Origin: an uncultured Bacteroidia bacterium
GTDB lineage: Bacteria > Bacteroidota > Bacteroidia > Bacteroidales > F082
Assembly (NCBI GenBank): GCA_902799345.1
Contig: CADBZW010000013.1
Location: forward strand, 1 to 57,330
Length of the DNA stretch: 57,330 nucleotides
Direction: 5' to 3'
Positions 1 through 57,330 of this stretch are shown in pieces (positions within the stretch are counted from its first letter, which is position 1; each line of letters opens with the position of its first letter). The notes beneath the pieces were generated by a model. The model was not told where the DNA came from. It was given only the letters and a program-made list of their open reading frames with translations, and made no database searches. Made by a program: the position numbers and the translations under genes.

Positions 1-68
1 AAGTGGAGACTCCGCTGATAGTCGGAACTAATGATAGCGATGTGATGTACTTTGTTCAGGTGTAGCAT
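1..68 (-). CDS. VOC (glyoxalase/bleomycin-resistance) family protein, N-terminal fragment
   Basis: Reading leftwards from an ATG at 68, the frame gives MLHLNKVHHIAIISSDYQRS and leaves the window after about 22 codons. Proteins of the VOC fold that start this way (an N-x-(V/I)-HHIAII core followed by S-DY-xx-S) are small glyoxalase-like metalloenzymes or isomerases; the HH pair includes the usual first metal ligand. Only the first strand is visible, so substrate and completeness cannot be judged. A consensus -7 box on the minus strand lies at 372-379, about 300 bases upstream, so the gene would have a long leader or an upstream partner. Confidence 0.6.
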   Translation of the reverse strand, partial: MLHLNKVHHIAIISSDYQRSLH

Positions 69-412
69 GGCTTTATAAAGGGTCTTGTTCTATAAGTTCA
101 CTACGAGATGAGTGATGTTCTCACATAAGTTTTCGGCAATTCTCCAAGGTTCTTCTGCCTCCATTGGGAAGACCGTCGGTCGTGTTATGTATGATTCAAT
201 CATATAAATTCCGATTTATGTGTTTCTAAAGAGTAGCAATTACTATGAGTCTTCAACACCCACTGCCGTCAATGCTACACGTAAGCATGACAAAGATAAC
301 CAGCAACTTCACCTTTGCCGATGCCAGCCAATGTGTTCGCCACTATGATGTCTTTTCTCTCGTTCACGATGCAAAAGTAGTCAAATTCTTTTATTGAGGT
401 GATGTTTTTGAG
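69..412. other. Gene-poor stretch with a leftward promoter and a possible gene remnant
   Basis: No convincing gene is seen. The minus strand has TACTTTTG at 372-379, an exact Bacteroidetes -7 box. Just downstream a GTG-initiated minus-strand frame of about 30 codons (roughly 364-273) reads VNERKDIIVANTLAGIGKGE and then soon stops. This could be the start of a decayed gene or chance. The rest shows nothing recognisable. Confidence 0.35.
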
Positions 413-454
413 GGCTTTCAAGTACGTTGAAGCTTAAAGATAGCAGTTGAGACA

Positions 455-809
455 GCCGCTGGCGCGGTGTTTTTGCCCATCATCAAGCCCAAGCCGTGGG
501 TAAGGCGCAACGGCCTTTCATTAGACTTTCATGCAGGCGAGCCGCCTACATGCCGGATGGGGCCGCTCTGGGCAAGTGTCTCAGCGGAGCAAGGGCCAAA
601 AGAAAAATGATGATGCCCTCGACCGCGAGACTCTTGCCCAGAGCGATTTAGAAGTAGAGGCAGGCCGTCGCGCGGCGCTGGGCGGTGTTGCAGACAGGCA
701 GAGTGTTCGCCCGCAGGAACGAGGACGAGCACCCTGCCTGTCTGCTTTACCGCACAGCATTGGGGAGGCAAAGTTAAAGCCCAAGCCTTGCAAAAACCGT
801 GACAGCGGC
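455..809. repeat. Palindromic repeat element, copy A (terminal inverted repeats, nested hairpins)
   Basis: The left end (455-476, starting GCCGCTG and ending GGTGTTTTTGC) is complementary, with small gaps, to the right end at 790-809 (GCAAAAACCGTGACAGCGGC). Inside are two further stems: CGCTCTGGGCA at 564-574 with TGCCCAGAGCG at 635-645, continued by GTCTC 578-582 with GAGAC 627-631; and CAGACAGGCAG at 691-701 with CTGCCTGTCTG at 734-744. Copy B at 1021-1340 has the same architecture. The similarity extends left to about 413 (A) and 979 (B). Either a MITE-like element or a structured RNA would fit; no protein is encoded that I can support. Confidence 0.75.
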
Positions 810-1020
810 GGCTTGGACGGTAGAGGCTAATAATAGGAGCTATAAGACAGATGAGACTGATATTCTCTATCGTTATGCGTACTTTAACTTCGTTGAATGC
901 TTTGCATTTCGTGCTATCGTGCTTACGAAAGTGGTTTAGAGATTGCGGATCAAGTCCGCAATGAGGGTTTAGATGGATGGCTTTCAAGTTCGTTGGTGCT
1001 TAAAGATAGTAGTTTAGACA

Positions 1021-1340
1021 GCCGCTGGCGCGGTGTTTTTGCCCATCATAAAGCTTTAGTCGTGGGTAAGGCGCGACGGCCTTTCATTAGACTTTCATGC
1101 AGGCGAGCCGCCTACATGCCTGATGTTGCCGCCCCGGGCATGTGTCGCAGCGGAGCAAGGGCTAAAAGAAAAATACATGAAGCCCGCGACCGCTGCGACT
1201 CTTGCCCAGGGCGATTGAGAAGTGGTGGCAGGCCGTCGCGCGGCGCTGGGCGGTGATGTCGACGAGCAGAGTGGTCTACCGCAGGAACGAGGACAGCCAC
1301 CCTGCTCGGCGGCTTGCCTTGCAAAAACCGTGACAGCGGC
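1021..1340. repeat. Palindromic repeat element, copy B
   Basis: Second copy of the element at 455-809. The terminal arms are 1021-1042 and 1321-1340. The inner stems are CGCCCCGGGCA at 1130-1140 with TGCCCAGGGCG at 1203-1213, GTCGCAGCGG at 1144-1153 with CCGCTGCGAC at 1190-1199, and CGAGCAG at 1263-1269 with CTGCTCG at 1302-1308, extended by GTGG/CCAC. Several positions differ from copy A on both sides of the same base pair, so pairing is kept while sequence drifts. The loop core CGCAGGAACGAGGAC is the same in both copies. Confidence 0.75.
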
Positions 1341-1350
1341 GGCGTGGGTC

Positions 1351-1400
1351 AGTTGAGAGTTGAGAGTTGAGAGTTTAGAGTTGTTGGGAGTTGAGAGTTT
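1351..1400. repeat. Tandem heptamer AGTTGAG/AGAGTTG
   Basis: Four 7-base units (AGTTGAG three times, then AGTTTAG) run from 1351 to 1378, followed by degenerate copies. The reverse complement of the same heptamer forms the array at 30080-30135, so this is a dispersed simple repeat and not coding sequence. Confidence 0.7.
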
Positions 1401-1450
1401 TAAGTAATGGGAGTTATAGGACGGATGGGACTGATATTCTATAGGGTTTG

Positions 1451-1490
1451 CGTGCTAACGTGCTATCGTACTTACGTGCTTACGTGCTTA
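1451..1490. repeat. 8-base periodic repeat CGTGCTWA, five units
   Basis: Five consecutive octamers: CGTGCTAA, CGTGCTAT, CGTACTTA, CGTGCTTA, CGTGCTTA. Shorter arrays of the same octamer occur at 911-926, 7297-7320, 7842-7857, 8109-8132 and 11380-11411, several of them directly upstream of genes. Here the array lies in the gene-free island. Confidence 0.75.
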
Positions 1491-1693
1491 CGGCCAGTCG
1501 GCCCTTCGACGCTTCGACAGGCTCAGCGACCGCAAGTTCAGCGACCACAGGCTCAGGGACCTTATACGGGGTGCGGCTGCTGGTATTGGCCGCGGAGGGG
1601 AACCCACAGGCGTTTTTGGGTGGGTGACGGGCGACCGACTGCGGCGAGTGTGGCTTATTCTCATCATATAGCTTTAAGGCGGTGGTAGAGCCA

Positions 1694-1791
1694 GCGACCT
1701 GACAACGGACTGAAAGCGGAGCGAGCAGACGACGCTGGAGGTACGGAAGCGTCGTCTGCCCGACGGAGCGAAAGGGTAGTCGTCAGGTCGC
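1694..1791. repeat. Nested inverted repeat, 98 bases
   Basis: An outer stem GCGACCTGAC (1694-1703) pairs with GTCAGGTCGC (1782-1791). An inner stem GCAGACGACGC (1725-1735) pairs with GCGTCGTCTGC (1749-1759). The sequence between the two stems is similar on both sides in direct orientation (AGCGGAGCGA and GACGGAGCGA). It resembles a REP-type or MITE-type element. No T-run follows, so a terminator is unlikely. Confidence 0.65.
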
Positions 1792-1840
1792 GGAACTTAG
1801 TAAGAGCTGAGGGAGTTCGTTCGCGTTGGCAACGCCTAAT

Positions 1841-1886
1841 CCCCCGCCCTGCGGGCACCCCCTTTCAAAGGGGGAAGGCGACCGTA
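1841..1886. repeat. CCCCCTTT/AAAGGGGG palindromic repeat, copy 1
   Basis: The core CCCCCTTTCAAAGGGGG is a perfect palindrome around a single C and is preceded by CCCCCGCCCTGCGGGCA. Related copies lie inside the lipoprotein gene at 3969-4013 and between genes at 7262-7290. About 25 bases downstream (1909-1926) is another hairpin, TTCCCGC-CTTC-GCGGGAA. Confidence 0.7.
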
Positions 1887-2174
1887 GCGGCGAATGGCAG
1901 CAGCGAGGTTCCCGCCTTCGCGGGAATTGCGGCTGACGGGACAAACACGATGTGGAGCCACCTAAGCGATGCGAGCAGGCGCAGGGGACGGCAGCGCGGA
2001 GAGGCGTTAATGTAGCGTAGGCCACAGAGAGGCACGAACCGTGGGCGTAGCGGAATGGTAGCCCGGAGCACTGACGGCCACAAGACAAACGCTTCGCTGG
2101 GGGCGGAACACCTTGGCGGGGATGGGATGGTAAATGGTAACGAGTGAATAAAACACGAAGCGGGATGGGAGGAT
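1887..2174. other. GC-rich gap without a supported gene
   Basis: Apart from the TTCCCGC/GCGGGAA hairpin at 1909-1926 nothing recognisable is seen. Short open frames exist on both strands, but they are made of low-complexity Arg/Pro/Ala-rich sequence typical of translated repeats. Confidence 0.5.
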
Positions 2175-2969
2175 TTAACTCTGAAGGCGGTCTATCAGGG
2201 TTGACTTGACGATTTCGTAGCCTTGGACGGGGTCGAAGATGTCGCCTAAACGGAGGAGGTTTTTGGTGTCGCCAAGGAAATCGGTGTCTTTCATCTTCTC
2301 TTCCATGTTCAAAACGTATTCCTTGTAGGTGGGGCTGTGGTCAACGACAAAGGCCATGTATTCTCGGTAACAACGGATTACATTATCGACGTTTAGATTG
2401 ACCATGGTCAAGGCTTTGTACAAATCATAGAGGTCGCGGCCTTTGAGCCGTTGGTATAAGGCGCGGAGCTTGGTGCCAACCAACTCGTCCAACTGATAAG
2501 TCAACAGTTCGGCAGTGCCTTCATACCATTGGCTTTTTACCTCAAAAGGCTTTCGCACCATGGGCAGAACGCTGAAATGCTCCTTGCAGTTGATCTCTAC
2601 TTTCAGATGGATGGGAAGTGACGGCACTCCTGAAGATGTTGTCCTGAAAATCAGCGTGTTGTTGTGCTTCTTCTGTTTTACTTTCGGCTCGCCAAGGAAT
2701 GAAAGTGCATCACGCAGATGGTCGTAGGTTTCCTTGATGGGGCCTGCCTCCACTTGAACAAGGTCGATGTCTTCGCTGTAGCGAGGCTGAGGATGGAGAT
2801 AAAGCTTGTGAAGTGCAGTGCCACCTCGGAAGGCCAAATGATCGGCGAGGTAGTCGTCCTTGTAAATCTCGACCAAGGCTTTGCATATTATCAAATCCTG
2901 TTCGACTTGGACCTCATTAGGCCAGGGCACGAACTGGTTCCATTCAGTTATTGCAGCTTGCGGTATCAT
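2175..2969 (-). CDS. Nucleotidyltransferase AbiEii/AbiGii toxin family protein
   Basis: 264 residues. The N-terminal half has the AbiEii-type nucleotidyltransferase signature: LAFRGGTALHKLY (about residues 45-57), then the metal-binding pair in RYSEDIDLVQV. This is the (G)GTxL…SxDIDL pattern of the DUF1814/AbiEii fold. Characterised family members add nucleotides to tRNA acceptor stems and stop growth; others act in abortive phage infection. The ATG at 2969 overlaps the stop of the upstream AbiEi gene by 4 bases, so the two are translationally coupled. The pair fits a type IV or type II toxin-antitoxin system. Target and phage specificity cannot be read from the sequence. Confidence 0.88.
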   Translation of the reverse strand: MIPQAAITEWNQFVPWPNEVQVEQDLIICKALVEIYKDDYLADHLAFRGGTALHKLYLHPQPRYSEDIDLVQVEAGPIKETYDHLRDALSFLGEPKVKQKKHNNTLIFRTTSSGVPSLPIHLKVEINCKEHFSVLPMVRKPFEVKSQWYEGTAELLTYQLDELVGTKLRALYQRLKGRDLYDLYKALTMVNLNVDNVIRCYREYMAFVVDHSPTYKEYVLNMEEKMKDTDFLGDTKNLLRLGDIFDPVQGYEIVKSTLIDRLQS

Positions 2970-3784
2970 AATTCGTCTATTTCAATTTCTTGGTTTACCA
3001 TTATTTTCCATCGTTTGTTCAGCTCACAGTCATCTGAAACTTCTTTTGTAGTTTTCAAAGCGACTTTCCTGAAGCGAAGATTTGCGGATTTCGCCAAAGC
3101 AAACAGCTCGTTAGACTTTTCCTGTTCATCGAGCACGGCTTCCAACAGGTAGCCCAAGCGTTGGATTACCGGAGTGTTGAAATAGTCCAGCAACTTGGGG
3201 GAGATAGCGGTGAAGTGGATTTCTTCAGCCAATTCGGCCAAGACCGTTGTCACTCTCGTAAGGCCACCGACAGCTTGTTCCGAATCGACCAAATCCAAAG
3301 CGGTAAGTTCTGGGGAAGACACATTCACATAACCTGTCTGCGTTTGGAATTTCCTGGTGAAATCCATGGGTAAATGTTCACGTTTGAAAAGCAGGATTTC
3401 GGTTCCGGCTTTAATGCCTGAATGGAAAGCCTTTCCTTCGATGAATACCGTAAAGTTTTGTGGTCTTTGATGGGCTGCACCGTACATTTCGGCGGCATTA
3501 AGTAGGGCCACATAGTATTGACAGCCAAGATAACGCATCAGATTGTCGAGATAAAACACAGGAGGGACGATGCCTTTGAGTTTGTATTCGGTTGGGACAA
3601 TGACATAGAAATTGTGCCAAGGCGAAACGACAGTGTTTTTGGCAATCAGTCGTGTGATGGTTCTTGTGATGGCGTTGGAAGACTTATCGGGAAAGGCGGA
3701 GCACAAATCGTTTTTGGTAAAGAAGAAATGTCCTCGCATTGACATTGAATCAATCCATTTAGGTATGCTTTTCTGCTCTTCCAT
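2966..3784 (-). CDS. AbiEi-like antitoxin / transcriptional regulator
   Basis: 272 residues from the ATG at 3784. An in-frame TTG at 3802 exists, but it would start almost at the transcript end, since TACTTTTG on the minus strand lies at 3811-3818. The N-terminal part looks like the winged-helix domain of AbiEi antitoxins (FFFTKNDLCSAFPDKSSNAI, ITRLIAKNTVV). It is followed by the middle domain with YLGCQYYVALLNAAEMYGA, a segment characteristic of the family. In known AbiE systems this protein represses the operon and neutralises the AbiEii toxin. It is the first gene of the two-gene operon. Confidence 0.85.
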   Translation of the reverse strand: MEEQKSIPKWIDSMSMRGHFFFTKNDLCSAFPDKSSNAITRTITRLIAKNTVVSPWHNFYVIVPTEYKLKGIVPPVFYLDNLMRYLGCQYYVALLNAAEMYGAAHQRPQNFTVFIEGKAFHSGIKAGTEILLFKREHLPMDFTRKFQTQTGYVNVSSPELTALDLVDSEQAVGGLTRVTTVLAELAEEIHFTAISPKLLDYFNTPVIQRLGYLLEAVLDEQEKSNELFALAKSANLRFRKVALKTTKEVSDDCELNKRWKIMVNQEIEIDEL

Positions 3785-3810
3785 TTTCTTGGTTTTTGAC
3801 AATCACGATG

Positions 3811-3818
3811 CAAAAGTA
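3811..3818 (-). promoter_or_regulatory. -7 box of the AbiE operon promoter
   Basis: TACTTTTG on the minus strand matches TAnnTTTG exactly. Transcription would begin around 3804, leaving a leader of about 20 bases before the ATG at 3784. No clear TTG element is seen 19-21 bases upstream. Confidence 0.55.
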
Positions 3819-3905
3819 TACAAAATTTGTCTTGTTTTGCTTTCTGATTGCAAATATTTTGTGATTTTTGATTGAATTTGATGGATTTTGACTAATTTTG
3901 CGGGC

Positions 3906-5708
3906 ATGAAATGGTGGTTTTCCATAGGGATTGTTTTGCTGGTGGCGGTGTTGGTGGGATGTAATACTCCCCCGCCCGTTGGGCACCCCCTCTCAGAGGG
4001 GGAAGGGCTACCGCACGAGGTGTGCCAGGAACTGGCGGAGATTGATTCGCTGATGTGGCAGCAGCCGGATAGTGCTTTGGCGGTGATGATGAAGTTTGCG
4101 GGGAGTGCGGCAGCGGATAGTCTGGATGAGTTTAACGGGCATTACTGCCAGGTGCTGATTTCGGAGCTGCTGTTTAAGAATGACTATGGGCAGAGCAATA
4201 GAGAAGAATTGCTGGAGGCTGTGAGTTATTTTGATTCGTTGATTATTGCAGACGAACGCAGTGAATCCGAACAAGATCGGAATGCGTTTTTAGATGCTCG
4301 GGCACATTATATTAATGGTGTGGGGTATGCTGAAAAGGACAGCGTGGTTGAGGCGTGTGGGGAATACCTCTGTGCCTTGCGGACGATGGAGAGTCATTAT
4401 CCCGAGAACGAACTGGTGGGCACGAAGGCACGTTTCATGGTTTTGACCTACAACCGTCTTGTGGATTTGTTTTCCGACCAATACATGCCGGAATCTGTCA
4501 TCATCTGTAGCAAGCAGGCCTTACATTATGACGCGATCGAGCCTCTTTCACCGACCAACCGCGCCAATGTCTTGTATCGTATTGGAACTCATTGCGACAT
4601 GTTGAAAGAAGCGGACAGTGCGGCCTTTTATTATGAGGCGGCTATGAAAGCCATGACAGGAAGAAACAGCTTGGTTTATAGGGATTTGATTTCCTCGATG
4701 GCGTACCATGAGTACAGCATCCACCATGATACAATGAATTCGTTGGATAGCCTAAAAAGGATGGCGACGCTGTCCGTAGGAGAAAGGGAAAGGCTGATCA
4801 GATTCCTGACCATTGGCGCCATCTATCATGACATAGGGCAATATGATTCCGCAAAGGTCTATCTGGAGCCTGTGCTTGAAAACAGTCCCGACAAAGCGGA
4901 AATAGCAGCAGGTTTTTTGCGAGACATCGCCATAAGCGAAGCCGATACGCTGAAAACCGAGCAATATGCCCGACTTCTTGTTAAAGATGCCTCAAAGGAA
5001 GTCGAATCGCAAGCGCGGGTTTCAAAGCTCAATGACATATTTCAACAGCATCTGCAATGGGAACAGGAACGGGCAGATGCCGAAAGGCAGGGGAAAGCCC
5101 GTGTCAGAAGAAACAGGATGATCGTGGCGACAGGCATCCTTGCGGTGTTGGCCGCTCTTACAGCTTGGCTGCTCCACAGGCGCAAGATGAAAGCCGAAAG
5201 GGAAGCCCATCGTTTGGAAAAAGCGTCGATGTCGGGACGGTTGAAAAAGAGCAACCAGGAGGTGAGGGAGCTGAAGGACCAAATCAAACGGCAGGAGGAG
5301 GTGAACGCGAAGCCCCAACAGGCTGAATCGTTCACCGATGAGCCTATCTGCCGCCTCATCATGGAGCGGGTGCATGAAGGGCAGTTCAAGGCGCAGATGG
5401 ACTGCAAGCTTTATAAGGATGCCGCCTTAAGCAAGGAACAGGTGACGGCGTTGCGCGATGCCGCCGACCGCCATTTCAATCTGTTCACCGTCAGGCTGGC
5501 CAAAGCCTATCCCAACCTTACCAAGAACGACCTCGACTATTGCTGCCTCTATCTGCTTGGCCTTTCTGACGCCGACATCTCTGCCCTGATGCAGCGGGCT
5601 TACACCACCGTGAACGACCGAGGCCGCAAAATGAAAGCCATTTTCGGTGCTGAAGAGCCTCTTTCGGTCACTCTCCGAGGCTTCGCGGAGGAATCCACAT
5701 CTAATTGA
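3906..5708 (+). CDS. Lipoprotein-like TPR protein with transmembrane segment, coiled coil and C-terminal LuxR-like HTH
   Basis: 600 residues from the ATG at 3906, chosen because it gives a clean lipoprotein signal (hydrophobic stretch, then LVGC). A TTG at 3888 would extend it without gain. The middle is helical and TPR-like. A transmembrane segment lies near residues 404-424 (MIVATGILAVLAALTAWLLH), then a charged coiled coil. The C-terminus (about 530-585, LTKNDLDYCCLYLLGLSDAD) resembles the HTH end of Bacteroidetes TPR membrane regulators. A periplasmic sensor and cytoplasmic DNA-binding tail is the likely layout. Residues just after the lipobox (PPPVGHPLSEGEG) are encoded by a genomic palindromic repeat. 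The signal is unknown; the surface-protein genes that follow are possible targets. Confidence 0.85.
   Translation: MKWWFSIGIVLLVAVLVGCNTPPPVGHPLSEGEGLPHEVCQELAEIDSLMWQQPDSALAVMMKFAGSAAADSLDEFNGHYCQVLISELLFKNDYGQSNREELLEAVSYFDSLIIADERSESEQDRNAFLDARAHYINGVGYAEKDSVVEACGEYLCALRTMESHYPENELVGTKARFMVLTYNRLVDLFSDQYMPESVIICSKQALHYDAIEPLSPTNRANVLYRIGTHCDMLKEADSAAFYYEAAMKAMTGRNSLVYRDLISSMAYHEYSIHHDTMNSLDSLKRMATLSVGERERLIRFLTIGAIYHDIGQYDSAKVYLEPVLENSPDKAEIAAGFLRDIAISEADTLKTEQYARLLVKDASKEVESQARVSKLNDIFQQHLQWEQERADAERQGKARVRRNRMIVATGILAVLAALTAWLLHRRKMKAEREAHRLEKASMSGRLKKSNQEVRELKDQIKRQEEVNAKPQQAESFTDEPICRLIMERVHEGQFKAQMDCKLYKDAALSKEQVTALRDAADRHFNLFTVRLAKAYPNLTKNDLDYCCLYLLGLSDADISALMQRAYTTVNDRGRKMKAIFGAEEPLSVTLRGFAEESTSN
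3969..4013. repeat. CCCCCTTT-type palindromic repeat, copy 2, inside a coding sequence
   Basis: CCCCCGCCCGTTGGGCA followed by CCCCCTCTCAGAGGGGG and AAGGGCTACCG matches the intergenic repeat at 1841-1886 with few changes. Here it lies in frame directly behind the lipobox cysteine codon of the TPR regulator and is translated. Confidence 0.75.
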
Positions 5709-5757
5709 TTATCGGTACGATAGCGAAAAACCCGTACAAACCCGTACATGGTTTTGC

Positions 5758-5788
5758 TTGCCATGCGCTGGGGCTTGGTGTAGTTTTG
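5758..5788 (+). promoter_or_regulatory. Promoter of the T9SS cargo gene
   Basis: TTG at 5758-5760, a 20-base spacer, then TAGTTTTG at 5781-5788, matching TTG-N19-21-TAnnTTTG. The start codon at 5815 lies about 20 bases after the expected transcription start. Confidence 0.65.
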
Positions 5789-5814
5789 CCGAAAAATTCT
5801 AAAAGCTAACGAAT

Positions 5815-7254
5815 ATGAAAACGACAAGATTTTACACCCTGCTTGTGCTCCTGCTGATGGCGGGAGTATTGCAGGCACAAAACCATGATTGGCCAATAGA
5901 CCTGTGGACTGATGTGGTGACCGAGCAACCGGAAGGCTATGTTGTGGACGCTTTTGGTGACGTGCACATCTATTCCGCTGAGGGTTTGGCCTGGCTTTCG
6001 GTGCTGAGTAACGGCCTTCATGGGCAGGATGTGGATGAGTTTGAGGAAAGGACTGTCTATTTGGAGGAAAGCATTGATTTGGCAGGTCATGTCTGGACTC
6101 CGATCGCAGCCGCCACTTTTGATGAAACCACAGGCGATATGTACATCCATTATTTCAAAGGTGCTTTCGACGGGAAACAACATTTGATTGATAATCTGTT
6201 GCTGTATAAAGACTTTCCCCTTGAGCACATGGGACTGTTTGGAATCGTAAAAAACGGAGTAATACGCAACGTGATTGTCGAAAATTGTAGATTAGAGTTT
6301 AATATAATGGAGGGATGGACTCCTGTGTGCGGTGTTCTCGCCTATCATTTGGAAGAGAACTCCATGGCTGAAAACTGCTATGCCCATTGCTTGGAGTTCA
6401 AAGCAATCCATGGAGGCTTGTTTTATGGGGTTGACATGAACTCGTCGGTGACCAACTGCATGGTTCGATACGATTTCAAGTATGAAGGTTATTATGGCTG
6501 CGGAATCAGTGATTTCAATTATGGCAAGATTATCAATTGCGCATCTGTTATTGATACGTTGCAATGGCCTTATTTGTGGGATCCGTCGGGTGTTGCCAGT
6601 GAAAATTCTGGGCAAATCGAGAACTGCTACTCTTATTGGGGCGAGTTGGTGGAATTTCCATTCTATGCCCCTTATGCTCCTCGCAATGGTGTGGCCTACT
6701 TTAATGATTATGGTGTCGCCAAAAATTGTTATTACAATAGGATGCCACAAGTTTGGCAATTTGACGACAGTCCTGGTCACGGCGGAACGTTTCAGGATGT
6801 GTCGCAATATGACATGGAAAACGATGATTGGCAACTTATGAATCCGATCATCATAGGAGGTACAACAACAAATGATTTGGTCGAGGTGCTGAACCTTTGG
6901 ATTGACAGCCAACCCAACAGCGACGACTATCTCCATTGGTGTGCAGATACCACAGGCTTCAATCACGGTTTACCCATTTTCGCAGATTATGACTTGACCA
7001 GTATTGAAGAGCAATGCGAGAACGTTAACGCCATCGCTTATCCCAATCCGGGAAAGGATGTGCTGAATATCCGCACGGGGTTGCAGGATGCTTGGGTGGA
7101 AGTGTATGATGTGAATGGGAGACTTATACATAGACAGGATATTACGGAGAATGTGGCGGGGATTGATGCTGGGGGATGGGCTGAAGGAGTTTATGTTTGT
7201 AAGGTGATATCAAACGGCAAATTAGCGGAAACGGGAAAGTGGATTAAGGAGTGA
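5815..7254 (+). CDS. Secreted GLUG-like repeat protein with type IX secretion C-terminal domain
   Basis: 479 residues. A signal peptide (LLVLLLMAGVLQAQ) is followed by GLUG-like material (HMGLFGIVKNGVIRNVIVEN; later INCASV, IENCYSYWG), a repeat type common in bacterial surface proteins. The last 75 residues form a typical Por/type A sorting domain: IAYPNPGKDVLNIRTG, WVEVYDVNGRLI, and an end in GVYVCKVISNGKL. Such domains direct export across the outer membrane by the type IX system, usually with removal of the domain and anchoring to the surface. The ligand is unknown. It follows the TPR/HTH regulator on the same strand and has its own promoter. Confidence 0.88.
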   Translation: MKTTRFYTLLVLLLMAGVLQAQNHDWPIDLWTDVVTEQPEGYVVDAFGDVHIYSAEGLAWLSVLSNGLHGQDVDEFEERTVYLEESIDLAGHVWTPIAAATFDETTGDMYIHYFKGAFDGKQHLIDNLLLYKDFPLEHMGLFGIVKNGVIRNVIVENCRLEFNIMEGWTPVCGVLAYHLEENSMAENCYAHCLEFKAIHGGLFYGVDMNSSVTNCMVRYDFKYEGYYGCGISDFNYGKIINCASVIDTLQWPYLWDPSGVASENSGQIENCYSYWGELVEFPFYAPYAPRNGVAYFNDYGVAKNCYYNRMPQVWQFDDSPGHGGTFQDVSQYDMENDDWQLMNPIIIGGTTTNDLVEVLNLWIDSQPNSDDYLHWCADTTGFNHGLPIFADYDLTSIEEQCENVNAIAYPNPGKDVLNIRTGLQDAWVEVYDVNGRLIHRQDITENVAGIDAGGWAEGVYVCKVISNGKLAETGKWIKE

Positions 7255-7261
7255 CTCGACT

Positions 7262-7290
7262 CCCCCTGGCCCCCTCTGAGAGGGGGAAGC
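7262..7290. repeat. CCCCCTCT-type palindromic repeat, copy 3
   Basis: A third, shorter copy with the core CCCCCTCTGAGAGGGGG lies directly after the stop of the T9SS cargo gene. It may serve as a weak terminator, but no T-run follows. Confidence 0.6.
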
Positions 7291-7296
7291 GTTATA

Positions 7297-7354
7297 CGTG
7301 CTTACGTACTATCGTGCTAACGAGGTGGGACTTATAGGACAGATAAGACAAATA
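7297..7354. repeat. CGTGCTWA octamer array plus GGACAGATAAGAC repeat
   Basis: Three octamers (CGTGCTTA, CGTACTAT, CGTGCTAA; 7297-7320) are followed by GGGACTTATAGGACAGATAA and related sequence up to 7354. The same two-part arrangement recurs at 7842-7895. Degenerate versions lie at 832-865 and 1408-1435. Confidence 0.7.
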
Positions 7355-7373
7355 AAACGTAAAATATAAAACG

Positions 7374-7742
7374 ATGAAAAAGACAATTAGACTAATGCTG
7401 ATGCTGCTGGTTGTGGCAGGCATGATGACCGTATCCTCATGTAAAAAGGAGAAGGTGTTACCGGAAAAAATCACCGTTAGTGGCTATGTAACCTATGATG
7501 ACGGACAACCCTTTGTGGACGTTCATGTTTTGTTGTGTTCAAGCACCTTCATGGGTCCGAGCATTCCCTTAGGCGAAACCATTTACACCGACGAGCTTGG
7601 CCATTACGAGGTTGAATTCAAACCTGATAAAGACCATACTTACAAATTGATCTTCGAAAGTCACCAGTATTATCACAACTACAGTTTGACTAAATGGGAA
7701 GCAGTACAGGAACACGATGTTGTATGGGAGAAAATAGAGTAA
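7374..7742 (+). CDS. Small lipoprotein with carboxypeptidase-like regulatory fold
   Basis: 122 residues. The lipoprotein signal MKKTIRLMLMLLVVAG ends in VSSCKK. The mature part reads like a short transthyretin-like/carboxypeptidase regulatory domain: KITVSGYVTYDDGQPFVDVH, then a stretch resembling the Y-TDELGHYEVEF turn of such domains. These domains are beta-sandwich modules at the cell envelope with no enzymatic role. It is preceded by the octamer repeat and stands alone on the plus strand. A binding partner is not evident. Confidence 0.8.
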   Translation: MKKTIRLMLMLLVVAGMMTVSSCKKEKVLPEKITVSGYVTYDDGQPFVDVHVLLCSSTFMGPSIPLGETIYTDELGHYEVEFKPDKDHTYKLIFESHQYYHNYSLTKWEAVQEHDVVWEKIE

Positions 7743-7841
7743 CTTAGCAAATTCCAGCCTTACCAAAGCCATCGAGAGCCTTGGCCGCTCTATCGGCGAC
7801 AAGGGGTTGGTTCGGGGCTTTCTTTGGCTTTTTTCGGTATG

Positions 7842-7895
7842 CGTGTTATCGTGCTAACGACGGTGGGACTAATAGGACAGATAAGACTAATAGGA
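7842..7895. repeat. CGTGTTAT/CGTGCTAA octamers plus GGACAGATAAGAC repeat
   Basis: Two octamers at 7842-7857 are followed by GGGACTAATAGGACAGATAA and AGACTAATAGG. The same composite lies at 7297-7354. The ATG of the next lipoprotein gene is directly downstream (7898), so the repeat forms its whole leader. Confidence 0.7.
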
Positions 7896-7897
7896 AT

Positions 7898-8080
7898 ATG
7901 AAAACGACAAGGATATTCGCCCTGATGGCAGTTCTGATTTTGGCTGGATGCCGGGAAGGAAGAGACAAGGAATTGCCGCAAATGCCTGCTAGTGTTGACA
8001 CCTCGGAATTCGATGAGGCTTATTATGAACGGATGCGGGTGTTTGAGGGGTTGTGTCCGGATGTGGAACTGGATAAGTGA
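7898..8080 (+). CDS. Very small lipoprotein, function unknown
   Basis: 60 residues from the ATG at 7898; a longer reading from 7781 would run through a repeat and is not credible. The signal MKTTRIFALMAVLILAGC has a proper lipobox (ILAGC) and is followed by a short acidic tail (SEFDEAYYERMRVF). No known domain. The start MKTTR is shared with the T9SS cargo gene at 5815. Confidence 0.7.
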   Translation: MKTTRIFALMAVLILAGCREGRDKELPQMPASVDTSEFDEAYYERMRVFEGLCPDVELDK

Positions 8081-8108
8081 AGGGGGATTGGATTTTTTTT
8101 TCGATATT

Positions 8109-8134
8109 TGTGCTATCGTACTATCGTGCTAACG
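8109..8134. repeat. CGTGCTWA octamer array, three units
   Basis: TGTGCTAT, CGTACTAT and CGTGCTAA in a row, 80 bases upstream of the DUF4249 gene start. Same family as the arrays at 1451, 7297, 7842 and 11380. Confidence 0.7.
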
Positions 8135-8212
8135 AAGTGGGGCAATATATTATTTCCGTTGAGCGTTGAAAGTATTAGTAATTTAAGTGTAAACAACCAA
8201 ATAATAACCATA

Positions 8213-9121
8213 ATGAGAGTTTGCAGATTTGTTTTGTTTTTCTTGGCTGCGATGTTTTTTGCTTCCTGTAGCCGAATCGATGAGGTTGACATCAACAGTT
8301 TCGACCAGCCGGATGGCGGGGTCTTGAACGGCAACGTTGCCGTGTTCGGCAATGTGACTACCGAGATGCGCCAGCACCGCGTCACCATTTCACCTGTCCA
8401 TCAATGGGGCGACAACCAGAATGCCATGCCTGAAATCAACCGCGTTTTCGTGCTTTGCGGCAACGACACGATACCTTATATTGAAAAGGAAGCCGACCGC
8501 AGTAGTATGGTTTTCGTTTCGGAGCAACCCTTCAAAGGTGAGGCGGGCAAGACCTACAAACTCGTCGTCGAAACACCTACGGGCGACATCACCGCCGAGG
8601 ACTATCTGACGCCTTTGTGTGACACGGATTACCTCCCAATCATCAAGGACCATACAAAAGTGAGGAGCTATCAGATGCACTCGGGCATGATGGCGCATGA
8701 ATTCCAGTTCGACAAGCACATCTATACCGTTGGGGAACAACCTGTGATTTGCGGCCTGACCTTCCGACAGCCGGAGGATTACCCTATCGACAGCATCGAA
8801 AGTGTTTCTTTCGTGCATAACGACATGTCGCTCTCGGCATTGTTCACCGCCAGATTGTTCTGGTATTCCTATCATGTCACGGAAGATCATCTCGACCAAA
8901 GCGAGACTTTCATCACTTGTTCGGTCTCGCCCGAATTCTACACCTTCCTTTTGGATGTTTTCAACGAAGACGATTGGAGCCTGGGCCTGTTCGCCACCAT
9001 TTCGGGCAATGTGCGAGGCAATGTCAAGAACGGCTACGGCTATTTCTTCGCTTCCGATGTGCGACGCCAACCTTTTACTTACCACGAAATCTACAATGCC
9101 ATCACCCCCGAAAACGAATAA
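8213..9121 (+). CDS. DUF4249-family lipoprotein
   Basis: 302 residues from the ATG at 8213, chosen because it gives a lipoprotein signal (VLFFLAAMFFASC). An upstream in-frame start at 8108 lies within a repeat. The body resembles DUF4249: a beta-rich domain with EAGKTYKLVVETPTGDITAE, the segment that precedes the family's TP-like motif, and a C-terminal barrel-like part. Proteins of this family are outer-membrane lipoproteins encoded next to TonB-dependent receptors, and that is the case here: the receptor starts 3 bases after the stop. A role as a surface partner or substrate-binding lid of the receptor is inferred. Confidence 0.82.
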   Translation: MRVCRFVLFFLAAMFFASCSRIDEVDINSFDQPDGGVLNGNVAVFGNVTTEMRQHRVTISPVHQWGDNQNAMPEINRVFVLCGNDTIPYIEKEADRSSMVFVSEQPFKGEAGKTYKLVVETPTGDITAEDYLTPLCDTDYLPIIKDHTKVRSYQMHSGMMAHEFQFDKHIYTVGEQPVICGLTFRQPEDYPIDSIESVSFVHNDMSLSALFTARLFWYSYHVTEDHLDQSETFITCSVSPEFYTFLLDVFNEDDWSLGLFATISGNVRGNVKNGYGYFFASDVRRQPFTYHEIYNAITPENE

Positions 9122-9124
9122 GCC

Positions 9125-11365
9125 ATGAAACGAATCCTCTTCACCATATTTTTCTTTGCTTCTTTTGTTTGCCTTCAAGCTCAGACCTATACATTAAGCG
9201 GCCACATCACCGATGCCGCCACGGGCGAGACGCTTATCGGTGCCACCTTGTTTGAGGCTTCATCGCAAACGGGGACCTCGGCCAATGGCTACGGTTTCTA
9301 TTCGCTGCGTTTGCCCGCTGGAAAACACAAGTTGCAATGCGCCTATTTGGGCTACAACACCAAAGAGATTGAAATTCAACTCCATGCCGACCAAACCTTG
9401 GAAATCAAGTTGGAGGAAAAATCCGTGGGATTGGGAGAAATCACTGTGGAGGCGGCAGCCGTGGAGCGTCCCCAGATGCAGAACGAGTTCCATGCCGAGA
9501 TGCTGACCATCAACTCGATACGCAAACTGCCGAGTGTGTTCGGCGAGGCCGACATCATCAAGGCGGTGCAAATGCAGTCGGGCGTGAAGACCATCGGCGA
9601 CGCCTCGTCAGGACTGCTCGTGCGCGGTGGCTCCAACGACCAGAACCTCATCCTCATCGACGAGGCACCTATTTATAACCCTTCGCACCTCTTCGGCATG
9701 ATCTCCATCTTCAACCCTGAAGCCGTGAACCAGGTGACGCTTTACAAGAGCAACATACCCGCTCAATATGGCGGTCGCGTCTCTGCCGTTCTTGACTGCA
9801 AGATGAAGGAAGGCAACATGAACCACCATGATTTTTCGGTGGCGTTGAGTCCTTTTACCGCCACACTCACCGCCAAAGGCCCCATCGTCAAGGAAAAGGC
9901 TTCTTACCTGATTTCGGCACGCAGGAGTTTCATCGACTTTTTCGTGAAGCCCAATGAAAGCATGCCGCTTGTCCCGAGGTTTTACGACCTGAACGCGAAA
10001 ATCAACACCAAAATCGGGCAGAACGACCGCATTTATCTCTCGTTCTATCGAGGCCACGATGTCATTGAGTCCATGGGCGGCATCGACCAATCGCAAGGCA
10101 TGTACAATACCTGGGGCAACGCTTCCGGCACCTTGCGCTGGACGCACAACTTCGGCAGCCGCTGGTTCCTCAACACGGCCTTCATCGTCAGCGATTACAG
10201 CAACGACCTCGACTACCAATTCAAAAGACGCAAGTTCAACTGGCGCACAGGCATTTCCGACCTCAACCTGAAAGCCGCATTGAGTTATTACATCGCCCCT
10301 GATTGTGAACTCCGCATTGGCGCAGGTGCCATCCGCCATGCCTTCACTCCTGGAGAGTCCGACAGCATCGGGATGAGTCTGCCGCATTATCAGGCGATGG
10401 AGTATTCCGTCTATGCGCTGAACGACTGGAAACCCTTGTCGTGGTTGGGCTTCAACTATGGCTTGCACCTGTCGGCTTTCCACCCCTTGAACAGCGACGA
10501 GAAACTGATGGTCTATCCCGAGCCTCGCATAAGCATGAACGTCATGTTGAGCGAAAACACCTCGCTGAAAGCCGGCTACGCGCGGAACGTGCAATATATC
10601 CAAGTGCTGCAAAACACCGCTTTGGACTACCAATCGCTTGAAACATGGTTCCCGGCGGTCAACGGGTTGAAACCCGTCATCGCCGATGTGGTTTCGGGTG
10701 GCTGCTTCCTCGATTTCGGTGGGCAGTATTCCGCTTCGGCTGAACTCTATTACAAGAAAGGCCAAAACCAAATCGACTTCATCGACCATGCGCAACTCAT
10801 CAGTAACCCGAATGTCATCAACCAAGTGAGGAGCGGCAATTCCAAAGCCTACGGCCTGGAACTGAACCTTTCGAAAAATGCCGGAAAGTTCACGGGAGCC
10901 ATGAGTTACACCTATTCGCGTGTCATCTATACCATCGACGGCATCAACGACGGCAATCCCTATTCGGCTTTGTCAGACATCCCGCATGACTTCCGCATCA
11001 ATGGCTGCTATCAGTTCACGCCACGCTGGAGCGCGAGTGCGGCTTGGCAGTATTCGAGCGGCCATCCCGTCACCTTGCCTGTGGGCTTTTACGAGTATAT
11101 GGGGCAGACTGTCCCGGTTTACACCGAGCGCAACGCCAGCCGCACGCCTGCCTATCACCGTCTCGACCTTTCGTGCACCTATCATTCGCCGAAAAACAGA
11201 AATGGTTTCAATTGGAGTGCGAGTGTTGGTTTGTTCAACGCCTACAACCGCCTGAACCCGTTGGGGTATCAGTTTGAGACCGATATAGAATCAGGCGAGA
11301 TGCGGGCCTATGCTTACTCGATGTTTGGAATTTTGCCTAATGTTTCGCTAAGGGCAGGGTGGTGA
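9125..11365 (+). CDS. TonB-dependent receptor with carboxypeptidase-like N-terminal domain
   Basis: 746 residues. The signal peptide ends at LQAQ. A carboxypeptidase-D regulatory domain follows at about 22-98 (TLSGHITDAATGETLIGATL). The plug domain is at about 115-225, including GLLVRGGSNDQNLILIDEAP and IYNPSHLFGMISIFNPEAVN. The rest is a 22-strand-type barrel ending in an aromatic residue (LRAGW), as outer-membrane proteins do. It is shorter than SusC-type receptors and belongs to the group paired with DUF4249 lipoproteins, encoded directly upstream. It should import a TonB-dependent substrate that cannot be named from sequence. Confidence 0.9.
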   Translation: MKRILFTIFFFASFVCLQAQTYTLSGHITDAATGETLIGATLFEASSQTGTSANGYGFYSLRLPAGKHKLQCAYLGYNTKEIEIQLHADQTLEIKLEEKSVGLGEITVEAAAVERPQMQNEFHAEMLTINSIRKLPSVFGEADIIKAVQMQSGVKTIGDASSGLLVRGGSNDQNLILIDEAPIYNPSHLFGMISIFNPEAVNQVTLYKSNIPAQYGGRVSAVLDCKMKEGNMNHHDFSVALSPFTATLTAKGPIVKEKASYLISARRSFIDFFVKPNESMPLVPRFYDLNAKINTKIGQNDRIYLSFYRGHDVIESMGGIDQSQGMYNTWGNASGTLRWTHNFGSRWFLNTAFIVSDYSNDLDYQFKRRKFNWRTGISDLNLKAALSYYIAPDCELRIGAGAIRHAFTPGESDSIGMSLPHYQAMEYSVYALNDWKPLSWLGFNYGLHLSAFHPLNSDEKLMVYPEPRISMNVMLSENTSLKAGYARNVQYIQVLQNTALDYQSLETWFPAVNGLKPVIADVVSGGCFLDFGGQYSASAELYYKKGQNQIDFIDHAQLISNPNVINQVRSGNSKAYGLELNLSKNAGKFTGAMSYTYSRVIYTIDGINDGNPYSALSDIPHDFRINGCYQFTPRWSASAAWQYSSGHPVTLPVGFYEYMGQTVPVYTERNASRTPAYHRLDLSCTYHSPKNRNGFNWSASVGLFNAYNRLNPLGYQFETDIESGEMRAYAYSMFGILPNVSLRAGW

Positions 11366-11379
11366 TCTTATGTGGCTTT

Positions 11380-11412
11380 CGTACTAAGGTGCTATCGGGA
11401 TAACGTGCTTAC
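11380..11412. repeat. CGTGCTWA octamer array, four degenerate units
   Basis: CGTACTAA, GGTGCTAT, CGGGATAA and CGTGCTTA in a row, ending 10 bases before the start of the gene at 11422. Confidence 0.6.
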
Positions 11413-11421
11413 AAAGGGGCA

Positions 11422-11949
11422 ATGACTGAAACCAAGGATTCTGTGAAGATACGGCATTTGATGGAGCAGGCGGAGCGGCTGCCGAAGCAGGACTGCATTG
11501 TCGTGCTGAAGACACTGATGGCTACCGTGGCGGAGGAACATGGCGACTGGACGCAGACGCTGAGGATGGCCATCGAGGAGGCTGAGGAACGGGAGGAGGC
11601 TGCCGAACTCCATAGCCGATACAGGATCTCTAAACAAAAGACCACGGCTTTTGTGAAGCTGTTCCGCATCATCTATGACCTGCACATCTTTGAGACGGCT
11701 GACGGCAGAATTGCTTCCAACTCGGAGGATTTTGTCTGCGACTTGGGGCTGTACTTCAACACGGAAATCCGCAACATGAGGAACTTGCTTTCATCGGCCA
11801 AACGGACGGGTAACTTCATGGATGTGTTTGAGAGGCTGCATGAGCTTGCCCAGGCGTATTATGAGAAGGGGGACGGGCTGAATGCCGGCAAGCGGGCTGA
11901 GGCTCGCGAGTGGCAACAAAGACTGGATTTTGATTGGGAGTCATCCTAG
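11422..11949 (+). CDS. Conserved hypothetical protein, cytoplasmic
   Basis: 175 residues with no signal peptide or membrane segment. The N-terminal half is acidic and helical (IEEAEEREEAAELHSRYRIS). The C-terminal half (AFVKLFRIIYDLHIF, NSEDFVCDLGLYFNTEIRNM, a final helix with FERLHELAQAYYEK) looks like a small helical module that I recall at the C-termini of diverse Bacteroidetes proteins, often described only as hypothetical or RteC-like. I cannot assign a function. It stands alone between a receptor gene and the GLPGLI operon. Confidence 0.75.
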   Translation: MTETKDSVKIRHLMEQAERLPKQDCIVVLKTLMATVAEEHGDWTQTLRMAIEEAEEREEAAELHSRYRISKQKTTAFVKLFRIIYDLHIFETADGRIASNSEDFVCDLGLYFNTEIRNMRNLLSSAKRTGNFMDVFERLHELAQAYYEKGDGLNAGKRAEAREWQQRLDFDWESS

Positions 11950-12001
11950 TGACTTTACAATGGCAACAGAAAATTTTATTATGTAATTAAGAATTTAGTT
12001 A

Positions 12002-12009
12002 TATATTTG
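12002..12009 (+). promoter_or_regulatory. -7 box upstream of the GLPGLI operon
   Basis: TATATTTG matches TAnnTTTG and lies 28 bases before the start at 12038. The region upstream is AT-rich and no clear TTG element can be fixed. Confidence 0.5.
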
Positions 12010-12037
12010 CGGTTATAATTAAAAAAGAATCGAAATT

Positions 12038-12874
12038 ATGAGGAACAAAACCTTTTTCTTATTTTACTTACTTGCCTTGGCCTTGCCGATGAGGGCCCAA
12101 TGGGAGTATGATGATGACACCCTTTGCCAAGCCCGTTTGATGGTGATGTATGAACTCACCTACCGCGAGGACACCAACCACCTTGACCGCGCCAAAACGG
12201 AACAGATGATGCTTTTGATCGGCGACGAGGTCAGCCTCTTCCAAAGCTACATCGCTTATAGAAATATGAATGCACTCCGGCAAGCCATGCGTGACGGCAC
12301 TTTTACGGGAAAGATTCATGTGAAATCAGAGGATATTGCCCGTTATTTGTATAAGGTCTATAAAAACCATCCCGAAGGTAAAGCAACGATGATGGATCGT
12401 GTTGTGATGTCGGGCTCGTTCCTCTATGAGGAAGATTATCCCTGTATGACATGGGAATATACCGAGGACACAGCCACCATTTCGGGATATTTCACACAGA
12501 AAGCCGTTTGTAAGTATGGTGGACGCACTTGGGAGGCTTGGTTTGCGCCCGACCTGCCTTTCAACGACGGGCCATATATGTTCTGTGGCTTGCCAGGACT
12601 CATTATCAAAGTGGCTGACACCCAAGACCACTACCGTTTTGAGATGCTTTCGGCTGAGATCCCTGAAGAGATGTACATCCTTTGGGATGACAAGGATTGC
12701 ATAAGGACCACCAAGAAAGCTTTCTTCAAGGTGTATGACGACAACATGGCCAATATCATCGAGAACGGCATGGAGCGGATCACTCCTGTTGATGGCAACA
12801 CCAATGACATTCAACATCGGTTGTACCTCTATGCGAAAACGAAGAACAATCCCATTGAATTAGATAGAAGATGA
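12038..12874 (+). CDS. GLPGLI family protein
   Basis: 278 residues. A signal peptide (FFLFYLLALALPMRAQ) is followed by a beta-rich periplasmic or outer-membrane-associated protein. The family signature is present literally: CGLPGLIIKVADTQDHYRFE at about residues 186-205, after KYGGRTWEAWFAPDLPFNDG. The family is specific to Bacteroidetes and its role is unknown. Members are usually encoded with a TonB receptor-like barrel, as here, where the next gene overlaps by 4 bases (ATGA). Translational coupling suggests the two proteins act together. Confidence 0.9.
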   Translation: MRNKTFFLFYLLALALPMRAQWEYDDDTLCQARLMVMYELTYREDTNHLDRAKTEQMMLLIGDEVSLFQSYIAYRNMNALRQAMRDGTFTGKIHVKSEDIARYLYKVYKNHPEGKATMMDRVVMSGSFLYEEDYPCMTWEYTEDTATISGYFTQKAVCKYGGRTWEAWFAPDLPFNDGPYMFCGLPGLIIKVADTQDHYRFEMLSAEIPEEMYILWDDKDCIRTTKKAFFKVYDDNMANIIENGMERITPVDGNTNDIQHRLYLYAKTKNNPIELDRR

Positions 12875-15414
12875 CGCTTCGCTTGGTTCATATTGTCCTA
12901 TTGCTTTTGCTTTGCCCGGTTTTGTCAGCGCAAACCGTGCTCACTGGGCACGTGAAGGACACCCAAGGCGAGCCGCTGCCCAACATCAATGTACTGGTCT
13001 ATAAAGTGGGTAGCCCTATCATTGTAGCTCACGCAGTATCGGATAATGGCGGCCATTACAGCCTCAGCGTCAGTATCGAGGTTGACAGTTTGGATGTGGC
13101 CGCTTCGTCGCTCTTTTTCGAGAAGCAGACCAAGCGCATCGCCAACCGAAGTCAGCCGTTGGATTTTACACTTCGTGAGGAGGTGCAGGAACTGAAGGGC
13201 GTGACCGTGCAGGCCCGAAGCATCGAGCAGCGGGGCGATACCTTGGAATATATCGTAGGCTCCTTCGTGCAGAAGCAGGACAAGAGTATCGAGGACGTGT
13301 TGAAGCGTATGCCTGGCATCGAGGTGGCCGACGATGGGCAAATCACCTACCAAGGATTGCCCATACAGAAGTTCTACGTCGAAGGCATGGACCTGATGGG
13401 GGGCAACTATGCGACGGTCAGCAAGAACCTGCCACACCAGTCAGTATCGTCGGTGGAGGTGTATGAAAACCACCAGCCCATCAAGATGCTGGAGGATAAG
13501 GTCGAGTCAGAACAGGCTTCCATCAACATCAGGTTGGCCAACAACGTGGCACTCACTGGTACGGCCAAGGTGGGCGTGGGAGTGTGGCCTTTCCTTTGGA
13601 ACGTCAACCTCACACCGATGCTGTTTTCGGGTAAGATGCAGATGCTTGCTGCCTATCGCACCAACAACACGGGCGATGACCTCACGCTATTCACGAAAAT
13701 GCTCACCGTGGAAGATTTGCAAAGTGACCGCCCCGCTAAGTTGGGCGAGGAGCTGGGCATCAAGCAGGCCGCCACACCGCTTTTCAGCACCAACCGCTAT
13801 TTAGATAACCAAACGCATCTCGGCAATCTGAACACGCTGTTTCCCATCGGTGAGAACACCACCTTGCGCGTTAACCTCTATTACCTCAACGACCTGCGGA
13901 AGCAGTCGGTCGGTCAAAGCAACACGATTTTCCTTGCCGCTGACACCATCACTTACACCGAGCAAATCGACAACCGTTTCCGCGACAATCGGCTTTTCGG
14001 TACCATCACGCTCAACCGCAACGACAAGGCCTATTACATGGATAACAAGCTCAACTTTTCCAGCGCATGGGACAAGGCTTTCGGCATCGACATCAACAAC
14101 GGAACACCCGTTCACCAAACGCTCGAAACACCCGCGTTGTCCGTTGATAATGACTTACGCCTGATCTTTCCCATCGGGGAAAGGCTTTTGGACTTCACCT
14201 CTTTTATTGGATATGGCCAAACGCCCCATCGCCTTGAAGTGGATTCGATGATTCAGGAACTGAACACCCGGCAATACTTCACCGACCATGCTGTCAGCTT
14301 GGTCTTCACGGCGGGCCGGTTCACCATCCGCCCCAAGGCTGGATTTCTCTTTGTGGAGCGGGAAATCAACTCGCAATTATGTGATGATGAAACACAGGTG
14401 CGTCGCCGTCAGATGAAGCCTTACCTTGACGCCAGCGTGGAATACAAGCACAAACGATTCAGTGTCGGCATGGAACTGCCGTTGAGCCTTCAATCCGTGA
14501 TGGTTCAGAGCGAAAACGACGAAGACCAGATGACCAAACTACTTTTCAATCCCAGCCTTTGGAGTCGCTTGAAGCTCGGCGACTTTTGGACGCTCAACGC
14601 CTCGGTGCGGATGAGCCACCGCATCGAGAACTATGACACTTGGTTGGATGGCTACCTGCTAACTGACTATCAGGATCTGGTGATGCGCAAGGCACCACTT
14701 TCGTTGTCGCGTACTTTGTCGGGCAGCGTGGGCGCACAGTTCAAGGAGCCGTTCATCTCGCTGAATGCTGATTTGCGTTACGGCATCGGGCATACCCATT
14801 CGGAAAACCTATATCGCTACCAAGTAGGTGAAGGCGGCCTCAGCACCTTGGAAGTCATCGCCCTACCCAATAACCGTTTCTATCAAACCCTGAGCGGCAG
14901 TGTCAAAAAGTATTTCTCATCGATTCGCACCTCCATTGGTTTGAAAGGCAACCTCTTGGACTCGCACGGTGTTGCTTGGGTCAACGGGGCGCTGATGAAC
15001 ACGCAAAACCTTTCCTTCAGCCTTTCGCCTTCGGTAATGTTCAAGGCAACGCAATGGTTGAATGTGGATTATTCGTTGAATTACAACAGGCTGTATTCCT
15101 TTATTGATGGCCAAAAACGAGGTGATATCACCTATTGGCGGCATTTTGGCAAGGCGTTCGCTTTTCTGCCGAAAAATCAAACCATCAGCCTGACGGCGGA
15201 ATACTATCGCCACCAAGGACAGCCCTACCTCTTTGTGGATGCTAGCTATGAGTTTTCCATCAAGCAGCCGAAGCTTGACTTCGAGGTGCGATGGAACAAC
15301 ATCTTCAACAGCAAGAAATATGTGTCGTACTATTCTGGAGCTTTCTCGGTACAAGAAACCGTTTACATGTTGCGACCTATGGAAGTGATGGCTTCGGTGA
15401 GGTTTAGGTTTTAA
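12871..15414 (+). CDS. TonB-dependent receptor-like outer-membrane barrel
   Basis: 847 residues. Signal peptide, then a carboxypeptidase-like regulatory domain (TVLTGHVKDTQGEPLPNINV, about 22-100). A plug-like region follows with EDVLKRMPGIEVADDGQITY (about 138-157) and VEGMDLMGGNY, then a long barrel that ends in a terminal phenylalanine (MASVRFRF). It overlaps the GLPGLI gene by 4 bases. The plug has the truncated form common to GLPGLI-linked receptors (degenerate compared with SusC). The substrate is unknown; export, import or an assembly role are all possible. Confidence 0.87.
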   Translation: MTLRLVHIVLLLLLCPVLSAQTVLTGHVKDTQGEPLPNINVLVYKVGSPIIVAHAVSDNGGHYSLSVSIEVDSLDVAASSLFFEKQTKRIANRSQPLDFTLREEVQELKGVTVQARSIEQRGDTLEYIVGSFVQKQDKSIEDVLKRMPGIEVADDGQITYQGLPIQKFYVEGMDLMGGNYATVSKNLPHQSVSSVEVYENHQPIKMLEDKVESEQASINIRLANNVALTGTAKVGVGVWPFLWNVNLTPMLFSGKMQMLAAYRTNNTGDDLTLFTKMLTVEDLQSDRPAKLGEELGIKQAATPLFSTNRYLDNQTHLGNLNTLFPIGENTTLRVNLYYLNDLRKQSVGQSNTIFLAADTITYTEQIDNRFRDNRLFGTITLNRNDKAYYMDNKLNFSSAWDKAFGIDINNGTPVHQTLETPALSVDNDLRLIFPIGERLLDFTSFIGYGQTPHRLEVDSMIQELNTRQYFTDHAVSLVFTAGRFTIRPKAGFLFVEREINSQLCDDETQVRRRQMKPYLDASVEYKHKRFSVGMELPLSLQSVMVQSENDEDQMTKLLFNPSLWSRLKLGDFWTLNASVRMSHRIENYDTWLDGYLLTDYQDLVMRKAPLSLSRTLSGSVGAQFKEPFISLNADLRYGIGHTHSENLYRYQVGEGGLSTLEVIALPNNRFYQTLSGSVKKYFSSIRTSIGLKGNLLDSHGVAWVNGALMNTQNLSFSLSPSVMFKATQWLNVDYSLNYNRLYSFIDGQKRGDITYWRHFGKAFAFLPKNQTISLTAEYYRHQGQPYLFVDASYEFSIKQPKLDFEVRWNNIFNSKKYVSYYSGAFSVQETVYMLRPMEVMASVRFRF

Positions 15415-15480
15415 TCGATAATAATTGATTATACGTACAATTGTAGTATAATTCATAGTCCGACACAAGGCCTCATCTTT

Positions 15481-15510
15481 GCCCACGATTTAACCGTCGT
15501 GGGCATTTTC
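15481..15510 (+). terminator. Rho-independent terminator after the GLPGLI operon
   Basis: GCCCACGA (15481-15488) pairs with TCGTGGGC (15497-15504) across an 8-base loop and is followed by ATTTTCTTT. It lies about 70 bases after the receptor stop codon. Confidence 0.75.
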
Positions 15511-15554
15511 TTTATAGGTACCGTAAGGATGGCCCGCGCTAAAACAAAAGTATC

Positions 15555-15935
15555 ATGTTAGACACCATCACATTCGACCAACTTCCAAAGGCCGTTGGCG
15601 ACATTCTCGACGACCTCGCAGAGATCAAATCCATCTGCAAAGAAATCAAGGGGAATGAGACGAACAAAGACTCCTATATGAACATTGAGGAGCTTTGCGC
15701 CTACCATCCCGATCATCCCTCACAACAAACCGTGCGCCGCTGGAAACGACTGGGTATTATCCCATATTACAAAGATGATGAAACGCGTCGCGTTAGGTTC
15801 AAAAAGTCCGAAATTGACGCTTGGCTAGCTTCAAGTCGCCATTTGACAGTCGATGAGCGAAATGCTATCCACGATGCTGCTATGCGCGAAAAACGAGAAA
15901 AGTTTTTGAGAGGAGATTTTGACGATGATGAATGA
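15555..15935 (+). CDS. Excisionase-like helix-turn-helix protein
   Basis: 126 residues. The central segment has the MerR/excisionase (HTH_17) form: MNIEELCAYHPDHPSQQTVR, then RWKRLGIIPYY, RRVRFKKSEIDAWLAS. A short acidic N-terminal helix precedes it. Such proteins bind DNA next to mobile-element ends or replication genes. It is the first gene of a four-gene unit whose members all overlap, with two replication-type proteins at the end. No integrase is seen in the window. Confidence 0.85.
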   Translation: MLDTITFDQLPKAVGDILDDLAEIKSICKEIKGNETNKDSYMNIEELCAYHPDHPSQQTVRRWKRLGIIPYYKDDETRRVRFKKSEIDAWLASSRHLTVDERNAIHDAAMREKREKFLRGDFDDDE

Positions 15936-16203
15936 TGAGAATAAGAGTGTGAGAGCAGGCGAGCCGTCTGCGAACCCAGAGAGGGCGGACGAGCCGTCCG
16001 CGGGCATGAAGGAATATCCCGTGCTGTTCGACTGGATAGAGTTGTCGGACCTGCTGCTGATGCTGCACTTGACCAAGAACACCCTGAAGGAGTGGTGTTC
16101 GGAGGGTGGGCTGAAATGCAGCCGCATCAAAAACAAGACCTATTTCCTGCGCCAGGACATCGAGCGCTTCCTTTACAACCATTACCAAACCTACAAACCA
16201 TGA
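15925..16203 (+). CDS. Second excisionase-like helix-turn-helix protein
   Basis: About 92 residues from the ATG at 15925 (another ATG follows at 15928). AGGAGA at 15911-15916 is a good Shine-Dalgarno sequence, unusual for this phylum. The N-terminus carries an imperfect duplication (RAGEPSANPERADEPSAG). The C-terminal part is HTH_17: FDWIELSDLLLMLHLTKNTL, then a wing segment (CSRIKNKTYFLRQDIERFLY). It overlaps the upstream gene by 11 bases and the downstream gene by 4. Pairs of such HTH genes ahead of primase-like genes are typical of Bacteroidales integrative elements. Confidence 0.83.
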   Translation: MMNDENKSVRAGEPSANPERADEPSAGMKEYPVLFDWIELSDLLLMLHLTKNTLKEWCSEGGLKCSRIKNKTYFLRQDIERFLYNHYQTYKP

Positions 16204-16862
16204 ACACCGACAAAAGCAACGCCCCGGCGATGTACTTCTGGGGCACACCTGACAACTACGCCGTGAAGCCCTCGGCGCAATGCGACCTGAAGAAGCTGCC
16301 CGGCTTCAGCATCTTCAGACGACCCATCACGAACAAATACCCTTACCAGGTGGTGAACCTGATCGATGTGTTCAACTACATCATCAGTGACTACGCCAAA
16401 GACCGCACCCGTGAGTACCGCTCGATCAAGGATGAGCGGTACCGACGACAGTACAAGTCGGACAAGTTTGACTACTGCACCTTCTCCGGCATCTTCACGG
16501 TGCGTATCGACAAGGCTATCATCCAGCACTCTGGCTACCTCTGCCTCGACTTCGACCATCTGAAGGATGTGGAGGCCGTGTTTGAGCAGTTGAAGCAGGA
16601 CCCTTATTTCGAGACGCTGCTGCTGTTTCGCAGTCCCTCGGGTGACGGGTTGAAGTGGGTGATCTCGTTCACAGACTCCTTCTATCGATATGGCAACGAC
16701 GGGGAGTCGTTCGGGGAATACCAGGTGCGGTTTTTCGCCAGTCTCTACAACTACATCTTCAACCACTACGGCGTGGAGGTTGACCGTCACTGCCGTAACC
16801 TCTCCCGCGCCTGTTACCTGCCGCACGATGCGGATGCCTACCTCAATCCCTCGCTGCTATGA
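16200..16862 (+). CDS. BT4734/VirE N-terminal domain protein (mobile-element replication)
   Basis: 220 residues from the ATG at 16200, which overlaps the upstream stop (ATGA). The diagnostic part is LCLDFDHLKDVEAVFEQLKQ followed by LLLFRSPSGDGLKWVISF (about residues 120-165). This is the VirE-N/BT4734 fold found as the first half of Bacteroidales plasmid and ICE primases, with acidic metal-type residues in DFD. A later segment reads VDRHCRNLSRACYLPHDADA, also typical. In many elements this domain is fused or adjacent to a DUF3987 protein, as it is here. Confidence 0.87.
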   Translation: MNTDKSNAPAMYFWGTPDNYAVKPSAQCDLKKLPGFSIFRRPITNKYPYQVVNLIDVFNYIISDYAKDRTREYRSIKDERYRRQYKSDKFDYCTFSGIFTVRIDKAIIQHSGYLCLDFDHLKDVEAVFEQLKQDPYFETLLLFRSPSGDGLKWVISFTDSFYRYGNDGESFGEYQVRFFASLYNYIFNHYGVEVDRHCRNLSRACYLPHDADAYLNPSLL

Positions 16863-18616
16863 AGAAAGCCGTCTTCAATCCCGATGAATGGAATGCCGCC
16901 GTGGCTTCGTCGGCCAGGCACACGGATGTTGAAGCTTTGGTGTGTGCCGTTGAAGCCTCGGGCATCGACATCACGGCTGCCTATTCCGACTGGTTGGCCA
17001 TCGGCTTCGCCTTAGTGTCGGAGCTGGGCGAGGAAGGGCGACCGCTCTTCCATCGCCTCAGCCGCTTCTATCCGGGTTATGACGTGGCCGAGGCCGACCG
17101 GCAATACACGGTCTGCCTGCGTGACGGGAGCCGAGAAATCAGCATCGCCACGCTGTTCCACATCGCCAAGACGCACGGCATCGTTATCCCTGTTTCCTCA
17201 CGAAATCGATATGAGGAAGTTGAGGAAGATGAGGAAAATGAGGAAACGGGGCGGTCAAAATCGGTCAAGACGGACACCTTCTCGCAGACTGTGGGTGGGC
17301 AGCTGCCCGATATCCTGAAGCGCATCGTGGCCGATGCCGTGTCGCCTGTGGATGCTGACCTGCTCATCCTCGGCTCGCTCACGGTGTTTTCGGCCTGTCT
17401 GCCGAACGTGTACGGCGTGTATGACAGAAGGGAGGTGTTTTCAAACCTCTTCCTCTACGTCACGGCCAGCGCCTCGGCAGGCAAAGGGCGGTTGTCGCTG
17501 TGCCGACACTTGGCCGCGCCGCTGCATCGGGAGTTGAGGGAGCAGTACCGAAAGTCGATGGAGCGGTACAAGCAGGAGCAGCTGCAGTATATCATGAACA
17601 AGAAGAAGGGCGAGGCTTCCGAGCCTGAGGAGCCGCCGTTTCTGACGCTGTTCATCCCGGCCAACAGCACGGCGACGGTGGTGTATCAGACCCTGTCGCA
17701 GAACAACGGCGTGGGGCTGCTTTTTGAGACCGAGGGCGACACGTTGGCCAATGCCTTCAACTCCGACCTTGGGAACTATTCGGACGGCTTCAGGAAGGCG
17801 TTTCACCATGAGATGATTTCGTACCTTCGGAAGAAGGATCGCGAGTATGTGGAAATCACGAAGCCGAAGTTTTCGGCCATCCTGTCGGGCACGCCGGAGC
17901 AGGTTTTCAACCTGATCCCTTCGGCGGAGAACGGGCTTTTCAGCCGCTTCATCTTCTACGTGATGCCGACGGAAATCGTCTGGCACGACATGTTTGACGC
18001 TTCAGAGGGGCCTACTGCCGACGAGCTGTTCAAGGAGATAGGCAGGGACTTCTACCAGTTCCACAAGCTGCTGGGTGCGCAGCCTATCCGCTTCACCCTA
18101 CAGCAGGAGCAGCAGCGGAGGTTCAACGCTTTCTTTTCGAAGGCACAGGCGGAGTATGCCGCGCTGTTCGGCAACGACATCATCGCCTCGGTGCGCCGAC
18201 TGGGGCTGATCTTCTTCCGAATCACAATGATCCTGACGGTGCTCCGCCAGATGGATGACGGTGCTTTTCCGTTGGCTCTTGATGACGGGAAGGAGGCTTT
18301 GCTGGTCTGCACGGACGCTGATTTCGACACGGCCTTGGCGATGGTGAAGGTGCTGCTGCAGCATACGGTGAGGGTGTTTCAGGCCTTGCCGCGGAGGACA
18401 GAGCGGCGCTTCAGGCAGGACCGACGACAACGGACGGAGAGTTATATGCAGACTTTCCTTGCCGCCTTGCCCGATGCGTTCAGCCGCTCGGGCTACCTTC
18501 AGACGGCTGCCGACATGGGCATCAATGAGAAGACGGCGGAGCGTTACATTGCGGAGCTGTGCAGGTCGGGGATGCTGGAGCATCCGGCCAGTGGGCAGTA
18601 TGTGAAACCTTCATGA
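16859..18616 (+). CDS. PriCT-2 / DUF3987 domain protein (mobile-element primase-helicase-like)
   Basis: 585 residues, overlapping the upstream gene by 4 bases. A PriCT-2-like domain is at about 25-110 (DWLAIGFALVSELGEEGRPL; later ISIATLFHIAKTHG). An acidic linker (EEVEEDEENEE) at about 119-129 is encoded by four 9-base repeats. The large DUF3987 domain runs from about 140 to 500, with a P-loop-like turn (TASASAGKGRLSL) and LLFETEGDTLANAF. The last 60 residues resemble a winged helix (FSRSGYLQTAADMGINEKTA). The protein probably starts replication of the mobile element after excision. No mobilisation or integrase genes accompany it. Confidence 0.87.
   Translation: MKKAVFNPDEWNAAVASSARHTDVEALVCAVEASGIDITAAYSDWLAIGFALVSELGEEGRPLFHRLSRFYPGYDVAEADRQYTVCLRDGSREISIATLFHIAKTHGIVIPVSSRNRYEEVEEDEENEETGRSKSVKTDTFSQTVGGQLPDILKRIVADAVSPVDADLLILGSLTVFSACLPNVYGVYDRREVFSNLFLYVTASASAGKGRLSLCRHLAAPLHRELREQYRKSMERYKQEQLQYIMNKKKGEASEPEEPPFLTLFIPANSTATVVYQTLSQNNGVGLLFETEGDTLANAFNSDLGNYSDGFRKAFHHEMISYLRKKDREYVEITKPKFSAILSGTPEQVFNLIPSAENGLFSRFIFYVMPTEIVWHDMFDASEGPTADELFKEIGRDFYQFHKLLGAQPIRFTLQQEQQRRFNAFFSKAQAEYAALFGNDIIASVRRLGLIFFRITMILTVLRQMDDGAFPLALDDGKEALLVCTDADFDTALAMVKVLLQHTVRVFQALPRRTERRFRQDRRQRTESYMQTFLAALPDAFSRSGYLQTAADMGINEKTAERYIAELCRSGMLEHPASGQYVKPS
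17201..17248 (+). repeat. Four 9-base direct repeats (GAGGAANNT) inside the DUF3987 gene
   Basis: GAGGAAGTT, GAGGAAGAT, GAGGAAAAT and GAGGAAACG follow each other from 17213 to 17248, preceded by TTTCCTCACGAAA at 17193-17205. The same two parts occur in opposite orientation at 19156-19211. Direct iterated 9-mers in a replication gene resemble iterons. Confidence 0.65.
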
Positions 18617-18637
18617 CCGCGGAAGCGCCCACGGGAA

Positions 18638-18913
18638 TCAGTTGGAAAGGGCCTCGGCATCGGTAACGATGTCCGGGGCCTTTTTGTTGAGGAGCATGAG
18701 CCATTGGCGGGCTTCGTTAAGGATAGGCTCGCGCTCATCGAGGATCTTGGCGACTTCCTGGACGCAGCTCCTCACGGTTTCTTCGGAGGGGTCGCCGTCG
18801 AGCTGTTTGTCGATGGCGGCCATGCGTTTGTCGAGGTCGGCGATTTGTGCCTTCAGTTCTTTCAGGCGTTGTATGATGAGTTTGTCGTCCATGGGCTGTT
18901 GGGTTTGGGGCAT
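18638..18913 (-). CDS. Small coiled-coil protein of the mobile module
   Basis: 91 residues from the ATG at 18913, or 84 from 18892. The sequence is a regular amphipathic helix pair: LKELKAQIADLDKRMAAIDK and then VQEVAKILDEREPILNEARQ. No signal peptide. It faces the replication operon tail to tail, and its last codons overlap the hairpin that terminates that operon (18647-18685), which lowers confidence. Small coiled-coil proteins of unknown role are frequent in Bacteroidales elements. Confidence 0.55.
   Translation of the reverse strand: MPQTQQPMDDKLIIQRLKELKAQIADLDKRMAAIDKQLDGDPSEETVRSCVQEVAKILDEREPILNEARQWLMLLNKKAPDIVTDAEALSN
18647..18685 (+). terminator. Terminator of the mobile replication operon
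   Basis: AAGGGCCTCGGCATCG pairs with CGATGTCCGGGGCCTT across GTAA, with two small mismatches, and is followed by a T-run. It lies 31 bases after the DUF3987 stop codon. Confidence 0.7.
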
Positions 18914-19155
18914 AAAGAAGGCGCAGACTTCATCGCCTCCACAATCAACGGGCTCTGGTAAACCCTACAAGCATGGAAACGACAGCCTACGCCTATTGAC
19001 GCAGGCCTTATCGTTCGGTTCCCGCTTGTGAAATGTACCAGATTTCGTTGATTTGGAAACGCGAGCGTAAAGCCCTATTATTATGTCTTATACGGGTACA
19101 AAAGTAAGACTTTTCTTTGAAAGTGCGAATTTTTGTGGTTTTTTGAGGGGAGGGA

Positions 19156-19211
19156 ATTTTCCTCACTTTCCTCAAGTTCCTCATTTTCCTCAACATGTTT
19201 TCGTGAGGAAA
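19156..19211 (-). repeat. Inverted second copy of the 9-base repeat array
   Basis: Reading the plus strand, ATTTTCCTC, ACTTTCCTC, AAGTTCCTC and ATTTTCCTC follow each other at 19156-19191. They are the reverse complements of GAGGAANNT. TTTCGTGAGGAAA follows at 19199-19211, the exact reverse complement of the 13-mer that precedes the copy in the DUF3987 gene. Confidence 0.7.
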
Positions 19212-19269
19212 AGGGGTAGGGAAGGTGAGCAATTGTGGATAGATATGATGATGGAAAAAGAGGTTGAGG

Positions 19270-19376
19270 CGTGTCAACGGGGATTTTTGGAGGGGTGGGA
19301 TGTCTGGGTTACTCCAGCGCTCATTTTCGGACAAAATATCCACGAATATATATGCTTCGGAAAATCCGTTGACACG
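19270..19376. repeat. Inverted repeat with 16-18 base arms
   Basis: CGTGTCAACGGGGATTTT at 19270-19287 is complementary to AAAATCCGTTGACACG at 19361-19376, with two extra G in the left arm. A partial extra copy (GTTGACACGG) follows at 19379-19388. The centre is AT-rich with ATATATATG. Confidence 0.65.
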
Positions 19377-19457
19377 CGGTTGACACGGCAGGCCGTTTTT
19401 GGGGTATGAAAAAGACCTAACTGATTGGAAATCAATTAGGTCTATTTTCGGAATTTG

Positions 19458-19530
19458 TGACCCGGCTGGGGCTCGAACCCAGGACCCCAACATTAAAAGT
19501 GTTGTGCTCTACCTGCTGAGCTACCGAGTC
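19458..19530 (-). tRNA. tRNA-Lys (anticodon TTT)
   Basis: The reverse strand folds as a full cloverleaf: acceptor GACTCGG with CCGGGTC, D-arm with GCTCAGCAGGTAGAGC, anticodon stem CAACA/TGTTG around CTTTTAA (anticodon TTT), and the T-arm GGTTCGAGCCC. CCA is not encoded. It lies 80 bases from the inverted repeat next to the mobile module; tRNA genes are frequent integration sites. Confidence 0.93.
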
Positions 19531-19609
19531 AACCGTCCCGCTTTTGCGTAATGCGGGTGCAAAAGTACTGCTTTTTTCGTTATCGGCGGCCTTTTGGGCC
19601 AAAAAAATT

Positions 19610-20227
19610 TCATTCGTCTAGCAAGCCTTTGCCTTGACGGATGATAACGATTTCATTATCAGTACAATCCACTACGGTACTCTCTTCGTTTTCGCCGGCA
19701 CCGCCGTCGATGACGATGTCGACCAGGTCCTTGTAACGGTCGTGGATTTCCTCGGGATCGGTGAGATAGGGGTTGATTTCGTCTTCTTCATCGGCCAACG
19801 AAGTGGTCATGATGGGACTTCCAAACTCCTTGACGATGTTCGTGATGATAGGCTGGTCGGGGATGCGGATGCCGATGGTCTTCTTCTTGCTCTGGAAGAT
19901 GCGCGGGATGTTGTTGTTGGCCTCTAGGATGAAGGTGAAAGGACCAGGCAGGTTACGTTTCATCATCTTGAAGACATCGTTGTTGATGGGCTTGGTGAAC
20001 TCACTCAACATGCTGAGGTCATGGAAGATGAATGAGAAGTTGGCCTTCTCCTTCTTAATGCCTTTGATTTGGCAGATGCGCTCGAAGGTACGTGGATTGT
20101 TGATGCAGCCGCCCAAGCCGTACAAGGTGTCGGTAGGGAAGATGATGGTGCCGCCGTCTGACAGACATTCCAGAATCATCTTGACGTAACGCGGGTTGGG
20201 ATTCGTCGGGTAGAGTTTGAGTATCAT
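19610..20227 (-). CDS. YciO/Sua5/YrdC family protein (L-threonylcarbamoyladenylate synthase family)
   Basis: 205 residues, about the length of YciO. The YrdC fold is shown by IIFPTDTLYGLGG (about 28-40), RICQIKGIKKEKANFSF, MMKRNLPGPFTFIL and TIGIRIPDQPI. The family includes TsaC/Sua5, which makes threonylcarbamoyl-AMP for the t6A37 modification of tRNA, and YciO, whose role is less certain. The KKEKANFSF segment differs from the KxRP…PL pattern of classical TsaC, so the YciO branch is more likely. A minus-strand -7 box TATTTTTG lies at 20248-20255, giving a short leader. It is divergent from the PurF-like gene. Confidence 0.88.
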   Translation of the reverse strand: MILKLYPTNPNPRYVKMILECLSDGGTIIFPTDTLYGLGGCINNPRTFERICQIKGIKKEKANFSFIFHDLSMLSEFTKPINNDVFKMMKRNLPGPFTFILEANNNIPRIFQSKKKTIGIRIPDQPIITNIVKEFGSPIMTTSLADEEDEINPYLTDPEEIHDRYKDLVDIVIDGGAGENEESTVVDCTDNEIVIIRQGKGLLDE

Positions 20228-20247
20228 TGACTTGAAAAAAATTTCGG

Positions 20248-20255
20248 CAAAAATA
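20248..20255 (-). promoter_or_regulatory. -7 box of the YciO/Sua5 gene
   Basis: TATTTTTG on the minus strand lies 20 bases upstream of the start codon at 20227. No clear -33 element is visible. It is back to back with the promoter of the PurF-like gene. Confidence 0.5.
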
Positions 20256-20263
20256 ATAAAATG

Positions 20264-20295
20264 TTGTCGAACATAGGTGAAAAACTGTATTTTTG
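20264..20295 (+). promoter_or_regulatory. Promoter of the PurF-like gene
   Basis: TTG at 20264-20266, a 21-base spacer, and TATTTTTG at 20288-20295. The expected start is near 20302, immediately before the leader hairpin. Confidence 0.65.
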
Positions 20296-20299
20296 CAGT

Positions 20300-20335
20300 C
20301 CATCTAAGGGATATTTTCCCTTGGATGGATTTTTG
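20300..20335 (+). terminator. Terminator-like hairpin in the leader of the PurF-like gene
   Basis: CCATCTAAGGG (20300-20310) pairs with CCCTTGGATGG (20318-20328) through one T-G wobble, across a 7-base loop. ATTTTTGTTTTTTG follows. It has the shape of an intrinsic terminator but lies between the promoter and the start codon at 20370, so it could act as an attenuator or 5' stabiliser. Confidence 0.6.
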
Positions 20336-20369
20336 TTTTTTGCGCTAACATAAATAAAACGAGACAATT

Positions 20370-21779
20370 ATGGGAGGCTTTTTCGGCACCATTTCCAAAC
20401 ATCCTTGCGTCAAGGATTTGTTTTATGGTATTGATTATCATTCACATCTGGGCACCAAACGCGCTGGTATGGTGACCTATGATGGCGAACTCTTTCACCG
20501 TTCGATCCACGATATCGAGAATTCGTATTTCCGTACGAAGTTTTGCGATGAGCTTGGTAAATTCACTGGCAACATCGGCATTGGTGTGATTAGCGACACG
20601 GATGCGCAACCTATCGTGGTGAACTCGCATCTCGGCAAGTTCGCTATCGCTACGGTGGCCAAAATCAACAATTTGGACGAATTGGTCAGCCATTGCCTCG
20701 ACAACCGCCAGCATTTTGCCGAACTGAGTTCGGGTGCGACCAACCCCACCGAGCTGGTGGCACTGCTCATCACCCAAGGAGAGGATTTCGTCGATGGCAT
20801 CCGTAATGTATATAATAAGGTGAAAGGCTCGTGCTCGATGATTATCATGACCGACGATGGCATCATCGCAGCACGCGACTATTACGGGCGTACGCCTATC
20901 GTCGTCGGCAAGGGCGAGGAAGGCTATGTGGTGGCTTCTGAGAGCCATAGCTACATTAACCTCGATTATACGAGCTGCTATAGCGTGGGTCCAGGCGAGA
21001 TCGTCAAGGTGACGCTCGATGGTGTGCACCAGATGCTGCCACCCAACCCGAAGAAACAGATTTGCTCCTTCCTTTGGATTTACTATGGCTATCCCGTCTC
21101 CGACTACGAAGGCATCAACGTGGAAGAGGCTCGCTATAACGAAGGCCGCGAGATGGGCAAGCACGACTATATCGACATCGACTACGTGTCTGCCATCCCC
21201 GACTCGGGCATCGGCATGGCACTGGGTTACTCCAACATCCGTAAGGTCCCGTATATGCGCGGTGTGGTGAAATATACCCCCACCTGGTCGAGGAGCTTCA
21301 TGCCCGTCAACCAAAGCCAACGTGAGCATGTGGCCAAGATGAAACTCATCCCCAACCACCAGATGCTTGAGGGCAAGAAGGTGGCTTTCTGCGACGACAG
21401 CATCGTGCGTGGCACCCAGTTGCGCGACAACGTGAAGATGCTTTACGACTACGGTGCCAAGGAAGTGCATGTGCGCATCAGCTGCCCGCCGTTGATGTAC
21501 GGCTGTCCTTTCCTCAACTTCTCGGCATCCAAGACCGTTATGGAGCTTATCACGCGCCGCTGTGTGAAGGATATGGAAGGCGACGACAACAAGAACATCG
21601 AAAAGTACTGCGACTCCAACAGCCAAGAGTATGCCAACCTCGTCGAGATGCTCCGCAAACATGTCGGCGTGGACTCATTGAAGTTCAATACTTTGGAGAG
21701 CGTTGTGACGGCCATCGGCCTGCCTAAGTGCGACCTCTGCACACATTGCTTCGACGGCTCGAGTTACGGCCACGAATAA
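20370..21779 (+). CDS. Amidophosphoribosyltransferase-like protein lacking the N-terminal cysteine
   Basis: 469 residues with the PurF layout: an N-terminal Ntn-glutaminase-like domain (to about 240) and a phosphoribosyltransferase domain with the PRPP loop VAFCDDSIVRGTQL (about 335-350). The C-terminus CDLCTHCF recalls the cysteines that bind the iron-sulphur cluster in some PurF enzymes. PurF normally exposes Cys as residue 1 (CGIxGI); here the start is MGGFFGTIS, so the glutaminase nucleophile is replaced by glycine. The protein may use free ammonia or have another role. I recall similar MGGFFG proteins in other Bacteroidales, so this is probably a conserved paralogue and not a damaged purF. 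Confidence 0.85.
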   Translation: MGGFFGTISKHPCVKDLFYGIDYHSHLGTKRAGMVTYDGELFHRSIHDIENSYFRTKFCDELGKFTGNIGIGVISDTDAQPIVVNSHLGKFAIATVAKINNLDELVSHCLDNRQHFAELSSGATNPTELVALLITQGEDFVDGIRNVYNKVKGSCSMIIMTDDGIIAARDYYGRTPIVVGKGEEGYVVASESHSYINLDYTSCYSVGPGEIVKVTLDGVHQMLPPNPKKQICSFLWIYYGYPVSDYEGINVEEARYNEGREMGKHDYIDIDYVSAIPDSGIGMALGYSNIRKVPYMRGVVKYTPTWSRSFMPVNQSQREHVAKMKLIPNHQMLEGKKVAFCDDSIVRGTQLRDNVKMLYDYGAKEVHVRISCPPLMYGCPFLNFSASKTVMELITRRCVKDMEGDDNKNIEKYCDSNSQEYANLVEMLRKHVGVDSLKFNTLESVVTAIGLPKCDLCTHCFDGSSYGHE

Positions 21780-21797
21780 TTTTTTTGCGGTTTTTTC

Positions 21798-21827
21798 TTG
21801 CCAATCCAAGAAAAGTCCGTACTTTTG
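21798..21827 (+). promoter_or_regulatory. Promoter of the SRP RNA gene
   Basis: TTG at 21798-21800, a 19-base spacer and TACTTTTG at 21820-21827 match the Bacteroidetes consensus exactly. The RNA begins 5 bases later. Confidence 0.8.
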
Positions 21828-21831
21828 CAAC

Positions 21832-21930
21832 GGGTAAGTCTTATACGACCAGCTCCCTCTGAAATCCCCCAGGACAGGAATGTAGCAAGGGTAGGAGGTC
21901 GTAGCGGTGCGATATGAGTAGCTTACCCTT
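21832..21930 (+). ncRNA. ffs: Signal recognition particle RNA (4.5S, small bacterial type)
   Basis: About 97 bases. The ends GGGTAAG (21832-21838) and CTTACCC (21922-21928) pair. The middle arms CGACCAGCTCCCTC and GTAGGAGGTCG form a long hairpin around the conserved SRP apical motif CAGGACAGGAATGTAGCAAG, which holds the GGAA-type loop and the asymmetric bulge bound by Ffh. T-rich sequence follows at once (CTTCTTTTTTG). A strong promoter stands directly upstream. Confidence 0.9.
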
Positions 21931-21958
21931 CTTTTTTGCCTTTTCTAAAACACTAATA

Positions 21959-24004
21959 ATGAAAAAACTGATGATTTGCATTGGAATGACAGCCGCTCTC
22001 GTGGGCTGCGCGCCGAAACAAGATGAGGTCGTCGAGCAACCCCAACCCCAAGAGGAATTCAAGTACTTGGTGGACGAGTTTGCCGACTTGAGGATCATGC
22101 GTTACCAAATCCCGGCATGGGATGAGTTGACGCTGCAACAGAAGAGCTACATCTATTATCTGGGCGAAGCCGCCAAGTGTGGCCGCGATATCCTCTTCGA
22201 CCAGAACTGCAAGTACAACCTGAAGGTCCGCAAGACCATCGAGGCCGTGCTGAACTCATATCAAGGCGACCGCGAGAGCGAAGACTTCCAGAACTTCGTG
22301 GTCTATGCCAAGCGTGTATTCTTCAGCAATGGCATCCATCACCACTATGCCGAGGATAAGTTCTTCCCCGAGATCAGCGAGGCTTACTTCGCTGACCTGG
22401 TGAAGGGCAGCGACGCCAGCCTGTTGCCGCTCAACGAGGGCGAGAGTGTCGACGACTTCGTTGCCTCTCTGACGCCCGTCATCTTCGATCGTGAGCTTTA
22501 CAAGATGCGCCGCAGCAGCGAGGACGACATCATCGCCAACTCGGCTGTCAACTTCTACGAAGGCGACATCCGCAAGGCCGAGGTGGAAGACTTCTATGGT
22601 AAGATGCGCGAACCCAACGACGCTACGCCGATTTCCTACGGCTTGAACTCCAAGCTGGTGAAGGAAGACGGCAAGATTTATGAAGATGTCTACAAGACCG
22701 ACGGCTTGTACGGCGAGGCCATCCAAGCCATCATCGGCTGGCTCCGGAAAGCCAACGAGGTGGCGGAGAACGACAGCCAACGCAACTACACGCAGAAACT
22801 CATCGACTATTACACCACAGGCGACCTGAAGACCTGGGACGAATACAACATCGCATGGGTGCAGGACTCTGTCTCGCATATCGACTTCGTGAACGGCTTC
22901 ATCGAGGACTACAACGACCCGATGGGCATGAAGGCCACCTGGGAGGCCATCGTCGACTACAAGGATGTCGAGGCTACCGTCCGCTCCAACACCATCAGCG
23001 AGAACGCACAATGGTTTGAGGATAACTCACCCGTCGACCCGCGCTTCAAGAAAGAGCAGTGCAAAGGCGTGTCGGCCAAGAGCATCATCGTCACCACCCT
23101 GGGTGGCGACTGCTTCCCGTCGCCCCCGATCGGTATCAACCTGCCCAATGCCGACTGGATCCGCAAGGAATATGGCTCCAAGTCGGTGACCATCACCAAC
23201 CTGATGGAAGCCTACGACAAGGCCGCCGACGAATGCCCTAGAAGCGCCCTCAAGGAGTTCGCTTATTCTCAGGAGGAAGTCGACCTCTGCAAGAAATACG
23301 GCTCCGACGCCGATGTGGTGCACACCAACCTGCACGAGTGCTTGGGCCATGGCTCGGGCAAGCTGCTGCCTGGCACGCAGCCTGGCGCCTTGAAGGAGTT
23401 CAGCTCCACGCTGGAGGAAGCCCGCGCCGACCTCTTTGGCCTGTATTATATGGCCGACCCGAAGATGGTGGAACTGGGCGTGATGCCCGACGGCGAGGCT
23501 TACAAGTCCGAGTATTGCGCCTATATTCGTAATGGCATGATGTCGCAGCTGGCTCGCGTTGAGCTGGGCAAGGACGTCACCGAGGCTCACATGCAGAACC
23601 GCAAGCTCATCTCCGAGTGGTGCTACGAACACGGCAAGGACGCCAACGTCATCGAGAAGAAGGTGGAGAACGGCAAGACCTATTTCGTCATCAACGACTT
23701 CGAGGCCTTGCGTGGCCTCTTCGGAGAATTGTTGGCCGAGGTGCAACGCATCAAGAGCGAAGGCGACTATGCCGCTGGCAAGGCCCTTGTGGAAAAATAT
23801 GCCGTGAAGGTCGACCAAGACCTGCACAAGGAAGTTCTGGAGCGTTACAACGCCCTTGGCTTGAAGCCTTACGGTGGCTTCATCAATCCAGAGATCATCC
23901 CCGTCGTCGAGAATGGCGAGGTGGTGGATTACCGTGTCGAGTATCCCTCTGACTTCCTGGAGCAACACCTGAAATACGGAAGAGAGTATAGCTTTTTGAA
24001 ATAA
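21959..24004 (+). CDS. Dipeptidyl peptidase III (M49 family), lipoprotein
   Basis: 681 residues from the ATG at 21959; a longer frame from 21914 would overlap the SRP RNA. A lipoprotein signal (MICIGMTAALVGC) is followed by a glutamine-rich linker. The zinc site has the five-residue-spaced M49 form H-E-C-L-G-H at 459-464 (HTNLHECLGHGSGKLL), and the third ligand lies in the EEARAD motif at about 486-491. M49 enzymes remove dipeptides from the N-terminus of peptides. The short HECLGH form is the one seen in Bacteroidetes DPP III. The lipid anchor would place it in the periplasm. Databases sometimes mislabel these proteins as dihydrofolate reductase. Confidence 0.92.
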   Translation: MKKLMICIGMTAALVGCAPKQDEVVEQPQPQEEFKYLVDEFADLRIMRYQIPAWDELTLQQKSYIYYLGEAAKCGRDILFDQNCKYNLKVRKTIEAVLNSYQGDRESEDFQNFVVYAKRVFFSNGIHHHYAEDKFFPEISEAYFADLVKGSDASLLPLNEGESVDDFVASLTPVIFDRELYKMRRSSEDDIIANSAVNFYEGDIRKAEVEDFYGKMREPNDATPISYGLNSKLVKEDGKIYEDVYKTDGLYGEAIQAIIGWLRKANEVAENDSQRNYTQKLIDYYTTGDLKTWDEYNIAWVQDSVSHIDFVNGFIEDYNDPMGMKATWEAIVDYKDVEATVRSNTISENAQWFEDNSPVDPRFKKEQCKGVSAKSIIVTTLGGDCFPSPPIGINLPNADWIRKEYGSKSVTITNLMEAYDKAADECPRSALKEFAYSQEEVDLCKKYGSDADVVHTNLHECLGHGSGKLLPGTQPGALKEFSSTLEEARADLFGLYYMADPKMVELGVMPDGEAYKSEYCAYIRNGMMSQLARVELGKDVTEAHMQNRKLISEWCYEHGKDANVIEKKVENGKTYFVINDFEALRGLFGELLAEVQRIKSEGDYAAGKALVEKYAVKVDQDLHKEVLERYNALGLKPYGGFINPEIIPVVENGEVVDYRVEYPSDFLEQHLKYGREYSFLK

Positions 24005-24019
24005 ATAAAACCTCCAACC

Positions 24020-25375
24020 ATGAAGAAAGTCCATTTTATCGCCATTGGCGGCAGTGCCATGCACAACCTCGCCATCGCCTTGCACCGCAAGGGCTATGAA
24101 GTGACGGGTTCCGACGACGAGATCTTCGAGCCTTCCAAGTCACGTCTTGCCAAAGAGGGCATCCTGCCTCCCCAGTGGGGCTGGTATCCCGAGAAGCTCG
24201 ACAAGACCTACGACGCCGTCATCCTCGGCATGCACGCCCGCATCGACAACCCCGAGCTGGTGCGCGCCCAAGAGCTGGGCTTGAAGGTGTATTCCTATCC
24301 CGAATACCTCTACGAGCAGAGCAAGGACAAGACCCGCATCGTCATCGGCGGTAGCCATGGCAAGACGACCATCACCTCGATGATACTGCATGTGCTGCAA
24401 CGCGTCGGCATCGAGACTGACTTCATGGTTGGGGCACAACTTGAAGGCTTCGACGTGATGGTGCGCCTCAGCGAGACGGCCAAGTACATGGTCATGGAAG
24501 GCGACGAATACCTTACTTCGCCCATCGACCGTGTGCCCAAGTTCCATCACTATCATCCCCATGTCGCCGTCATCAGCGGCATTGGCTGGGACCATGTCAA
24601 CGTGTTCCCGACGTTCGACAACTATCTGGAGCAGTTCCGTATCTTCGTCCGTACCATCGAGCCTGGCGGCTGCCTCATCTACGACCAGACCGATGTGGAG
24701 GCTGAGAAGATCGCTCAGGGTGCGCAATGCCGTACCTTCGGCTATGGCGTGCATCCTTTCGAGAGCGACGGACTGAAGACCACCTTGCTCTTGCCCGACG
24801 GCAACAGGAGGGAAGTGGGCGTGTTTGGTAGCCACAACATGAAGAACATCAACGCTGCAAAGTTGGTGTGCCAACAGCTGGGCGTCACCGACGAGCAGTT
24901 CTATGAAGCCATCGCCTCGTTCAAAGGTGCTGCTCGACGTCTGGAGCTGCTGTTCGACAACGGCGACAACTTCGTCTTCCGCGACTTCGCCCATGCGCCT
25001 TCCAAGGTCAACGCCAGCGTGAAGGCTCTGCGCGAGCAGTTTCCCGAGAAGCATCTGTTGGCTGTTTTCGAGCTGCATACCTACAGCAGCCTCAGCGAGG
25101 TCTTCATCGACCACTACCGCGACGCCTTGAAACTCGCCGACACGGCTATCGTCTTCTACGACCCCCATGCCGTGGCCATCAAGAAGTTGGAGCTGATGCG
25201 TGACGAACGCATCGTCGAGGGCTTTGGCCGCAACGACTTGAAGGTGGTGCATAACAAGGCGGAACTCGTCGAGTTATTACAAAAAGGCCAACGACACAAT
25301 GTCATTGGCGCTTTCATGAGTTCTGGCGACTTCAACGGCCTCACGACCGACGACTTGAAGGCACTGTACGCTTAA
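24020..25375 (+). CDS. mpl: UDP-N-acetylmuramate:L-alanyl-gamma-D-glutamyl-meso-diaminopimelate ligase
   Basis: 451 residues, typical for Mpl. Mur ligase organisation: N-terminal Rossmann part (KKVHFIAIGGSAMHNLAIAL), ATP-binding GGSHGKTTITSM at about 110-121, and a central domain with AVISGIGWDHVNVFPTFDNY. The C-terminal domain includes RDFAHAPSKVNASVKALR, equivalent to the D-F/Y-AHHP motif of the Mur family. The enzyme reattaches recycled murein tripeptide to UDP-MurNAc in the cytoplasm. The gene follows DPP III by 15 bases, and its stop overlaps the stop of the convergent LolA-like gene. Confidence 0.9.
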   Translation: MKKVHFIAIGGSAMHNLAIALHRKGYEVTGSDDEIFEPSKSRLAKEGILPPQWGWYPEKLDKTYDAVILGMHARIDNPELVRAQELGLKVYSYPEYLYEQSKDKTRIVIGGSHGKTTITSMILHVLQRVGIETDFMVGAQLEGFDVMVRLSETAKYMVMEGDEYLTSPIDRVPKFHHYHPHVAVISGIGWDHVNVFPTFDNYLEQFRIFVRTIEPGGCLIYDQTDVEAEKIAQGAQCRTFGYGVHPFESDGLKTTLLLPDGNRREVGVFGSHNMKNINAAKLVCQQLGVTDEQFYEAIASFKGAARRLELLFDNGDNFVFRDFAHAPSKVNASVKALREQFPEKHLLAVFELHTYSSLSEVFIDHYRDALKLADTAIVFYDPHAVAIKKLELMRDERIVEGFGRNDLKVVHNKAELVELLQKGQRHNVIGAFMSSGDFNGLTTDDLKALYA

Positions 25376-25977
25376 AACTGGAATGTCTTAGGGTCGATTG
25401 GCACGTCATACTTCACATTCGAGATGACGTAGCTGTCTTGGTTGCCGCTGTAGTCGTACAATACGATTTCCTTCAGCAGTAACGTGTCGGTGTAGTATTT
25501 GAAGACTACCGTTTTATATCCGATTCCGATAATTTTTTTCTTTATGATGTTGGCCGTGATGACATGGAATTCACCTTCGGTCTTCGTCATCAGGCTGTAA
25601 CCGGTTTCGTTGGCCAGGTCTTGTATGCGTCCTTGGAATCCATAAAGGAAGATATGGGCAAGCGATTGCATCATGCCGCCGTCCCTCATTTTGAAGGTGC
25701 CATGGAATAGTCCCAGGTCCATCTTAATCTTTTTCGCGTTGACGGTCATGAATTTGCCGTTGGTGAACAAGGCGGAAAACTCGTCGGGTTTGACGAAATA
25801 CAGGGTCCCGTATTGTGTTTCGGTCTTCTTGGGCCTGACCATGGTATTATTCAAATCGGATTCGAACGACTTGACTTTGCCGTTGGTGGCCTTGATTTGG
25901 TTAAGCAGGACGAGATCCTGCGCTTGCAGTTGAAGGGCGAATAATAAGATAGATAGTAGCGTAAGTAGCTTTCTCAT
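25372..25977 (-). CDS. LolA-like outer-membrane lipoprotein carrier family protein
   Basis: 201 residues. A signal peptide ends at LQLQAQ. The mature part resembles the LolA fold (an open beta-barrel): KVKSFESDLNNTMVRPKK, TQYGTLYFVKPDEFSALFTN and DLGLFHGTFKMRDGGMM. Bacteroidetes have several LolA-like proteins; this one may carry lipoproteins across the periplasm or serve another lipid-binding role. It lies downstream of rho on the same strand, separated by a terminator hairpin. Its 3' end overlaps mpl tail to tail. Confidence 0.75.
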   Translation of the reverse strand: MRKLLTLLSILLFALQLQAQDLVLLNQIKATNGKVKSFESDLNNTMVRPKKTETQYGTLYFVKPDEFSALFTNGKFMTVNAKKIKMDLGLFHGTFKMRDGGMMQSLAHIFLYGFQGRIQDLANETGYSLMTKTEGEFHVITANIIKKKIIGIGYKTVVFKYYTDTLLLKEIVLYDYSGNQDSYVISNVKYDVPIDPKTFQF

Positions 25978-25993
25978 AGGGTGATAAATAAAA

Positions 25994-26033
25994 CGGGAAA
26001 ACAGTACAGCAAAAATCGTGCACTATTTTCCCG
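25994..26033 (-). terminator. Terminator of rho
   Basis: On the minus strand CGGGAAAATAGT pairs with ACTGTTTTCCCG (one mismatch), followed by TTTTATTT. It begins 11 bases after the rho stop codon. Confidence 0.8.
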
Positions 26034-26043
26034 ATTTCAGAAA

Positions 26044-27858
26044 TTATTTGTCCAGACTCATCAAGAACTCTTCGTTGTTGATGGTCTTGGCCACGCGGTC
26101 CTTCAGGAACTCCATGGCCTCAAGCGGCGTCATGTCGGCGAAGTGGTTGCGCAAGGCCCACACACGGGCGAGGGTGCGCTCGTCGACCAGGAGGTCGTCG
26201 CGGCGCGTACCCGAAGCCACGATGTCGATGGCGGGGAAGATGCGCTTGTTCGACAGACGACGGTCGAGCTGCAGCTCCATGTTACCCGTGCCCTTGAACT
26301 CTTCGAAGATGACTTCGTCCATCTTGGAGCCCGTGTCGATGAGGGCGGTGGCCAGGATGGTCAGCGAGCCGCCGTTTTCGATCTTACGGGCGGCACCGAA
26401 GAAACGCTTTGGCTTTTGCAGGGCGTTGGCTTCCACGCCACCGGTGAGCACCTTGCCCGAGGCGGGCGAGACGGTGTTGTAGGCGCGTGCCAGACGTGTG
26501 ATGGAGTCGAGCAGGATGACCACGTCGTGACCGCATTCAGTGAGACGCTTGGCCTTCTCGAGGACGATGTTGGCGATCTGCACGTGCTTCGAGGCCGGCT
26601 CGTCGAAGGTGGAGGCGATGACCTCGGCATTCACGCTACGTTGCATGTCGGTGACTTCCTCGGGACGCTCGTCGATGAGCAGGATGATGAGGTACACCTC
26701 GGGGTGGTTGGCGGCGATGGCGTTGGCCACCTCTTTCAACAGGACGGTCTTACCGGTCTTGGGCTGAGCCACGATCAAGCCACGCTGGCCCTTGCCGATG
26801 GGGGCGAAGAGGTCCATGATGCGGGTCGAGATGGTGCAGCCTTTGTGCCCCGTGATGTTGAACTTCTCGTTCGGGAACAAGGGCGTGAGATAGTCGAAGG
26901 GGATGCGGTCGCGCACCTCTTCGGGCTTGCGTCCGTTGATGAGGTCGGTCTTGATGAGTGGGAAGAACTTCTCGCCAGCCTTGGGCGGACGGATGACGCC
27001 TTTGATGGTGTCGCCGGTCTTCAGGCCCAACAGCTTGATTTGCGACTGCGAAACATAGATGTCGTCGGGCGAAGGCAGGTAGTTGTAGTCAGACGAACGC
27101 AGGAAACCGAAGCCTTCGGGCATGATCTCGAGCACGCCTTCGGCATTCACGCTACTGTCGAACTGGCTCAGCAGGTCGTCGCGGCGCGGATGCTGCTCAT
27201 AGCGCTCCTTCTCTTGGCGCGGCTCCTGTTTGGGCTGGGGGACGGTCTCCTCTTGCTTTTCTGCAGTCTTTTCCTCTTTCGTGGTAGACATGTCTTGCAG
27301 GGAAGCATTTTCCGTGGCTTTGTTGCGGGTGCGTTTGCGTTTCTGCTTGGGGCTGTCCTTCATTTCGAGAGAGGGAAGCGGCTCGGCAGTGGCTTCTTCG
27401 GCATTGGCTTTGGGTGCCATCACAGGCTCTTCTGCCTTCTGCGGTTCAGGGGTGATGGAGAGCTGCACACCGTTGTTTTTCTGCCATTCGCTGACGGCGG
27501 CTTCGGCTTCCTTGCTGATGCGCGGGCGACGGCCACGTTTGGCTTGAGGCGCTTCGGCGACTTCTTTTATGTTTTCCTTAATTTCTTTTATATCCTCTTT
27601 CACGGGCTCTTTTTGTAGCTCTACGGGCTTTTCGGCAGCGGCTGCTTCCTTAGGCTCGGCATTTTCAGCTTTGGCGTTTTTTTGTTTCTGTTTTTTAGGT
27701 TTGGCGGATTTCTTGATGTCGGGATGGTCCACCTGATGGTCTAGGATTTCGTAAGTGAGTTGGAATCTGTCCATATTCTCATCATCTATGCCCATCTCAG
27801 TGGCAATGATTTTGAGGTCTTCCATCGACTTCTCATTAAGTTCAAAAATGTTGTACAT
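26044..27858 (-). CDS. rho: Transcription termination factor Rho with long N-terminal extension
   Basis: 604 residues, against about 420 for E. coli Rho. Residues 1-45 match the Rho N-terminal helical domain ([20 protein letters not shown]). Residues about 50-250 are an inserted charged, low-complexity stretch rich in K, E, A and P. The RNA-binding cold-shock-like domain follows ([38 protein letters not shown]). The ATPase core has the P-loop [42 protein letters not shown] and the C-terminal R-loop region. Large N-terminal insertions are usual in Bacteroidetes Rho. It is transcribed divergently from the DUF4293 gene. Confidence 0.97.
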
Positions 27859-27961
27859 AAAATATGAGTTGAAATAATTCCGATATGGAATAATGGTGAT
27901 ACAATAAATTAGGGGAACACTTTGCTGCGGTCAATCCTGGGATTGGTCCGTAAAAGTGCTG

Positions 27962-27991
27962 CAAAGGTAATGCTTTTTTTGGGAATGACAA
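27962..27991 (-). promoter_or_regulatory. Promoter of rho
   Basis: On the minus strand: TTG (27989-27991), a 19-base spacer and TACCTTTG (27962-27969). Transcription should start near 27955, leaving a leader of almost 100 bases before the ATG at 27858. The leader has room for autoregulation, but I see no strong hairpin. Confidence 0.75.
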
Positions 27992-28011
27992 TTTTTTGTC
28001 GAAAAAAATCG

Positions 28012-28019
28012 TATTTTTG
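28012..28019 (+). promoter_or_regulatory. -7 box of the DUF4293 gene
   Basis: TATTTTTG is about 20 bases before the start codon. It is divergent to the rho promoter; the spacing of the only upstream TTTG (27995-27998) is too short for the consensus. Confidence 0.5.
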
Positions 28020-28041
28020 CCGCAATTTAAAACGAATGATC

Positions 28042-28530
28042 ATGTCACAAAGATTGCAATCCATTTTCTTTTTCCTGTCGGCACTGCTATTTGCGTTGCT
28101 GTTTTTCCTGCCTTTAGCGGAGTATTTCGGAGAGTTGAATATCCTGCGCTTCAGCGTGTATGGCGTTGAGTCTATGATGCCCAACGGTGAGGTGCCGTTC
28201 AAGACGGCGTTCAGCCTGCCGGTGCTCATCCTGACCATCACGGTGATTCTGCTTGGCGGTTACCTGGCCATGGGCCTTTTCCGTGCAGTGAAGCTGCCGC
28301 AGTTCGTCAAGTTGTTCAAACTTGCTCGCGTCAACATCATCGTCATCGTGGCTTGGATTGCCGTGGTGTTTGCCTATTACATCCGTGTCATCGGCAAGCC
28401 CATCGGTGCCGATCCTACCTTCAAGGTGGGCGCTTTCCTGCCGTTGGTGGCATTGCTGCTTTCGGTGGCCGCTGCTATGGGTCTGAAAAAGGACATCAAG
28501 AAGGTGCGTTCCACCGACCGCATCCGTTGA
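28042..28530 (+). CDS. DUF4293 family membrane protein
   Basis: 162 residues from the ATG at 28042 (another in-frame ATG at 28036). Four hydrophobic segments: IFFFLSALLFALLFFLPLAE, a segment near FSLPVLILTITVILLGGYLA, VNIIVIVAWIAVVFAYYI and GAFLPLVALLLSVAAAMG. The C-terminal tail is basic (KKDIKKVRSTDRIR). DUF4293 proteins are inner-membrane proteins of Bacteroidetes encoded beside rho, as here. The function is unknown. Confidence 0.88.
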   Translation: MSQRLQSIFFFLSALLFALLFFLPLAEYFGELNILRFSVYGVESMMPNGEVPFKTAFSLPVLILTITVILLGGYLAMGLFRAVKLPQFVKLFKLARVNIIVIVAWIAVVFAYYIRVIGKPIGADPTFKVGAFLPLVALLLSVAAAMGLKKDIKKVRSTDRIR

Positions 28531-28548
28531 TAGGGAAGAGAAACGATG

Positions 28549-28588
28549 AAAACAAAAGCCGACCTCGTTGAGGCCGGCTTTTTGTTTT
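28549..28588. terminator. Bidirectional terminator between DUF4293 and phosphoesterase genes
   Basis: AAAACAAAAGCCGACCTC pairs with GAGGCCGGCTTTTTGTTTT across GTT. A-rich and T-rich flanks on both sides fit termination in both directions, serving the two convergent genes. Confidence 0.85.
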
Positions 28589-29091
28589 TAGAAGAGCTTT
28601 TTTCGGTCGAGTTCGAAGATCTCCAAATCTTTGAAGGTCTTGCCGTCGATGACCATCCTGACGAAAGTCACTTTGTTGTGGAACCCGCTGTTGCCCGCCG
28701 CTCCAGGGTTGATGTGGAGCAAGTTGAGTTGCTTGTCGTACATCACCTTTAAGATATGGGAATGTCCGCATATGTATAGGTCGGGCTTCTTTTCCTGCAA
28801 GATATATTTCACCTCTGACATGTAATGCCCAGGATAGCCGCCGATGTGGGTCATGTAGACGTCAACGTCCTCGATATGGAAGAACAAATCCTCAGGGTAT
28901 TGCATCCTCACGACATGGTCGTCGATGTTGCCGTGTACGGCACGCAAGGGCTTGAACTGCGCCAAGGCGTCGGCGGTTTCGATGTTGCCGATGTCGCCGG
29001 CATGCCACAGCTCATCGACGTCCTTGAAGAAATCGAAGAGCTGCGGGATGAGGGTGCAGTGCGTATCAGATAGGATACCGATGCGTTTCAT
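28588..29091 (-). CDS. YfcE/MJ0936-type metallophosphoesterase
   Basis: 167 residues, the size of this small family. All metal-binding blocks are visible: GILSDTHC (D and H), HAGDIGNIE (GD), AVHGNIDDH (GN), THIGGYPGHY, and CGHSHILKVMYDKQLNLLHI with the GHSH motif. The enzymes are cytoplasmic phosphodiesterases of broad or unknown natural substrate. The start lies 3 bases after the DUF3078 stop, so both are probably transcribed together. Confidence 0.92.
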   Translation of the reverse strand: MKRIGILSDTHCTLIPQLFDFFKDVDELWHAGDIGNIETADALAQFKPLRAVHGNIDDHVVRMQYPEDLFFHIEDVDVYMTHIGGYPGHYMSEVKYILQEKKPDLYICGHSHILKVMYDKQLNLLHINPGAAGNSGFHNKVTFVRMVIDGKTFKDLEIFELDRKKLF

Positions 29092-29094
29092 TTC

Positions 29095-29991
29095 TTATTT
29101 CAAGTTCACCATAAACCCGATGGCCAGCACTTCCTTGAACTGGACCTTCGAGCCTTTTTCGACGTCCGGGAAAGGAATGTCGTAGTCATAGATGAGGTGG
29201 GTCGAGAGATTGGCGTTGAGCCAGTCGTTCACCTTCAGCACGAGCATGTTTTGCCAGTCTACATCGATGTATTGGGGATTTTTCAGGTAGTTGGAGAAAA
29301 GTTCAAGTTTCGTGTTGAACTCAATGTTCTTCGCGATGGGGTACTGGAACTTGGCCACGGCACGGGCACCGAATTCATAGCGGACCTTGTCGTTGAACGT
29401 GTGGATGTTTTCGTCATTCGCATCAAGCGAGTTGCCGAGATAGCGATTGATGAGAGTGGTGTCGTTGACGATGGTCCAGCGGCTTGTGACGGGTGAGAAG
29501 TATAGCGAGAAATACTTGTTGGGTACCCATTCGAGACCGACGCCCAAGTTGATGTAACCCGGGGCCAGGAACTTGGAGATGTAATGCGTCGAGTCGGTGG
29601 CATAGTCGTAGCCTTTGGCAAACTGCGAACGGAAAGCCAATTCGGCGCTTAGGTTGAGCTGCTTGGTCATTTTGTAGCCTGCTAGAGAGGTGAACTCGAT
29701 CTTGTCGTCCATCTTGACGGGCTTCTTCTTGAAGTCGAAGATGCTGTAACCCAAGGCGGTGTTCAGCGTGTTGTCCCACTTGAATTTGTTCTTCAGGTAG
29801 TGGATCTCGTAGTTGAAAATGGCTTGTCCGCTGAGGGAGTTTTGTCCCCCTGCAACCCAGTTGGTGTAGGAACTCTGTCCTAGGTTGATGCCGATGTTGC
29901 CTTTGTGTGTCCAGCCTTGAGGCTGTTCGTCTTGTGCGAATGTCGCGATGGCAAAAAACAATGCCAGTGCAGTGAATAAAAACTTTTTCAT
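29095..29991 (-). CDS. DUF3078 family outer-membrane beta-barrel protein
   Basis: 298 residues. The signal peptide ends at ATFAQ. The mature part begins with the family signature GWTHKGNIGINLGQSSYTNW followed by AGGQNSLSGQAIFNYEIHY. It continues in alternating amphipathic strands (KFKWDNTLNTALGYS, DDKIEFTSLAGYKMTKQLNL). The C-terminus (KEVLAIGFMVNLK) is the end of a barrel. DUF3078 is a Bacteroidetes barrel without known function. It is upstream of, and nearly touches, the phosphoesterase gene. Confidence 0.9.
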   Translation of the reverse strand: MKKFLFTALALFFAIATFAQDEQPQGWTHKGNIGINLGQSSYTNWVAGGQNSLSGQAIFNYEIHYLKNKFKWDNTLNTALGYSIFDFKKKPVKMDDKIEFTSLAGYKMTKQLNLSAELAFRSQFAKGYDYATDSTHYISKFLAPGYINLGVGLEWVPNKYFSLYFSPVTSRWTIVNDTTLINRYLGNSLDANDENIHTFNDKVRYEFGARAVAKFQYPIAKNIEFNTKLELFSNYLKNPQYIDVDWQNMLVLKVNDWLNANLSTHLIYDYDIPFPDVEKGSKVQFKEVLAIGFMVNLK

Positions 29992-30048
29992 ATTTGTTTG
30001 ATTTAAAGATTTAAAGATTCAAAAATTCAAAACTCAACCGTGATTTGT

Positions 30049-30135
<87 letters not shown>

Positions 30136-30138
30136 AAA

Positions 30139-30918
30139 CTAATAACTATTCCCATCTTGGAAGTTCCTATTCCCAATGTTGAATGTAATGTCTTGCATGT
30201 TGTGACTACGCACGTATTTCCCGTTCTTTTCGGCAGGAATCCATACCGTCTCCTGGATGAGTCGGATGGCTTCGTTGTCGCAGCCGCCGCCTACCGAGTT
30301 GACGATGACGATGTTCGACACGTTGCCGTTGGTCTCCACCACGAAACTCAGCCTCACCGTGCCTTGTATCTCGCGTTCCTTGGCGGCATCGGGGAATTTC
30401 AGGTTGTGTGCGATGTATTTACCCATGTTGCTGCCGTCGGCGAAATAGGGTTTGGCCACCTCGTTGAGTTGTTTGTACTCGTAGATTTTATAAGAGGTGT
30501 CTGCTTCCAAGGTCAGGGGGAGGGCTATGCGCTCGTGGCGCTTCCAATAGCGTTTGTAGCTCTTGGCGTTGAAGTCGAACTCGTATTCATAGTCGTATTC
30601 GATGGGCACGCCGATGTTTAAGGCAGGTTTCCATAGGATGGTCTTCGCCAGGTGCATCGCCATTGGCACGGCGGCCTCGCTGAAACTCGATTTCACCGTG
30701 TATTGGCTGGCGTTGCCTTGCTTGTCGAGGTGAAAGGAGATGACGACGGCACCGCTGTTGCCTTGGTTAAGGTCGGCTTCGGGATAGACAAGGTTTTGCG
30801 TGATGTATTCCTTGGTTAGGGGATAGCCTGCAACGGGTTCAGGCAGGGTGATTTGTGCCGTCAGATGCAGTCCCGTGAAGAGGGCTGCGAGCATAAGGAG
30901 GGTCTTTGAAGTTTTCAT
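30139..30918 (-). CDS. Periplasmic TonB C-terminal domain protein with two TonB-like modules
   Basis: 259 residues. The signal peptide (LLMLAALFTGLHLTAQ) is cleavable, and there is no N-terminal anchor or proline-rich spacer as in true TonB. Two TonB_C-like modules follow: EYITQNLVYPEADLNQGNSG with VVISFHLDKQGNASQY (about 37-110), and KYIAHNLKFPDAAKEREIQG with RLSFVVETNGNVSNIVIVNS and GGGCDNEAIRLIQ (about 165-255). It may be a periplasmic adaptor or a TonB-like subunit needing a partner. A -7 box lies on the minus strand at 30950-30957 (TACTTTTG). Confidence 0.83.
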   Translation of the reverse strand: MKTSKTLLMLAALFTGLHLTAQITLPEPVAGYPLTKEYITQNLVYPEADLNQGNSGAVVISFHLDKQGNASQYTVKSSFSEAAVPMAMHLAKTILWKPALNIGVPIEYDYEYEFDFNAKSYKRYWKRHERIALPLTLEADTSYKIYEYKQLNEVAKPYFADGSNMGKYIAHNLKFPDAAKEREIQGTVRLSFVVETNGNVSNIVIVNSVGGGCDNEAIRLIQETVWIPAEKNGKYVRSHNMQDITFNIGNRNFQDGNSY

Positions 30919-30949
30919 GACGTGCTTTTTTTGAATTGTTTTGATAGTG

Positions 30950-30957
30950 CAAAAGTA
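30950..30957 (-). promoter_or_regulatory. -7 box of the two-module TonB-family gene
   Basis: TACTTTTG on the minus strand, 31 bases before the start codon at 30918. No good -33 element seen. Confidence 0.5.
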
Positions 30958-31063
30958 GATATTTTTGTTGAAATGTTGCAGTCACTTTTCAAACAATTCA
31001 ACGATTCAACGATTCAACACCCAACAATTGGCTTCGTCGAATCGTAGATTTCAACATTATTCC

Positions 31064-31071
31064 TATTTTTG
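31064..31071 (+). promoter_or_regulatory. -7 box of rlmB
   Basis: TATTTTTG lies 15 bases before the ATG at 31087, so the leader would be very short. A -33 element is not clear. Confidence 0.5.
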
Positions 31072-31086
31072 CACAAATTTTAGATC

Positions 31087-31833
31087 ATGGAAGACAACTA
31101 CAAGAATAATATGGTGTTCGGCATCCATCCTGTATTGGAGCTGATCCGCTCGCAGAAGGAGATTGAGAAGGTTTACATCCAAGGCGGTGTGCGTGCGCCC
31201 GAGATTGCGGAGATTGCCAACACCTGCCGTGCCAACGGCGTCCCAGTGCAGTTTGTGCCCATCGAGAAGATGAACCGCCTGACGCGCAAGAACCACCAAG
31301 GCGTGGTGGCCTTCATCTGCCCGATCGAATACCAACCTTTGGAGAAAGTGGTCCAGATGGTCTTCGAGGACGGCCGTGACCCCTTCGTGCTGATGCTCGA
31401 CCGTGTGACCGACGTGCGCAACTTCGGCGCCATCGCCCGCACGGCCTACGCAGCCGGCGTGGATGCCATCGTCATCCCCAACCATGGTTCGGCTTCCATC
31501 AACGGCGATGCCATGAAGACCTCCGCCGGAGCCTTGTCGTTAATCAACGTGTGTCGTGTGGAGAACATGAAAGACGCCATCGATTTCCTGAAAGCCAGTG
31601 GCTTGCGCGTGGTGGGCTTCACCGAAAAGGCCAAGGAGAGCCTTTGGAAATCCGACCTCACCGGTCCGCTCTGCGTGATGATGGGCTCGGAAGAGGACGG
31701 CATCAGCCCCGCCTATATGAAGCGCCTCGACGAGCATCTGATGATTCCCATGCCTGGCGACATCGATTCCTTGAATGTTTCCGTGGCGACTGGGGTGGTT
31801 TGTTTTGAGGTGGTGAGGCAAAGGATGGGGTGA
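31087..31833 (+). CDS. rlmB: 23S rRNA (guanosine-2'-O-)-methyltransferase RlmB (TrmH/SpoU family)
   Basis: 248 residues. An N-terminal substrate-binding domain (NMVFGIHPVLELIRSQKEIE, about 8-80) precedes the SPOUT methyltransferase knot. Its motifs are all present: DRVTDVRNFGAIARTAYAAG (about 101-120), CVMMGSEEDGISPAYMKRLD and IPMPGDIDSLNVSVATGVV. It transfers a methyl group from S-adenosylmethionine to the 2'-hydroxyl of a guanosine in 23S rRNA (G2251 in E. coli). It is a single-gene unit followed by two REP palindromes. Confidence 0.92.
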   Translation: MEDNYKNNMVFGIHPVLELIRSQKEIEKVYIQGGVRAPEIAEIANTCRANGVPVQFVPIEKMNRLTRKNHQGVVAFICPIEYQPLEKVVQMVFEDGRDPFVLMLDRVTDVRNFGAIARTAYAAGVDAIVIPNHGSASINGDAMKTSAGALSLINVCRVENMKDAIDFLKASGLRVVGFTEKAKESLWKSDLTGPLCVMMGSEEDGISPAYMKRLDEHLMIPMPGDIDSLNVSVATGVVCFEVVRQRMG

Positions 31834-31837
31834 AATT

Positions 31838-31919
31838 TGTAGAGACGTTGCGTGCAACGTCTTTTTATAACAATTGATTCCGTTGTGGTGAGACAGACGT
31901 AGCACGCTACGTCTCTACA
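31838..31919. repeat. Pair of REP palindromes (AGACGTNGC / GCNACGTCT)
   Basis: At 31838-31862 TGTAGAGACGTTGCGTGC is followed by AACGTCT; at 31895-31919 the other orientation, AGACGTAGCACGCTACGTCT plus CTACA, appears. The two face each other as in a BIME. The same family surrounds and enters the RAYT gene at 36335-36928. Confidence 0.85.
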
Positions 31920-31970
31920 TTTTTAGAAACCTTTTATTTAAATAGTTTCGTACATTTTCAAGAAAAATAA

Positions 31971-31978
31971 TATATTTG
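31971..31978 (+). promoter_or_regulatory. -7 box upstream of the structured RNA
   Basis: TATATTTG matches TAnnTTTG. A TTTCG at 31946-31950, 20 bases upstream, could serve as a weak -33 element. The expected start is near 31985. Confidence 0.5.
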
Positions 31979-31984
31979 CAAACT

Positions 31985-32232
31985 GAAATACAAATCATTA
32001 GTTGAACAAATAGATACTAAAGAATAAGATAACCATAAAAGGCATATTATTATCAGATAGCACTTGTTGCTGTCCTTGAACACCAAAGTTCCATTTAGTC
32101 CCTGTTTTGGCGGGGCAACATCTCAAGGACAAGTTACAAATGCCGTATTCATTACGGCGTGGAATACTTGTTAGAGATGTAGGGCGTGGAACCCCTGGTG
32201 TTCAAGCAAGGAATTGATTCCACGCTTTTTTT
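31985..32232 (+). ncRNA. Structured non-coding RNA, rod-like fold with intrinsic terminator (6S-like candidate)
   Basis: Six helices stack around one axis: CTTGAACACCA 32075-32085 with TGGTGTTCAAG 32196-32206; GTTCCA 32088-32093 with TGGAAC 32187-32192; ACATCTC 32118-32124 with GAGATGT 32174-32180; ACAAGT 32129-32134 with ACTTGT 32166-32171; GCCGTA 32142-32147 with TACGGC 32153-32158. An asymmetric internal bubble (32094-32117) can hold a small CCC/GGG hairpin. A terminator GCGTGGAA 32184-32191 with TTCCACGC 32218-32225 plus T7 ends it and competes with the rod. Such a rod with a central bubble resembles 6S RNA, but I do not recognise the sequence. No open frame is supported here. Confidence 0.6.
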
Positions 32233-32235
32233 ATT

Positions 32236-32330
32236 GCCTGTGCTTCGATTTGGCACAATCGGACAATAGATTTGCGGCGGGGAAATAAGAAAACAGGAAA
32301 GCCGACGCCTGAAGTAAGTAGGCAGAATTA
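32236..32330 (+). promoter_or_regulatory. Shared promoter/leader element, copy 1 (TonB-like gene)
   Basis: Blocks common with 33197-33290: GCCTGTGCTTCGATTTGGCA plus CAATC (32236-32260, with TGTGC/GCACA arms), an ATTTGCGG block overlapping the -7 box TAGATTTG (32267-32274), AGGAAAGCCGACGCCT (32295-32310) and AGTAGGC (32317-32323). GCCT and AGGC can pair. The spacing between blocks is the same within one base in both copies. Confidence 0.65.
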
Positions 32331-32343
32331 ATTGTGAAAAACT

Positions 32344-33186
32344 ATGGCAGTTAGAAAAATACCATTAGAAGGTGGTGGTTACATCAAGTTCGAAAATGAT
32401 GAAGAATACTATGAATGGCTTCAAAAAAAAGAAGAATTGCGACGCCAGCAACAAGAGGAAGAAGAATTTAAGTTGAAATTGAAAGCGATTGGTATCTTCA
32501 TTTTACTCGGCTTTTTAGGTATTTTGGGATTGTGTTCCGAAAGTAATCAAAAAAAAGAGAAAAAGGAAACTGTCAAAACTGCGAAAAAAGAAACTTTTAC
32601 TAAAAAACAAGTAGAACAAAATACACTTGTGGTTAATCCATCAACATCAAATGTTATGCAGGTTGAGGCCCCAAAAGAGATGGCGTCAGAACCAGTCGCA
32701 AATGTTATTGAAGAAATGGAAAGAAATGAAGATTTTGAAGAGTATGAAGATGTTGATGACTATGGAGATTTGGTAGAACACGGTGGAGTTGGAGAATATG
32801 ACGATTCTTATGAACCGGAGGAATCAATAGATGAAGCTACCGTTGAATCAGATTTTAGGGATGGGAAAGTCTATCAAAGAATGGAGGTAGACGAAGTGCC
32901 GAAATATCCAGGTGGTGAAAACGGTTTGATGGCATATATAGCTGAGAATACCGTATATCCTCAAAAAGCCTTGGAGGAAGGTGTTCATGGTAGGGTGTTT
33001 GTCAGCTGTATAATAGAACCTGACGGCAAAGTGACGAACGTGGAAGTGCTTCGTGGCATTGGCGGTGGCTGCGATGAAGAGGCTGTTCGAGTGATACAGT
33101 CATTGCCCAATTGGGAGCCTGGTGTTAGGCGAGGCAAAAATGTTAGAGTGGCTTTTGTTGTACCAGTAAAATTCGCGTTGGAATAA
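32344..33186 (+). CDS. Energy transducer TonB-like protein with central membrane anchor
   Basis: 280 residues. A charged cytoplasmic N-terminus (about 1-45, including EEYYEWLQKKEELRRQQQEE) precedes one transmembrane segment (AIGIFILLGFLGILGLC, about 48-64). An acidic, low-complexity periplasmic spacer follows (about 65-180), then a TonB C-terminal domain: YPGGENGLMAYIAENTVYPQ, RVFVSCIIEPDGKVTNVEVL, GGGCDEEAVRVIQSLPNWEP. It would energise an outer-membrane receptor. The long cytoplasmic head and acidic spacer are unusual for TonB. Its leader repeats in front of the graspetide-like operon directly downstream, so joint regulation and a role in transport of the peptide are possible. Confidence 0.85.
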   Translation: MAVRKIPLEGGGYIKFENDEEYYEWLQKKEELRRQQQEEEEFKLKLKAIGIFILLGFLGILGLCSESNQKKEKKETVKTAKKETFTKKQVEQNTLVVNPSTSNVMQVEAPKEMASEPVANVIEEMERNEDFEEYEDVDDYGDLVEHGGVGEYDDSYEPEESIDEATVESDFRDGKVYQRMEVDEVPKYPGGENGLMAYIAENTVYPQKALEEGVHGRVFVSCIIEPDGKVTNVEVLRGIGGGCDEEAVRVIQSLPNWEPGVRRGKNVRVAFVVPVKFALE

Positions 33187-33196
33187 AATACTTATA

Positions 33197-33290
33197 GCCT
33201 GTGCTGCGATTTGGCACAATCACTATTGATATTTGCGGTGTAAAACTTAATAAAAGGAAAGCCGAGGCCTTAGTAGGCACTGTCGAAAAT
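33197..33290 (+). promoter_or_regulatory. Shared promoter/leader element, copy 2 (graspetide-like operon)
   Basis: GCCTGTGCTGCGATTTGGCA plus CAATC (33197-33221), GATATTTGCGG (33228-33238), AGGAAAGCCGAGGCCT (33255-33270) and AGTAGGC correspond block by block to 32236-32330. The first block differs by one base. The element ends just before the ATG at 33300. Confidence 0.65.
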
Positions 33291-33299
33291 TCTAATAAA

Positions 33300-33551
33300 A
33301 TGACTTACAATCAAACAAAACTAGGGGATGATGTGATTATGCCGTTCCTTATGGGTTGCACGAGACCAGACGTGATTCAAACTGAATCAAGAAATGAAAA
33401 GTTCACTTATAACCCATTCATGCAAATGGGAGTTTATGATCTGAGAACTGTTGGAACATATTCCCTAAAAAATCATCCTACGATTTTGCCTGGTCGTCAC
33501 AGTGTCCCAGATAAAAAGAATGAGATCGATGATCAAAAACAGGTTAAGTGA
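33300..33551 (+). CDS. Putative graspetide (RiPP) precursor peptide
   Basis: 83 residues from the ATG at 33300. No signal peptide or known domain. The N-terminal part (MTYNQTKLGDDVIMPFLMGC) holds an MPFLMG segment that recalls, loosely, the PFFARFL leader motif recognised by microviridin ligases. The C-terminal third is rich in acceptor and donor residues for side-chain ester or amide bonds (S, T, K with D, E): LKNHPTILPGRHSVPDKKNE and then IDDQKQVK. The stop overlaps the GTG start of an MvdC/MvdD-type ATP-grasp gene by 4 bases, the usual position of a precursor. Assignment rests on position, size and composition. The core is not proven. Confidence 0.6.
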   Translation: MTYNQTKLGDDVIMPFLMGCTRPDVIQTESRNEKFTYNPFMQMGVYDLRTVGTYSLKNHPTILPGRHSVPDKKNEIDDQKQVK

Positions 33552-34543
33552 AGATTCTTATCATTACAAACAAGGAAGATGTTCATCCTAATCCAGTGAT
33601 TGAGAAATTGGTAAGTTGGGGAGAATCTGTCTTTCGTCTGAATACCGAGGCACTGCTCACTGACTATCAGTTTAGTTGGTGGGCAGATGCCAACGGCTGT
33701 GATTTTTGGATGCGTTGCATTCCCAATGGATTGGAAGTGCGAGGCTCTGAAATTACAGCCGTTTGGGATAGACGGCCTGTCCCACCATCGGAGTTGCTGT
33801 TGAAGAACAATGTCGCGATTGATAAGCACAATTTGATGGAGGCTTGCGGTTTTCTGTCGTTTTTGCGGTATTATCTGAAAGATATTCCGTCTATTGGCAA
33901 TATCGTGAATGATCGAGTGGCAGCATCAAAGATGCTGCAATACAAAGTGGCGACTGAAATAGGATTCGTCATCCCTCAAACTGTTTTCTCAAATGAGAAG
34001 GATCCGTTTGTGAAAATGGCCAAGAAACACGAAGCATTGGTGCTAAAGCCCATTGAAAACAGCGATATCTGGTTTGAAGAAACAGGACTGGACTATGTGT
34101 TTTATGCACAAAAAGTACCGTCTGGTGCGGTTGCAGATGTGCCTGAAACGGCTTTCACCCAGACTGTGACTTTTGCCCAAAATTATGTTGAAAAGGCATT
34201 TGAATTGAGAGTAACGGTTGTTGATTCGGAAGTGTTCGCTTGCATGATTGATTCACAAGCACAAAAAGAAGACCAAGGCAAAGTGGATTGGCGACAAGGT
34301 TATGATTACGGCCTAAAACACAGTATTTTCGACTTGCCAGAGGAAGTTTCAGAAAAGTGTAAATTGTTTTTGCACAAAATGGGTTTGCGCTTCGGTTGCT
34401 TCGATTTCATTGTAACGCCAGAAGGCCAGTATGTTTTCCTTGAATGTAATCCTAATGGGCAATGGCTATGGATAGAATTGGAAACTGGTTTATCTATATC
34501 TACCGCTATTGCCAGAAGTCTAACTAAAACAAATTGGGAATGA
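33548..34543 (+). CDS. ATP-grasp ribosomal peptide maturase (MvdC/MvdD-like graspetide ligase)
   Basis: 331 residues, starting with GTG inside the precursor stop (GTGA). The N-terminal domain (MKILIITNKEDVHPNPVIEK, FRLNTEALLTDYQFSWW) and the ITAVWDRRP segment are typical of graspetide ligases. The ATP-grasp domain carries VNDRVAASKML, HEALVLKPIE, RFGCFDFIV and the C-terminal magnesium/phosphate motif FLECNPNGQWLWIE (about 297-310). TGLSISTAIARSL closes the protein, as in the MvdC/D family. Such enzymes phosphorylate Asp/Glu side chains and join them to Ser/Thr or Lys of a precursor. Only one ligase is present, and no acetyltransferase or dedicated protease-transporter gene is seen nearby. Confidence 0.87.
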   Translation: MKILIITNKEDVHPNPVIEKLVSWGESVFRLNTEALLTDYQFSWWADANGCDFWMRCIPNGLEVRGSEITAVWDRRPVPPSELLLKNNVAIDKHNLMEACGFLSFLRYYLKDIPSIGNIVNDRVAASKMLQYKVATEIGFVIPQTVFSNEKDPFVKMAKKHEALVLKPIENSDIWFEETGLDYVFYAQKVPSGAVADVPETAFTQTVTFAQNYVEKAFELRVTVVDSEVFACMIDSQAQKEDQGKVDWRQGYDYGLKHSIFDLPEEVSEKCKLFLHKMGLRFGCFDFIVTPEGQYVFLECNPNGQWLWIELETGLSISTAIARSLTKTNWE

Positions 34544-35709
34544 ACAATGAAGAACTAATCAGTTTAATAGAACTCGTCGAATACTATAATAACGGCAAGA
34601 GACAAATGGAAGCAAAGCTGCCATATCATTTGAATGTCATAGATGAACTGTACATCAATGAGAATGGGCATAGCAGAATCTTGGCTAAGCTGCTTCAGTA
34701 CAAATCGGAAAACCAACAATATGATATGCTGGAGTCTATCATCGACTTTATTAGCAGAGAGACTCGTATGGAGAGTTTCGGGAGTATCAAGGTAAACCAA
34801 CCCGATATTACGCAAGAAAAGGAACGGATTGATTTATGGGTACGAGATAAAGACTATGCTATCATTTTTGAAAACAAAATTTATAATGCGGCAGACCAAG
34901 ATGCTCAATTGTGCAGGTATATAGAGAAAACCATTAAAAAAGGTTATCGTGAAGGCCAAATCTTTGTCGTATATCTTTCGCAAAATGGCGAAGAACCAGC
35001 TGAACAATCATGGGGAAGTTATAAAGATGCTTTCCAACATCATTATATAAACCTTTCTTTCAGAGATCATATCTTGCGTTGGCTGAAAGAACAAGTGTTG
35101 CCTAATCTCAGAATAAAGGAATCAGTGCTTCGCAGTGCCATTGAGCAATACATTGACTATTTGAATGGATTATTTGATTTAAGAACACAAAACGATACGA
35201 TAAATATGGAATTGGAAAGTATGATTATTGAAAAACTGAATCTCAATCAGTTTGAAAACGATTTTGACAAGGTTCGTTATCTACAAAACAAGGTTGAAGA
35301 AGTGAACGAGTTGTATAACCAACTTGCTAACCTCAAAAATAAGATTTATAAAGAAGCTAGAAAAAGAGTACTTGATCCGCATATTTGGAAATGGAATGAG
35401 GAAATAGCTATACTTTATCCGCAATTTGAGAAAAGCAAAGAAGGTGGCCATGTAGGTCTGCTGGTGTCTTTTAGGGGCGATTATGTAAACGTCCGAATTT
35501 CAGAAGACAATGACAGACAGATGTACTGTCAGGTTGATAAATACAGGCATGAAAAAGAGGAGTTAGGGTCAGAAGTGATACAGGCTGTAAGTTCTATTTT
35601 GCCCCGTCATGATAGAAAAATAAGCGTTTGGGAATACTTTGACATCAATGATTTTGATGGTGTGTTCAATTGTTTCAAAGAAGTGATGGGACTACTTGTT
35701 AAGGGATGA
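34540..35709 (+). CDS. PD-(D/E)XK nuclease superfamily protein in the graspetide-like operon
   Basis: 389 residues from the ATG at 34540, overlapping the ligase stop by 4 bases. The N-terminal domain has the nuclease core of PDDEXK_4-type proteins: INENGHSRILAKLLQY (about 30-45), then the catalytic lines ERIDLWVRDKDYAIIFENKI (D at about 98, E-x-K at 110-112) and DAQLCRYIEKTIKKG. The C-terminal half is helical with a coiled coil and a final domain of unknown type. Intact active-site residues suggest a working nuclease. This partner is not part of described graspetide pathways that I know. It could be an effector, a defence nuclease or an unrelated passenger. Confidence 0.82.
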   Translation: MNNEELISLIELVEYYNNGKRQMEAKLPYHLNVIDELYINENGHSRILAKLLQYKSENQQYDMLESIIDFISRETRMESFGSIKVNQPDITQEKERIDLWVRDKDYAIIFENKIYNAADQDAQLCRYIEKTIKKGYREGQIFVVYLSQNGEEPAEQSWGSYKDAFQHHYINLSFRDHILRWLKEQVLPNLRIKESVLRSAIEQYIDYLNGLFDLRTQNDTINMELESMIIEKLNLNQFENDFDKVRYLQNKVEEVNELYNQLANLKNKIYKEARKRVLDPHIWKWNEEIAILYPQFEKSKEGGHVGLLVSFRGDYVNVRISEDNDRQMYCQVDKYRHEKEELGSEVIQAVSSILPRHDRKISVWEYFDINDFDGVFNCFKEVMGLLVKG

Positions 35710-36308
35710 ACTCGAAGACCTTATATTGTTGGTGCGCGGCCAATGTTGGACTGATCGGCATGGTTCAGGCGCTATATACGATCGGAATGACTTGTATGTT
35801 TCGAATGGAAGAAGTGCGTTATCTTGAATATGGACCGCTGTTCATTTGGCTCGTGCTTTTAATTTTTCTTTGTCCAGGGAAAACTAATTCAGACATTTTG
35901 GCTAGGCTGTTGGTGCTGCTTGGAGGTGTCGCTCTCATTTGTTATGGCCGAAATCTATGCGATGTGGAACTCTCACTTGAAACAAAGTCGAAATTGAAAG
36001 CTTTATTGGGAATAATGTTTTTGGTTGGTTGCGTTTTTGCATCATTTGTGACCGTTTATGTATGGAAAAACTTTTCGGAAGTCACGTCAAGAAGAATGCT
36101 GTACAGAAACAGCCCTGTCGAAATGTTCAATGTTCGGTTGAAGTATTGTACTCATCAGTTTTTTGAAACAATGACAGTGATGGCGACAATCGTTCTATTG
36201 ACGGCTACTTGCATTGAACTTAAACCTATCGTTGAAGCCCACAAAACTGGCGACAACAATTATTGGGCTTTGCAATTATCCAGATACATTTATCATTTGA
36301 TTGACTAA
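35706..36308 (+). CDS. Multi-pass membrane protein, last gene of the graspetide-like operon
   Basis: 200 residues, overlapping the nuclease gene by 4 bases. Five hydrophobic segments at about 14-33, 43-58, 64-81, 98-120 and 152-172 (for example LLVLLGGVALICYG and FLVGCVFASFVTVYVW). A charged loop (SEVTSRRMLYRNSPVEMFNV) lies before the last segment. No family is recognised and there is no ABC or MFS signature. It may be an export or immunity protein for the peptide, by position only. Confidence 0.8.
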   Translation: MNSKTLYCWCAANVGLIGMVQALYTIGMTCMFRMEEVRYLEYGPLFIWLVLLIFLCPGKTNSDILARLLVLLGGVALICYGRNLCDVELSLETKSKLKALLGIMFLVGCVFASFVTVYVWKNFSEVTSRRMLYRNSPVEMFNVRLKYCTHQFFETMTVMATIVLLTATCIELKPIVEAHKTGDNNYWALQLSRYIYHLID

Positions 36309-36334
36309 TACTCGTACGCTGTTTTTATAACTCA

Positions 36335-36928
36335 TCACGGCGTATAAAATTCATCATCCTTCCAATTCGCCACATTGTTTTCGATATAGGATGCAATTTG
36401 ATTCAATTCGCCGTTGTTGCGGATGATGTGGTCGTGGAAACGGGGTTGCCAGGCGAATAGGATTTCGTTTTCGTTGGCATATTTTGTAACCGCAGATTTT
36501 AATCCACGAATGACGGCAGCCAATGAACCTCGTTTTGGTGACCTTTCAGCCATGTGTTCGTCTTTCTCCGTCTCGTTTGTAGAGACGTAGCGTGCTACGT
36601 CTCCTGCAGAATGATTTGGTTCCATGGATGAGACGTTGCACGCAGCGTCTCTACATGCTGACACGACAACAATGGCATGAACATGATTGGGCATAATGGT
36701 AAACAATGGAATCTCGGCATAAGGATAATGCGTTGAAACATTTTGAAATTGTTCGGCGGCATACCCACCAATTTCCGATAGAACCATTTCTCCATCTCGA
36801 ATTTCACCGAAAGAATGTTCCCGATATTTCGTGCAGATGGTGATGAAATAGATTCCTCCGTCATAATCATGCCATATTGCACGGGCGGATTCAATGCGAT
36901 ATTTGTTTTGCCATCTGTCGTCTGACAT
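36335..36928 (-). CDS. REP-associated tyrosine transposase (RAYT, IS200-like Y1 family)
   Basis: 197 residues. Family blocks: GGIYFITICTKYREHSFGEI, IMPNHVHAIVVV with the metal-binding HxH (NHVHA), SLAAVIRGLKSAVTKYANEN with the catalytic tyrosine in TKY, and FAWQPRFHDHIIRNNGELNQ. RAYT proteins cut and join REP palindromes as single-stranded DNA. The gene is flanked by REPs (36953-37057) and contains two in frame (36578-36602, 36631-36655). These encode the insertion (about residues 91-117) between the HxH and tyrosine regions. All known key residues are present, so activity is plausible. Confidence 0.92.
   Translation of the reverse strand: MSDDRWQNKYRIESARAIWHDYDGGIYFITICTKYREHSFGEIRDGEMVLSEIGGYAAEQFQNVSTHYPYAEIPLFTIMPNHVHAIVVVSACRDAACNVSSMEPNHSAGDVARYVSTNETEKDEHMAERSPKRGSLAAVIRGLKSAVTKYANENEILFAWQPRFHDHIIRNNGELNQIASYIENNVANWKDDEFYTP
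36578..36655. repeat. Two inward-facing REP palindromes inside the RAYT coding sequence
   Basis: TGTAGAGACGTAGCGTGC plus TACGTCT at 36578-36602, and AGACGTTGCACGCAGCGTCT plus CTACA at 36631-36655. One belongs to the GTAGC subtype and one to the GTTGC subtype. Both are translated without breaking the frame. Confidence 0.88.
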
Positions 36929-36952
36929 ACCTGTTTGATTTAGGGTTTCGTT

Positions 36953-37057
36953 TGTAGAGACGTAGCGTGCTACGTCTTAATAATAACCATTAGACGTTGC
37001 ACGCAATGATTGATGATCGCATTTCTTTCATAAGACGTTGCACGCAACGTCTCTACA
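36953..37057. repeat. REP cluster upstream of the RAYT gene (three units, one partial)
   Basis: A full GTAGC-type REP at 36953-36977, a truncated GTTGC-type at 36992-37007 (AGACGTTGCACGCAATG) and a full GTTGC-type at 37033-37057 (AGACGTTGCACGCAACGTCT plus CTACA). The cluster fills the gap between the RAYT start and the S9 peptidase stop. Confidence 0.85.
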
Positions 37058-37066
37058 AATTCTACA

Positions 37067-39166
37067 TCATTTCAAATATTTATCCAACCAATTGTAGAAC
37101 CGTCTCTGCCACAAAATTCCGTTTTGCGGTTTCAGCACCCAGTGGTTCTCGTCGGGGAAATAGAGGAACTCGGCAGGGATGCCGCGTAGGATGGCCGCGT
37201 TGTAGGCCTGCATGCCCTGCGTGAAGCAGATGCGGTAGTCCAAGCCGCCATGGATGACGAGGATGGGCGCGGTCCACTTGTCGACGAAAAGGTGGGGCGA
37301 GTTGGCGTAGGTCTTGCGCACGGTGGCGTCGTTCCACTGCCAGTAGGGGCCGCCGAGGTCCCAGTTGACGAACCACATCTCCTCGGTCTCAAGATATTGT
37401 GCTTCAAGGTTGAACATGCCGTCGTGGGCGATGAGGGCCTTGAAGCGGCCTTCGTGGTGACCCGCCAGCCAGTACACGCTGAAGCCGCCGAAGCTGGCAC
37501 CCACGGCACCGAGGCGGTTCTCGTCAATGTAAGGCTCCTTGGCCAACTCATCGATGGCGCTGAGGTAGTCCTTCATGCACTGCCCACCGTAGTCGCCGCT
37601 GATTTCCTCAAGCCATTCCTGACCGAAGCCGGGCAAGCCGCGACGGTTGGGGGCGACGATGATATAGTCGTTGGCGGCCATCATCTGGAAGTTCCAGCGA
37701 TAGCTCCAGAACTGGCTTACCGTGCTCTGAGGTCCGCCTTCGCAGTAGAGCAGGGCAGGGTATTGCTTGCTCTCGTCGAAGTGAGGCGGGTAGATGACCC
37801 ACACGAGCATGTCCTTGCCGTCGGTGGTCTTCACCCAGCGTTCCTTGACCTCGCCCATGGTGAGTTGGGCGAAGATGTTGTCGTTGATGTGCGTGATTTG
37901 CGTGGCTTCGCCCGTGGTGGGGCTGACGGCAAACAGCTCCGTCGGGTGGCTCATCGACTGGCGGCCAGCTATGAGGTTGTCGCCGTTGAACTGTACGGAG
38001 ATATAGTTGTGCTTGCCCGTCGTCAACTTTTTGATGTCGCCGTTCTCGAGGTTGAGGGCGTAAATCTGGTCGGTGGCATAGGCGTCGCTGAGGAAATAGA
38101 GCATCTTGCTGTCGTCGGCCCAGCTGAAGCTCGTGCAGCATTGGTCGAACTTGGCGGAGTAGTCGGTCTTTTGTCCGGTGAGGAGGTCCATCACGAAGAG
38201 GCGTTGCTTGTCGCTCTCATAGCCGTCGCGTTCCATGCTCTCCCAAGCCATGTAGCGGCCGTCGGGCGAGATGACGGGGTTGAGGTCGTAGCCCATCATG
38301 CCTTCGGTGAGGTTCTTGCACTCGCCGCTTTGGATGATGTACTGGTAGATGTCGGTGTTGGTGGAGAGGGCGTAGTCCTTGCCGACTTTCTTGCGGCAGC
38401 AGTAGACGAAGCTCTGTCCGTCGGGCAGCCACTGCACCTGCTCCATCCCGCCGAAGGGACGCACGGGGGCTTCCCATTGCTCGTCCTTCATGGCGTCGAA
38501 AGCGTTCTCGATCTTGCCGTTGCTGAAGTTGCCCACGAAGATATGGCCGTAGGTGTCGACCCATTGGTCCCAGTGGCGGTACATCAGGTCGTTGTTGATG
38601 CGGCCCGACGACTTGTCAAGGTCGGGATAGATGTCGGCCACGGTCTCTTTCAGCTTCACCTCTTTTGTGAAGAGCACCTGGGCGCAGTCGGGTGAATAGA
38701 GGAAGCCGTTGATGTCATCGGCCTCGTTGGAGACGCACTGGCGGCCTGTGCCGTCGGGGTTGATTTCCCAGAGTTGCATCACGCCGTCGTCGTTAGGGGC
38801 GAGGAAGCCGATTTTCTTGCCGTCGGGGCGCCATTGCGGGCTGTATTCGCTCACGTTGGCATCCGACAGCACGCGGTTGTTCGAGCCGTCGGCGTTCATA
38901 ATATACAAGGTGGAGCCGCTGCGGTTTTCGGGCACGCTGTAGTAGGTCACGTTATAGACGATTTGCGAGTGGTCGGGCGAGAGGCTGTACTCCCCGATGC
39001 GGCCCATGGCCCACAGCACCTCGGGCGTCATGATGTCCGACTGCAGGGTGAGTTCTTGAGGCCCGATTTTGTCTTTGCCTTTGGGCTCAGTCTCAGGCTT
39101 TTGTGTGTTGCACGATACGATTGAACAGGTAATCATGGCTAACAGGAAAAGTTTGGTTTTTCTCAT
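37067..39166 (-). CDS. S9 family prolyl oligopeptidase-like peptidase, lipoprotein
   Basis: 699 residues. A lipoprotein signal (LFLLAMITCSIVSC) anchors it in the envelope. The N-terminal two thirds form a beta-propeller with TolB/WD-like repeats (YSLSPDHSQIVYNVTYYSVP, SPQWRPDGKKIGFLAPNDDG, PVISPDGRYMAWESMERDGY). The C-terminal alpha/beta-hydrolase has the nucleophile in GASFGGFSVYW (about 554-564), the aspartate in HGGLDYRI and the histidine in DENHWV. It resembles dipeptidyl peptidases and acylaminoacyl-peptidases of Bacteroidetes and probably degrades peptides in the periplasm. Confidence 0.92.
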   Translation of the reverse strand: MRKTKLFLLAMITCSIVSCNTQKPETEPKGKDKIGPQELTLQSDIMTPEVLWAMGRIGEYSLSPDHSQIVYNVTYYSVPENRSGSTLYIMNADGSNNRVLSDANVSEYSPQWRPDGKKIGFLAPNDDGVMQLWEINPDGTGRQCVSNEADDINGFLYSPDCAQVLFTKEVKLKETVADIYPDLDKSSGRINNDLMYRHWDQWVDTYGHIFVGNFSNGKIENAFDAMKDEQWEAPVRPFGGMEQVQWLPDGQSFVYCCRKKVGKDYALSTNTDIYQYIIQSGECKNLTEGMMGYDLNPVISPDGRYMAWESMERDGYESDKQRLFVMDLLTGQKTDYSAKFDQCCTSFSWADDSKMLYFLSDAYATDQIYALNLENGDIKKLTTGKHNYISVQFNGDNLIAGRQSMSHPTELFAVSPTTGEATQITHINDNIFAQLTMGEVKERWVKTTDGKDMLVWVIYPPHFDESKQYPALLYCEGGPQSTVSQFWSYRWNFQMMAANDYIIVAPNRRGLPGFGQEWLEEISGDYGGQCMKDYLSAIDELAKEPYIDENRLGAVGASFGGFSVYWLAGHHEGRFKALIAHDGMFNLEAQYLETEEMWFVNWDLGGPYWQWNDATVRKTYANSPHLFVDKWTAPILVIHGGLDYRICFTQGMQAYNAAILRGIPAEFLYFPDENHWVLKPQNGILWQRRFYNWLDKYLK

Positions 39167-39238
39167 ATTGATAGGGTTTTGAATTTGGGTGTAAAAGTAG
39201 GAAATTTTCTGATATAAGGAGCTGACTGGTGTTTTTTA

Positions 39239-39334
39239 TTATGGTATCAACCAATTGGCTGCCGAAACGATATGGATGGTGAAACCATCTTGTTCCACAT
39301 CCTCTTGGTTGTCAAGGGTGTTGGTGCTTTCCAT
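39239..39334 (-). CDS. Possible micro-protein or gene remnant
   Basis: 31 codons from an ATG at 39334: MESTNTLDNQEDVEQDGFTI and HIVSAANWLIP, then TAA. Acidic start and hydrophobic end. Three 32-base direct repeats stand directly upstream on this strand (39365-39460), as an operator might. No homology is recognised. It could also be chance or the end of a lost gene. Confidence 0.25.
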   Translation of the reverse strand: MESTNTLDNQEDVEQDGFTIHIVSAANWLIP

Positions 39335-39364
39335 AGTACAATAAATGATGTCTTTTAGGCTTCC

Positions 39365-39460
39365 AAACTACGATAAAAATCGATTTTTTGTTTTGTAAAC
39401 TACGATAAAATCCTAATTTTAGATCTGCAAACTACGATAAAATCCAGTTTTTGGAACGCC
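39365..39460. repeat. Three 32-base tandem repeats (AAACTACGATAAAA)
   Basis: Units begin at 39365, 39397 and 39429, exactly 32 bases apart. Each opens with AAACTACGATAAAA followed by ATCG or TCC and a T-rich part. The 32-base period is three helical turns, so identical faces are presented. They lie between the S9 peptidase and efp. Confidence 0.8.
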
Positions 39461-39484
39461 AATATCACTTTTTTTCATAAATCC

Positions 39485-39515
39485 TTTGCCATTTCCCTGA
39501 AATCCACTACCTTTG
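39485..39515 (+). promoter_or_regulatory. Promoter of efp
   Basis: TTTG at 39485-39488, a 19-base spacer and TACCTTTG at 39508-39515, an exact match. The leader of about 70 bases is AT-rich with repeated AATCTTTGAATCTTAAAT-like words. Confidence 0.75.
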
Positions 39516-39593
39516 CACCTTCATTTCCTTATTGTGGAATTGAATTTTGAATTTTAAATCTTTGAATCTTAAATATTTAAATCTGAAATACCT

Positions 39594-40157
39594 ATGTTAA
39601 GTCAAGATGTAAAGATTGGAAGCGCTGTCCGTCTGGATGGAAAGATTTATTTCTGCATTGACTTCCAACATGTTAAGCCTGGCAAGGGCAACACTATCAT
39701 GCGTATCAAACTGAAGGATGTGATGAGCGGCAACGTTCTTGAAAAGCGCTTCGACATTGGCGTGAAGCTGGAGGATGTCCGCGTTGAGCACCGTCCCTAT
39801 CAGTACCTCTACAAGGAAGGTGAGGACTACATCTTCATGCACACCGAGACCTACGAACAGATTCCGATCGCCGGCGACAACATCACGGGCGTGAAGTTCA
39901 TGAAGGAAAACGATGTGGTCGACGTCATCGTCGACGCCAGCACCGAGACTATCCTCTTCGCCGAAATGCCGGTGAAGACCGTCCTCCAAGTGACCTACAC
40001 CGAGCCTGGTGAGAAGGGTAACACCGCCACCAATGCGCTGAAGGAGGCCACCGTCGAGACCGGTGCCATGGTCCGCGTGCCGCTGTTCATCAACACCGAC
40101 GACATGATCCGCGTTGACACCCGCACGGGCGAGTACTGCGAACGCGTGAAAGCCTAA
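39594..40157 (+). CDS. efp: Elongation factor P
   Basis: 187 residues, the normal EF-P length. Three beta-barrel domains. The N-terminal KOW-like domain has the loop HVKPGKGNTIMRIKLK with the modified-lysine position at K31. The central OB domain has YIFMHTETYEQIPI, and the C-terminal domain ends in MIRVDTRTGEYCERVKA with the EF-P signature. The protein relieves ribosome stalling at proline runs. The genes for the modification enzyme are not in the window. A strong hairpin terminator follows. Confidence 0.96.
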   Translation: MLSQDVKIGSAVRLDGKIYFCIDFQHVKPGKGNTIMRIKLKDVMSGNVLEKRFDIGVKLEDVRVEHRPYQYLYKEGEDYIFMHTETYEQIPIAGDNITGVKFMKENDVVDVIVDASTETILFAEMPVKTVLQVTYTEPGEKGNTATNALKEATVETGAMVRVPLFINTDDMIRVDTRTGEYCERVKA

Positions 40158-40176
40158 GGCTGCAATGCATAAAAAA

Positions 40177-40207
40177 GCGCAAAGTCGATTGACTTTGCGC
40201 TTTTTTT
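40177..40207 (+). terminator. Terminator of efp overlapping the lpxD promoter
   Basis: GCGCAAAGTC (40177-40186) pairs with GACTTTGCGC (40191-40200) across GATT, flanked by A6 and T7, so it can work in both directions. The -7 box of the next gene (TATTTTTG, 40209-40216) begins right behind the T-run. Confidence 0.9.
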
Positions 40208-40241
40208 GTATTTTTGCGTTTCATTCCAAAATCATTTGCCG

Positions 40242-41183
40242 ATGAAAATACAAAAGACGACTCTTAAAGCTATAGCTGAACTCATTGGCGCCCAATATGT
40301 TGGCCCCGCTAATTTCCCCATCACGGGCCTGAACGAAATCCACAAGGTGGAGGCGGGCGACATCACCTTCGTCGACCATCCGAAATACTACGCCAAGGCA
40401 CTCAACTCCGCCGCTTCGGTGGTGCTTATTAATAAAGAGGTGGTCTGTCCCGAGGGCAAGGCCTTGCTGCTCCATGATGACCCATTCGACGCCTTCTTGC
40501 GTATCATGCGCCATTTCCGCCCCTTCGAGCCTCAGACGCAGCCCATCAGCGACAGCGCGACGATAGGCGAGGGGACCCTGATCATGCCGGGTAGCTTCGT
40601 CGGACATCACACCGTTATCGGGAAGAACTGCCTCATCCATCCCAACGTGACCATCTACGACCACTGCGTGATCGGCGACAACGTCATCATCCACTCGGGT
40701 AGCGTCATCGGGGCGGACGGCTATTATTTCCAGCGTCGCAACGAAGGCTTCAAGAAATTTGAGTCGTTTGGCCGTGTGGTCATCGCCGACGACGTTGAGA
40801 TCGGTGCTTTGTGCAGCATCGACCGCGGCGTCACTTCCGACACCATCATCGAGAGCGGCACCAAACTCGACAACCACTGCCAGATCGGTCACGACAGTTA
40901 CATCGGTCACAACTGCCTCATCGGTGCCCATGCCGCCATCGCAGGCGTGACGCGCATCGAGGACGATGTCATCCTCTGGGGTCGTGTGTGCATCAACAAG
41001 GACCTGGTCATCGGCACGGGAGCGGTCGTCTTAGCCACCTCTGCCGTCGACAAGAACATCGAGCCGGGTAAGGCCGTCTTCGGCGTGCCGGCACAAGAGG
41101 TGAGAAAACAATGGCGTGAACAAGCAGCCCTTCGACAATTGCCTGATTTCCTTAAAGAATACTATAAAACACATCAATCTTGA
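40242..41183 (+). CDS. lpxD: UDP-3-O-acylglucosamine N-acyltransferase LpxD
   Basis: 313 residues from the ATG at 40242; a longer frame from 40206 would start inside the promoter. The N-terminal uridine-binding domain (ITGLNEIHKVEAGDITFVDH, about 25-44) precedes a left-handed beta-helix of hexapeptide repeats (IGEGTLIMPGSFVGHHTVIG onward). The catalytic histidine lies in HDSYIGHNCLIGAHAAIAG, and the helical C-terminal tail (RKQWREQAALRQLPDFLKEY) is typical. The enzyme adds the amide-linked acyl chain in lipid A synthesis at the inner membrane. lpxC/fabZ and lpxA are not next to it, unlike in many genomes. Confidence 0.92.
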   Translation: MKIQKTTLKAIAELIGAQYVGPANFPITGLNEIHKVEAGDITFVDHPKYYAKALNSAASVVLINKEVVCPEGKALLLHDDPFDAFLRIMRHFRPFEPQTQPISDSATIGEGTLIMPGSFVGHHTVIGKNCLIHPNVTIYDHCVIGDNVIIHSGSVIGADGYYFQRRNEGFKKFESFGRVVIADDVEIGALCSIDRGVTSDTIIESGTKLDNHCQIGHDSYIGHNCLIGAHAAIAGVTRIEDDVILWGRVCINKDLVIGTGAVVLATSAVDKNIEPGKAVFGVPAQEVRKQWREQAALRQLPDFLKEYYKTHQS

Positions 41184-41200
41184 CCATGACCTTTGACCTG

Positions 41201-41240
41201 GACCCTGACCAGCTTCAACTGCATGAAAGCGGTCAGGGTC
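41201..41240. terminator. Inverted repeat GACCCTGACC/GGTCAGGGTC
   Basis: Perfect 10-base arms (41201-41210 and 41231-41240) across 20 bases, with extra partial copies (TGACCATGACC before, GGTCAGGG after). No T-run follows. It is either a weak terminator after lpxD or another palindromic repeat. Confidence 0.5.
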
Positions 41241-41277
41241 AGAGTCTACGGTCAGGGTTTGAAAAATCTATAACAAA

Positions 41278-42195
41278 ATGAAGAAACTTACTCTTGCTTT
41301 ATTGCTTTTATTCATGGCTGCCGCTCAGTCTTTTGCGCAGGACATGAAGACTTATCTCTATGCCGAAAGAGACACAACCCAACTTTATCTTGATTTCTAT
41401 ACGCCTGAAAACGTGAACGACAGTACAATCTGCGTGGTGTATGTCTTCGGCGGAGGCTTCATCGGTGGCCATCGCGATGGCGATTGGGAGAAGGCCTATT
41501 TCAAGCAGCTGGTCGACGTAGGCTTCCAGGTGGCTGCCATCGACTATCGTCTGGGGCTGAAAGGCGTGAAAGGTCTCGGTGTGACCAATTCCAAGCCTTT
41601 GGAAGATGCCATCAACATGGCAACAGAGGATGCCATTTCGGCTATCGCTTATCTGCTCGAACATGCCCAAGAGTTGAAGGTCAACAAAGACCGGATAATG
41701 ATGGTTGGGTCAAGTGCGGGTGCCATCACTTCGTTGCACGTCGATTATGCCATGTGTAATGGACTGCTCAATGCCAACATTTTGCCTGATAGTTTTCGTT
41801 TGGCGGGCGTGGTTTCATACGCGGGTGCCATTTATCTGAGCAAAGGTCAGGTCGAATACTATCGCACTCCCGCGCCTACGATGATGTTCCACGGTATGGC
41901 CGATGGGCTGGTGGCCTACGATAAACTTAAGTTCTTCAATATAGGTTTCTATGGCACCAATAGTTTGGTGAAACGTTTCGAGAAGTTCGGCTATCCTTAT
42001 TTTGCCCGTCGATTCAAGGATTATGGCCACAGCATTGCTTTGGCGGGTCCCTTTACTGTTGACGACCTGCTTTGGTTCTGTCGCCATTATGTTTACGGCA
42101 AGGAACAGCTGCAAGTGGACGGCACCTATCGCCAGTTGGACAAGTCGAAGATGCCGGAACACGATGTTTATTCGTTCAAGGAACTGTATAAGTAA
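41278..42195 (+). CDS. Secreted alpha/beta hydrolase (esterase-like)
   Basis: 305 residues. The signal peptide ends at QSFAQ. The oxyanion-hole segment VYVFGGGFIGGHRDG (about 57-71) replaces the usual HGGG with FGGG, as in some carboxylesterases. The nucleophile elbow is GSSAGAITS (about 142-150). Candidates for the acid and histidine lie in MMFHGMADGLVAYDKL and in YGHSIALAGP. It belongs to the carboxylesterase/lipase-like hydrolases related to BD-FAE. The substrate could be an acylated sugar or peptide in the periplasm. It is a single gene with a hairpin terminator. Confidence 0.85.
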   Translation: MKKLTLALLLLFMAAAQSFAQDMKTYLYAERDTTQLYLDFYTPENVNDSTICVVYVFGGGFIGGHRDGDWEKAYFKQLVDVGFQVAAIDYRLGLKGVKGLGVTNSKPLEDAINMATEDAISAIAYLLEHAQELKVNKDRIMMVGSSAGAITSLHVDYAMCNGLLNANILPDSFRLAGVVSYAGAIYLSKGQVEYYRTPAPTMMFHGMADGLVAYDKLKFFNIGFYGTNSLVKRFEKFGYPYFARRFKDYGHSIALAGPFTVDDLLWFCRHYVYGKEQLQVDGTYRQLDKSKMPEHDVYSFKELYK

Positions 42196-42203
42196 AAACG
42201 AAA

Positions 42204-42233
42204 AAACCTGCCAGAGACTGACAGGTTTTATTC
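42204..42233 (+). terminator. Terminator after the esterase gene
   Basis: AAACCTGCCAG pairs with CTGACAGGTTT across AGA (one mismatch), followed by TATTCGTTTTTA. It also precedes the end of the convergent pepD gene. Confidence 0.7.
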
Positions 42234-42253
42234 GTTTTTAAGAGAAACCTTGT

Positions 42254-43777
42254 TTATTTCTTGGTTTTCTTAGCCGGTGCTTTCGTAGCGGAGGTTTTTT
42301 TCGCCTTGGGAGCTTCGCCCTTCGGCACATTCTTCAGGATGTCGCACATGAAGTCCCAGAACATCTGCACGGTCGCAATCTCGCAACGCTCGTCGGGCGA
42401 GTGTACGCCGCGCAGGGTGGGACCGAAGCTGATCATGTCCATGCCCGGGATCTTGTCGCCGATGAGGCCACACTCCAATCCGGCGTGGATGGCTCTGACT
42501 TTAGGATCTTTCTTGAAGCGTTTCTTGTAGCAGTTCACTGCGACGTCGAGGATGGCGCTGTTGGGGTTGGGTGCCCAGCCCGGATAGCCGTCGGTATGTT
42601 CCACGTCGGCATCGGCAAGGCTCCACACGGCTTCCACCATGTTGGCGATGTCTTGCTTCGATGACTCGATGGAGCTACGCTGCGAGGTCTGGATGAAGAA
42701 GTAACCTTCTTTTTTCTTGCATGAGGCGAGGTTGGTCGAGGTCTCCACGAAGTTCGGGATGGTCTGCGACATGGCGATGACGCCGTGCGGGCAGGCATAG
42801 AGGCCATTCAGCAGGTTGTATTGCGACGTCTCGTCGATAACCACGTCAGGTTGCACCTCGGCGACTTCGGCCGTGACCTTCAGTCCGGGTTCAGTCACCT
42901 GATACTCTTGCTTGAAGTGCTTCTCCATGTCCTTCACATAGTGCAGGAAGTGCTCGATACTATCGTTCGGCACGAAGGCCACAGCCGTGGCTTCGCGGGC
43001 GATGGCGTTGCGCAAGTTGCCGCCTTGGAAGTCATAGAGTTGAAGGTCGAACCAGTTGGTGCCTTGCCACAGGATGCGGGTCAGCAGCTTGTTGGCGTTG
43101 GCCAGGTTCTTGTTGATGTCGTCGCCGCTGTGGCCGCCTTTCAGGCCGCTCACGGTGATGCGGTAGGCGGTGCTGTCTTCAGGAGCAGGCTCCAGTTCGT
43201 ACCACACCTTCACGATGGTGTCCATGCCGCCGGCGCAGCCGATGAAGATCTCGCCTTCGTCCTCGCTGTCGAGGTTGAGGAGGATACGGCCGGTGAAGTC
43301 CTTCGGGTCGAGCTTCATGGCACCTGTGAGGCCCGTCTCTTCGTCGACGGTAAAGATGCATTCGAGCGGACCGTGTTCCACCTTCGGGTCGGCGATGACG
43401 GCCAAGGCCGCGGCCACGCCGATGCCGTCGTCAGCGCCGAGGGTCGTGCCGTTGGCATGCAGCCACTCGCCCTTGATGACGGGCTCGATGGGGTCTTTCT
43501 CGAAGTCGTGCTTCTTGTCGCTGTTCTTCTCGCACACCATGTCCATGTGGGCTTGCAGGATGACGGTCTGGCGGTCTTCCATGCCCTTGGTGGCGGGCAC
43601 AGTCATGATAATGTTGCCACACTCTTCTTTGACGTATTTCACTTTGTGGTCTTTCGCCCATTTCTCGAGGTAAGCCACCATTTTGGCTTCTTTCTTCGAC
43701 GGACGTGGCACACCGAGGATGCCGTTGAACTCTTTCCAAATGCCTTGCGGCTTGAGTTTCAGGATGTCGTTACTCAT
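42254..43777 (-). CDS. pepD: Aminoacyl-histidine dipeptidase PepD (M20 family)
   Basis: 507 residues from the ATG at 43777; an upstream in-frame ATG at 43855 reads through the AT-rich leader and is not needed. M20/PepD blocks: LQAHMDMVCEKNSDK (metal His and Asp), TTLGADDGIGVAAALA (bridging Asp), CIFTVDEETGLTGAMKL (catalytic Glu pair) and, near the end, AIHAGLECGLIGDKIPGMDM. The enzyme is a cytoplasmic zinc dipeptidase that cleaves Xaa-His and other dipeptides. The C-terminal tail is unusually basic and Ala-rich (KAKKTSATKAPAKKTKK), an extension beyond the catalytic domain. Confidence 0.93.
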   Translation of the reverse strand: MSNDILKLKPQGIWKEFNGILGVPRPSKKEAKMVAYLEKWAKDHKVKYVKEECGNIIMTVPATKGMEDRQTVILQAHMDMVCEKNSDKKHDFEKDPIEPVIKGEWLHANGTTLGADDGIGVAAALAVIADPKVEHGPLECIFTVDEETGLTGAMKLDPKDFTGRILLNLDSEDEGEIFIGCAGGMDTIVKVWYELEPAPEDSTAYRITVSGLKGGHSGDDINKNLANANKLLTRILWQGTNWFDLQLYDFQGGNLRNAIAREATAVAFVPNDSIEHFLHYVKDMEKHFKQEYQVTEPGLKVTAEVAEVQPDVVIDETSQYNLLNGLYACPHGVIAMSQTIPNFVETSTNLASCKKKEGYFFIQTSQRSSIESSKQDIANMVEAVWSLADADVEHTDGYPGWAPNPNSAILDVAVNCYKKRFKKDPKVRAIHAGLECGLIGDKIPGMDMISFGPTLRGVHSPDERCEIATVQMFWDFMCDILKNVPKGEAPKAKKTSATKAPAKKTKK

Positions 43778-43873
43778 AGTTTGTTGATTTAAAGATTTAA
43801 TATTGATTTCATCGAATGCTTTGCATTTCAAAGATTTAAAATTTAAAATTTTCAACTCTTAACTCCCAACTAA

Positions 43874-45190
43874 TCAAAGGTCCTCCATTGAAAGCACTCC
43901 CAACCGAATGTCTATTCCACGCAGCTCTTTGCAGTTTTGTAGGAGCACTTCTGCTTTTTCTTTCAAAGCCTTTTCATCGTAACGCTGGCGGTCTCGTTTT
44001 ATTTCATAAATCTCGGCAATTCCGTCGATTTCGTTGATGGCGATGAGGTCAATCTCGTTCGTGCCTTTGCGGTCCCAAAACTTGCCGATGCGTGTGTAAT
44101 AGCCTTTTTCGCGCAGTTTTTGTTCAAAATAACGCTCAAGTGCGAACCCAGAATAGGTGTCGAAGTCTCGCTCGATGATGCGAGCCAATTGGCTGAGCGC
44201 ATTGTTGGCCACATAGCTCTGGTATTTGTAGAAAAAGCGGAACCAAAAATCCAAGAACCTGTCGTTCAACGCATAACGCACTTTCTTTTCGTTTTCTTTG
44301 GCAAATATGGGCAACCGTTTTTCAATCAGATTGTAGTAATTCTCCAGCCTGGCGAGATAACTCCCGATGTTTGTCGTTCCCAACTTGGCTTCAATTTCAC
44401 CTCGTGTCAGTTGCCCGCCAGAGAGGCAGGTGAGAATGGAAAAGTGCATCGCATAATCGTTGCCAAATTCTTCGATGAGGATGTTCTTCCCTTCGTTGAT
44501 GAACGGAGAGTTCTCCTCAGTCATGTATGACAAAATGCTGTCTTTGTTTGTTTTGCCGTGATCCATAAGCAACGAGACATACCACGGCACACCTCCTGTA
44601 ACTGCAAAAAGAGTGAGCATGTCATCAGGAGTGTGATTAGGGTTGTGATCGGCAAGGATTTGTTTCAAAACCTCGGTCGTAAAGGGCTTGAGATGCAACA
44701 TTTGGTTGGCGCGACCGAAAAGCGGTTCTTTGGCATCCTCAAAAATCCGTTTCATCAATGAGAAAACAGAACCGCTGATAATCAGGTTGATGTGGCTTTT
44801 CTGTTTGTGCAAGTCCCAATCACGTTGCATCTCGCTGAATATCGACGGATTCACCCTTTGGAACTCTTGGAACTCGTCAATGACCAAGGTGAGGGGATGC
44901 ATTTCGGCATACACAAGCAAATATCGGAATAGCTCCGAAAATGATGTGGGCCAGCCGATGGGAATGCCTAAGCGTTCTTCAGCTTCGTGGGCAAAATCTT
45001 GGCAGAGAAGGCTTTCGGTTTTCCGTGCAACGAAGAAAAACAGCAACGTTTTGTCGTTGCATCGTCGTGCCAATTCGGTCTTTCCGATGCGCCTCCTACC
45101 CATCAATACCGTCATTTGGGCTTCGCTTCGACTACGCTCTAAAACCTTGTTTATAAGGTCTAACTCGTTGATTCTGTCGTAGAAAATCAT
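43874..45190 (-). CDS. AAA-type ATPase with DUF234 (archaeal-type ATPase family)
   Basis: 438 residues. The P-loop GRRRIGKTELARR is at 31-43, and Walker B with LVIDEFQEFQRVNPS is near 117-131. A sensor-type segment (INLIISGSVFSLMKRI) follows. The winged-helix part includes GGQLTRGEIEAKLGTTNIGS, and the C-terminal DUF234 domain has the nuclease-like sequence RIGKFWDRKGTNEIDLIAIN and EIYEIKRDRQ (D…E-x-K). Such ATPases are common in archaea and Bacteroidetes; their function is unknown, with defence or mobile-DNA links suspected. Two palindromic 14-base repeats stand upstream. Confidence 0.9.
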   Translation of the reverse strand: MIFYDRINELDLINKVLERSRSEAQMTVLMGRRRIGKTELARRCNDKTLLFFFVARKTESLLCQDFAHEAEERLGIPIGWPTSFSELFRYLLVYAEMHPLTLVIDEFQEFQRVNPSIFSEMQRDWDLHKQKSHINLIISGSVFSLMKRIFEDAKEPLFGRANQMLHLKPFTTEVLKQILADHNPNHTPDDMLTLFAVTGGVPWYVSLLMDHGKTNKDSILSYMTEENSPFINEGKNILIEEFGNDYAMHFSILTCLSGGQLTRGEIEAKLGTTNIGSYLARLENYYNLIEKRLPIFAKENEKKVRYALNDRFLDFWFRFFYKYQSYVANNALSQLARIIERDFDTYSGFALERYFEQKLREKGYYTRIGKFWDRKGTNEIDLIAINEIDGIAEIYEIKRDRQRYDEKALKEKAEVLLQNCKELRGIDIRLGVLSMEDL

Positions 45191-45205
45191 CTTCGTCCAA
45201 TTATA

Positions 45206-45234
45206 GTATTTTCAAATACCGTATTTTCAAATAC
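45206..45234. promoter_or_regulatory. Tandem palindromes GTATTTTCAAATAC upstream of the ATPase gene
   Basis: Two identical 14-base near-palindromes at 45206-45219 and 45221-45234, 16 bases upstream of the start at 45190. Position and symmetry suggest an operator, perhaps autoregulatory. Confidence 0.6.
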
Positions 45235-45278
45235 TATTTTACCGCAAAGAAAAGCCTTTTTTTTGAGACCTGCAAGTA

Positions 45279-45929
45279 TTACTTGAAAAATTTCAGTTCC
45301 TTGATGGTTTCCATCGGATTCTCCGACTTGAACACCGCATTGCCCGCGACGAGCACGTCGGCACCCGCTTCAAACAACGCTTTGGCGTTCTTCGTGTTGA
45401 CGCCGCCGTCCACTTCGATGAGGGCGGTAGCGTGTTGTTCGTTGATCATCAAACGCAACTTCTTGATTTTTTCGTATGTGCGCTCGATGAATTGTTGTCC
45501 GCCAAAGCCTGGATTGACCGACATGAGGAGTACCACGTCCAGATCGCCGAGGATGTCCTCAAGCACGCTGACAGGAGTGTGAGGATTGAGCACCACGCCC
45601 GCCTTCAGTCCGAGCGCCTTGATTTGCTGCACGGCGCGGTGGATATGTGTGCAGGCCTCATAGTGGAAGGTGATGATGTCGGCGCCTGCCTTAGCGAAGG
45701 CCTCGAAATATTTCTCCGGCTCCACGATCATGAGGTGGACGTCGAGAGGCTTTTGGGCTTTCTTCTTAATCGCTTGAACGACAGGAATTCCAAAAGAGAT
45801 GTTAGGCACGAAGCGGCCGTCCATCACGTCGCAATGGAACCAGTCGGCCTGGCTTTGGTTGACCATCTCGATGTCGGCTTCCAGGTTGAGGAAGTCGGCG
45901 GAGAGTAGGGAGGGAGCTATTAAGTTCAT
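45279..45929 (-). CDS. rpe: Ribulose-phosphate 3-epimerase
   Basis: 216 residues, the standard length. TIM-barrel motifs: APSLLSADFLNLEADIEMVN, WFHCDVMDGRFVPNISFG (metal His/Asp), LDVHLMIVEPEKYFEAFAKA, LMSVNPGFGGQQFIERTYEK and EVDGGVNTKNAKALFEAGAD. The enzyme interconverts ribulose-5-phosphate and xylulose-5-phosphate in the pentose phosphate pathway. It has its own promoter and an interposed palindromic repeat in the leader. Confidence 0.96.
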   Translation of the reverse strand: MNLIAPSLLSADFLNLEADIEMVNQSQADWFHCDVMDGRFVPNISFGIPVVQAIKKKAQKPLDVHLMIVEPEKYFEAFAKAGADIITFHYEACTHIHRAVQQIKALGLKAGVVLNPHTPVSVLEDILGDLDVVLLMSVNPGFGGQQFIERTYEKIKKLRLMINEQHATALIEVDGGVNTKNAKALFEAGADVLVAGNAVFKSENPMETIKELKFFK

Positions 45930-45953
45930 AGTTATCAGTTGTCAGTTGTTCAG

Positions 45954-45986
45954 TTGTAGGGCTGTCACACTGTGGCAGCCGTACAA
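45954..45986. repeat. Palindromic repeat GGGCTGTCACA...TGGCAGCC
   Basis: TTGTAGGGCTGTCACA, then CTG, then TGGCAGCCGTACAA. The same sequence in opposite orientation lies at 30049-30074. It sits in the rpe leader, preceded by CAGTTGTCAGTTGTTCAGTT words. Confidence 0.65.
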
Positions 45987-46005
45987 ATTGTTCAATTATT
46001 GGTGA

Positions 46006-46037
46006 CAAAGGTAGAGAATATTTTTGAACGATAGCAA
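46006..46037 (-). promoter_or_regulatory. Promoter of rpe
   Basis: On the minus strand TTG (46035-46037), a 21-base spacer and TACCTTTG (46006-46013). The leader is about 70 bases and contains the palindrome at 45954-45986. Confidence 0.65.
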
Positions 46038-46182
46038 AAAAAGATGTAGAATTAGTGTTATAAGTTCCCATGTTTTTTGCAGTCCGTGCAATTTTTGCAC
46101 ATACTGAGGTCTCAATATGGAAGGGGTAATGCGGATTACATAAAAACCAATTTTTGCGAAAATAGATTTCGCAGATTATTTG

Positions 46183-46190
46183 TACCTTTG
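46183..46190 (+). promoter_or_regulatory. -7 box of the WYL regulator gene
   Basis: TACCTTTG lies 21 bases before the ATG at 46212. A perfect small palindrome GTGCAATTTTTGCAC stands at 46086-46100, about 85 bases upstream, and might bind a regulator. Confidence 0.55.
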
Positions 46191-46211
46191 CGGCAAAAAA
46201 ACATACAGACT

Positions 46212-47270
46212 ATGCCTGCAAACAAAAACGCCGTAACACGCTACTACATCCTCGACCAGCTGTTGGCCAACCGCTATCACCATTATTCTACCGAGGATTT
46301 GGTAAGACTTGTCAATGAGGAGTTGGCAGAAATGAATCAAGAGCCTGTCAGTCGTCGCACCATCGAACTTGACCTTAATTATTTGCAAGGTGACCCGTTT
46401 TATGCGGAAATCCAAAGCTATCAAATTGACGACATAAGTCAACGAACGCTAAAAACCATCAAGAAAAGTTGCCACCGCTATGCTGATCCATCTTTTTCCA
46501 TATTCAAAAAGGAAATGACGGAAGATGAAAAGTACCTGCTTAACGAGGCTCTGTCGCTGCTGGGTCAGTTTGAAGGACTGCCCAATCTGGAAGGTTTGGA
46601 AACGCTAAGGAATGGTTTGAATGTGAAGACCGATCGACAGATTGTCTCATTCACCAAGAATCCTTTGGAGAACTCTAACCTGTTTGGCGAGCTTTTCACC
46701 TGCATTTCGCAGCGGCAGGTTGTGGAGTTGCATTACCACCGCTTTGATACTCCGGATGAAGACCGCAAAACCGTGGTACATCCTTATCTGCTCAAGGAAT
46801 ACAACCGTCGTTGGTATCTTATCGTTGCCGCCGACAATGATGGCAAAATACTGTCGTTTGCACTCGACCGTATTGATAAGTTTGTCCCTTTGCCTTCCCG
46901 TAGTTATAAGGAATACGATGGCGACCTCAACGAGCGCTTTGAGGACATCATCGGAGTGACGCTCATAGACGGCAATCCGTTGCAGACCATCCTGTTCTGG
47001 GTGAGTGATTTTTCCAAGGATTATGTGGCCACAAAACCCTTGCATGAGTCTCAGCGGCATTACAAAGGGGAAAGAGAAATGGAATTGCGCCAACAATATC
47101 CAAAGCTCGAAGGAGGCGCATTCTTCTCCGTTGACTGCATAGAGAACTATGAGCTTATCCGCGAATTGTCCTCTTTCGGAAAAGACCTGCTGGTTCTTGC
47201 GCCCGCCGACATCCAGCAGAAGGTGCGTGATCGCGCGGCGGCACAATTCCAAGCGTATCAGGCATTGTAA
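46212..47270 (+). CDS. WYL domain-containing transcriptional regulator
   Basis: 352 residues from the ATG at 46212, 21 bases behind the -7 box. The N-terminal winged helix (VTRYYILDQLLANRYHHYST, VSRRTIELDLNYLQ) is followed by a linker and the WYL domain (about 160-235: VVELHYHRFDTPDEDRKTVV, HPYLLKEYNRRWYLIVAADN, FALDRIDKF). The C-terminal WCX region ends with LLVLAPADIQQKVRDRAAAQ. WYL proteins sense nucleic acid or nucleotide ligands and often control phage defence or DNA repair genes. It stands 42 bases upstream of a DUF1016 nuclease gene on the same strand. Confidence 0.9.
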   Translation: MPANKNAVTRYYILDQLLANRYHHYSTEDLVRLVNEELAEMNQEPVSRRTIELDLNYLQGDPFYAEIQSYQIDDISQRTLKTIKKSCHRYADPSFSIFKKEMTEDEKYLLNEALSLLGQFEGLPNLEGLETLRNGLNVKTDRQIVSFTKNPLENSNLFGELFTCISQRQVVELHYHRFDTPDEDRKTVVHPYLLKEYNRRWYLIVAADNDGKILSFALDRIDKFVPLPSRSYKEYDGDLNERFEDIIGVTLIDGNPLQTILFWVSDFSKDYVATKPLHESQRHYKGEREMELRQQYPKLEGGAFFSVDCIENYELIRELSSFGKDLLVLAPADIQQKVRDRAAAQFQAYQAL

Positions 47271-47282
47271 TGGATTTATTTC

Positions 47283-47290
47283 TATCTTTG
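47283..47290 (+). promoter_or_regulatory. -7 box of the DUF1016 gene
   Basis: TATCTTTG lies 22 bases before the start at 47313, so the gene may be transcribed on its own as well as from upstream. Confidence 0.45.
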
Positions 47291-47312
47291 CATTTCACTA
47301 ATCCCATGAAAG

Positions 47313-48506
47313 ATGAGCGACAAACCGACATTCGTATCTCGTGACATGATGACCGCCGATGAAGGCTATGTGCAATGGATGGCCGACATCAAGCAACGAT
47401 TCCGCCAAAGCCAAGTCAAGGCGGCGGTTCGTGTGAACACGGCCATGCTTGAGTTTTATTGGAGCGTGGGGCGCGATTTGGTGGCACTTCGTGCAGAAGA
47501 ACGCTGGGGCGCAGGTGTGGTGAAGCAGTTTGCCCTCGACATGCGCCAAGCGTTTCCCGATGAAACGGGCTTCTCGGATACCAATGTGAAATATATGAAA
47601 CGATGGTATCTGTTTTATTATGAACGGGTTATAAAAGGTCAACGACCCGTTGACCAAATTGGTCACCAAGCTGGTGACGAAAAAGGTCAGCAGGTTGCTG
47701 ACCAATTAGAGGCAGTTGAAAAAAGCCAACAGACTGTTGGTCAAATTGAAGATCGCGAAAAATGTCAGCAAGCTGCTGACCAATTAGAAATGCCAGAAAT
47801 CTTCGGCAGGATACCGTGGTTTCATCACGTCCTCATTATTTCCAAATGCCAAACCCTTGACGAGGCCATTTTCTATATCAATAAGGTGACGGAAGAAGGA
47901 TGGAGCCGCAGCCGACTTGAGAGCCAGATAGCAGCCAATCTCTTTGGCAGCCAAGGGGCAGCAGTGACCAACTTTGAACACACGCTTCCGGCTCCACAGA
48001 GCCAGTTGGCCAAGGAGATACTGAAAGATCCTTATCATTTCGGATTCCTTTCGATGAGCGAGGAGTACGAGGAGAAGGACTTGGAGGATGCACTTGTGTC
48101 GAATGTCACGCGCTTCTTGATGGAGTTGGGCAAGGGCTTTTCGTATGTGGGGCGACAGATGGAGTTGCAGATGCCTGGCGGACAGACCTTCTTCCCTGAT
48201 TTGTTGTTCTATCACATCCCGCAGCACCGCTATGTCGTCATCGAGCTGAAGGTGGTGAAGTACATCCCCGAGTTTGCTGGCAAGCTGAATTTCTATGTTA
48301 CCGCCGTCGACGAGTTGCTGCGTGGCGAGGGCGACAACCCCACCGTGGGGCTGATCATCTGCAAATCGACCGACAAGACCGTTGTGGAATGGTCGTTGCG
48401 CGACATCAATAAGCCGCTGGGCGTATCTACTTACCAACTTGAACAGGTGGTGGAGCGCACGGTGAGGGAGTTGGAGATGAGGAAAAAGGATGATGAGCGA
48501 AAATAG
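47313..48506 (+). CDS. DUF1016 (YhcG-type) PD-(D/E)XK nuclease family protein with a repeat-derived insertion
   Basis: 397 residues. The N-terminal DUF1016_N domain (about 15-105: KAAVRVNTAMLEFYWSVGRD, GVVKQFALDMRQAFPDETGF) is separated from the C-terminal nuclease domain by an insertion at about 108-157, which carries repeats such as KGQQVADQLEAVEKSQQTVG. The nuclease core includes FFPDLLFYHIPQHRYVVIEL, with D and E-x-K (VIELKVVK). YhcG proteins form helical two-domain nucleases often linked to restriction or mobile loci. The insertion is encoded by five small palindromes. The rest of the family sequence is intact, so the protein probably folds around it. Confidence 0.92.
   Translation: MSDKPTFVSRDMMTADEGYVQWMADIKQRFRQSQVKAAVRVNTAMLEFYWSVGRDLVALRAEERWGAGVVKQFALDMRQAFPDETGFSDTNVKYMKRWYLFYYERVIKGQRPVDQIGHQAGDEKGQQVADQLEAVEKSQQTVGQIEDREKCQQAADQLEMPEIFGRIPWFHHVLIISKCQTLDEAIFYINKVTEEGWSRSRLESQIAANLFGSQGAAVTNFEHTLPAPQSQLAKEILKDPYHFGFLSMSEEYEEKDLEDALVSNVTRFLMELGKGFSYVGRQMELQMPGGQTFFPDLLFYHIPQHRYVVIELKVVKYIPEFAGKLNFYVTAVDELLRGEGDNPTVGLIICKSTDKTVVEWSLRDINKPLGVSTYQLEQVVERTVRELEMRKKDDERK
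47637..47780. repeat. Five tandem small palindromes inside the DUF1016 gene
   Basis: GGTCAACG-ACC-CGTTGACC (47637-47655), GTCACCA-AGC-TGGTGAC (47662-47678), GGTCAGCA-GGT-TGCTGACC (47685-47703), CCAACA-GAC-TGTTGG (47726-47740) and GTCAGCA-AGC-TGCTGAC (47764-47780). Stems of 6-8 pairs and loops of exactly three bases. Stem sequences differ but symmetry is kept in every unit. Confidence 0.85.
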
Positions 48507-48590
48507 GGTGCGAGCCTTTGTGCTTTTGAGCCGAAAAGACATTTTCGAACTTTTTTCTCTGTTTTTGCTTTTTATTTCAATTTTTATGTA

Positions 48591-48598
48591 TAGTTTTG
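48591..48598 (+). promoter_or_regulatory. -7 box upstream of the small cysteine protein gene
   Basis: TAGTTTTG, about 50 bases before the ATG at 48647. The nearest TTG upstream (48565-48567) is 23 bases away, slightly too far for the consensus. Confidence 0.45.
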
Positions 48599-48646
48599 GG
48601 CGTCACGTGATAAGTTAGAATTAGTTAAATTAAAAATGTTGATGAT

Positions 48647-48844
48647 ATGAAAACACTTGAAAATATGATTCCGTATTGTGGAAGTTGTTCGCGTAAGATT
48701 AAGAAAGAAGGTCTAGCTAAAGATGAGTATTATTGTGATGCTCTAATTGATACTCCGATGAAAGGAGTTGTTACTTCAGATATTGATGGAACACATTGCA
48801 TAGAACTTGGTGTTTATAGACCACTTAATCAAGAGATAGAGTAA
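48647..48844 (+). CDS. Small cysteine-containing protein, possibly zinc-binding
   Basis: 65 residues. A CGSC pair (residues 11-14) plus two further cysteines (YYCDAL, THCIEL) could form a small zinc site: MIPYCGSCSRKIKKEGLAKD. No signal peptide or known family. AT-rich codon use, as in the next gene. It lies 42 bases upstream of the DUF3825 gene on the same strand and is probably transcribed with it. Confidence 0.65.
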   Translation: MKTLENMIPYCGSCSRKIKKEGLAKDEYYCDALIDTPMKGVVTSDIDGTHCIELGVYRPLNQEIE

Positions 48845-48886
48845 ACTTGAAAGAAAAAAATACAAACAAATAATAATTATTGAATT

Positions 48887-50341
48887 ATGGAAGAAAAAAA
48901 AGGATTGTTCAAATTGGGTTATGTGAATCTAAAGCGAAATGAAAAAGGACAGAATTGCATATCAATACTGTCCCTAATAATGGGTCATGAAATACAATTG
49001 GATGAAATAAACTCATTCGTAGAGTCGGATGATTTTAAACTTGAATTCATCGACAAAAACGGGAATGTTACTACGGAAGATGCTTCCATTGGATTTAGAT
49101 TCAAACTGCCATGGCAAGATGCTAAAGAGAGTGAAATTTATGGTTATTTCAAAAAGATTGATTCTGGTTTTGCTGGTGTTAAATGGGTTACTGGCCTAAG
49201 AAATTATGGATTTATCAACCATATTTGTTGGGAAAAACTTAAAGCTCTTTGTGGCAATGATATTACAGAGAGTACTATTGGAAAATACATCACTTCCAGC
49301 ATTGATTATTACAATGGTGCTGGACATACTAAATTTCGTGATGGCACAGCCGTGACTTCGGAGACAGGGAAATTCATGAAATTTAACACAAGTCTTTCTG
49401 TCAATGGTGAAGCTTTGGTTGGTTGGTTTACAAAAAACAAACTAGGACGTTTTGAGGGAATTAGTTGGGGAACGGAACGTGATTTCAAAGCCGCTCAAGA
49501 TTTAAGAGAACAGTTCTTCGTGGGACGCATGGCTTTTGATTCTATTGAGAAATGCAACATCTTTTTGGAAGAACTTAAGGGAAAAATCATTCCAGAGCCT
49601 TGGGAGTACAAACGTAAAAAAGATGATACTTTTAAAAACCCAATATTGAAGTCCTATCTACAGTTTGAATTGGACAGACTTTTCTATGAACAAGATGTGT
49701 TAAACTATCCTGATAGGGTAATAACCAACGAAAGCAATAATAAAGTATGGTTCAACACAAATCTTATTAATATATACGGAAAAGAATTGTTTCTAGTTGG
49801 CACTCTTTTAGAAATATCTAACAAGATATATATAGGCGATCTTGAAATACAACCATCCATAAGGGAAATGAGGCAGATGGGGTTTGGCTCATCAAAAAAG
49901 CCCTTGCCGCCAGAGTTTTTTAAGGATATAAATGAGATCTTTTTCCATTGGGACTGGGAGATAGATCTAGACATGATAAAATCCGAACATATTATAGGAG
50001 ATCGTAAGGAAAGATTTCCGGAAAAATACCATAATATGACAACGGATTCTTTGGGTCGTACACTTGATACTGCAATAGAACTAGCAAGAAGTATAGCTCA
50101 ACGAAACTATAAGTTTATTGTACCGATGTACTATCCTACTGCAAATAGGATCCAGTTATTAATGCCAATATATTTAGAAAATTCTTATTCCGGTAAACCG
50201 GATTTTGCGTTAGTGCTAACTCCACATCCAAATGAAAAGTGTTATACTCCCGAAACAATACTTGGATTAGATGAGGTTTATCAAGATGCACGATTAATCG
50301 CAAAGCCCGAAGAATCATGGCTTAATCCTGATATGTTGTAA
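48887..50341 (+). CDS. DUF3825 domain-containing protein
   Basis: 484 residues. The C-terminal half (about 230-484) has the DUF3825 pattern: NPILKSYLQFELDRLFYEQD, KVWFNTNLINIYGKELF, EHIIGDRKERFPEKYHNMTT, NYKFIVPMYYPTANRIQLLM, PDFALVLTP, and the end TILGLDEVYQDARLIAKPEE plus SWLNPDML. The N-terminal 200 residues form a separate region without a recognised family (YGYFKKIDSGFAGVKWVTGL). The function of DUF3825 is unknown; members occur in accessory regions. The gene is markedly AT-rich compared with core genes, which suggests horizontal transfer. Confidence 0.85.
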   Translation: MEEKKGLFKLGYVNLKRNEKGQNCISILSLIMGHEIQLDEINSFVESDDFKLEFIDKNGNVTTEDASIGFRFKLPWQDAKESEIYGYFKKIDSGFAGVKWVTGLRNYGFINHICWEKLKALCGNDITESTIGKYITSSIDYYNGAGHTKFRDGTAVTSETGKFMKFNTSLSVNGEALVGWFTKNKLGRFEGISWGTERDFKAAQDLREQFFVGRMAFDSIEKCNIFLEELKGKIIPEPWEYKRKKDDTFKNPILKSYLQFELDRLFYEQDVLNYPDRVITNESNNKVWFNTNLINIYGKELFLVGTLLEISNKIYIGDLEIQPSIREMRQMGFGSSKKPLPPEFFKDINEIFFHWDWEIDLDMIKSEHIIGDRKERFPEKYHNMTTDSLGRTLDTAIELARSIAQRNYKFIVPMYYPTANRIQLLMPIYLENSYSGKPDFALVLTPHPNEKCYTPETILGLDEVYQDARLIAKPEESWLNPDML

Positions 50342-50433
50342 ACAGGTGATGGCTAAGAGAAAACCAAAGTAATAACGGCTTGGCCAAAACAGATTCACTC
50401 ATGCTTGGTAGATGAGCTAAACTGTTAAGTCTA

Positions 50434-50472
50434 ATAATCCCCAGCATAACATGTTGTTGTGCTGGGGATTAT
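50434..50472. terminator. Perfect 13-base inverted repeat after the DUF3825 gene
   Basis: ATAATCCCCAGCA (50434-50446) pairs with TGCTGGGGATTAT (50460-50472) across 13 bases. No T-run follows on either strand, so it may be a Rho-type stop, a processing signal or a small repeat element. Confidence 0.55.
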
Positions 50473-50505
50473 GCATCTACGCAAATTGGTTGCGCAGAGC
50501 CGCCA

Positions 50506-50513
50506 TACTTTTG
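50506..50513 (+). promoter_or_regulatory. -7 box of the helicase operon
   Basis: TACTTTTG, 23 bases before the ATG at 50537. A TTG at 50486-50488 is 17 bases upstream, a little short of the usual spacing. Confidence 0.5.
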
Positions 50514-50536
50514 CAATCGAAAAACAAAAAAACAAC

Positions 50537-52603
50537 ATGAAGATTGCAGAAGTAATTTTAGACGAAACCAACATCGAGCAGCAAAAGGCTTTTGACCTTG
50601 TGGCAAATACTAACACCAGTTTGTTCATCGCTGGAAAGGCCGGTACGGGCAAGACCACCTTCGTTAAGGGCATTCAGGAGCAAATCAAAAAGAGCTTTTT
50701 GGTGCTGGCTCCAACTGGCATTGCCGCCATGAATGTCGGGGGACAAACCATCCACTCGTTTTTCGGCCTTCCTTTTGAGGCAATTGGGCCAGAGACAAAG
50801 ATGGAAGTTTCTTTGGAGAAGCGCAAGACCCTTGAACATATCGACACCATCATTATCGATGAAGCCTCTATGGTGCGCTGCGATTGGGTGGACGGTATCG
50901 ACCGCTTCCTCCGCGCTTTGATGCACACCCATCTTCCTTTTGGCGGTAAGCAAGTGGTGTTTGTCGGCGATCTTTTTCAGTTGCCTCCAGTGGTGAGACG
51001 CGGAAGTGCCGACGATATGATGTTGTGTTATATGTACGGCAACGGTACTCCATATTTTTACAAGGCAAACGTGATGAAGCGGATGAACCTGCCCAAGATA
51101 GAGTTCCAAAAGGTGTACCGCCAAGAGGATTCGGAGTTTTTGGGCATTCTGGATAGGATGCGCTTGGGGGAGAACACAGAAAAAGACATGGATGTCCTTA
51201 ACCGTCATGTGAGCTCCGATGATAAAGTGGGCGATTACTCTGTCATTCTGACTGCCCGCGTGAACACAGCAGACGGCATCAATGATCAGAAACTGAATGA
51301 AATCGACTCAGAGGAGTTTTGCTATGAGGGCGAGATTTCGGGCAAGTTCAAGTCTCAGGATGTTCCTGCCCCGATAACGTTGAGGCTTAAGGTTGGCGCT
51401 CAGGTCATTTTCTGCCGCAACGACTATCCGCGTGGCGTTGTGAACGGCACTATTGCCAAAGTTGTGGCTTTGGAGGACGATACAATCAAAGTCGCCTTGA
51501 AGGATGGGGAAGAAATCGAGGTGGAAAAGATGACATGGGAGACTAAGGAAAGCGTTTATGATGAAACGACCAAAACAGTGAAGTCAGAAGTTGTCGGATC
51601 CTTCACGCAATACCCGCTGAAACTGGCTTGGGCCATCACGATACACAAATCCCAAGGCATGACATTTGACCGGATGCACTTCGACCTTGCTCATGGCACT
51701 TTTGCTGCAGGTCAGGCATACGTGGCCATCAGCCGTATGCGCTCGTTGGATGGATTGACGTTGAGCAGAAAGATTTTCAAAAACGACATTTTGCAGAATG
51801 CGGAAATCAAGGCTTTTGCTAACTCGTTCAACGATGTGGCAATGATTGACGACGAGTTGTCGTTTGGCGAAGAATACTATAAGCATCTCGCCAAAAAGGA
51901 CTATGACAATGCGGCCAGGATGTGCCTGCTTCATTCGATGGAAAAGATGAAGTCTGGCGACTATCGCAGTGCTGCACTCTTGGCCAAGAAGATGTTTGAT
52001 GTGATGCTCGACGACAAGTGTCTGAAAGGGCTGACAAAGGATGTTCCGCTGTTGAAGGATTGTAGTACGACATGCCATTTCCTCAACGCTGTAGTATGTC
52101 TATATGGCGATCATTTAGAGGAAGCCATCGGTTATGCCAATATGGTGCTTGACCGCAGGCCTTGCCTCGAAGCCATGTTCATAAAGGGAAAAGCCTTGCT
52201 GGCATTAAGCCGCTATGAAGAGGCATTGGAAATGGCCCAACTGATTCGCATAGCCAGCAAAGAGTCGGTTGATAAAGTTGCCATCGACAAGAAACAATAT
52301 CTCTTTGAAGCAGAACTCAACGAACAGCTAGGGAGCACCAACCTCGACACTTGCAAACAATTGCTGAAGCTCTGCCCAGAATATCTTCCTGCCTATGTGA
52401 TACTACGAAAAGATGCATTATTGGAAGGACTGGCTTTGGAGGTGCTTGAAGGTGAAGATGAAAACGCATTAGTGTCGGCATTTAATAATGAAGCGGTTTC
52501 TGACAATGATTTCAAGAAGATGCTCTACGAAACTGACAAGACCAGCGTGACATTCAAGTTGTTTGCATTAAGGGCACGGAAAATCAAAATGGAAGAAAAC
52601 TAA
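50537..52603 (+). CDS. PIF1/RecD-like superfamily 1 helicase with C-terminal TPR-like extension
   Basis: 688 residues from the ATG at 50537. Helicase motifs: Walker A FIAGKAGTGKTTFVKG (30-45), LVLAPTGIAAMNVGGQTIHS (Ia), IIIDEASMVRCDWVDG (II), FVGDLFQLPPV (III), and late motifs LAWAITIHKSQGMTFDRMHF (V) and YVAISRMRSLDGLTL (VI). This is the PIF1/Dda branch, acting 5'-3' on DNA. The last 230 residues are helical and TPR-like (AIGYANMVLDRRPCLEAMFI, SRYEEALEMAQLIR). The extension may recruit a partner. Two membrane-protein genes follow closely on the same strand. Confidence 0.92.
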   Translation: MKIAEVILDETNIEQQKAFDLVANTNTSLFIAGKAGTGKTTFVKGIQEQIKKSFLVLAPTGIAAMNVGGQTIHSFFGLPFEAIGPETKMEVSLEKRKTLEHIDTIIIDEASMVRCDWVDGIDRFLRALMHTHLPFGGKQVVFVGDLFQLPPVVRRGSADDMMLCYMYGNGTPYFYKANVMKRMNLPKIEFQKVYRQEDSEFLGILDRMRLGENTEKDMDVLNRHVSSDDKVGDYSVILTARVNTADGINDQKLNEIDSEEFCYEGEISGKFKSQDVPAPITLRLKVGAQVIFCRNDYPRGVVNGTIAKVVALEDDTIKVALKDGEEIEVEKMTWETKESVYDETTKTVKSEVVGSFTQYPLKLAWAITIHKSQGMTFDRMHFDLAHGTFAAGQAYVAISRMRSLDGLTLSRKIFKNDILQNAEIKAFANSFNDVAMIDDELSFGEEYYKHLAKKDYDNAARMCLLHSMEKMKSGDYRSAALLAKKMFDVMLDDKCLKGLTKDVPLLKDCSTTCHFLNAVVCLYGDHLEEAIGYANMVLDRRPCLEAMFIKGKALLALSRYEEALEMAQLIRIASKESVDKVAIDKKQYLFEAELNEQLGSTNLDTCKQLLKLCPEYLPAYVILRKDALLEGLALEVLEGEDENALVSAFNNEAVSDNDFKKMLYETDKTSVTFKLFALRARKIKMEEN

Positions 52604-52622
52604 TCAGTACAAAAACAGAAAC

Positions 52623-53258
52623 ATGGAAGACAAGAAAGCATTTACAAAAAGCAATCTGATTGCAGGAGCAATTGGCATCGTGATCATGGGCGTGTTATAC
52701 TCTTTGCAAGACCGTTCATTTGTTTGGCTTATTCTTTGCGGTTGTCTTGCTCTCGGAATCATGATAGCTTACATTTTGAGCCTCACCCTTTGGAAAAGCA
52801 CACAAGCTATTGAGACTGATATATGCAAGCGCTTGGAGAAAGCGGGGTATCGTTACGAAAAGAAAGAGGGCGACCTCTTTGTTTTCAAAAGCAACAACCG
52901 TTTTGAAGTTCACATTGATGACAGCTTCAATAAAAGGATTAAGAACCTTTACATATTGTATAAGTTCAAAGATGATTCTTTCGATAAAGTAGATACTAAT
53001 GGTTGGAGTCGAGCAGCCAATATTATCAATGTTCGCAACACTAATACCATTTTTGTGGCATTGGAAGATCATCTTTGCTGTTGCTACCAAAGTGCCATTG
53101 GCAATTCAAAAGATTTCATGAACGAGTTCAACGTGGCTTATCAGTCCGTTGTTGAGGTCATGGAAGACTATGGCAGGTTGGTTCCGTTTCTGGAGCGGGA
53201 TTATCCGAATAATACGGAAAACCAGAGTACAATTGGGTTCAAACAAACTAACAACTAA
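52623..53258 (+). CDS. Hypothetical membrane protein with two N-terminal transmembrane segments
   Basis: 211 residues. Hydrophobic segments IAGAIGIVIMGVLYSL and FVWLILCGCLALGIMIAYIL (about 14-30 and 34-55) are followed by a soluble alpha/beta part (KRLEKAGYRYEKKEGDLFVF, NRFEVHIDDSFNKRIKNLYI). No family is recognised. It starts 19 bases after the helicase stop and 13 bases separate it from the next gene, so a three-gene operon is likely. Confidence 0.8.
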   Translation: MEDKKAFTKSNLIAGAIGIVIMGVLYSLQDRSFVWLILCGCLALGIMIAYILSLTLWKSTQAIETDICKRLEKAGYRYEKKEGDLFVFKSNNRFEVHIDDSFNKRIKNLYILYKFKDDSFDKVDTNGWSRAANIINVRNTNTIFVALEDHLCCCYQSAIGNSKDFMNEFNVAYQSVVEVMEDYGRLVPFLERDYPNNTENQSTIGFKQTNN

Positions 53259-53271
53259 AACACAAAACGTC

Positions 53272-53877
53272 ATGGAAGAATTATTTTTAAACAAATTGGC
53301 TGAGGCGTACCAAACTTATGATAGAAGCAATATGAGAAGACACGTATTGATTAAGGCAATAGCCCTGTTTCTTTCCTGGTTTACACTTTCACCGCTCATG
53401 CTCATCTTGGATGGGCGGTGGAAGTTGTTGCCGAAATGGTTACGCATTGTGTTGTTTGTGGTTTCACCTATGATGCTGATCATAGTGGCCGTGGCTGCAA
53501 TATGGGGCTGTGACTATTATTCGGAGCATTATATGCTGCACCATTTTGTCAGGCGCAGGGTGGTTGAAAACATCACGGGTGTTAGGCTGCCCAAATATAA
53601 AGTGGTTGACCGAGGGGAAGAATGGGTGTGCTTTGGTCGTTCTCCAGAACATACTTATGACTTCACAATGGGATTCAAGAAAATGCCCGATGATGATTTC
53701 TATAAAAAGCTCGACGAGCATTTCGATTGCTTTGAGCCAGGCAAATACAGCTATAGCGCCATCTGGGGCAACGGGATGGAAGCCCCCAAAGGCGAATCGG
53801 ACAAGGACGACATCAGCTTTTCCATTGACATAGAACGAGTCTCAAAGACATTCCATATTAGGGTAGGGGAATGGTGA
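53272..53877 (+). CDS. Hypothetical membrane protein
   Basis: 201 residues from the ATG at 53272; a longer frame from 53149 overlaps the upstream gene in another frame and is rejected. Two transmembrane segments (LIKAIALFLSWFTLSPLMLI and IVLFVVSPMMLIIVAVAAIW). A soluble C-terminal half follows (YKVVDRGEEWVCFGRSPEHT, GESDKDDISFSIDIERVSKT). No family is recognised. The layout, two helices then a soluble domain, parallels the upstream gene although sequence similarity is not obvious. Confidence 0.78.
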   Translation: MEELFLNKLAEAYQTYDRSNMRRHVLIKAIALFLSWFTLSPLMLILDGRWKLLPKWLRIVLFVVSPMMLIIVAVAAIWGCDYYSEHYMLHHFVRRRVVENITGVRLPKYKVVDRGEEWVCFGRSPEHTYDFTMGFKKMPDDDFYKKLDEHFDCFEPGKYSYSAIWGNGMEAPKGESDKDDISFSIDIERVSKTFHIRVGEW

Positions 53878-53903
53878 CCCCATGACTGTACCTATACAAA
53901 AAA

Positions 53904-53932
53904 GCCCCTCAACTACTTGAGGGGCCTTTTTG
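53904..53932. terminator. Bidirectional terminator between the helicase operon and rpoD
   Basis: GCCCCTCAA (53904-53912) pairs with TTGAGGGGC (53917-53925) across CTAC. Poly-A precedes and CTTTTTG follows, so both convergent units can end here. Confidence 0.88.
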
Positions 53933-53938
53933 ACTTCA

Positions 53939-54802
53939 TTAACCGAGATAACTCTTCAGGATCTTGCTGCGGCTGGTGTGTTTCAACCGGCGTATGGCCT
54001 TCTCCTTGATCTGGCGCACGCGCTCGCGCGTCAGGTCGAATTTTTCGCCGATCTCCTCCAAGGTCATCGGGTGGCTGCCGTTCAGCCCGAAATACAGGCG
54101 GACGACATCCTGCTCCCGCTGCGTCAGGGTGGAGATGGCTCGGTCAATTTCTTTGCGCAACGACTCATACAGAAGCTCGGTCTCAGGCGTCGGGGCCTCC
54201 TCGCTCTTCAGCACGTCGTACATGGTGTTGTCTTCATCCTGCACGAGCGGTGCGTCCATCGAGATGTGGCGTCCGGCGTTCTTCATCGACTCTTTCACCT
54301 CGGCTTCCGTGATCTCCAGCACCTCGGCAATCTCCTCTGCATTGGGTTCGCGCTCAAACTCTTGCTCTAACTTAGCATAAGTTTTGTTGATTTTGTTGAT
54401 GGAACCGATCTTGTTTAGAGGGAGACGGACAATACGCGATTGCTCGGCCAAAGCCTGGAGGATGGACTGACGAATCCACCACACGGCATAGGAGATGAAC
54501 TTGAAACCTCTGGTTTCGTCGAAACGTTGTGCGGCTTTGATCAGTCCCAAGTTGCCTTCGTTGATTAAGTCGGGAAGACTGAGGCCTTGGTTCTGATACT
54601 GTTTTGCTACGGAGACTACAAAACGCAAGTTGGCCTTGGTGAGTTTTTCCAATGCGATCTTGTCGCCTTGCTTGATACGCTGGGCCAATTCAACCTCTTC
54701 TTCAGCCGAAATCAGCTCAACCTTACCAATCTCTTGCAGGTACTTGTCGAGAGACGCGGTCTCACGGTTCGTCACCTGCTTCGTAATCTTTAACTGCCTC
54801 AT
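53939..54802 (-). CDS. rpoD: Primary RNA polymerase sigma factor (RpoD/SigA)
   Basis: 287 residues, the usual short form of Bacteroidetes without region 1.1. Region 1.2 ([20 protein letters not shown]), region 2 ([40 protein letters not shown]), region 3 and region 4 ([40 protein letters not shown]) are complete. It directs core polymerase to the TTG/TAnnTTTG promoters seen throughout the window. It lies downstream of pnp on the same strand without a clear promoter of its own. Confidence 0.97.
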
Positions 54803-54833
54803 TTAAGTTTAATTAGTTCTTTGAATATGGTTT

Positions 54834-54863
54834 GTCGTTGGCGGACTTTCGCCCGCCAACGAC
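54834..54863. terminator. Hairpin between pnp and rpoD
   Basis: GTCGTTGGCGG (54834-54844) pairs with CCGCCAACGAC (54853-54863) across 8 bases. On the minus strand no T-run follows, so complete termination is doubtful; it may partly separate pnp and rpoD transcripts or protect the pnp 3' end. Confidence 0.6.
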
Positions 54864-54870
54864 GATTATT

Positions 54871-57126
54871 TTACTTTCTGCGGGGACCGCCGTTGCCACC
54901 GTGGTTGCCATTGCCATGACCACCACCGGGACGACCGTTGCCGTGACCGCCTGGACGCGGACCACCGGGACGCGGGCCGTTGGGTTTCTTCTCCTCATAG
55001 CCTTCCGGCTTGGGGAGCAGGGCACGGTGCGACAGACGCAGTTTGCCGGTCTTCTCATCAATCTCGATGAGCTTCACGTCGATCTCGTCGCCTTCCTTCA
55101 GGCCGGTCTCTTCCATGGTCTCGTAACGCTTCCAGTCGATCTCCGAGATGTGGAGCAGGCCGTCCTTGTTGGGGATAATCTCCACAAAGGCGCCAAAGGC
55201 CATGATGGAAACGATCTTGCCGTGGTAGACCTCTCCAACTTCGGGCACTTGCACGATGGCCTTGATCTTGGCCTTGCAGGCTTCGATGTCTTCCTTGTTC
55301 TGGGAGGCAATCTCCACGATGCCCTTCTGCTCGTCCTCGGTGATGACGATGACGGTGTTGGTCTGCTTCTGCATCTCTTGGATGACCTTGCCACCGGGGC
55401 CGATGACGGCACCAATCATATCCTTCGGGATATACATGGTCTCGATGCGCGGCACGAACTCCTTGTAGTCGGCACGAGGCTCGGTGATGGTCTTGGCCAT
55501 CTCGTCGAGGATGTGGAGACGACCCTGACGGGCTTGCTCCAGGGCTTCGCTCAGCACCTCGTAGGAGAGGCCGTCGACCTTGATATCCATCTGGCAGGCG
55601 GTGATACCGTCGCGGGTACCCGTGACCTTGAAGTCCATGTCGCCAAGGTGGTCCTCGTCGCCGAGGATGTCGGTGAGGATGGCGTACTTGCCGGTCTCGC
55701 TATCGCTGATCATACCCATGGCCACGCCAGCGACGGGCTTGCGCATCGGCACGCCAGCGTCCATCAGGGCGAGGCAGCCACCGCACACGGAGGCCATAGA
55801 GGAGGAACCGTTGGATTCGAGGATGTCGCTCACGATACGGATGGTGTAAGGCATGCTCTCGTCGTGGGGCACCATCGTCTTGAGGGCGCGTTCGGCGAGG
55901 TTGCCGTGACCGATCTCGCGGCGGCTGGTGCTGCGCTGTGCCTTGGCCTCGCCAGTGGCAAAGCCGGGGAAGTTGTAGTGCAGTGTGAAGTTCTTGGTGC
56001 CTTCCACCACGGCGCCGTCGAGGGTCTGCTCGTCGAGTTTGGTGCCGAGGGTGACGGTGACCAAAGCCTGGGTCTCACCACGGGTGAACACAGCCGAGCC
56101 GTGGGCCTTGGGCAGCACGTCGACTTCGGTCCAGATGGGACGCACCTCGTTGGTCTTACGGCCGTCGAGGCGGATGCGCTCGTTGAGGACGGCGTTACGC
56201 ACGGCCGAGCGTTCCACGTCGTGGAAGTAACGCTTGGCGAGCGGAGCGACGGTCTCGAGCTCTTCTTCGGTATATTTTTCGAGATATTTGTCAAGGATGC
56301 CGCTGAAGGTCTCTTCGCGGAGGTGCTTGTCGGCGCAGCCGGTGAGGGCGAAGTCGTAGCAAGGCTGGTAGCAGTTGGCTTCGATCTCGGCACGAAGGTT
56401 CTCGTCGTTCACCTCGTGGCAGTATTCGCGCTTGGCCTTGTTGACCTCTTCCATGAGCTCGATCTGAGCCTGGCATTGGATCTTGATGGCCTCGTGGGCG
56501 GCTTTCAGGGCGCCGAGCATCTCTTGCTCAGACACTTCCTTGCATTCGCCTTCCACCATGCAGATGTCTTTCATCGAGGCGGCCACCATCAGTTCGAGGC
56601 GGGCGTCTTCCATCTGGGCGAAGGTCGGGTTGATGACGTATTCGTCGCCGATGAGGGCCACGCGCACTTCCGAAATCGGGCCATGGAAGGGGATGTCGGA
56701 CACGCAGATGGCGGCGGAGGCTGCCAGGGCGGCGAGAGCGTCGGGGGTCTGCTCCTTGTCGTTCGACAGGAGGTTGACTTGCACGATGGTCTCGGCATGG
56801 TAGTCATCGGGGAACAGCGGGCGCAGGGCGCGGTCGATGAGGCGTGAGATCAGCACTTCGTAGTCGGAGGGCTTGGCCTCGCGTTTGAAGAAACCGCCGG
56901 GGAACTTGCCCGTGGCGTAGTATTTTTCCCTATAGTCGACAGACAGCGGGAAGAAATCGGTTTCGGGAGCCACTTCCGTTGCGGAGCAAACGGTGGCCAG
57001 GATGACGGTGTCGCCGCAGCGGAGCATGACTGATCCGTCGGCTTGCTTGGCGTAACGGCCAGTGTTGAGCGTAATCTCTTGACCGTTAGGCATGTGGATG
57101 GTTTTTGTAAATCCAATAGGACCCAT
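54871..57126 (-). CDS. pnp: Polyribonucleotide nucleotidyltransferase (PNPase)
   Basis: 751 residues. Two RNase PH-type domains (first about 10-230 with [20 protein letters not shown]; second about 330-560 with [18 protein letters not shown]-like sequence and the catalytic region [18 protein letters not shown]). A helical linker, a KH domain ([20 protein letters not shown]) and an S1 domain ([20 protein letters not shown]) follow. The tail is Gly/Arg/His/Asn-rich (about 715-751), as in RNA-binding low-complexity ends. PNPase degrades RNA 3'-5' with phosphate. It stands downstream of rpsO, the conserved bacterial order. Confidence 0.97.
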
Positions 57127-57194
57127 AGTTGTGATGATTTGTTTACTGTTTTCTCTTAGCTTCTAAAACGTATAGAATTGGGTGCGATAAATAG

Positions 57195-57222
57195 CAAAAA
57201 AAAGGCAATGTGTATTGCCTTT
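57195..57222 (-). terminator. Terminator of rpsO
   Basis: On the minus strand AAAGGCAA and TTGCCTTT (57201-57208, 57215-57222) form a stem around 6 bases, followed by TTTTTTGC. It lies about 30 bases after the rpsO stop. Confidence 0.85.
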
Positions 57223-57254
57223 TTCTTGCGTTCCGCTTAAGGCGGGCGAAAGGA

Positions 57255-57330
57255 TTACTTTCTGATGCCCAATTCCTTAATGATGTTACGGTATCTTTCG
57301 ATGTCGGTTCTCTTCAAATAATCGAGAAGT
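57255..57330 (-). CDS. rpsO: 30S ribosomal protein S15, C-terminal fragment
   Basis: The last 24 codons are in the window: LLDYLKRTDIERYRNIIKEL, then GIRK and TAA. This is the conserved end of S15. The gene continues beyond the right edge. The rpsO-pnp order is the classical one, in which S15 and PNPase are often jointly controlled. Confidence 0.95.
   Translation of the reverse strand, partial: LLDYLKRTDIERYRNIIKELGIRK

Follow-up and report, generated by a model that had tools for sequence, protein, structure and literature searches.

The window analysed here (57,330 nucleotides of a Bacteroidales genome) contains four intact genes that encode, in this order, a short precursor peptide, an ATP-grasp ligase, a PDDEXK_4 nuclease and a protein with five predicted transmembrane segments (five-TM protein, MEM family). 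Judging from sequence, this operon very likely directs the biosynthesis of a side-chain-stapled peptide of the graspetide type. Successive genes share 4-base overlaps (GTGA between precursor and ligase, ATGA between ligase and nuclease, and ATGA between nuclease and membrane protein), and the gene set described by an earlier sequence-only reading of this DNA proved correct in this respect.

The ligase gene (33,548–34,543, forward strand) starts with GTG and encodes a protein of 331 aa, a microviridin/MvdD-like graspetide synthetase by sequence (MvdC/MvdD/SAV_5884-like). It matches TIGR04187 (E = 7e-58, 196.2 bits for a cut-off of 350), TIGR04184 (E = 5e-46, 157.3 bits, cut-off 475), TIGR04185 (154.9 bits, cut-off 425), TIGR04192 (E = 6e-33, below cut-off) and PF21068 (26.2 bits, cut-off 27), and a profile search recovered the PDB entry 5ig9 (E = 2e-51). 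The motif ECNPNGQWLWIE is present at residues 299–310, and the assignment to the MvdC/MvdD type made by the sequence-only reading is upheld. Since the scores lie below the curated cut-offs of all the models listed, the ligase belongs to none of the named NCBIfam subfamilies TIGR04187, TIGR04184 and TIGR04185.

The precursor gene (33,300–33,551, forward strand, from the ATG to the end of the stop codon) encodes a peptide of 83 aa, present in a single copy in the genome and without match in Pfam, NCBIfam or PHROG. It nevertheless belongs to a real family: its start aligns with those of its homologues, and short precursor genes adjoining the ligase gave 51 distinct aligned sequences (61 aligned, minus L054, L057, L058, L064, L065, L069 and L081, with identical sequences collapsed). 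The leader (residues 1–48, with MPFLMGCT and Y-N-P-F-M-Q) is followed by a core composed of the putative stem donors T53 and T61, a hypervariable loop (residues 62–70) and the putative acceptors D71 and D77/D78, i.e., threonine donors and then aspartate acceptors, as expected of graspetides. P15, Y37, Q42, T53, D77 and D78 are invariant (51/51 each), D71 is conserved in 50 and T61 in 44 of the 51 sequences. MPFLMG had been regarded as a loose remnant in a peptide lacking the classical leader; this has to be revised, and we dropped the idea of a degenerate leader, as the motif is the local form of a conserved subfamily signature, MPLLM-x-[FCY]-[TS], that includes the invariant P15 and is accompanied by a second leader motif, YDxxxQ. 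The subfamily PLLM-x-[FCY] also agrees with Phhx(1,2)h, which PMC8939145 gives as a general leader signature of graspetides.

The loop evolves very differently from its surroundings. Mean identity over 1427 pairs (54 rows, prior to collapsing identical sequences) is 12% in the loop between T61 and D71, 40% in the leader and 68% in the stem. The precursors of L005 and L007 have 100% identical leaders and loops with 7% identity, and the DNA flanking the loop towards the leader is near-identical. Loops are kept in the close pairs L002/L004, L030/L031, L032/L033 and L037/L041, in the group L039–L047 and, as judged by eye in the alignment, in L034/L035. The association of a conserved stem with a hypervariable loop fits a fuscimiditide-like stem-loop graspetide.

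Precursor and ligase are conserved together. Among 393 Bacteroidales genomes, the precursor and the close ligase are present in the same five, with one copy each (the precursor profile A7 was built without the precursors of the other four genomes); related operons are also carried by Muribaculum sp. An289 and Alistipes sp. An66. Of the 81 places inspected, 53 contain an ORF of the precursor blast cluster, the window, which is in this cluster of 54 members twice, being counted once; this is more than chance, and several of the remaining places correspond to cut contigs or distant ligases. The precursor filter retained none in 20 of the 81 loci, several of them again cut or distant. The short peptide called from the letters alone thus accompanies its ligase, and the RiPP pathway proposed with it is supported by the ligase family match, the conserved precursor family and the co-occurrence in five genomes.

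The third gene (34,540–35,709, forward strand) starts with ATG and encodes a nuclease of 389 aa that combines long helices with an alpha/beta part at the C-terminus. It matches PF14281 (E = 8.5e-20, 71.9 bits for a cut-off of 22.3) and the PADLOC profile PDC-S26 (E = 6e-36). The D...E-x-K residues previously described as intact are so (D98 and E111-N-K113), and they are invariant, together with E41, in 8/8 aligned sequences, window included. Foldseek searches with the structure model (pLDDT 81, pTM 0.49) retrieved nothing at E <= 0.001 (best 0.015); the weak top matches (AF1548, MspJI, LmuA and HincII among them) are compatible with a restriction-type fold of the modelled protein. The nuclease contains no hydrophobic segments, which points to a cytoplasmic location. 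The fourth gene (35,706–36,308, forward strand) starts with ATG and encodes a protein of 200 aa in which the five predicted helices were recovered as five hydrophobic segments, with an N-terminal W-x-x-A-N motif and a C-terminal S-R-R-M-L-Y-R-N-S region. It has no Pfam match and its structure model is weak (mean pLDDT 60), but its profile detects 21 ORFs in the loci set (the gene of the window counted twice), and 8 columns are invariant among 17 aligned sequences. A match to PADLOC 2TM_IV (E = 0.074) was set aside as chance-level.

To examine the partners of the ligase, we collected 82 sequences (L001–L081 plus the window piece), of which 13 (12 distant loci and L001, a duplicate of the window) were set aside for subfamily counts; the remaining 69, including L043 without ligase ORF, were reduced to 50 non-redundant loci by keeping one representative per 90% ligase identity. 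PDDEXK genes account for 11 of the 210 genes located less than 2 kb from the ligase and for none of the 285 far genes (Fisher test, p = 7e-5). With the same split, TerB genes are present in 11/210 versus 0/285 and UDG-like genes in 9/210 versus 2/285, whereas MEM genes (8/210 versus 6/285, p = 0.20) were rejected as tightly linked partners. The nuclease partnership suggested by the sequence-only reading is therefore non-random and recurs in relatives, but it is not obligatory, since just 11 of the 50 loci have the nuclease at less than 2 kb; interchangeable partners of the ligase are, besides PDDEXK, the UDG-like, TerB and membrane proteins. TerB-like genes occur at this distance in 10 loci, and in 20 of the 50 no member of these four families lies near the ligase. 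The next downstream gene on the same strand (<=150 bp) encodes a nuclease in 6 loci, a UDG-like protein in 3, a MEM protein in 2 and another protein in 24, and is absent in 15. The order ligase, nuclease, MEM recurs in L013, L014 and L022, and in L020 with one gene inserted. In the ligase tree (69 rows), the nuclease label, with all nuclease types joined and a limit of 3.3 kb instead of the 2 kb of the Fisher test, needs at least 10 changes (L014, with a short ligase ORF, is absent from this tree). TerB and nuclease loci fall mostly in separate ligase clades, L021 excepted.

A Pfam scan of 128 near neighbours gave PDDEXK_4 (9 members), TerB (9) and UDG (6) as the commonest families, among the best 25 of 121. 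These neighbours represent 54 loci, after removal of 28 that were redundant or distant, with up to four ORFs taken from each at a distance of at most 2.6 kb; preselection reduced 203 candidates to 150, and 22 more were removed by hand, many judged spurious. GmrSD, SRA/PvuRts1I-like and YhcG proteins have one member each in this set. In 20 control loci of the grasp-with-SPASM type, no ORF matches the nuclease, UDG, TerB or MEM profiles (0 of the 74 near ORFs); the Pfam tally of these 74 (best 25 of 51 families) shows C39 domains in five and ABC domains in five. The papers we searched describe no such link of a graspetide with a nuclease or UDG-like enzyme.

The operon forms a low-GC, AT-rich island, and the same site holds other genes in 4/4 congeners; the four-gene unit looks mobile. 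The two phage matches have only 30–31% identity, all 72 plasmid records have less than 60% (28–37% among the 20 listed), and the viral contigs yielded eight distant relatives (27–41% identity) and no relative of the precursor; phage or plasmid carriage was therefore rejected, these low identities indicating no close carrier in those collections. Upstream of the operon, a gene (32,344–33,186, forward strand) encodes a membrane-anchored protein of 280 aa with a TonB-C domain (PF03544, E = 4e-19) and a single hydrophobic segment near residues 46–64; the other members of its blast cluster, at 30,139–30,918 in the window and in L022 only, do not adjoin a ligase. An element located 5' of this gene (32,231–32,310, forward strand) is repeated with 78% identity 5' of the precursor gene (33,192–33,270, forward strand), and beyond these two copies the genome gave at best matches of 17–24 bases (E > 2); the two genes may thus possibly belong to the same regulon. 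The Bacteroidales promoter pattern TTTG/TAnnTTTG is absent from positions 31,800–37,000 and present in one of 59 upstream stretches, and scans for sigma-70 promoters and terminators gave shuffle-level scores only.

These data suggest a peptide acting inside the cell, in conflict with phages or rivals, together with the nuclease or UDG-like enzyme. The ligase would bind the PLLM/YDxxxQ leader and form side-chain esters that link Thr53 and Thr61 to Asp71 and Asp77/78, in a putative topology leaving a stapled stem with an exposed, fast-evolving loop. The mature peptide would remain in the cell or at the membrane and would act with the co-translated DNA enzyme (PD-(D/E)XK here, UDG-like elsewhere) and the five-TM protein; in the likeliest version, it would control the nuclease as inhibitor or trigger, the variable loop being the recognising part. 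We tentatively favour such a mobile conflict module, to which we give somewhat less than an even chance. Against it weigh the loops kept in several close pairs, the loci lacking a nuclease or any of the four partner families near the ligase, the MEM genes not concentrated there, the ligase scores under the curated cut-offs and the nuclease fold search that gave no match at E <= 0.001. Indirect signs of an anti-phage role are the PDC-S26 match, the patchy island and the partner enzymes. A bolder version, an intracellular immune or conflict system based on a RiPP in which an antitoxin- or CDR-like loop holds or releases interchangeable DNA-attacking effectors with the membrane protein, appears unlikely at present. 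Most graspetides of known role are protease inhibitors. The failure to find a C39 exporter, the loop swapped between near-identical operons and the repeated uptake of DNA enzymes suggest a different RiPP role, inside the producer.

The peptide could instead be secreted, as a bacteriocin or signal, with the five-TM protein for export or immunity and the nuclease or UDG-like enzyme for self-protection or killing outside the producer. Hypervariable loops would suit competition peptides as well, the precursor has an upstream element in common with a TonB-type gene, and uncharacterised membrane proteins of thuringinin loci were proposed as exporter stand-ins (PMC8939145). However, the C39 peptidase/transporter, ranked first among graspetide partners in that survey (Table 1 of PMC8939145), was found neither in the window's genome (90.8% complete) nor among the 1228 ORFs of the fetched loci with a profile built from five control ORFs (which recovers six control ORFs, those five included). 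A double-glycine site is not conserved in the 51 precursors either, 42 of them having G at position 52 but V, I, T, L or H occupying position 51, so that neither hallmark of a GG-leader graspetide with C39 exporter was found; the five carrier genomes have a single precursor each, and the nuclease appears cytoplasmic. We consider secretion rather improbable, if still the strongest competitor. The recurrence of TerB-like genes near the ligase (10/50 loci, 0/285 far genes) and the 21 MEM matches would agree with a stress or envelope-surveillance peptide for which the nuclease and UDG-like enzymes are optional outputs, but a scan of six proteins encoded around the precursor in the window gave no TerB match, and TerB loci largely avoid the nuclease clades; we consider this reading unlikely. 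Finally, graspetide operons and defence-type nucleases both accumulate in variable islands, and their overlap could therefore be functionally meaningless, as the variable insertion site and the isolated GmrSD, SRA/PvuRts1I-like and YhcG neighbours might indicate. This is the least probable explanation, and a very unlikely one: our profiles find nuclease genes concentrated near the ligase within the same loci, the background amounts to 35 nuclease matches over 119 genomes, these operons supplying two, the genes overlap in the window and keep their order elsewhere, and the pairing is unseen in the control loci. A peptide retained in the cell as part of a conflict module thus remains our preferred reading, and this compact, testable four-gene unit provides a stapled scaffold that is new and whose loops vary naturally, as well as a route to asking what selects these loops.

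The ligase shares a full-length ATP-grasp family match with the microviridin ligases 5ig8 and 5ig9 (MdnB and MdnC), and with AMdnB (7m4s) and CdnC (7mgv). Microviridin precursors have a TxKYPSDxEE-type core, whereas the window precursor is different and lacks it. With fuscimiditide and amycolimiditide (ThfA/ThfB), the system has in common two Thr donors on the N-terminal side, a loop, two Asp acceptors on the C-terminal side and a ligase tolerance of very different loops; according to PMC12291112, the bonds there are Thr-3/Asp-22 (outer) and Thr-7/Asp-18 (inner), and the ligase accepts glycine-serine loops of 4–72 aa. The window system differs in its Bacteroidales host, its longer donor spacing (T-x7-T, the bonds being putative here), its PLLM plus YDxxxQ leader and the linkage of its subfamily to nuclease, UDG-like, TerB and membrane genes, isoaspartyl methyltransferase not being among the best 25 of 121 neighbour families. 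In Bacteroidetes, the grasp-with-SPASM graspetides (TIGR04192; compare branch 5 in PMC8939145) likewise involve a graspetide-type ATP-grasp in Bacteroidales. Their control loci include SPASM, DUF6624 and C39/ABC proteins among the neighbours, whereas the partner profiles of the window subfamily match nothing there. Finally, the nuclease resembles stand-alone PDDEXK_4 defence candidates in its matches to PDC-S26 (going by its name, presumably a candidate rather than a proven defence system) and PF14281, but differs from them in being translationally coupled to a graspetide ligase.

The operon at 33300-36308 is real and represents a recurring form of graspetide operon with ties to DNA enzymes. 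It consists of four genes on the + strand, encoding in order a precursor peptide (83 aa; 33300-33551), an ATP-grasp protein (331 aa; 33548-34543), a nuclease (389 aa; 34540-35709) and a membrane protein (200 aa; 35706-36308). The successive overlaps are GTGA, ATGA and ATGA; this four-gene layout with 4-base overlaps, described in the sequence-only reading, is borne out by the open reading frames of the window.

A Bacteroidales small SRP RNA at 21825-21932 marks the source genome (3.13 Mb in 51 contigs) as Bacteroidales-type. The GC content, in 1-kb steps, is 0.36-0.42 between 32.0 and 37.0 kb, 0.47-0.52 on the left (27.0-32.0 kb) and 0.49-0.59 on the right (36.5-42.0 kb), where a single step, 39-40 kb, falls lower (0.43). 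The flanking genes, which we take to be an RNA-methyltransferase-like gene (31087-31833) and a prolyl-oligopeptidase-like gene (37067-39166), also occur as a pair in each of the four congeners searched, 1.8-2.4 kb apart there versus 5.2 kb in the window. Other genes occupy this space in all four congeners, in which profile searches found neither precursor nor ligase. In one close congener (locus L103 of genome G201, 2365-4662), an unrelated 495-aa gene replaces the peptide operon at the same chromosomal site, together with DNA matching the transposase-like gene of the window. The latter gene (36335-36928, - strand) resembles REP-associated tyrosine transposases (Y1_Tnp above cut-off; NF047646 at E 8e-15, under cut-off), and 33-nt REP-like palindromic repeats bracket the island (31830-31914, 36570-36650 and 36945-36977). 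An 80-nt element is present in two copies, before the TonB-like gene (32231-32310) and before the precursor (33192-33270), and no third strong copy was found in the genome, which suggests that both genes may be under common control.

The biosynthesis class of the operon is firm. The ligase matches TIGR04187 (E 7e-58), TIGR04184/MvdD (5e-46), TIGR04185/MvdC (3e-45) and TIGR04192 (6e-33), all under their curated NCBIfam cut-offs, and scores 26.2 bits against PF21068 (cut-off 27). A profile of 20 ligase sequences retrieved the solved structures 5ig9 (2e-51), 5ig8, AMdnB (7m4s) and CdnC (7mgv). The first two, listed in the structure search as ATP grasp ligase, are presumably MdnC and MdnB, respectively, and the stretches KAFELRVTVV, DWR and ECNPNG align in register between them and the ligase. 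From its sequence, the ligase is thus classified as a synthetase of the graspetide type that belongs to none of the named NCBIfam subfamilies. A Leptospira phage record (KF114876.1, 59117-60061) contains an ATP-grasp gene with 30% identity to it, and the hit on a distant ligase gene of graspetide type in another genome (L087, G065:C30) was reported to contain one internal stop codon.

Relatives of the ligase were collected by a scan of genome contigs, and the best 80 of 389, mostly from Bacteroidales by record title, were kept as loci (cited by L numbers). Counting the window once, an ORF of the precursor BLAST cluster is found at 53 of 81 places, usually immediately upstream of the ligase. 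Of 393 Bacteroidales genomes, sampled evenly, five (the window's own included) encode a close ligase (>440 bits), and three further, more distant matches score 211-221 bits; the precursor profile matches exactly the same five genomes, once each. The pairing of ligase and short peptide noted in the window recurs in both surveys. Some loci differ: at L056-L058, the genes after the related ligase are a radical SAM gene and an unknown one of 540 aa, the precursor being glycine-rich and of another type at L057 and L058. At L073, L078, L079 and L080, a family of small membrane proteins lies downstream of the ligase, beside repeat-core (thuringinin-like) precursors; its likeness to two-TM proteins from other conflict systems is by eye only.

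Among 51 distinct aligned precursors, P15, Y37, Q42, T53, D77 and D78 are invariant, D71, K73, N74 and K80 are each present in 50, T61 in 44 and E75 in 39. Positions 55 (43 S, 8 C) and 57 (30 K, 19 R, 2 H) are too variable, and S55 and K57 were rejected as main donors. The arrangement T53-x7-T61-loop-D71-x5-D77-D78 corresponds to a putative stem-loop graspetide, with a predicted inner T61-D71 and outer T53-D77/78 pairing. It is like that of fuscimiditide, with two Thr donors, a loop and two Asp acceptors: according to PMC12291112, pre-fuscimiditide carries an outer Thr-3/Asp-22 and an inner Thr-7/Asp-18 ester, and its ligase tolerates loops of 4 to 72 residues.

The T61-D71 loop of our precursors is 4 to 20 residues long. 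Over 1427 pairs of 54 precursor rows, mean pair identity is 12% in the loop, 40% in the leader (positions 14-48) and 68% in the stem (49-57 and 71-80). In some close pairs the loop is replaced as a whole: L005/L007 (leader 100%, stem 95%, loop 7%), L012/L019 (leader 97%, loop 0%) and L003/L007 (leader 94%, loop 20%), whose DNA is near-identical before the loop, unlike within it and more alike past it. L016/L025 and L009/L050 show wider divergence at the DNA level, and loops are kept in the close pairs L002/L004, L030/L031, L032/L033 and L037/L041 and in the L039-L047 group. This history looks like episodic diversification on an otherwise constrained scaffold.

The neighbourhood of ligase and nuclease recurs in other genomes. 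Using our own profiles on 50 non-redundant loci (from the best 80 of 389), we counted 210 genes that lie at most 2 kb from the ligase and 285 that lie farther away. PDDEXK proteins account for 11 of the near and 0 of the far genes (p 7e-5), TerB-like proteins likewise for 11 versus 0, and UDG-like proteins for 9 versus 2 (p 0.009); the membrane protein is not significantly concentrated (8/210 versus 6/285, p 0.20). At least one of the four is present at 30 of the 50 loci and none at 20. Within 150 bp, the following gene on the same strand encodes a nuclease at 6 loci, a UDG-like protein at 3, the membrane protein at 2 and another protein at 24; 15 loci have no such gene. Pfam searches of 128 near neighbours gave PDDEXK_4 (9), TerB (9) and UDG (6) as top families. 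The UDG-like proteins have weak Pfam support (best 5e-4), with GESHYC-type and HPSS-type motifs that we take to be UDG-superfamily-like; in L006 (1873-3474), L007 (7720-9387) and L071 (7714-9321), the domain follows an N-terminal stretch of membrane-spanning look, and these genes adjoin a soluble UDG-like gene and a membrane protein gene. By our own arithmetic, assuming about 3 Mb per genome, well under one PF14281 gene is expected by chance near 50 ligases; 21 of 119 genomes contain 35 matches, two of which belong to the operons in the window and in genome G088. The ligase-nuclease-membrane protein order is also found in L013, L014 and L022, and in L020 with one inserted gene. A quick tree of 69 ligase rows, in which 17 of 65 inner branches are open, requires at least 10 changes of the nuclease label, under which different types of nuclease are pooled.

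The nuclease itself matches PF14281 (71.9 bits) and PADLOC PDC-S26, and its E41...D98...E111-N-K113 set is complete and invariant in eight of eight aligned nucleases. Its AlphaFold model (pLDDT 81, pTM 0.49) has alpha/beta N- and C-terminal parts and long helices at 192-232 and 241-292; Foldseek matches are weak (best E 0.015) and include AF1548, MspJI, LmuA and HincII. One relative (L064, 6998-8836) encodes a single protein in which PDDEXK_4 (residues 299-408) is joined to a stretch found elsewhere as small ligase-adjacent genes.

The control was a set of 20 grasp-with-SPASM loci, present in 14 of the 295 Bacteroidales genomes scanned, with 74 near neighbours of at least 75 aa. The nuclease, UDG, TerB and membrane protein profiles match no ORF in these loci, whose neighbourhoods are incomplete because many contigs are short. 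Among the 25 of 51 families listed, the commonest are SPASM (7/74), DUF6624 (6), C39 (5) and ABC (5), and one PDDEXK_3 protein is present. A C39 profile built from five control ORFs finds six in the control set, these five included, and none among 1228 ORFs of the fetched loci (best 80 of 389, distant loci included). Peptidase_C39 was not found in the window's genome (90.8% complete), the same search being positive for 8 of the 14 control genomes. Thus neither the usual leader peptidase and exporter nor a conserved GG site in the precursors was found for this subfamily.

Very likely, the leader guides ester closure of the stem and the loop stays free. Since neither C39 exporter nor GG site was found and cytoplasmic-type DNA enzymes are repeatedly recruited, the peptide probably works inside or at the cell that makes it. 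Taken as a whole, the reading that peptide, DNA enzyme and membrane protein would cooperate as a conflict module is possible but tentative; its sharpest version, in which the loop would do the recognising or inhibiting, seems rather unlikely.

Among the 18 partner clusters that Makarova et al. 2022 (PMC8939145) give as common for graspetide ligases, none is characterised as a nuclease, a DNA glycosylase or TerB, and these words are absent from the main text. Graspetides were extended to 43 groups by Carter et al. 2026 (PMC13097080), who name a DNA helicase (group 10) and a weak chromosome-segregation match (group 36); their main text lacks the words nuclease, TerB and Bacteroid, and the subfamily may already be numbered in the supplements. 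By title and start of abstract, in mostly non-subscription literature, we found no paper that describes a link of graspetide ligases to nuclease, UDG-like or TerB partners.
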